A stretch of DNA of 21,735 bases from a virus: positions 1 to 21,735 of the IMG/VR virus record IMGVR_UViG_3300037245_003121; one strand, given 5' to 3'. The translations under genes were made by a program, and so were the position numbers. The notes beneath the pieces are model-generated. The model was not told where the DNA came from. It saw only the letters and a list, made by a program, of their open reading frames with translations, and did not search any database. Shown here piece by piece: positions 1 through 21,735 of the stretch. Numbering within the stretch: the first letter of the stretch is position 1; each line of letters opens with the position of its first letter.

Positions 1-1
1 A

Positions 2-628
2 TCCCGACTTAACATCCGACAAGGGGCGAAAGCTGCGTTGGTCCGCGCCGGACAGCCTGTCTTGGCCGCACCATGTGGCGACCTGCGTAGCGGATTGACC
101 AGTCTTCGTGGTACGTTTGTCGTCGAGCACTGGCGAGCCGGCAAGCGGATCAACGAGTACCACTTTGACAATGGCATCGTCAACGAAGGCAAGAACAAGC
201 TGTTGGACGTAATGTTCGATGGTTCGTCCCAGATCACCACTTGGTATCTGGGCTGTATCGACAACAGTGGGTACATAGCCCTCGCCGACGATGACGCCTA
301 CGATGACATCGACCAATCCGGCAATGGCTGGGATGAGTTCAAGAACTTCACGGATGGGAACAACGGTGATAACACCACGACCCGTCCGGCTTGGCCTGCG
401 GACCCTGCCTCGGCCCAGTCGATCACAAACAGCACGGTGGCGGTATACAACGTCACTGGTTCGGGCACCGTCAAGGGCATCTTTGTCGTCGGCGGTGGTG
501 CTGCCCCGCAGACCAAGGGTGACCATGCCTCTGGCTCGACGCTCTGGGCGACAGCATTGTTCACGTCCGGCGACGTGGTGGTCCAGAACAGTGACCAGTT
601 GAAGGTGACGTACACGGTGAGTGCGTAA
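2..628 (+). CDS. Phage virion structural protein, 5'-truncated by window edge
   Basis: The frame is open to the left edge, so the true start probably lies outside; TTG at 38 is the first usable internal start. The segment reading RGTFVVEHWRAGKRINEYHF, followed by NGIVNEGKNKLLDVMF and an ITTWYLGCIDNSGY stretch, matches from memory a widespread small phage structural family. The rest is Thr/Ser/Gly-rich with predicted beta character, ending in a KVTYTVSA C-terminus typical of that family. No signal peptide or membrane segment is seen. It precedes the lectin-like tail genes on the same strand and is followed by a GC-rich hairpin with a T-run, so it probably ends a transcription unit. Its role in the virion (decoration or tail component) is inferred; assignment to a phage structural family is fairly firm. 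Confidence 0.7.
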   Translation, partial: SRLNIRQGAKAALVRAGQPVLAAPCGDLRSGLTSLRGTFVVEHWRAGKRINEYHFDNGIVNEGKNKLLDVMFDGSSQITTWYLGCIDNSGYIALADDDAYDDIDQSGNGWDEFKNFTDGNNGDNTTTRPAWPADPASAQSITNSTVAVYNVTGSGTVKGIFVVGGGAAPQTKGDHASGSTLWATALFTSGDVVVQNSDQLKVTYTVSA

Positions 629-643
629 TCTCCCCACTCACCG

Positions 644-682
644 GGCCGGGGTTGGCATGGCGGTCGGCCCCGGCCATATTTT
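644..682 (+). terminator. Probable intrinsic terminator after the first virion gene
   Basis: An 8-bp perfect GC stem (GGCCGGGG at 644-651 with CCCCGGCC at 668-675) encloses a 16-nt loop and is followed at once by ATATTTT (676-682). It lies in the 77-bp gap between the truncated gene and the next start at 706. The loop is longer than usual and the T-tract is short, so some read-through is plausible. Confidence 0.6.
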
Positions 683-705
683 CCCAGTGACCCAGGAAGT
701 ATGCC

Positions 706-1593
706 ATGGCCAGAGAACTCCTTACAAATGACGCGATCACTTCCGTAGTCGGTACCCTCACCGACTCAGTGACTTCTCTTACGGTAGCAAGCGTGACGAA
801 CTTCCCGACCACGGGGAACTTCACGATCATCGTTGACACTGAAATCATGTACGTGACGGGCGTGGCCGGCACAGTCTTCACTGTCGTCCGAGGCCATGAG
901 GGGTCTTCAAATGTCGGCCATCCTGATGGAGCCATTCTAGCCCACATCATTACAGCCGGGAGCCTCGCGCGATACGTCCGGGACACGGTCCCAATGTTTG
1001 CCGACACCGACCAACCGCTGCTGAATACCATGGTCACGGCTGCTGCCGTCGAGTTGGCAGCGACGGACTTTACGGCGGTCAACCAAGGCGCCTCCGCGTT
1101 GGCTGACTACAACAGCGGTGGGGTGTCTCTGTACATCCCAGCCGCCGGCAGTGATAACGTGCGTATCTACAAACGCACCGCACCCTCGACACCCTTTACG
1201 GTGACCGGGATGCTGCGTGGATTTCTCCCCGCCACGGGAGGTGGGATGTTCGGGCTTGGCTTCCGTGAAAGCAGCACGGGGAAGCTCCTGACCATCGTGC
1301 AGGACGGTGGTGGCACCGCCACGGGACAGAAGTGGACGAACCCGACCACCTACAGCAGCGTGGCGGGCAATGCTTACAAGTCCTTTGGTGGGTCTGTCTG
1401 GTTCCAGATCGAAGACACAGGGACCAACCTGAACCTCTACATCAGCCATGATGGCGTCAACTGGACCCAAACCTTCACTGAGGGCCGCACCATATTCATG
1501 GCGGGCGGCCCTGATGAGGTCTGTATTCTCGGAAACAACGGCACCGCGAATGTGGATTTCTACGCCAGCGTTCACAACTGGATCGAAGAGTAA
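706..1593 (+). CDS. Phage tail/baseplate-associated protein with C-terminal lectin-like domain
   Basis: 295 residues. The start ATG has AGGAAG eight bases upstream. Residues about 1-85 carry a pattern frequent in phage tail or fibre proteins: TSLTVASVTNFPTTGNFTII, then DTEIMYVTGVAG, then FTVVRGHEGS with a GHPDGAILAHI run. This is a small beta domain that probably attaches the protein to the tail. Residues about 125-295 resemble a concanavalin/LamG-like jelly-roll: VSLYIPAAG, FTVTGMLRGFL, FGLGFRES, VWFQIEDTGTNLNLYISHDG and a final DFYASVHNW strand. The C-terminal domain would suit glycan binding at the host surface. It sits directly ahead of three other LamG-like genes, supporting a receptor-binding or fibre-decoration role. 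Exact function is inferred. Confidence 0.65.
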   Translation: MARELLTNDAITSVVGTLTDSVTSLTVASVTNFPTTGNFTIIVDTEIMYVTGVAGTVFTVVRGHEGSSNVGHPDGAILAHIITAGSLARYVRDTVPMFADTDQPLLNTMVTAAAVELAATDFTAVNQGASALADYNSGGVSLYIPAAGSDNVRIYKRTAPSTPFTVTGMLRGFLPATGGGMFGLGFRESSTGKLLTIVQDGGGTATGQKWTNPTTYSSVAGNAYKSFGGSVWFQIEDTGTNLNLYISHDGVNWTQTFTEGRTIFMAGGPDEVCILGNNGTANVDFYASVHNWIEE

Positions 1594-1608
1594 TCAAGGA
1601 ACGAGGCT

Positions 1609-2679
1609 ATGGCACTTTTATGGTTAGAGGGGTTTGACTGGATTGATAGCGGTCAGACTGCCTCCACTCTGAATAACATCCTAGCCAAACGCTACCCGTC
1701 CAGGAATGTACTCGCCAGCACGGATGCTATTACAGTCGTGGGCGGTCATGGGAATGGGACATCACTTGCCTTTCGTAATTATCTACAGTATATCCAAACC
1801 CCTGACCTGACCTACGGCGACGTTTGGATCATTGGTGTACGAATTGATTGTAAGTATCTTAGGCCCCGGGATGGGCAAAACATTCTCGTAATGCGGGACG
1901 AGAATGGTGATACCCAAGGGGAAATTAGAGTTTATAGTGACGGAACTCTTGAGTACCGTGGTGGGTCAACCGGGACTCTCGCGCAGTTCTGGAAGTACGG
2001 TTATGGCATCCAGATGTACCTTGAGTTGAAGGTGTCTATCCATGACACGACGGGCTCGTATGAGATTCGTGTAAACGGTGAGACGCTTGTCAGTCAAACA
2101 AACTTTGACACGAAAAAACAATCTACAACAGGCGCTACTTCATTCCGCTTTTATCCGTTGCACACGGACTCCACTAATGGGTCCACAATCAGCGACATTT
2201 ACATCTGCGATGACGCGGGTAGTGTGAATAACGACTTCCTCGGACCCATCCGCGTACTGAGTCTCCACCCTGACGCTGACGGGGACGATGAAGACTGGAC
2301 ACTCAGCAGCGGGGTGGACAGCTACGCCCTAGTGAATGAAACCGAGCCCGTTGATGATGACTCAGATTACATCGAAGACACGGTCACCACCAATCGAACG
2401 CTGTTCACGTATGACGACGTGCCCTCCGGCATGGGTGACAACATCATCGGCGTGCAGGTCGTGACCAATCCACGCATCACCAATGCAACCCCCTATGACC
2501 TGATCAATACAATCAAGTCAGGCGGGACACTATATCCGGAGTCCGCTGTCACGATCGATAACGAGACCTTCAATGGAATGGGGCATGTCATGCAACTTCT
2601 CGAAAGCGATCCTGACACATCGACTGCTTGGACAGCCTCGGGTCTCAACGGCGCACAATTTGGCGTAGAGGTAGGGTAA
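1609..2679 (+). CDS. LamG-like phage virion protein, paralogue 1 of 3
   Basis: 356 residues, starting 15 bases after the previous stop with an AGGAACGAGG leader. The N-terminus reads MALLWLEGFDWI and the C-terminus ends FGVEVG, both shared with the two following genes. The core (residues about 60-200) has the alternating strands of a LamG/concanavalin fold, including VWIIGVRIDC, LELKVSIHDTTGSYEIRVNG and SDIYICDDAGSVNNDFLG. The NNDFLG-x-IRVL segment followed by a YIED-containing tail is characteristic, from memory, of a phage structural family with no assigned function. The 5' two thirds looks more AT-rich than the 3' third, which may reflect mosaic exchange of the ligand-binding part. It is likely a surface-exposed tail or head decoration that binds carbohydrate. 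Membership of a phage virion family is well supported; the ligand is unknown. Confidence 0.7.
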   Translation: MALLWLEGFDWIDSGQTASTLNNILAKRYPSRNVLASTDAITVVGGHGNGTSLAFRNYLQYIQTPDLTYGDVWIIGVRIDCKYLRPRDGQNILVMRDENGDTQGEIRVYSDGTLEYRGGSTGTLAQFWKYGYGIQMYLELKVSIHDTTGSYEIRVNGETLVSQTNFDTKKQSTTGATSFRFYPLHTDSTNGSTISDIYICDDAGSVNNDFLGPIRVLSLHPDADGDDEDWTLSSGVDSYALVNETEPVDDDSDYIEDTVTTNRTLFTYDDVPSGMGDNIIGVQVVTNPRITNATPYDLINTIKSGGTLYPESAVTIDNETFNGMGHVMQLLESDPDTSTAWTASGLNGAQFGVEVG

Positions 2680-2681
2680 AC

Positions 2682-3752
2682 ATGTCATTAGTCTGGATGG
2701 ACGGATTTGACTGGCTGGCCGAGATGGCCGCCCAGTCTGATGTGCAGGAGTGCCTGCTAAAACGGTATTCTGCTGTTAATACCTCCTCTTCAAGCCCCGA
2801 TGGTACGGTTGTTGCAGGTCGGGGTGGCCTCGGACGGGCCCTTTCGATAGCACCCAACGGCCAGTATATTAACACTCATCACCTCAATGAAAGTCAAACT
2901 GGTTCCGACCTCTGCATCATTGGACATGCCTTCAAGTCCTCCGCGTTCGTCAACAACGAGGAACTTATCGAAGTGTACCGGACCGACGTCCGCGCTGGGT
3001 ATCTCAAAGCCTGGACGAACGGAGACATGCAATGGCAGCCGAGTGGCGCTATCTTTGCCAGTGGAATCCTTCAGAATGGTGGCTGGAACTACTTGGAAGT
3101 CCGTGTAACCCTGGCGAATGGCACGGGTGGCGCGGTTCAAATCCGACTCAATGGGCGACAAATCTACGAGAAGCTGGACTTTGATTCAACTTTTACCTTT
3201 GATGGTTGGACTGACGTTCGCTGGCGTGGTCACGGTACGGGAAGTGCCATCGACGACCTCTATGTCTGCAATGGTGCTGGAACCGAGAACAACGACTTCC
3301 TCGGTGACATTCGTGTCCTGTCGTCGAACCCCTCGGCTGATTTCGCAGTCGAATGGGATCAGGCTGGCGTCGGGGCACACTACGAAGAGATTGATGACCA
3401 ACCGCTTTCCGCCGGTCTGGGTGGCGAGCCCTGGACGGACTTTGATTACATCGAAGATGATACCCCAGGCAACAAATGCCTATTTGAATACCAGGATGTG
3501 GCTCCAGGGTTTATAAACCAAGAGGTCAAGGGCCTCCAGCTTGCGACGGCCGTCAGGGTGACCAACCCGCAAGCCCTGCGTCTCAAGAACATCCTCCTGA
3601 GCGGGGCCACCGAAGAAGAGTTGTCCGATGACCCGCTCATGTGGGACATCTATCAGCCGGTCGTGTCGATCAGTGAGTTGGACCCTGACACCACGGACCC
3701 GTGGACCGTGACAGGTATCAATGCTACTAAATTTGGAGTGGAGGTGGGTTAA
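2682..3752 (+). CDS. LamG-like phage virion protein, paralogue 2 of 3
   Basis: 356 residues. The reading frame is open upstream to 2628, but ATG 2682 is chosen because it gives MSLVWMDGFDWL, which aligns with the N-termini of the paralogues, and because it lies two bases after the previous stop, suggesting translational coupling. Shared landmarks are DDLYVCNGAGTENNDFLG, IRVLSSNPSAD, an Asp/Glu-rich DYIEDDTPGNK segment and the closing KFGVEVG. The middle is predicted beta sandwich. It is closer to paralogue 3 than to paralogue 1 through the GVGAHYE and DTPGNK segments. The role is as for its neighbours: a repeated external virion component, probably carbohydrate binding. Function is inferred. 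Confidence 0.7.
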   Translation: MSLVWMDGFDWLAEMAAQSDVQECLLKRYSAVNTSSSSPDGTVVAGRGGLGRALSIAPNGQYINTHHLNESQTGSDLCIIGHAFKSSAFVNNEELIEVYRTDVRAGYLKAWTNGDMQWQPSGAIFASGILQNGGWNYLEVRVTLANGTGGAVQIRLNGRQIYEKLDFDSTFTFDGWTDVRWRGHGTGSAIDDLYVCNGAGTENNDFLGDIRVLSSNPSADFAVEWDQAGVGAHYEEIDDQPLSAGLGGEPWTDFDYIEDDTPGNKCLFEYQDVAPGFINQEVKGLQLATAVRVTNPQALRLKNILLSGATEEELSDDPLMWDIYQPVVSISELDPDTTDPWTVTGINATKFGVEVG

Positions 3753-3753
3753 A

Positions 3754-4815
3754 ATGTCACTATTATGGCTTGATGGTTTTGACTGGATGACAAACGCATT
3801 GAGTGGTACGGCTACATCCTGGGCCCTAAAGAAGCGATACCAACCCGCAAGTGTCCTCATTAGCACCGCTGGGCACAGTACGGTAGGTCGGCATGGCGGG
3901 ACGGGGCTTGCCCTGTACCACCAGGACCAACACATCCAAACCCCGTCAATTCAAGCATATTCTGTATCCGATCATATCTACGTTGGGTATGCGCTACGCA
4001 CCGGTTCGACCATAGGACACACCGGCGCGGATGTCTTCGCCGTCTGGCGCGAGCAAACCCGCCAGTGTTATTTCAACCTGTGGTCTGATGGGACAGGGCA
4101 ATTCTTGCCAGGCGGCGCGAAGTTCGATACCGGCTTTCGGCCAAACCGGTGGTACTACGTTGAGCTACACTTCTATATCCACAACACCACAGGGTTGGCA
4201 GAACTCAAAGTCAACGGTGAAGTCATTCATACTGATCCGAGTGCTGACTTCCAAGGCGCGTCTTCGGCGGGGTGGACTAGCGCCGACTGGCACAGCCATG
4301 GGTTTGCTAGTCGAATCGACGACATTTATGCCTGTAATGATCAAGGGTCTACCAACAACACCTACTTGGGCGACACCCGCGTAGTGCTGTTGAATCCCAA
4401 TACCGACGACACCACACAGTGGGCTCAGAGTGGGGTGGGCGGCCACTACGAAGACGTGGATGACAACCCCGTCACACCGTCGGACGCCGAAGTCTGGACG
4501 GACACTGACTATGTTGAGTCGGACACGCCCGGTAACAAAGACCTGTTCGAGTATGAGAACCTCCCCACGGCGATGTCCGGCGCGACCATTCAAGCGGTGC
4601 AGTGCTTCTCGGTCATTCGCACGACCAACGCTCAAGTGATGTCCTTCAAGGACATCTGTAAGAGTGGGACCACGGAAGTCGATTTATCGACCACGGCGAT
4701 TATGTGGGACAACTATCACCCACTGGTGACCATCCAGGAAACTGATCCTGACATTGCTGGGGCCTGGACCTACGCGACTGTCAATGCGGCTCTGTTCGGT
4801 GTCAAAGTTGGCTAA
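3754..4815 (+). CDS. LamG-like phage virion protein, paralogue 3 of 3
   Basis: 353 residues. The frame extends upstream to 3721, but ATG 3754 is chosen because it restores MSLLWLDGFDWM, matching both paralogues, and follows the upstream stop by one base. The core shows WYYVELHFYIHNTTGLAELK (a LamG-like strand pair), DDIYACNDQGSTNNTYLGD, RVVLLNPNTDD, GVGGHYEDVDD, and the closing FGVKVG. The three genes form a local tandem array whose ends are better conserved than their middles. It is likely a tail or fibre surface protein. No catalytic residues, membrane segment or signal peptide were seen. Confidence 0.7.
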   Translation: MSLLWLDGFDWMTNALSGTATSWALKKRYQPASVLISTAGHSTVGRHGGTGLALYHQDQHIQTPSIQAYSVSDHIYVGYALRTGSTIGHTGADVFAVWREQTRQCYFNLWSDGTGQFLPGGAKFDTGFRPNRWYYVELHFYIHNTTGLAELKVNGEVIHTDPSADFQGASSAGWTSADWHSHGFASRIDDIYACNDQGSTNNTYLGDTRVVLLNPNTDDTTQWAQSGVGGHYEDVDDNPVTPSDAEVWTDTDYVESDTPGNKDLFEYENLPTAMSGATIQAVQCFSVIRTTNAQVMSFKDICKSGTTEVDLSTTAIMWDNYHPLVTIQETDPDIAGAWTYATVNAALFGVKVG

Positions 4816-4826
4816 AGGGTAAACAG

Positions 4827-6821
4827 ATGGCTCTCCGTGTAACTCAACAGTTCGTAGAGTTTGCGACAACCGACGCTGAGGACACTCAGATTCGGTTGAC
4901 GGCTCAGTCCGTCGAGGTCGCAGCCGTTGGGTCCGATTATGACCCCAAACTGCGACTGACGGCCCAGTCGGTCGAAGTCGCAGCCGTGGGCTATGATTAT
5001 GCCCCCAAGCTCCGTGTGACATCCCAGTGGCGGGAAGTGGCCGTTGCCAACATTCACCGAGGCTTCACCAGTCAGCTTGGAACAGTCCAATCGTCCTTGG
5101 CTGGCTCTACATTCATTCTCGGGCACACTGCCGGCATCGGGACTGGCTACATCCCAACCGACCTTGACAGGTCGGCGACCTCCGTCATTGGCCTCACCCA
5201 AGAAGCCACCTGGGCTGGGCCGCTACCGCCCGGGGTCGCGACTAGCACGCTGGTTCTTGACCAGGAAGCCACCGTCGAGTTTGGTGCCTATGGGCGCCCC
5301 GCCGACAGTACCATTGTGCTCGACCACCTAGCCTATGCCAACATCAAGATGTTGGCGGCCAACAATAGCTTCACGCTGACCCAGAGTTCTTATGTCCCGG
5401 TCATCCACAACGTGTCCGCGACAACAGACATCGACATTGACCAGACGTGGTCCCAGGTCCCTGTGGCCAGCGGAACGATCCGGTTGGACGCTGAGTCCAC
5501 CATTGTAATGGACCAAGATGCTGACAGTCAAAGCAAGTCTCGTAGTGTCACCTCCACGCTCAACCTGACTCAGGCAGCGATCGCCGATCGGATTATCACA
5601 GCGGCCAGCACGATTGTTTTGACCCAGGAGGCCCTACAGGGCTTCGTCAACCTGTATGCTGAGTCCACAATCATCCTGGATCAGTCGGCGGGGCAAATCG
5701 CCCTTGATCGAGACGCTGAGACGACGATGACACTCAGTCAGACAGCGACCTCCAGCATCAAGATGCTAGCGGCCGAGTCTACCCTGGTGCTGACACAAGA
5801 TGTCAGTGTGTTACAGCCTTACTATCGGGAGGCGGTGTCGGCCATCTCGGGCACGATACTCGTGTTCAATCCCGAGACGTTTGAGTTGGAGGAGGTGAAG
5901 TGGGGCTGGGATGACCCGGCGAACAACGTCGCGACCTACACCCTCATCACGGGCCCCAGGGACGCCTCGGACATCATCCAGATTCAGCAAGCGGCCACGG
6001 TGGTGTTCATCAGCGTAGACGCCGAGGACTTGACAGCCGACAACACGCTGGTCTTATCGCAGGAAGCTTACCATGGCTTCGCCGAGGACGCTTCCAATAC
6101 ACTCACCCTGACTCAGGAAGCCACTGCGACCCTCTCGGAGTTGGCGTCCAATACGTTGACTCTCGACCAGGATGTCTTCCTCGAAGCGGTGTTCAACAAC
6201 GCGGCTGTGTCCACCTTGAACCTGAGTCAGGCAGTCGTCGCTGCCAAGATCACCGCGACGACTCGGTGCGACTATGACCCGTCGATCGGGAGCAACAGCA
6301 ACCCGCTGGCGCCCGCGCCGCCCCGAGCGACAATTCCGCCACCGGCGGTGGTTCCCATTGACCGCTTCAAGCTGGTCTACCCACACTTCGGTCGGCTCGC
6401 CGTGGGCGAACCGCTGCAAGATGAACTGGTGCTGCGGGCACCGCAATTCGGGAACCGGGAAGGTGTCCAGACCACCAGGATCAACCGTGAGACGCGGAAT
6501 GGCACCTTGATCATCTACCGCGACCCAATCTGGCCTGAGTTTTTCCAGTTGACCGTGGAGTTCGGGGGCCTATCGGAGACCCAAGGTCGAGGCCTGCTGA
6601 CGTTCATTGAAAGTAACCTTGGTCTTGAGATTGGTATCCAGGACCATGAAGGTCACTATTGGACTGGCTTCATTACAAATCCCGACGAGGCTGTCATCCA
6701 GGATGGCCGCTGCCGGTACTCAGCCAGTCTTCAAATTGAAGCCCAACCCCTCGTGACACACGACACCGATCTGACTTCGTATCTCAACGTCCTCCAATCC
6801 GCCGAGGCTGTGTTGAACTAA
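4827..6821 (+). CDS. Repeat-rich phage minor tail protein
   Basis: 664 residues with three zones. Residues 2-79 hold four approximately 20-residue repeats of the type LRxTxQxVEVAAVG (two nearly identical), a motif I recall from phage virion proteins. Residues about 93-470 hold a dozen or more short repeats of the form STLxLxQxA at roughly 20-30 residue spacing (for example at 120, 140, 161, 243, 261, 280, 299, 318, 405, 423, 441, 462), interrupted by a non-repeat insert at about 340-385. A Pro/Ala-rich linker (about 490-510) leads to a globular C-terminal domain (about 511-660) with FFQLTVEFGGLS, LLTFIESNLG and YWTGFITNPDE. That domain resembles the N-terminal part of the next protein and looks like a tail-tube or distal-tail-type beta fold. 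The repeats probably form an extended beta structure. Its stop overlaps the next start (TAATG). Tail role likely; subunit identity uncertain. Confidence 0.65.
   Translation: MALRVTQQFVEFATTDAEDTQIRLTAQSVEVAAVGSDYDPKLRLTAQSVEVAAVGYDYAPKLRVTSQWREVAVANIHRGFTSQLGTVQSSLAGSTFILGHTAGIGTGYIPTDLDRSATSVIGLTQEATWAGPLPPGVATSTLVLDQEATVEFGAYGRPADSTIVLDHLAYANIKMLAANNSFTLTQSSYVPVIHNVSATTDIDIDQTWSQVPVASGTIRLDAESTIVMDQDADSQSKSRSVTSTLNLTQAAIADRIITAASTIVLTQEALQGFVNLYAESTIILDQSAGQIALDRDAETTMTLSQTATSSIKMLAAESTLVLTQDVSVLQPYYREAVSAISGTILVFNPETFELEEVKWGWDDPANNVATYTLITGPRDASDIIQIQQAATVVFISVDAEDLTADNTLVLSQEAYHGFAEDASNTLTLTQEATATLSELASNTLTLDQDVFLEAVFNNAAVSTLNLSQAVVAAKITATTRCDYDPSIGSNSNPLAPAPPRATIPPPAVVPIDRFKLVYPHFGRLAVGEPLQDELVLRAPQFGNREGVQTTRINRETRNGTLIIYRDPIWPEFFQLTVEFGGLSETQGRGLLTFIESNLGLEIGIQDHEGHYWTGFITNPDEAVIQDGRCRYSASLQIEAQPLVTHDTDLTSYLNVLQSAEAVLN
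4830..5063 (+). repeat. Four 60-bp coding repeats (20-residue LRxTxQxVEV units)
   Basis: Units at about 4830-4889 (degenerate), 4890-4949, 4950-5009 and 5010-5063 (partial). The two central units encode IRLTAQSVEVAAVGSDYDPK and LRLTAQSVEVAAVGYDYAPK and are still close at DNA level, pointing to recent duplication. The outer two have drifted. Confidence 0.8.
5103..6237 (+). repeat. Degenerate coding repeats of the STLxLxQxA type
   Basis: Protein-level repeats with consensus [S/T]-T-[I/L/V]-x-L-[T/D/S]-Q-[E/S/D]-A, in residues about 93-470 of the tail protein. Near-identical phrases include STIVLTQEAL, STIILDQSAG, STLVLTQDV, NTLTLTQEA and STLNLSQAV. Two units share the flanking phrase IKMLAA (residues 173-178 and 311-316). 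Spacing is irregular (about 18-30 residues), with a break at about 340-385. Confidence 0.75.
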
Positions 6822-8245
6822 TGGCATTCACATTCATCGCCCCCTACCCCGGGTACCAGACCGTGACCACGCTCCCCAACCCCTCGTGGGGTGACGGCGA
6901 GGGTGCGCTCGCTGAGGTGGGAATGAAGAGGGCCATTGACGGCACCACACGGACCTACGTCAAAGACAAGGGCCGCCGGAAGCTGTCATGGTCTTTCCGG
7001 GTCACACGCAACAAGGCGATGGAGCTTCGGGAGTTCGTGCGGTCCTACCACTCCAGTGCGATCGGTGTGACCGACCACAACGACCGAAGCTGGCGCGGTT
7101 GGATTCTGAACAACCCTCTTGAGATCACGATGGAGAAGCGGGGGAACCCGGCTCGGCAAGGACTCCCGCAGGGGGAGACATGTACCGTCCAGGTCGAGTT
7201 TGAAGGGGTCTTGCAGGCTGCTGATCCTCGTGCATCACGGACCTTTGTCGTGGAGGCGGCCAGCGAGGTCAGCGTCACACAGGGCATGGGCCTCGACATG
7301 GGGCTCCCCAATGTCCCTGGGCTCGCGTACAACTGGGACGCGACGGGCATCACCAGCAACGATGGCGACAAGCTGGCAAGCTGGCCCGACGCTGGGCCGA
7401 ACAACATCCCGCTCATCCCTCGGCCGGCGAGCGACGTGTTTGGCGGGATTGATCCCACCCTGGACATGTCCCCTGAGTATTACGACAACATCTTCGGGGC
7501 CCGGCCGGGCGTGTACTTCGGGGAAGTGGCGGGGACGCATGTGACGACTTCGGCCTCAATGTGGTCCAACACTGACAGTGTCTCCATGTTCCCAAACCGT
7601 CGCGGGACCGTGTTCTTCGCCCACCAGCACGCCGCAGGCGGGCTCCCGTGTGAGGGCATCAAGTGGGCCCAGACCAGCGAGGAGCGTGGCCTGTGGTCGA
7701 TGAAAGTGGCCGGGCAGGCGCTCCCGACTGAGAGCTTCAACGTGGCGGGCGGCGCCAGCACCTTCGCGCCGGCGACCCTGCGTGCCGAGCCTGAGTCTGG
7801 GGACCCAATCTGTGGTGACCCAGGAGACCTGCCCTACTTGGTACGTGGCCGCCCGTATATCCACATGGTCCAACGCAACACCGACACCGCGATGAGGTGG
7901 CGGGTCAACGGCCAAGAGATGCTCGGGCGCGCCATCCCCAACAACCCGGGGTCGGTCGGCCGCCTTCGCCTGTGCCAGAACAGTGAGGGTGTGACGGGTT
8001 ACACGTCCGTGCTCCATGGCTTCTTTGGCCACTTCCTAGTTTACAACCGTGTGTTGAACAGTACCGAAGTCACTGAGGTGGAGATGTATCTCATGCAGAA
8101 GTGGGGCGTGCCCTCACGACTCTGGGAAATCGAAGAAGAACTCTTCCCTGACTTCTGCATGACGTGGCCACACTGGTGTGGCTGGAACAAGACCGGAAAC
8201 CCCTATGTGGGTTTTGAGGACGATTGCCCCGGAGTTCAGTTCTAA
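6821..8245 (+). CDS. Phage minor tail protein with C-terminal LamG-like domain
   Basis: 474 residues; ATG overlaps the upstream TAA by one base (TAATG). Residues about 1-145 form a tail domain: a Pro/Tyr-rich start, KLSWSFRVTRNKAMELREFV, DRSWRGWILNNPLEI and CTVQVEFEGV. The order of elements (extended strand, helix, then a tryptophan strand with W-x-G-x-I/F-x-N) parallels the C-terminal domain of the preceding protein. Residues about 160-440 resemble a concanavalin/LamG insertion of the kind found in phage proteins: LAYNWDATGITSNDGDKLAS with a WPDAGPNN start, GVYFGE, RGTVFFAHQH, MRWRVNGQEM and FGHFLVYNRVLNSTEVTEVE with YLMQKWG. The last approximately 35 residues are rich in Trp, Cys and acidic residues. 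It is likely part of the distal tail with a carbohydrate-binding arm. Function is inferred from fold-level similarity and position. Confidence 0.65.
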   Translation: MAFTFIAPYPGYQTVTTLPNPSWGDGEGALAEVGMKRAIDGTTRTYVKDKGRRKLSWSFRVTRNKAMELREFVRSYHSSAIGVTDHNDRSWRGWILNNPLEITMEKRGNPARQGLPQGETCTVQVEFEGVLQAADPRASRTFVVEAASEVSVTQGMGLDMGLPNVPGLAYNWDATGITSNDGDKLASWPDAGPNNIPLIPRPASDVFGGIDPTLDMSPEYYDNIFGARPGVYFGEVAGTHVTTSASMWSNTDSVSMFPNRRGTVFFAHQHAAGGLPCEGIKWAQTSEERGLWSMKVAGQALPTESFNVAGGASTFAPATLRAEPESGDPICGDPGDLPYLVRGRPYIHMVQRNTDTAMRWRVNGQEMLGRAIPNNPGSVGRLRLCQNSEGVTGYTSVLHGFFGHFLVYNRVLNSTEVTEVEMYLMQKWGVPSRLWEIEEELFPDFCMTWPHWCGWNKTGNPYVGFEDDCPGVQF

Positions 8246-10941
8246 TGGCCCGATCAATTCCAACTGACGCCCTCGCCAAGCTTGCTACACAGCATGGCAC
8301 TGAGTCCATCTTAATCGTCGCTGTGCAGTGGGTAGCTGGCGGCTCCTTCATATTGTACGCCGATCGCGCGATCGAAGGAGAACCGACAGTCAAGCCAGCC
8401 ATTCTGGAACTGGGAACGTTCGACTCCATTCTGGCCGTGACCCTGAATGAGACATCGCAAGAGGTTGAAGTCCTGCTGGATGACACCGATGGGACAATCA
8501 AGACCATCATCGACACACATGACATCCACAAACGGGATGTAGTGATCTACCAATGGTTCCCGGGCATTCCCTTTGAGAGCAAGTTCATTGTCTTCCGTGG
8601 GAAGATCAACTCGCCCATCAGTTGGAAGGAAAGTGACCGAACGGTTTCGTTCGCGGTCCTCTCCCAGCTTGAAGACAACGAGATTGGCTACACGCCCGAA
8701 GAGGGCGAGTTCCCCAATGACATCATGGATGACTTGCTCGGGAAACCGTGGCCGGAGTGTTTTGGCACGTCGGTCCATCAAGTCGCCTTGAAAATGGACC
8801 GCAAGCACCAGGGGTCTCTTGGCGACAGCTTTGGGATCGCCGACTTTACGTTGAGAGCCACCATCGAAGCCCATAATCAAATTGCCAATTATCTCCTGGC
8901 TGTTCAAGTTTATTGGGCATACGCCGAAGCCTACCTACGAACCATTGGTGCAGAAGAGGCCGCCGATCAAGCCAACGCGACACAATTGCAGATCGCGCAG
9001 CAACGTGGGGCTGCCCTCGCAGAAAGGGATAAGGTCAGTCAGACCCTAGCAGATCAGTTGGCAACAGAACGGACTCACTTTCGTGTGATCGGGGGCGAAA
9101 CGTTCCCGAGGGGCACCCTTACATTGAACGTCAATGACGCCTTAGTGACTGGGAACTTTGGGAGTGGGTCCAACGATGATCGGTTCTATGCGACCGAGAC
9201 TGTCCACCCTGATCGCGATGAGTGGCCACTAGTGAGCTTCATAATCGACGGGATCGACTTTGGCACTCTGGGCACGACCTTGAAATCATTCCCCTATGCT
9301 GAATCCTTCCTAGCTGGGGACAACGACATCTATACTGGGAAAATCCTCGGTGAGCAAGCGGGGCCCTTTTACGCCGCCGTAGGCACGAGTGTCAACATGG
9401 CATCAAATGAACCAATCCGGTACGTCGTAAGTATCACTCCCGGCTATGGCGGCCAGAACGGTACGGGTGTCTTGAAGTGCGCCGCCTTCACGACCTTCGA
9501 GAGCGGCGAGCGTGTCCTTATGGACATCCCCACCAGCTATTACCGGTCCTACCGGCAAAGCTTCGGGTCCGTCACGGCCACGATCGTTGAGATGCACGAC
9601 GCAATCTCGAAGGTCGATCGCCAGCCTTGGGAAGACACAGTCTACGTTACATTCCAGTCCTCGATTGGGCCGAACCCCGTCGATGTGATCGCATACCTGA
9701 TTACCCGGTATACCAGCTTTGGTATTGACGAGGCGTCGTTCGACCACGTTCGAGAGCGGCTGGTCAACTACCCGATGAACTTCGTGTTTCCGGGCCGGAA
9801 GAACATCTTCACTGCCCTCCAGGAGCTTACATTTCAAGCTCGGTGCGCGATCTACCTCCGCAACGGGTTCTTCTACTTACAGTACCTCCCCGAGGCGCAG
9901 GCTAGTGTACATACCTTCAATGAGTCCAACGTGGACACCAACACGCTGGAGCTAGGCTTCACTGCGACCGAAGACTTGATCACAAAGTTCGTCGGAACGT
10001 GGCGGGCACACGGCGCCCAAGATGAGGACAACAAGTGCATTCTGCGGTACAACATCAAGAAGTATGGTACCCAGGAGTTTGCCTTTGACTTCTATGCCTA
10101 CAGCTTGATTGACATTGTCCTCAAAGTAATGTCATACTGGTTGGTCCGGCGAGGGAACACTTGGAAGACCCTCTCGTATAGTGCGTCACTGGATGCCCTG
10201 AACGCCGAGGTCTTTGACGGGGTCACCCTTGACTTCGTGGCGGACTATGCTTCGTATGACGCCGTGTTGGGCATGGTCGAACAGGCAGATTATGACTCGG
10301 ATCAAAACACTGTCAACTTCACCGTCTGGACTGGGGTCCGGGCTGGGGAGATGGTGCCATACGACTTCGCGTACCCTGCCGACATCTCCGAGTTGCTAGT
10401 CTTCCCCGATGCGATCGAAGAAGCGGAAGGTTACGCTGGTGGTGGCGGTATTGGGCAGGACACAAGTGGCTGGCTTAACCGAAAGGGCGTGGAACGAGGG
10501 GGTCTTAACGTAACTTACAACGGTGAGGTGGACCCATTTGGCTTTGGAGACGTGGAGAGGGGTTACCGGAAGAACAGTGACAAGGGCGGGCAGAAGCCCT
10601 CGGATCAAGGTGATGGCGATCCAGGTTCCCCAGTAGTCCGAGACACCGGCACCACCGATCAAGGACCTATTCCGCCGCCGTCACGGATAATTTCCAGTAC
10701 GTTTGTGGACCAAGGTACGCTGGCCAGCATCATTGACATCCGAAAGACCTCCATCATCGACTCGGACTTCCCGGGTCAGTCAAGTGTCTTGGCCACATTC
10801 TTCAAGCAGATCAAGAACGGGTCGTTGATGGGCGACACGGAAGCACAGTGGATGGATGATGACAATGAAGGTACATTCCACTTCAAGTGGGATACCGACG
10901 ATAGTGAATGGGGCGCTGGAACCGCATTTCTTGAGGACTAA
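8245..10941 (+). CDS. Tail-tip/central fibre protein (J-like)
   Basis: 898 residues. The frame is open upstream to 8224, but ATG 8245 overlaps the previous TAA (TAATG), as in the gene before. Residues about 1-190 are a beta-rich domain (ILAVTLNETSQEVEVLLDD, FIVFRGKINSPISW, VSFAVLSQLEDNEIGY) typical of tail hub or attachment proteins. Residues about 235-275 are a Gln/Ala-rich coiled coil (ATQLQIAQQRGAALAERDKV). Residues about 478-550 (DVIAYLITRYTSFGIDEASF, then NIFTALQELTFQARCAIYLR and FFYLQYLPE) look like the hub-binding domain of phage tail-tip/J-type proteins. Residues about 730-815 are a flexible Gly/Asp/Pro linker, followed by a small C-terminal segment. Size, position at the end of the tail block and domain order support a tail-tip or central fibre role in host recognition; the exact class is uncertain. 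Confidence 0.65.
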   Translation: MARSIPTDALAKLATQHGTESILIVAVQWVAGGSFILYADRAIEGEPTVKPAILELGTFDSILAVTLNETSQEVEVLLDDTDGTIKTIIDTHDIHKRDVVIYQWFPGIPFESKFIVFRGKINSPISWKESDRTVSFAVLSQLEDNEIGYTPEEGEFPNDIMDDLLGKPWPECFGTSVHQVALKMDRKHQGSLGDSFGIADFTLRATIEAHNQIANYLLAVQVYWAYAEAYLRTIGAEEAADQANATQLQIAQQRGAALAERDKVSQTLADQLATERTHFRVIGGETFPRGTLTLNVNDALVTGNFGSGSNDDRFYATETVHPDRDEWPLVSFIIDGIDFGTLGTTLKSFPYAESFLAGDNDIYTGKILGEQAGPFYAAVGTSVNMASNEPIRYVVSITPGYGGQNGTGVLKCAAFTTFESGERVLMDIPTSYYRSYRQSFGSVTATIVEMHDAISKVDRQPWEDTVYVTFQSSIGPNPVDVIAYLITRYTSFGIDEASFDHVRERLVNYPMNFVFPGRKNIFTALQELTFQARCAIYLRNGFFYLQYLPEAQASVHTFNESNVDTNTLELGFTATEDLITKFVGTWRAHGAQDEDNKCILRYNIKKYGTQEFAFDFYAYSLIDIVLKVMSYWLVRRGNTWKTLSYSASLDALNAEVFDGVTLDFVADYASYDAVLGMVEQADYDSDQNTVNFTVWTGVRAGEMVPYDFAYPADISELLVFPDAIEEAEGYAGGGGIGQDTSGWLNRKGVERGGLNVTYNGEVDPFGFGDVERGYRKNSDKGGQKPSDQGDGDPGSPVVRDTGTTDQGPIPPPSRIISSTFVDQGTLASIIDIRKTSIIDSDFPGQSSVLATFFKQIKNGSLMGDTEAQWMDDDNEGTFHFKWDTDDSEWGAGTAFLED

Positions 10942-10944
10942 GCT

Positions 10945-11520
10945 ATGGAATCCATCTTCGGTCTTTTCGGACGCATACTCGAAGCCGTGCTATCCTTTGT
11001 CCCTCGGCTTGTGATCGTTCGCGCGACTCACAACGCCGTCAAATGGAAGAGGGGCAAGCACCCTCGTGCAGTCGAGCCGGGTCTTACCATCTATTGGCCG
11101 CTTGTAACCGACATAGATCAAATTGTGGTAGCCCGACAAACTCTGAACTTACCCACTCAAACCTTGATGACCAGCGATCAAAAGCAAGTCATCGTGGGCG
11201 CATTTGTTGTGTACAGCATCAAGGATGTTGTGCAAGCGATCGGCGAGCGGAACTGGGATGTAGAATCTACAATAGGTGACATTGCCCAAGCCGCGATAGT
11301 CGAAGAGCTTACAAAACGCACTCTCGATGACTTGCTCGCTGGTATCTCGGGCGGGCGGGGTTCCAAGCTGAACAAGGAATTGAAGAAGAACTGCCTGCAA
11401 CAGCTACGCCCCTTTGGCGTGCATGTCGAGCGGTGTGGTCTGACCGACTTCTCGACGACCCGTGTCTATCGGCTCATTGGAAATGATGCCGCGCCGTCAC
11501 AGCAATTCACTGAAGAGTAG
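10945..11520 (+). CDS. SPFH/Band 7 domain protein (stomatin/prohibitin-like)
   Basis: 191 residues, starting three bases after the tail-tip gene; GAGG lies eight bases upstream. Residues about 4-27 (IFGLFGRILEAVLSFVPRLV) form a hydrophobic, hairpin-like membrane association segment. Residues about 27-180 carry the SPFH pattern: AVEPGLTIYWPLVTDIDQIV, RQTLNLPTQTLMTSDQKQVI with VGAFVVYSIKD, DIAQAAIVEELTKRTLDDLL, then LNKELKKNCLQQLRPFGVHV and ERCGLTDFS. The family assembles into ring or cage scaffolds on membranes, and bacterial members such as HflK/HflC control FtsH proteolysis. The long C-terminal coiled coil of flotillins and HflK is missing, so this is close to a minimal domain. Position in the tail operon suggests either a virion/entry part or a late host-membrane effector; neither can be decided here. 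Family call is strong. Confidence 0.8.
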   Translation: MESIFGLFGRILEAVLSFVPRLVIVRATHNAVKWKRGKHPRAVEPGLTIYWPLVTDIDQIVVARQTLNLPTQTLMTSDQKQVIVGAFVVYSIKDVVQAIGERNWDVESTIGDIAQAAIVEELTKRTLDDLLAGISGGRGSKLNKELKKNCLQQLRPFGVHVERCGLTDFSTTRVYRLIGNDAAPSQQFTEE

Positions 11521-11527
11521 GGAGATC

Positions 11528-12718
11528 ATGGTCAGCAGTAATGAACCGTATCGCCGGCTCGGGACCAACTCATGGCAAGAGTTGCTCGATCAGGTGAACA
11601 CTGTCTTGCAGAACCCGCCGCCCGGTTGTGACCCCATCGACACAATCGACGGTCCCGATCCTGAGCATAAGTGGTCCAAGGGTGACATCATAGAAGTTCA
11701 CGACCGACTCAACACAATGCCAGGGGACTGCTTCACCTTCCAGCCCATTCCCGACAAGTGGAAGGTGTCGATCATCGAAGGCATCGAAGATCAGCTTTCC
11801 AATGCTTGGTGTGACTGTAGGGACGAATGTCTCCCACAGTGCTCCAATGCCCAGCCCAGCGCGGTGGTGACGTACCTCGGGTCGTGGGAGACAGGTGACT
11901 GCCTCGCGTGTATCCCGCCCGCCCCGGAGTGTTCCATCACCCCTTACACCGAACAGATGACCTTTGCCCGGAACGCCGGGATTCTCGCCTCGGGGGAGAG
12001 GGGTGACTGGGATGCAGCTTACATTTACTATTGTACGAAGGTGGCCCAGCTTACCATCTTGGAAGACGAACTCGCGGTCCTACTCGTCGAACTGGCCATC
12101 CTTGTGGCGATCGCTGCCGTTGCCTGTATTCTACCTTTGAGCCCGGCGTGTATCGCAGCGGAAGCTGCCGTCGCCGCCAAGCAGGCCGAGGTAGATGCCA
12201 AAGAGATCGAAATCGATGCAAAGCAGGTTGAGGTCGATGCAGAGTTGGCCAACGCCAACGCACATTTGTCCGCTTGTAACGCCCATGGTGTGGACAGCAT
12301 GCAGTATGCTCAGGACGCCTGTGGGTATGTTGGCTGCGACGTCTGCTTAGTCGGTGAGATAGGCAGCGAGCCATGTGTCGATTATGACTGCGACGAACTG
12401 GGCGGCCCTTGTCTAGGGAAAGACCCCGTCCGCTGTTGCGTGACTTGGTCCCTTACAAGGAAGCAAACCCAACTGGCCCCCTTTTTCTCTGAAGGGTCGT
12501 GGCAGATTGTCATGCGGGGTGGGTACTCGCCCACGGGGCAGCCATACATTACATTTGTGGGCACCGGACGACTGCCCTGCATCTCGGGTTACGCTTGCAG
12601 TTCGTATGGGCCCAACGCTTGTAAGTACGGGTGCAATGGGGCCATCTACAGGTATGAAGCACGCCTGACGCAGGTCTTCCCACCCGCGACCGGCGAGGAG
12701 TGCTGCGACGACCCCTAA
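11528..12718 (+). CDS. Cysteine-rich protein with hydrophobic helix and Ala-rich coil, unknown function
   Basis: 396 residues; ATG 11528 is chosen because the open frame further upstream lies inside the SPFH gene and because a GGGAG sequence lies just before it, though at very short spacing. I do not recognise the family. About 27 cysteines are spread over the protein, with WCDCRDEC, CGYVGCDVC, VRCC and EECC clusters, suggesting disulphides or metal sites. Residues about 181-209 are strongly hydrophobic (LAVLLVELAILVAIAAVACI) and could cross a membrane. Residues about 212-244 are an Ala/Glu/Asp/Lys coiled coil (AAEAAVAAKQAEVDAKEIEI). The C-terminal third is beta-rich. It immediately follows the SPFH gene and ends the plus-strand block, overlapping the convergent minus-strand stop by four bases. 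It could be a tail-tip component, a membrane-penetration protein or an envelope protein. Confidence 0.6.
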   Translation: MVSSNEPYRRLGTNSWQELLDQVNTVLQNPPPGCDPIDTIDGPDPEHKWSKGDIIEVHDRLNTMPGDCFTFQPIPDKWKVSIIEGIEDQLSNAWCDCRDECLPQCSNAQPSAVVTYLGSWETGDCLACIPPAPECSITPYTEQMTFARNAGILASGERGDWDAAYIYYCTKVAQLTILEDELAVLLVELAILVAIAAVACILPLSPACIAAEAAVAAKQAEVDAKEIEIDAKQVEVDAELANANAHLSACNAHGVDSMQYAQDACGYVGCDVCLVGEIGSEPCVDYDCDELGGPCLGKDPVRCCVTWSLTRKQTQLAPFFSEGSWQIVMRGGYSPTGQPYITFVGTGRLPCISGYACSSYGPNACKYGCNGAIYRYEARLTQVFPPATGEECCDDP

Positions 12719-13236
12719 CCAGTGGCGTCTTTACATGCCAAGCACACTTTCCGCCGGAGGGCTTTGCCCTCCTGGGCGTGGTCGGGACACTGGCACTCCA
12801 GTTTAGGACAGCACCCTGCTTCCACCATCGTCCGGTGGGCGCAGGCCGGCCACTGGGCGTCCGGTGCTTCGAGGGGCGGGGCTTCTTCATCTGTGTCAGG
12901 AAAGATTGGCTGTGTTTGGGCCCCTTTGGCTTCGAGCGCGGCCATTTCTTGTTCTAGCCTCTCACGAGTCATCGGTGGGGCGGGTGGCCGCACGACAAGG
13001 CAGGCTTGACAGGTCGGGCAGTCCACGACGCTACGGAGTTGACTGCAATGCACGGCGATAACGGGGCGGTCCCCCTTCACCCGCGTGGACAATCCTCGGT
13101 TAGTGCAGGCAGGCCACTGAGGCTCCCAGTGGCCGGGGCTGACTTCTTTCCAGCCCGCCGGAGGGGTAGACATCTGGCCGAGCTTCACCGTGAAACTGCC
13201 GTCATCCTCGAAGACAATGTGTAGGGGTGGTTTCAA
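12715..13236 (-). CDS. Cys-rich putative zinc-binding protein, duplicated module
   Basis: 173 residues from a TTG start that overlaps the exonuclease stop (TTGA). This start is supported by GGAGG seven bases upstream; the next in-frame ATG at 13173 would cut off a beta-like N-terminus (PLHIVFEDDGSFTVKLG). Two modules begin with the same phrase WPAC: residues 41-79 (C44, C64, C73, C76, C79, including DCPTCQAC) and 129-168 (C132, C142, C143, C148, C150, C165, C168, ending VCLACKD). CxxC spacing suggests zinc ribbons, and internal duplication is evident. A helical, charged linker with acidic residues joins them. As the last gene of the replication chain it might bind nucleic acid or replication proteins. 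No family is recognised. Confidence 0.65.
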   Translation of the reverse strand: MKPPLHIVFEDDGSFTVKLGQMSTPPAGWKEVSPGHWEPQWPACTNRGLSTRVKGDRPVIAVHCSQLRSVVDCPTCQACLVVRPPAPPMTRERLEQEMAALEAKGAQTQPIFPDTDEEAPPLEAPDAQWPACAHRTMVEAGCCPKLECQCPDHAQEGKALRRKVCLACKDATG

Positions 13237-13853
13237 AACCCGTCCTCCATCACTTGGTGCCTGTAGACTTCCGCTTCGGCGACTGCATCGGCCAGGGCGT
13301 CATGGGGGTTGGTGTTGACGATCTTGTAGTGCCGGCACAATGCCGGCAGGCTGATCTTCGAGAACAGGATGCGCTCCCCGTTTATGTACGCCCGGTCGTT
13401 CAGGTAGATGGCGGTCAGCATCGTGTCCCGCGCGAATGGGTGGAAGAACTCGGAGAACTGGTCGAAACCCAGCCACGCTTTCAAGAAGCTTGCCTCGTAC
13501 TGCCAGTTCTGGGCCAGGGGGACAAGCGTCTTCTGAAATGGCAGCTTCAGACTCGTCCACCACTCGTCGAGTAGCTCGGCCGTCTTCCAGCGATCGGGGG
13601 CATGGACCATCAGCCAATCAAGGTTCAGACGGTTGATGGCCATCGCTTTCTTGGATGCCCGCTCCGGGTGCTCGGGCTTCATGTTCTGGTAGAAGGGCAA
13701 AACCCCCTTGAGAGGTTTCACCTGCGAGTCAAGAGGTTGAATTCCAATCTGAATGATCTCGTGCCACCCAGGCACCAGACCGGTAGTCTCCACGTCAACG
13801 GCGGCGAGAAGATTACCATTCAGGTGGACAAAGCCACTATGAAACATTGTCAT
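13233..13853 (-). CDS. DnaQ-like DEDDh 3'-5' exonuclease
   Basis: 206 residues from ATG 13853 (MTMFHSGF); ATG at 13862 or 13847 are alternatives, and all overlap the end of the upstream gene, suggesting coupled translation. Exo I is AAVDVETTG with D20 and E22. Exo III is HDALADA with H184 and D189 (HxAxxD, the DEDDh form). The Exo II region reads NWQYEASFLKAWL at about 117-127, with Glu120 where Asp is usual. A further acidic candidate is D143 in ARDTM. Such enzymes use two metal ions to remove 3' nucleotides and serve as proofreaders or DNA-processing nucleases; phages often encode them apart from the polymerase. Location in the primase operon supports a replication role. The family call is strong, the substrate is unknown. 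Confidence 0.88.
   Translation of the reverse strand: MTMFHSGFVHLNGNLLAAVDVETTGLVPGWHEIIQIGIQPLDSQVKPLKGVLPFYQNMKPEHPERASKKAMAINRLNLDWLMVHAPDRWKTAELLDEWWTSLKLPFQKTLVPLAQNWQYEASFLKAWLGFDQFSEFFHPFARDTMLTAIYLNDRAYINGERILFSKISLPALCRHYKIVNTNPHDALADAVAEAEVYRHQVMEDGF
13244..13248 (-). promoter_or_regulatory. Shine-Dalgarno site that decides a TTG start
   Basis: GGAGG on the minus strand, inside the end of the exonuclease gene, lies seven bases before TTG (13236-13234). This supports TTG rather than the internal ATG as the start of the Cys-rich gene. Confidence 0.6.
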
Positions 13854-14283
13854 TGATTGCATCCATTTCGATCTGGAGGGCAGCCTGCCGGGCGGTGGCC
13901 GACTGGTCAGGGCGGCAGGCATGCCCGCACAACCAGTCAGCGAACTCCTGAGCGTCCGCAATAAGGCTCGCGCTGTCCCCATTCACACCGAGGATATAGT
14001 CCCACGGGTAGTCGATCAGAGTTTGCTCAGCCTTTGTCGTCGGAGCAACATCGGGGTGGACGATCTTCAACAGGAGACCACGCCGGCACCTGACATGGTT
14101 AGCCGCCCAGTCTGTGTTGATCCCCGGCACGATACAGTCATGTGGGGACCAGTCCAAGAAGTCGGCCAACATGGGCGGCTCATACCGGGTCAGCTTTTCG
14201 CCGTGCCGTAGGAAGGCCGCGACCATGTACCGAACAAACTCGGCCTGCTTCTCGTCGTTGTAATGACCAATACCAAAGATCAT
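13837..14283 (-). CDS. Unknown 148-residue replication-operon protein
   Basis: ATG 14283 overlaps the upstream stop by one base (TGATG), so this start is preferred to an open frame reaching 14367. The sequence begins MIFGIGHYNDEKQAEFVRYM, has a central block MLADFLDWSPHDCIVPGINT with DWAANHVRCRRGLLLK, and a helical C-terminus rich in Ala, Asp and Gln. No membrane segment, signal peptide or clear catalytic motif was found, although His8, D55 and H58 stand in well-structured segments. It lies between the DUF5664-like hydrolase and the exonuclease in a coupled operon, so a role in replication or nucleotide metabolism is likely by context only. The family is not recognised. Confidence 0.65.
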   Translation of the reverse strand: MIFGIGHYNDEKQAEFVRYMVAAFLRHGEKLTRYEPPMLADFLDWSPHDCIVPGINTDWAANHVRCRRGLLLKIVHPDVAPTTKAEQTLIDYPWDYILGVNGDSASLIADAQEFADWLCGHACRPDQSATARQAALQIEMDAINDNVS

Positions 14284-14933
14284 CAGAATACCTCCGGCTC
14301 GTTGTTGGCCGGTGTCCCTAAACGCCGCGAGGGTTCGGGACGTTCGTGTGGGGGTCGGGGGGCACACGGATCACAGCCGGGGTCAGTGTCTCGTAGTTTA
14401 CCAGTCAGCCCAGCGAGATTGGCCCGGATACGTTCACGGTCGCGGTCTTCGACCACCTTCTTAATGTCAGGATTGCGTGCGAGGAAGGCCTTTTCGTCGA
14501 AGAGCTTGGACAGGTCGCCGAGCGACTCATCAAAGTGGGCGACCTCTTTCGGCGGCCGGTCATCGCCGCCCGGGTGTGTGTCGGCATAGTGGCGAAGGAA
14601 GAACAGGTTACAGAACACATGGTCGAGGTGGTGCTCCCCGCTCTCGGGGTCAATGTCCTCGCCGCAGTACCACCATTTGAAGAGGTGACGCAGCAGGCAG
14701 TCCATGCAAGTGGACCATTTCATCCCCTTGGACCAATTCCAGGCGGCGTACTTTATTGTGCCGCCCATGAGGACCCGAGCCGTCCCGGCCAGTAGGTGGA
14801 GCGGAAGCAGGGCTAGGGACACCTTCCCACTGTTGGCACGGGCGCCTGACCCACGGTCGCTGCTGTTGATGTCACCTTCGGCGTAGAAGTCTTCGGGAGC
14901 AGTGTCAGGGGTGCGGGTTGTGTTATCGTTCAT
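14283..14933 (-). CDS. dATP/dGTP diphosphohydrolase-like protein (DUF5664/MazZ-like)
   Basis: 216 residues; ATG overlaps the upstream stop as ATGA. After a disordered N-terminus (1-27), residues 28-118 match the DUF5664 pattern: GARANSGKVSL (29-39), a helix ending GGTIKYAAWNWSKGMKW (57-73), LLRHLFKWW, GEDIDPESGEHHLDH (91-105) and a last helix CNLFFLRHYAD. DUF5664 proteins are MazG-like all-alpha nucleotide pyrophosphohydrolases; the characterised phage member MazZ converts (d)GTP to (d)GMP to support 2-aminoadenine DNA. Residues after about 125 form a charged extension not needed by the core fold. In the helix before GGTIKY an acidic residue often seen in the family appears to be replaced (LLAGTARVL), so activity should not be assumed. 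The family call is good, the substrate is inferred. Confidence 0.75.
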   Translation of the reverse strand: MNDNTTRTPDTAPEDFYAEGDINSSDRGSGARANSGKVSLALLPLHLLAGTARVLMGGTIKYAAWNWSKGMKWSTCMDCLLRHLFKWWYCGEDIDPESGEHHLDHVFCNLFFLRHYADTHPGGDDRPPKEVAHFDESLGDLSKLFDEKAFLARNPDIKKVVEDRDRERIRANLAGLTGKLRDTDPGCDPCAPRPPHERPEPSRRLGTPANNEPEVF

Positions 14934-15115
14934 TGGTTCTCTCGGGTGTAGGTTTGGAGACGTTCCAGGAGATCGCCAGTGGGCTCCGCGTCAGGTTCGC
15001 AGAAATCACCTCCATGCTGGCGAGCAAACAGGTCTTGATCGGCCGGGAGGTCGGCCACTGGGACGGAAGCCAGCGGGGCTGACTGACCATCAAAGCGGAA
15101 GATGTTGAGCATCAT
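14930..15115 (-). CDS. 61-residue coupled small protein, unknown
   Basis: Starts MMLNIFRFDG at ATG 15115 (a second ATG follows directly) and overlaps the primase stop as ATGA; its own stop overlaps the next start as ATGA. The two four-base overlaps at both ends are the main evidence that it is real. The sequence is acidic and Pro/Ala/Asp-rich with little predicted fold (ADLPADQDLFARQHGGDFCE). No motif is recognised. It might be an adaptor or regulator of the adjacent enzymes. Confidence 0.6.
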   Translation of the reverse strand: MMLNIFRFDGQSAPLASVPVADLPADQDLFARQHGGDFCEPDAEPTGDLLERLQTYTRENQ

Positions 15116-17946
15116 GGTTTGGTATATCCTGGGTCCAGAACCAATCGGCGACTGGTGGACCGAATGTAGGGTTGTTGTGTGAGGTCAGCATGGGCGGGCT
15201 TGCCTTTGCAATCAAGCACCAAGTTGCCCACGTAGAATCCCGTCTCTTGCCCCAGTCGTCCGGTTGGATACATCTCGGGCAAGTCCTGGCTTACACGACG
15301 GATAGTCCAGTAGCCTTGCCCACGCGAGTCGTCGGCCGGGCACGCCTTGTGGAACTGGTTGAAGAACTCTTGCCACTTGAGGACCTTCCCAGGCCAGTAG
15401 GTACAACGCTCTTCAAGGAAGAGGTCCAACGCGGACTTCTGGAACTCTTCGTATCGTTCCTTGCCGGCCGTGTTGATGTAGGGCACCCGCAGACGGCCCT
15501 CCGGTTCGGGAAGCTCCATGTCCACCAGGGTCCGCATGAAGTGGGGCGACTCCTGTTCAAGCCGCTGGTTCAACACCGCCTGAGGCACCTCCACCGCGCT
15601 GGTGAACGCTGGGACGAACAGCATGGTGATCCGTGTGTCCCCGACCTGCGCGAGACACGCATCGCGGTCGTTGGAGCACTGGATGAAGTGGAGCGTGTTC
15701 CGCTGACGGTACACGTCCATTCGCATCCGGCGGATGGCAATGTAATCGCTGGTCGTCCAGTCCTTCATGCGAGCCCGAGCCAGCCCGAAGTTCTTCGCCC
15801 GAGGGTTGATCTCTTCGATGACCGCCAACACAGCGTTGCTCAGTTCACCATTGAAGTCGTTGTCGCTCCGCAGCGCGTTGCTAGCCGGAATCACACCGGC
15901 TGTCATCAGCCGGGCGATCGACATGTGGAGCGTGCTTTTCCCACAGTTCTCGGGACCATGCAGGAACAGGTAGGGCAGCTTGTCGAAGGGGTGTCGCAGC
16001 AAACAGGCGATCCACATTTGGAGGTACTGCCGGCCGGTCTTGATGCCATGCTTCACCGCCCAAGCATGCTCTTTCAGAGGCACGTTGAGGTCAGCACTGA
16101 CATGGTCAAGCACCATGTCCCAGTGTGGGTGTTTGGGGATTTCATCGATCTCAAGGTCCGCCGGCTGGTGCCGCCACTGGGCTGCATTCAAGTTCCATTG
16201 CCGGCCGCCCGGGTACTCGGGGTGGAAGGGCATATTGACAAGCTGCCAGGACCCCATCACGGCCATGCCGAGGATGTCGTCCAGTTCCTTCCCCTTGAGT
16301 TGGGATTTCTGGCCGAGGGCCAGACGGGCGTTGGTCGATGACTGCCGGACCCATCGCCCCGAGTCATCGTGGATACTCCACCCAGCGTCCTCGTCGGCCG
16401 TGGACTTCAGGGCACGGAGAATATGGTCCCACTGGACTGACGATGCCTCAGGGTCGCCCGCTTTGATGTCCACGCCCTTGATGACCCGCTCCCACCAGCC
16501 GCCGCGCTTCTCGACCCAGCCCCGGCCGGGATGGTTTTCCTCCTTCTCGGCTTTCATCCAGAGAACGACGCGACCTTGCTTGGTCGTCCGAATCTGTGAC
16601 TGCCGGTGGCCGTAGGCTTCCATGTTTAGTGTAATGTCCGTCCCAACCAGATTGAGACACCGCTTGGACTCGGTCATGCTTTGAAACACAAAGTTGCCCT
16701 CCCCGGTCTCGGCCCCGCCCGACATTTGGGCGGCGAGTTCCAGGGTGGGCTTCCGATCGAACAAGCAAGTGGTCCAGCCACGGCCATCTTGTGACCACGC
16801 TTCGTGCTCGACGATACCTGGGCTGAATCGGAAGACCTTGAAACCCTTCCCGGGAAGTGGGAACATGAAACAGTTCGGCGTCCCCGGATCGTTGCCTTCG
16901 GAGTTGGTCGCAAAGAAGCCATCGAACTTACCGACGTTGTCTTCCATGAGTCGCTTCAAACCGCAAGTGTGGGTCTGGAACAGCTTGTAATCATTATGCC
17001 AGACCGTGGAGATTCCCTCGCGGTCCGCCAAGTCGATCAGGTCGTCGATCACCGTTTTGTGATGATCGGTCATCTTGATGATGGGCCGACTACTAGCAAG
17101 CTGATCCAAGTCGTCTGCGTGCTCGTCGTCAACGCCCTGGACGCGCACCTTCGATCGGCGTTTGGTGACCACTTCCACATTGTCCCGCCAGTTGTCGGGG
17201 AGCATATCGAGGGTGAGAATCTTGGTGGCCGCCTGTGTCTGTTCGAGACCACGGTTCTCTTTGGTCACGGCCCGGTGCCAGACCCACATATTGCCGCCAC
17301 AGCAGTCGATCGCTGACGCGAAGTCGAACCCAGCGTGTTGGGACATGAGACCGAGCACACACCGGGCGAGCGCGGCATGCACGGTGTGGTTCTCGGTCGG
17401 GATGCCCGCTTCCTCTGGATCGTCGGCGTCAGTGAAGTACACGTAGAGGTGGATACCACCTCCCCGAGTGGAGAGGCGGGATTCCACCCAGGGGATACGG
17501 CTAGCTTCTTCCTGGATGGCAATCAACTCTTCCTGACTGACCCCGACGCCCTTGGCGTGTCCCGTGATGCTGTCGAAGTCGAACGCCACCCACTTGGATC
17601 GCTTCTCTTTCCAGTTCCACCCCGTCATGCCGATGGCTTCCGCGTAACCGTCGTGCGACGGGACTTGGTCGGGTAATGATGGCCCAAGGGGGAACTTCAG
17701 TTCGTAGTCGCTCCACTGAGGCGTGTCGGTCATTGCTCCCCGGGGAATCCGAATGTGCCAGTATTTGTGGTGGCCGTCACTCCATGTGTTGCGGGCGTCG
17801 GCGACCGGTTCGCCCCGCCCGGCCGAGACATTCACCTGGACTTCCATGGAGGGCGTGTAACGCACCAGGGTGTCAGGGTTGTTTACAAGGTTGTGTTTTG
17901 CTTGGTACTGGAAGAGGTTACGGATGCACGTTGTGACTCTGGGCAT
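15112..17946 (-). CDS. Archaeo-eukaryotic primase-helicase fusion
   Basis: 944 residues from ATG 17946, with AGGGA nine bases upstream. TTG 17979 would add 11 residues and has AGGAGG eight bases ahead, but that AGGAGG abuts the -10 box and would lie upstream of the expected transcript start, so ATG is preferred. The N-terminal 250 residues fit a Prim-Pol/AEP domain: WVAFDFDSITGH with D123 and D125 as metal ligands, and STRGGGIHLYVYF (about 159-171) with the sxH-type histidine. The C-terminal part is an AAA+/SF3-like helicase: GPENCGKST Walker A at about 664-672, AVLAVIEEIN Walker B about 45 residues later, and LHFIQCSND as sensor 1. It resembles D5/DUF5906-type phage helicases. It should prime and unwind DNA at the phage fork. 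It is the first gene of a six-gene chain driven from 17994-18022. Confidence 0.85.
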   Translation of the reverse strand: MPRVTTCIRNLFQYQAKHNLVNNPDTLVRYTPSMEVQVNVSAGRGEPVADARNTWSDGHHKYWHIRIPRGAMTDTPQWSDYELKFPLGPSLPDQVPSHDGYAEAIGMTGWNWKEKRSKWVAFDFDSITGHAKGVGVSQEELIAIQEEASRIPWVESRLSTRGGGIHLYVYFTDADDPEEAGIPTENHTVHAALARCVLGLMSQHAGFDFASAIDCCGGNMWVWHRAVTKENRGLEQTQAATKILTLDMLPDNWRDNVEVVTKRRSKVRVQGVDDEHADDLDQLASSRPIIKMTDHHKTVIDDLIDLADREGISTVWHNDYKLFQTHTCGLKRLMEDNVGKFDGFFATNSEGNDPGTPNCFMFPLPGKGFKVFRFSPGIVEHEAWSQDGRGWTTCLFDRKPTLELAAQMSGGAETGEGNFVFQSMTESKRCLNLVGTDITLNMEAYGHRQSQIRTTKQGRVVLWMKAEKEENHPGRGWVEKRGGWWERVIKGVDIKAGDPEASSVQWDHILRALKSTADEDAGWSIHDDSGRWVRQSSTNARLALGQKSQLKGKELDDILGMAVMGSWQLVNMPFHPEYPGGRQWNLNAAQWRHQPADLEIDEIPKHPHWDMVLDHVSADLNVPLKEHAWAVKHGIKTGRQYLQMWIACLLRHPFDKLPYLFLHGPENCGKSTLHMSIARLMTAGVIPASNALRSDNDFNGELSNAVLAVIEEINPRAKNFGLARARMKDWTTSDYIAIRRMRMDVYRQRNTLHFIQCSNDRDACLAQVGDTRITMLFVPAFTSAVEVPQAVLNQRLEQESPHFMRTLVDMELPEPEGRLRVPYINTAGKERYEEFQKSALDLFLEERCTYWPGKVLKWQEFFNQFHKACPADDSRGQGYWTIRRVSQDLPEMYPTGRLGQETGFYVGNLVLDCKGKPAHADLTQQPYIRSTSRRLVLDPGYTKP

Positions 17947-17993
17947 AGGTGAGTTTCCCTGGTGAGGGTGCGAAGTCAACTGTCGTCCCTCCT

Positions 17994-18022
17994 ATTCTAC
18001 ACCAGAGTGGTAGTCTTGTCAA
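17994..18022 (-). promoter_or_regulatory. Sigma70-type promoter for the replication operon
   Basis: On the minus strand, TTGACA (18022-18017), a 17-nt spacer and TAGAAT (17999-17994). The expected transcript start is near 17987, which leaves about 40 bases of leader before ATG 17946. Confidence 0.8.
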
Positions 18023-18060
18023 CGTGGGTTATGTACCGGTAGGCACCTAGTGTACTTATC

Positions 18061-18138
18061 CTTACTTTACGCTATAGTAATACGTGTAATTTGAAACACG
18101 TTTTAGAAAACAACATGGACTATAGGGCCTAAAGTAAG
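18061..18138. repeat. Nested inverted repeat in the divergent control region
   Basis: The outer arms CTTACTTTA (18061-18069) and TAAAGTAAG (18130-18138) pair over 9 bases. The next arms CTATAGT (18072-18078) and ACTATAG (18119-18125) pair over 7 bases. Thus 16 base pairs form, separated by a 2/4-base internal loop. Inside, ACGTGT (18082-18087) and ACACGT (18096-18101) form a further 6-bp arm pair with an 8-base spacer. The element lies between the minus promoter and the plus promoter, next to parB. It may be an operator, a ParB-like binding site, or a folding origin element. Confidence 0.7.
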
Positions 18139-18200
18139 CGCCAAAGGACTTAGCCTCCTGGGTACTCGCTCTGAAAACCCCGAGAAAATAGGCATATTTC

Positions 18201-18230
18201 TTGAGAATTTGCTCCCAAACTGTGTATACT
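18201..18230 (+). promoter_or_regulatory. Promoter for the parB-like gene, giving a near-leaderless transcript
   Basis: TTGAGA (18201-18206), 18-nt spacer, TATACT (18225-18230). A start seven bases after the -10 falls at about 18237, only two bases before the ATG. No Shine-Dalgarno sequence is visible before that ATG. Confidence 0.6.
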
Positions 18231-18238
18231 GGTAGTAG

Positions 18239-19156
18239 ATGGACATCGCCCGCGACATTCCCCTGAACGACGTTGCCCCCGCCCCGGTACTACTCCGCGC
18301 GGTCAACGAACTCTCCATGGCCTACCTCAGTATGGTGGTAGAGCTTCGTAACGACGGGCACCTCCTCAACGCGATCCTCGTCCGCCCGATCGAGGGAGGT
18401 TACGAAGTGGTCGATGGGATGTACCGTTGGACGGCGGCACATGAGGCCAAATTGACGACAATACAATGTGTCGTCCGTGTGATGACAGACGAAGAAGTTG
18501 TTATCAAACAGATACAAGCCAACGCCTCGCGGAAGGACACCGACCCCATCGAGTTCGCTCGCCACTTGGAGCGACTCCGAAAGCTACATGGCGACGACTG
18601 CACGCTTGTGAAGTTGGCCAACCTTGTGGACAAGCCGCGATCCTGGGTCAGTGAGATGCTCCAACTGAACCACCTGATCCTGATGGCCAAGGAGGCTGTC
18701 CGGCGGGGAGAGATCACCGTGGGCAACGCGAAGCTCCTCGCCAAATTGAAGCCCCACCTTCAACAACCTTACATCCGTGACGCAAAGCTCCTGCCGACGA
18801 AAGAGTTCCGGCGGGTGGTCGCCCGCGCGGTCAATGACTACCGGGAGGCTCTCAAGAGCGGCCGGATGTCCGCTTACTATGGCGGCGAGGCCCGCCCTTT
18901 CTGTCGGGGAACAACTGAGGTCTTGACCGAGTTGGACAGTTGGCCCAACGCCGGCCACATGATCTTCAAACACGGGTGCAAGACACCTCTGGATGGCTGG
19001 AAGCTGGCCGTGCAGTGGGTAATGAGCATGGACCCCGATTCCATTGAAGCCCGCCACAAGCGGGTCCAGCAACAAGAGATGACCACCCTGGAACGGCAAA
19101 CCGCCAGAGAGGAGGCCCGAGAAAAAGCAAAGGTTGACAAACCGGCAATACCCTAG
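18239..19156 (+). CDS. ParB/Spo0J-like DNA-binding protein
   Basis: 305 residues. ATG 18239 gives MDIARDIPLNDVAPAPVLLR, the first strand of a ParB N-terminal domain, so the start fits even without a ribosome binding site. Residues 28-75 continue with YLSMVVELRNDG, ILVRPIEGGYEVVDGMYRWT and AAHEAKLTTIQCVV, with DGMYRWTAA at the site of the ParB box II (normally GERRxxA). Residues about 87-115 hold IQANASRKDTDPIEFARHL, and 122-146 form a helix-turn-helix (TLVKLANLVDKPRSWVSEML). The C-terminus is a charged helix that may dimerise. ParB proteins bind a specific DNA site and some hydrolyse CTP. No ParA partner is seen, so a regulatory or replication role is as likely as partition. The nested repeat just upstream is the obvious candidate target. 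Confidence 0.82.
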   Translation: MDIARDIPLNDVAPAPVLLRAVNELSMAYLSMVVELRNDGHLLNAILVRPIEGGYEVVDGMYRWTAAHEAKLTTIQCVVRVMTDEEVVIKQIQANASRKDTDPIEFARHLERLRKLHGDDCTLVKLANLVDKPRSWVSEMLQLNHLILMAKEAVRRGEITVGNAKLLAKLKPHLQQPYIRDAKLLPTKEFRRVVARAVNDYREALKSGRMSAYYGGEARPFCRGTTEVLTELDSWPNAGHMIFKHGCKTPLDGWKLAVQWVMSMDPDSIEARHKRVQQQEMTTLERQTAREEAREKAKVDKPAIP

Positions 19157-19162
19157 TATCAT
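19134..19162 (+). promoter_or_regulatory. Sigma70-type promoter inside the end of parB
   Basis: TTGACA (19134-19139), 17-nt spacer, TATCAT (19157-19162). It overlaps the parB stop and would drive the gene starting at 19209. Confidence 0.75.
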
Positions 19163-19208
19163 GTACTAAGACTGAACGATTCCTACTGAAACACCGGAGT
19201 GCAAACAC

Positions 19209-19946
19209 ATGTCGAAAGTTTCTTCTACTGATCTGATTCCTGCTGACTTGCTTGAGAGCCTGCCTGCCCAGATGGGCAATGACGACGACTTCAAGGACCT
19301 GTCCCAATCGACGGACTTCCTGCGGCGCCTGCAATTGGTCTCCAAGGGCAAGTATGTTGACAGCCGGAAAGTCGGGCCGGGCAACTACGCTGTCATCCTT
19401 GACAGTGACAACGCTCAGGACCTTGGCGACAAGATTGACATCTTGGTTCTCGCTCGGCGGCCCAAGGCTCTCGATATGAGCGACATCGAGCAAGTCATCG
19501 TATCCTACGACAACAAGTCCGACCTCTTCGTTGACATCGCCGCCCGATCCGGCGTGAAGGATTCTGGCTGCCAATACGGCGTGTCCTTCCTGGTGATCGA
19601 ACGCAGCACCGGCGGCCTCTATGAGTTCTTCTGTGGCTCCATTAGCCTGAGGAAGGAAATCCCGACCCTCAGTGCTTACATGTCCCTCTCTGCGGCGCAG
19701 ATCGAAGCCCGTGGCTTGAAGGAAGTGGAGCCTCACGGCCCGCTGCCCTTGACGCTCGGGTCGAAGAACGTCCGGAAGAAGAACTATTCCTGGTTCGTGC
19801 CAGTCCCGCAGTCATGCTCGACGCCATTCACGGCTGGGCAGGTGCCCAACGCCGATGCCCTTCGCAAAGAGATGGAGCGATTCGTCAATCCGCCGAAGGA
19901 TGAGACCACGGTGGTGCCGACGGACGACAAACGTCGCCCCCGCTAA
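19209..19946 (+). CDS. Conserved phage protein of unknown function
   Basis: 245 residues; GGAG lies about nine bases before the ATG. I recognise the layout from uncultivated phage genomes but know no assigned function. Landmarks are DFLRRLQLVSKGKYVDS (N-terminal third), KVGPGNYAVILDS, IDILVLARRPKALDMSDIEQ, CQYGVSFLVIERSTGGLYEF with an FCGSISLRKE continuation, and PHGPLPLTLGSKNVRKKNYS followed by WFVPVPQSCSTPF. The C-terminal 30 residues are charged and probably disordered. It is soluble, with no signal or membrane segment. A dedicated strong promoter suggests abundant early expression, as for a single-stranded DNA-binding or recombination accessory protein, but no such motif is proven. Confidence 0.75.
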   Translation: MSKVSSTDLIPADLLESLPAQMGNDDDFKDLSQSTDFLRRLQLVSKGKYVDSRKVGPGNYAVILDSDNAQDLGDKIDILVLARRPKALDMSDIEQVIVSYDNKSDLFVDIAARSGVKDSGCQYGVSFLVIERSTGGLYEFFCGSISLRKEIPTLSAYMSLSAAQIEARGLKEVEPHGPLPLTLGSKNVRKKNYSWFVPVPQSCSTPFTAGQVPNADALRKEMERFVNPPKDETTVVPTDDKRRPR

Positions 19947-20002
19947 CAGGTCCAATGTCCTGGCTCAGTCAGATATTCTGGCTGGGTCGGGACGCTTTTG
20001 AC

Positions 20003-20031
20003 TTGACAACCTCGCTTTTGTATGGTAAGCT
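20003..20031 (+). promoter_or_regulatory. Putative promoter for the small membrane-anchored protein
   Basis: TTGACA (20003-20008) followed after 17 bases by TAAGCT (20026-20031). The -35 is perfect but the -10 is weak. It lies 39 bases before the ATG at 20070. Confidence 0.5.
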
Positions 20032-20069
20032 TGTAAGGACTACTTGTTTACACCTCTTGGGAGATTGCT

Positions 20070-20564
20070 ATGAAGTTTGGTGACCTGCTGGTTCGCGTAC
20101 TTTTGGTACTCGGGTGGATCGTGGTTGGGCTAATGTGGGGACAACTAACCCCACACCTGGACGCCGCCGACCTGGAACCCATCGAGATTGAAGTCGTCCA
20201 AGGTCCTGAATCATTTGTGACCTTCGATGCGTGGATGCAACACTTGCAAACGGTCAACCAAATCGAAGTGGCGCCTGCAAAGACGCCCAAGCTCATCGAG
20301 AAGCCCGTTGCCCTCATGGACCCCTACTTCGCCAAGAAGCATCTCCGAGGCGATGCGTGGGCAGCTTGGGCCATCCGATACAACGAACGTGCCAGAGAGG
20401 TTGGGACAGGTCAACGAATTGAAGAGGTCATTCGGGGGACCACGACCCGTATCGAATCCAATCACGGCAATGTGACGATTACAACGACGCCCCGACTTAC
20501 CCGTAAAAGATATACTGGTGGAACACGGACGATCTATAATCCGTATTGCCCGCCCCGGGAATAG
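20070..20564 (+). CDS. Membrane-anchored small protein, unknown
   Basis: 164 residues; GGGAG lies seven bases before the ATG. Residues about 5-26 (DLLVRVLLVLGWIVVGLMWG) form a signal anchor or uncleaved signal peptide. The remaining approximately 135 residues are predicted outside the cytoplasm, with an acidic/amphipathic first half (EPIEIEVVQGPESFVTFDAW), a Trp/Ala helix (GDAWAAWAIRYNERAREVG) and a Thr/Arg-rich C-terminus (ITTTPRLTRKRYTGGTRTIY). No catalytic motif, lipobox or lysis signature is visible. The gene has its own promoter-like sequence and its stop lies in the loop of a GC-rich hairpin. It could be a superinfection-exclusion, envelope or lysis-associated protein; no specific function is supported. 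Confidence 0.65.
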   Translation: MKFGDLLVRVLLVLGWIVVGLMWGQLTPHLDAADLEPIEIEVVQGPESFVTFDAWMQHLQTVNQIEVAPAKTPKLIEKPVALMDPYFAKKHLRGDAWAAWAIRYNERAREVGTGQRIEEVIRGTTTRIESNHGNVTITTTPRLTRKRYTGGTRTIYNPYCPPRE

Positions 20565-20581
20565 CTTCTTGGGGCGGGCAA
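20546..20581 (+). terminator. GC-rich hairpin spanning the gene end, possible terminator
   Basis: An 11-bp perfect stem TTGCCCGCCCC (20546-20556) with GGGGCGGGCAA (20571-20581) and a 14-nt loop containing the TAG stop (20562-20564). No T-tract follows, so it may be a transcript-end stabilising or attenuating structure rather than a classical terminator. Confidence 0.4.
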
Positions 20582-20680
20582 GTACAACCGTGCTGTTAGG
20601 TTGTGTTGCCGACAAAGTGATTCTGGAGGTTGCGTCGTTGCATACCCAAATGTCCAACACGACTCTTTGAATGAACGTAG

Positions 20681-20732
20681 GGCCACCTTGTGGTAAACAC
20701 AGGGTGGCCTCTGCATTGACTAGCTTCTTTTT
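20681..20732 (+). terminator. Strong hairpin in the gap before the repetitive virion gene
   Basis: A 12-bp stem with one G-U pair, GGCCACCTTGTG (20681-20692) and CACAGGGTGGCC (20698-20709), encloses a 5-nt GTAAA loop. A run of five T residues comes 18 bases later (20728-20732). It could be a terminator for the upstream unit or a structured leader for the gene at 20756. The remaining part of the approximately 190-bp gap (20565-20755) shows only a weak TTGACT box at 20716 and the AGGAG site. Confidence 0.45.
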
Positions 20733-20755
20733 ACCTTCCTTACAGGAGAAACATC

Positions 20756-21735
20756 ATGGGTTTGATTGCTGACATGCTTGCGAATGCTGGGTTTGGTGGC
20801 ATCGCGCCAGTCGAGGCGCTCAGGCGACGAGGGGTACGAGAATTCAACGCGATTGTTGCTCGGGGCGACATGGTCCTGTCGGCGGCAATGACGGCCATCG
20901 ACGAGGTCCAGAGCCTCGCAGTCTTCGTCGAGACGGCCATCGGCGGGACCTTTACGTTGGCCTTCACCCTGAAGAGCGGTGAGACCTTTACGACGGCCAA
21001 CATTGCTTACGATGCCAGCGCGGCGACGGTTGAGACGGCCATTGACTCGGCGGCAACATCGGCCGCGATCGCGAGTTGGACCAACGGTGACATCACGGTC
21101 GCGGGTGGTGACCTGAACACCAATCCGATGACCTTCACCTTCGACGGTGCCAGCGTGACCGAACTCAATCATGGCGCGATTGTGATTGACGGCGCTCTTT
21201 TGATCGTAGCTTCGGCGGGCGCTGTCTCGGAGACGACCGCCGGTCTCGTTGACCAAGACGAAGTCCAGAGCCTTGCGGTCCACGTCGCGACTGTTTCGGG
21301 CGGAAACTTCACGTTGTTCTTCACGCTGGCCAGCGCCGAGACTTTCCTGACAGCCCCGATCGCTTATGATGCCAGCGCGGCGACCGTCGAGACGGCCATT
21401 GACGTGGCTGCCACCTCGGCTGTCATCGCGAGTTGGACCAACGGGGACATCTCGGTTGCGGGTGGCGATCTGAACACCAACCCGATGACCTTCACCTTCG
21501 ATGGCACCAGCGTGGCCAAGCAGGATCACGACCTGATCGTGGTTGACAGCGGTGGTTTGACGGGTGGTGGTTCGGCAGGTGTTGTCTCGGAGACAACCGT
21601 AGGCCAACCGGGCACAGACGAGGTCCAGAGCCTCGCGGCCAACCTCATTACGACCACCGGCGGAACCTTCACGTTGACGGTTCTCTTGAGCACCGCCGAA
21701 ACCTTCACAACCGCTGCCATCGCTTATGATGCCAG
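20756..21735 (+). CDS. Repetitive phage virion-like protein, 3'-truncated by window edge
   Basis: ATG 20756 has AGGAG seven bases upstream; the frame stays open for 326 codons to the right edge. A short N-terminal region (about 1-48, MGLIADMLANAGFGGIAPVE, with basic RRRGVR) leads into repeats of about 120 residues starting at residues 49, 168 and 288, each opening DEVQSLA and holding a (G/S)GxFTL strand, a (A/S)xETFxTA segment and IAYDASAATVETAID, then ASWTNGDI and NPMTFTFDG. The FTL/AYDASAATVETAI pattern resembles beta-rich modules common in phage virion proteins (GTFTLTF-type repeats). It is likely an external fibre, tail-tube or decoration protein. A convergent minus-strand open frame at 20720-21607 is a shadow of this gene. 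Total length and function are unknown. Confidence 0.7.
   Translation, partial: MGLIADMLANAGFGGIAPVEALRRRGVREFNAIVARGDMVLSAAMTAIDEVQSLAVFVETAIGGTFTLAFTLKSGETFTTANIAYDASAATVETAIDSAATSAAIASWTNGDITVAGGDLNTNPMTFTFDGASVTELNHGAIVIDGALLIVASAGAVSETTAGLVDQDEVQSLAVHVATVSGGNFTLFFTLASAETFLTAPIAYDASAATVETAIDVAATSAVIASWTNGDISVAGGDLNTNPMTFTFDGTSVAKQDHDLIVVDSGGLTGGGSAGVVSETTVGQPGTDEVQSLAANLITTTGGTFTLTVLLSTAETFTTAAIAYDA
20900..21735 (+). repeat. Three tandem approximately 360-bp coding repeats, last one cut by the edge
   Basis: Units begin at 20900, 21257 and 21617 (357 and 360 bp apart). Long stretches are nearly identical at DNA level, including around GCGAGTTGGACCAACGG and CGATGCCAGCGCGGC-like blocks, while unit ends (for example the Gly/Ser loop near 21550) differ. 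This suggests recent duplication. Confidence 0.8.

Follow-up and report, generated by a model that had tools for sequence, protein, structure and literature searches.

The inverted repeat that separates the divergent primase and parB genes of this phage lies in a control region that, across hundreds of uncultured relatives, carries two outward-facing copies of a phage-specific, probably promoter-type element, with a third copy elsewhere in the genome and a phage-encoded sigma factor as the likeliest reader (probability about 0.6). Mirrored copies of such an element occur throughout the phage family, a third copy recurs at a constant place, the copies of one genome change in concert, and a sigma factor gene is present in a regular position. 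The layout of the element, as read from sequence, suggests that it is a promoter, and analogy with other phages suggests that the sigma factor may read it. The window, by which we mean the whole 21.7-kb stretch of DNA that was analysed, is an atypical and weak example of this family feature.

The inverted repeat of the window and its neighbourhood

The inverted repeat in the window is real. All three pairs of arms given in the preliminary description are present (Table 1), and they lie, as described there, between a divergent primase gene and parB, with promoter-like sites on both sides. The two outer pairs have the same centre and almost adjoin each other, with 2 nt vs 4 nt between them on the two sides. 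The third pair is off that centre (3 nt vs 17 nt), so the arms do not form the clean nested set of three that had been claimed. The near-contiguity of the two outer pairs had also been called unlikely by chance, which holds for the combined arms. The 9-bp arm alone is ordinary: when the 259-bp gap was shuffled by dinucleotides, 12% of the shuffles equalled it, as did 33/166 tiles of the window. Nested arms of 9 and 7 bp, a statistic picked after the data were seen, arise in 3/5000 shuffles (0.06%) and in 1/166 tiles. A gap-penalised self-alignment of the whole 259-bp gap was not significant (53/200 shuffles). The folding calculation that had been proposed for the single strand gave -13.7 kcal/mol (z = -3.4 vs shuffles). 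The arms are not themselves palindromic, and the same is true of the arms in most relatives. The repeat matched no known RNA family. When the exact arms were sought elsewhere in IMG/VR, 22 loci had one arm, and these are taken as chance matches because none had both arms and none had primase or parB.

Table 1. Features of the window in and around the inverted repeat
Feature	Position	Strand	Remarks
DUF5906 primase/helicase-like protein	15112..17979	-	Opens leftward unit
Sigma70-like promoter TTGACA-17-TAGAAT	17994..18022	-	Towards primase, outside arms; 11/12 consensus positions
Left (primase-side) arm	18061..18078	-	Outward reading ACTATAGCGTAAAGTAAG; mirrors right arm, 2-nt length difference
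Right (parB-side) arm	18119..18138	+	Outward reading ACTATAGGGCCTAAAGTAAG
Outermost inverted pair	18061-18069 / 18130-18138		CTTACTTTA / TAAAGTAAG
Middle inverted pair	18072-18078 / 18119-18125		CTATAGT / ACTATAG
Innermost inverted pair	18082..18101		ACGTGT (18082-18087) / ACACGT (18096-18101), loop 8; lengthens to TAATACGTGT / ACACGTTTTA (9/10); 14 nt off common centre; possibly chance
Sigma70-like promoter TTGAGA-18-TATACT	18201..18230	+	Towards parB, outside arms; 10/12 consensus positions
ParB-like protein (ParB_N + HTH_ParB)	18239..19156	+	Opens rightward unit
Protein after parB, function unknown	19209..19946	+	Similar protein is the primase's divergent neighbour in five parB-less relatives

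The gap of the window also holds two good sigma70-like promoters, where 0.3 would be expected, and the one directed towards parB ends 8 nt ahead of the parB ATG. The two promoter sides, when compared with each other, showed no similarity above shuffles. These promoters are closer to the genes than the arms, which lie approximately 80-100 nt away, a greater distance than in most relatives. Neither a sigma gene nor a third copy of the element was seen within the window, which is a fragment; the gene order of the relatives would place both of them past its ends.

Mirrored elements in related phages

Relatives were collected from IMG/VR and from bacterial genome contigs, and approximately 100 were kept of at least 330 that matched; a search of GenBank phages yielded no close match. 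Several of the genome-contig matches are labelled Planctomycetota, which hints at the hosts of this phage group. At loci with both genes, the DUF5906 primase and the ParB-like gene are mostly divergent neighbours (approximately 100 relatives). Across 75 distinct gaps, a long inverted repeat outperforms all 200 shuffles in 62 and reaches p <= 0.05 in 69. In the first set of gaps the arms are mostly perfect over 12-21 bp; they extend to 47 bp in L053 and can be aligned across 76-77 bp in L077 and L078. The arms face outward and their ends mostly lie near start codons. Most of the elements are bipartite and non-palindromic, and some resemble -35/-10 pairs, as in L014, where TTGCAA-17-TATTAT is found on both sides.

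The arm sequence of the window was found in no relative, although the flanking genes and the genomic setting are conserved. The preliminary description would have read such a pattern as evidence against a functional site, and this is misleading because all copies change together while the architecture stays. Arms are similar inside one genome and dissimilar from genome to genome: across 14 related loci, mismatches per 19 positions amount to 0.57 within a genome vs 4.80 between genomes, so both copies of the element change together.

The element also persists where the gene arrangement differs. In L075, where parB is displaced and no longer divergent, the element is still common to primase and parB, its copies now being in direct orientation. 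Five further loci (L025, L028, L053, L054, and L059) keep a strong mirrored element with no parB beside the primase, and a search of their contigs (up to 77 kb) found no parB. The divergent neighbour of the primase at these five loci resembles the window protein encoded after parB, a likeness judged by eye from translations; a direct search for relatives of the window protein returned none. We also considered an invertible segment and provisionally set it aside, as the three near-identical contigs that could be compared, L002-L004, carry the segment between the repeats in one orientation and show no inverted isomer.

A third copy of the element and a phage sigma factor

The third copy lies tens of kb from the gap, at the head of the packaging and structural block, which encodes the terminase large subunit (TerL), the portal, and the major head protein (capsid). 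Among the 13 genomes in which the start of this block is present, 12 have their best non-self match to the element, over the whole contig, at a distance of -6 to 84 nt ahead of the block's first gene; in the thirteenth, G019, a gapped sequence at that place looks similar by eye. Column-permuted patterns equalled the score of the third copy in 0/100 cases for ten of these twelve genomes, and in 3/100 and 4/100 cases for G012 and G028, respectively. The usual first gene of the block encodes a small zinc-finger-like protein, and in two more genomes without this gene the third copy precedes the next gene of the block. The strand blocks of the seven genomes that were mapped fit three large units, each starting at a copy. 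By its position, the third copy suggests that each of the three large units is transcribed from one common signal.

A divergent sigma-like protein surfaced when the core genes of the relatives were compared. Most long contigs encode it: its gene is present in 24/33 contigs by tblastn, as in G005 (L151:6167-6895, -), and a profile search adds more. Of the contigs that lack it, several are fragments or break off within the parB unit. A profile of the protein matches solved sigma factors at 1.6e-19, nearly all Foldseek matches of its AF2 model (pLDDT 86) are sigma factors, with the best alignment for the region-2 domain alone, and PHROG sigma families match it as well; Pfam matches of single sequences are mostly under the curated cut-offs. 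In 24/26 cases the gene is found downstream of the parB-side copy and is encoded on the same strand as parB, and in G047 it comes after the displaced parB. Similarity of the element tracks similarity of the sigma factor beyond the relatedness of the primases (partial r 0.36). However, another core gene gives an equal value (partial r 0.359), so the correlation is not specific to the sigma factor. A search of 39 contigs for PF00940 (T7-like polymerase) gave no match and its control was also empty, so the absence of such a polymerase is unproven.

We propose that the divergent control region carries two outward copies of the element, assigned respectively to the parB-led and the primase-led unit, in which case the inverted repeat would merely be the appearance of two copies on opposite strands, and that the third copy would start the packaging and structural block. 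Host RNA polymerase with the phage-encoded divergent sigma factor would be the likeliest reader, and as the sigma gene lies inside the parB-led unit, its expression would be self-amplifying. We would extend this, tentatively, to a large group of uncultured phages, many of them probably phages of Planctomycetota, in which a rapidly evolving sigma factor of the phage would run each genome (50-130 kb) by way of no more than three copies of a single promoter, and these unlinked copies would change in step with the divergence of that factor. Promoters of phage sigma factors are hard to spot from sequence, and here the divergent layout reveals them as an inverted repeat; a single alignment per genome gives the motif, and the third copy serves as a check on it. 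If the link to the sigma factor is true, these phages would offer dozens of sigma-promoter pairs for studying the co-evolution of promoter recognition, along with a type of phage whose genes for replication and for the virion have one start signal in common. If three copies are indeed read by each phage's own sigma factor, nature would have supplied, in this group, a wide range of distinct pairs of sigma factor and promoter.

Alternative readings and known systems

The preliminary description offered a shared operator, a parS-like site, or a folding origin. The first came near the mark, since two mirror-image regulatory elements are found family-wide, one per divergent operon; the other two were not supported. 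In its strict form, a shared operator would mean that the element is bound not by the sigma factor but by another regulator of the phage, a repressor or an activator, at early and structural promoters alike, in a lambda-like manner. In lambda, the matched OL and OR sites control divergent early operons, and matched sites at divergent operons are what we see here. Near-consensus sigma70 promoters in or beside the mirrored region in L087, L108, and the window favour an operator, as do an extra palindromic, operator-like motif common to the L008 and L014 gaps (TTGATTYGATTA...TAATCAAATCA) and a conserved stretch (up to 47-77 bp) that exceeds the need of a sigma factor. However, the mostly bipartite and non-palindromic elements are promoter-like and unlike the operator of a dimer, the additional copy at the start of the structural block differs from the lambda arrangement, and the shared-gene list, which is less than a full regulator search, holds no group-wide repressor. 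We consider an operator of this kind rather unlikely. It is very improbable that the arms serve the neighbouring ParB-like protein as centromere-like sites or in autoregulation: its ParB_N and HTH_ParB domains are encoded beside the element and parB opens one unit, as a ParB/parS system would have it, but the element persists without parB at the five loci above, another copy stands at the structural block, and the arms of the window are not palindromic half-sites. We give even less credence to a hairpin or cruciform origin formed by the arms in single-stranded DNA. The strand does fold better than its shuffles and a primase gene adjoins, yet the copies in L075 are direct, the third copy is far away, and the extremes of cumulative GC skew, a check that had been suggested, lie off the gap in 8/9 long contigs and approximately 3.6 kb away in the ninth. 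The direct copies of L075, the parB-less loci, and the GC skew together argue against the parS reading and the hairpin-origin reading alike.

For the window alone, the repeat may be a chance pairing or a remnant, with the two outer sigma70-like promoters as the working pair, a possibility that we hold to be appreciable, though we lean against it. The lack of significance under gap penalties fits a chance pairing and weighs against the promoter reading, as does L017, the closest relative of the window by primase, which has no clear inverted repeat. The excess of sigma70-like promoters likewise fits the reading of these two as the working pair, and their position nearer to the genes than the arms, together with the shortness of the arms and their 2-nt difference in length, counts against a promoter-type element here. 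On the other side, the nested pair is rare among shuffles and occurs once in the window, and it lies where the family bears its inverted repeats. The short arms of the window may represent a shortened form of the family element, although the case for this is weak, and the two sigma70-like promoters outside them may do much of the work.

In T7-like phages, the promoters are specific to each phage: they resemble one another inside one genome and differ from phage to phage. The copies described here behave in the same way; unlike the T7-like system, the reader proposed here is a sigma factor for the host polymerase. In phages phiEco32 and 7-11, promoters for a phage-encoded sigma factor stand ahead of gene clusters and of the sigma gene, and pairwise alignment of intergenic regions revealed those of 7-11 (PMC4331800). 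The present relatives also encode a sigma factor, and a motif specific to the phage stands before several transcription units of one genome; the window shows only the two arms, as its contig does not reach the start of the third unit. As in phiEco32 and 7-11, the motif lies upstream of the sigma gene (in the 24/26 cases and G047 given above), and it emerges from pairwise intergenic comparison where the sigma factor is too divergent for motif prediction. In contrast, there are approximately three copies per genome here, one per unit and two of them back to back, and the sequence of the element varies from phage to phage. The likeness to phiEco32 and 7-11 is one of organisation, and it is by inference. 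In the open literature, of which coverage was partial, we found no description of the promoters of this phage group.

Several minor features of the gaps and contigs were also recorded. L046 (contig G023, 51 kb) has no inverted repeat and no detectable sigma gene, and this contig may be cut off. The contig G004 carries two further exact copies of TGATTTGATTATTG, near 11296 and 11445, and the L009 and L016 gaps have multiple TGAGTTTGAACTCA-like or GAATAAACTCAA repeats ahead of genes. Inside the parB-primase gap of L011, ARAGORN places a gene for tmRNA (3686-4049, +) with the tag AKNTVLDGNFAKRELASVA. In L059, the divergent neighbour of the primase is partly duplicated (3689-4030 and 4101-4853, -), and G005 encodes a second, weaker ParB-like protein on the same contig (34112-34567, -). 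In the window, a dATP/dGTP pyrophosphohydrolase-like protein (PHROG_801, Pfam dGTP_diPhyd_N) is encoded at 14283-14933 (-), and an SPFH/Band_7 domain protein is encoded amid structural genes at 10945-11520 (+). Positions 1609-4815 (+) of the window hold three tandem paralogues of approximately 360 aa each (MALLWLEGFDW...), and G021 has similar tandem sets.
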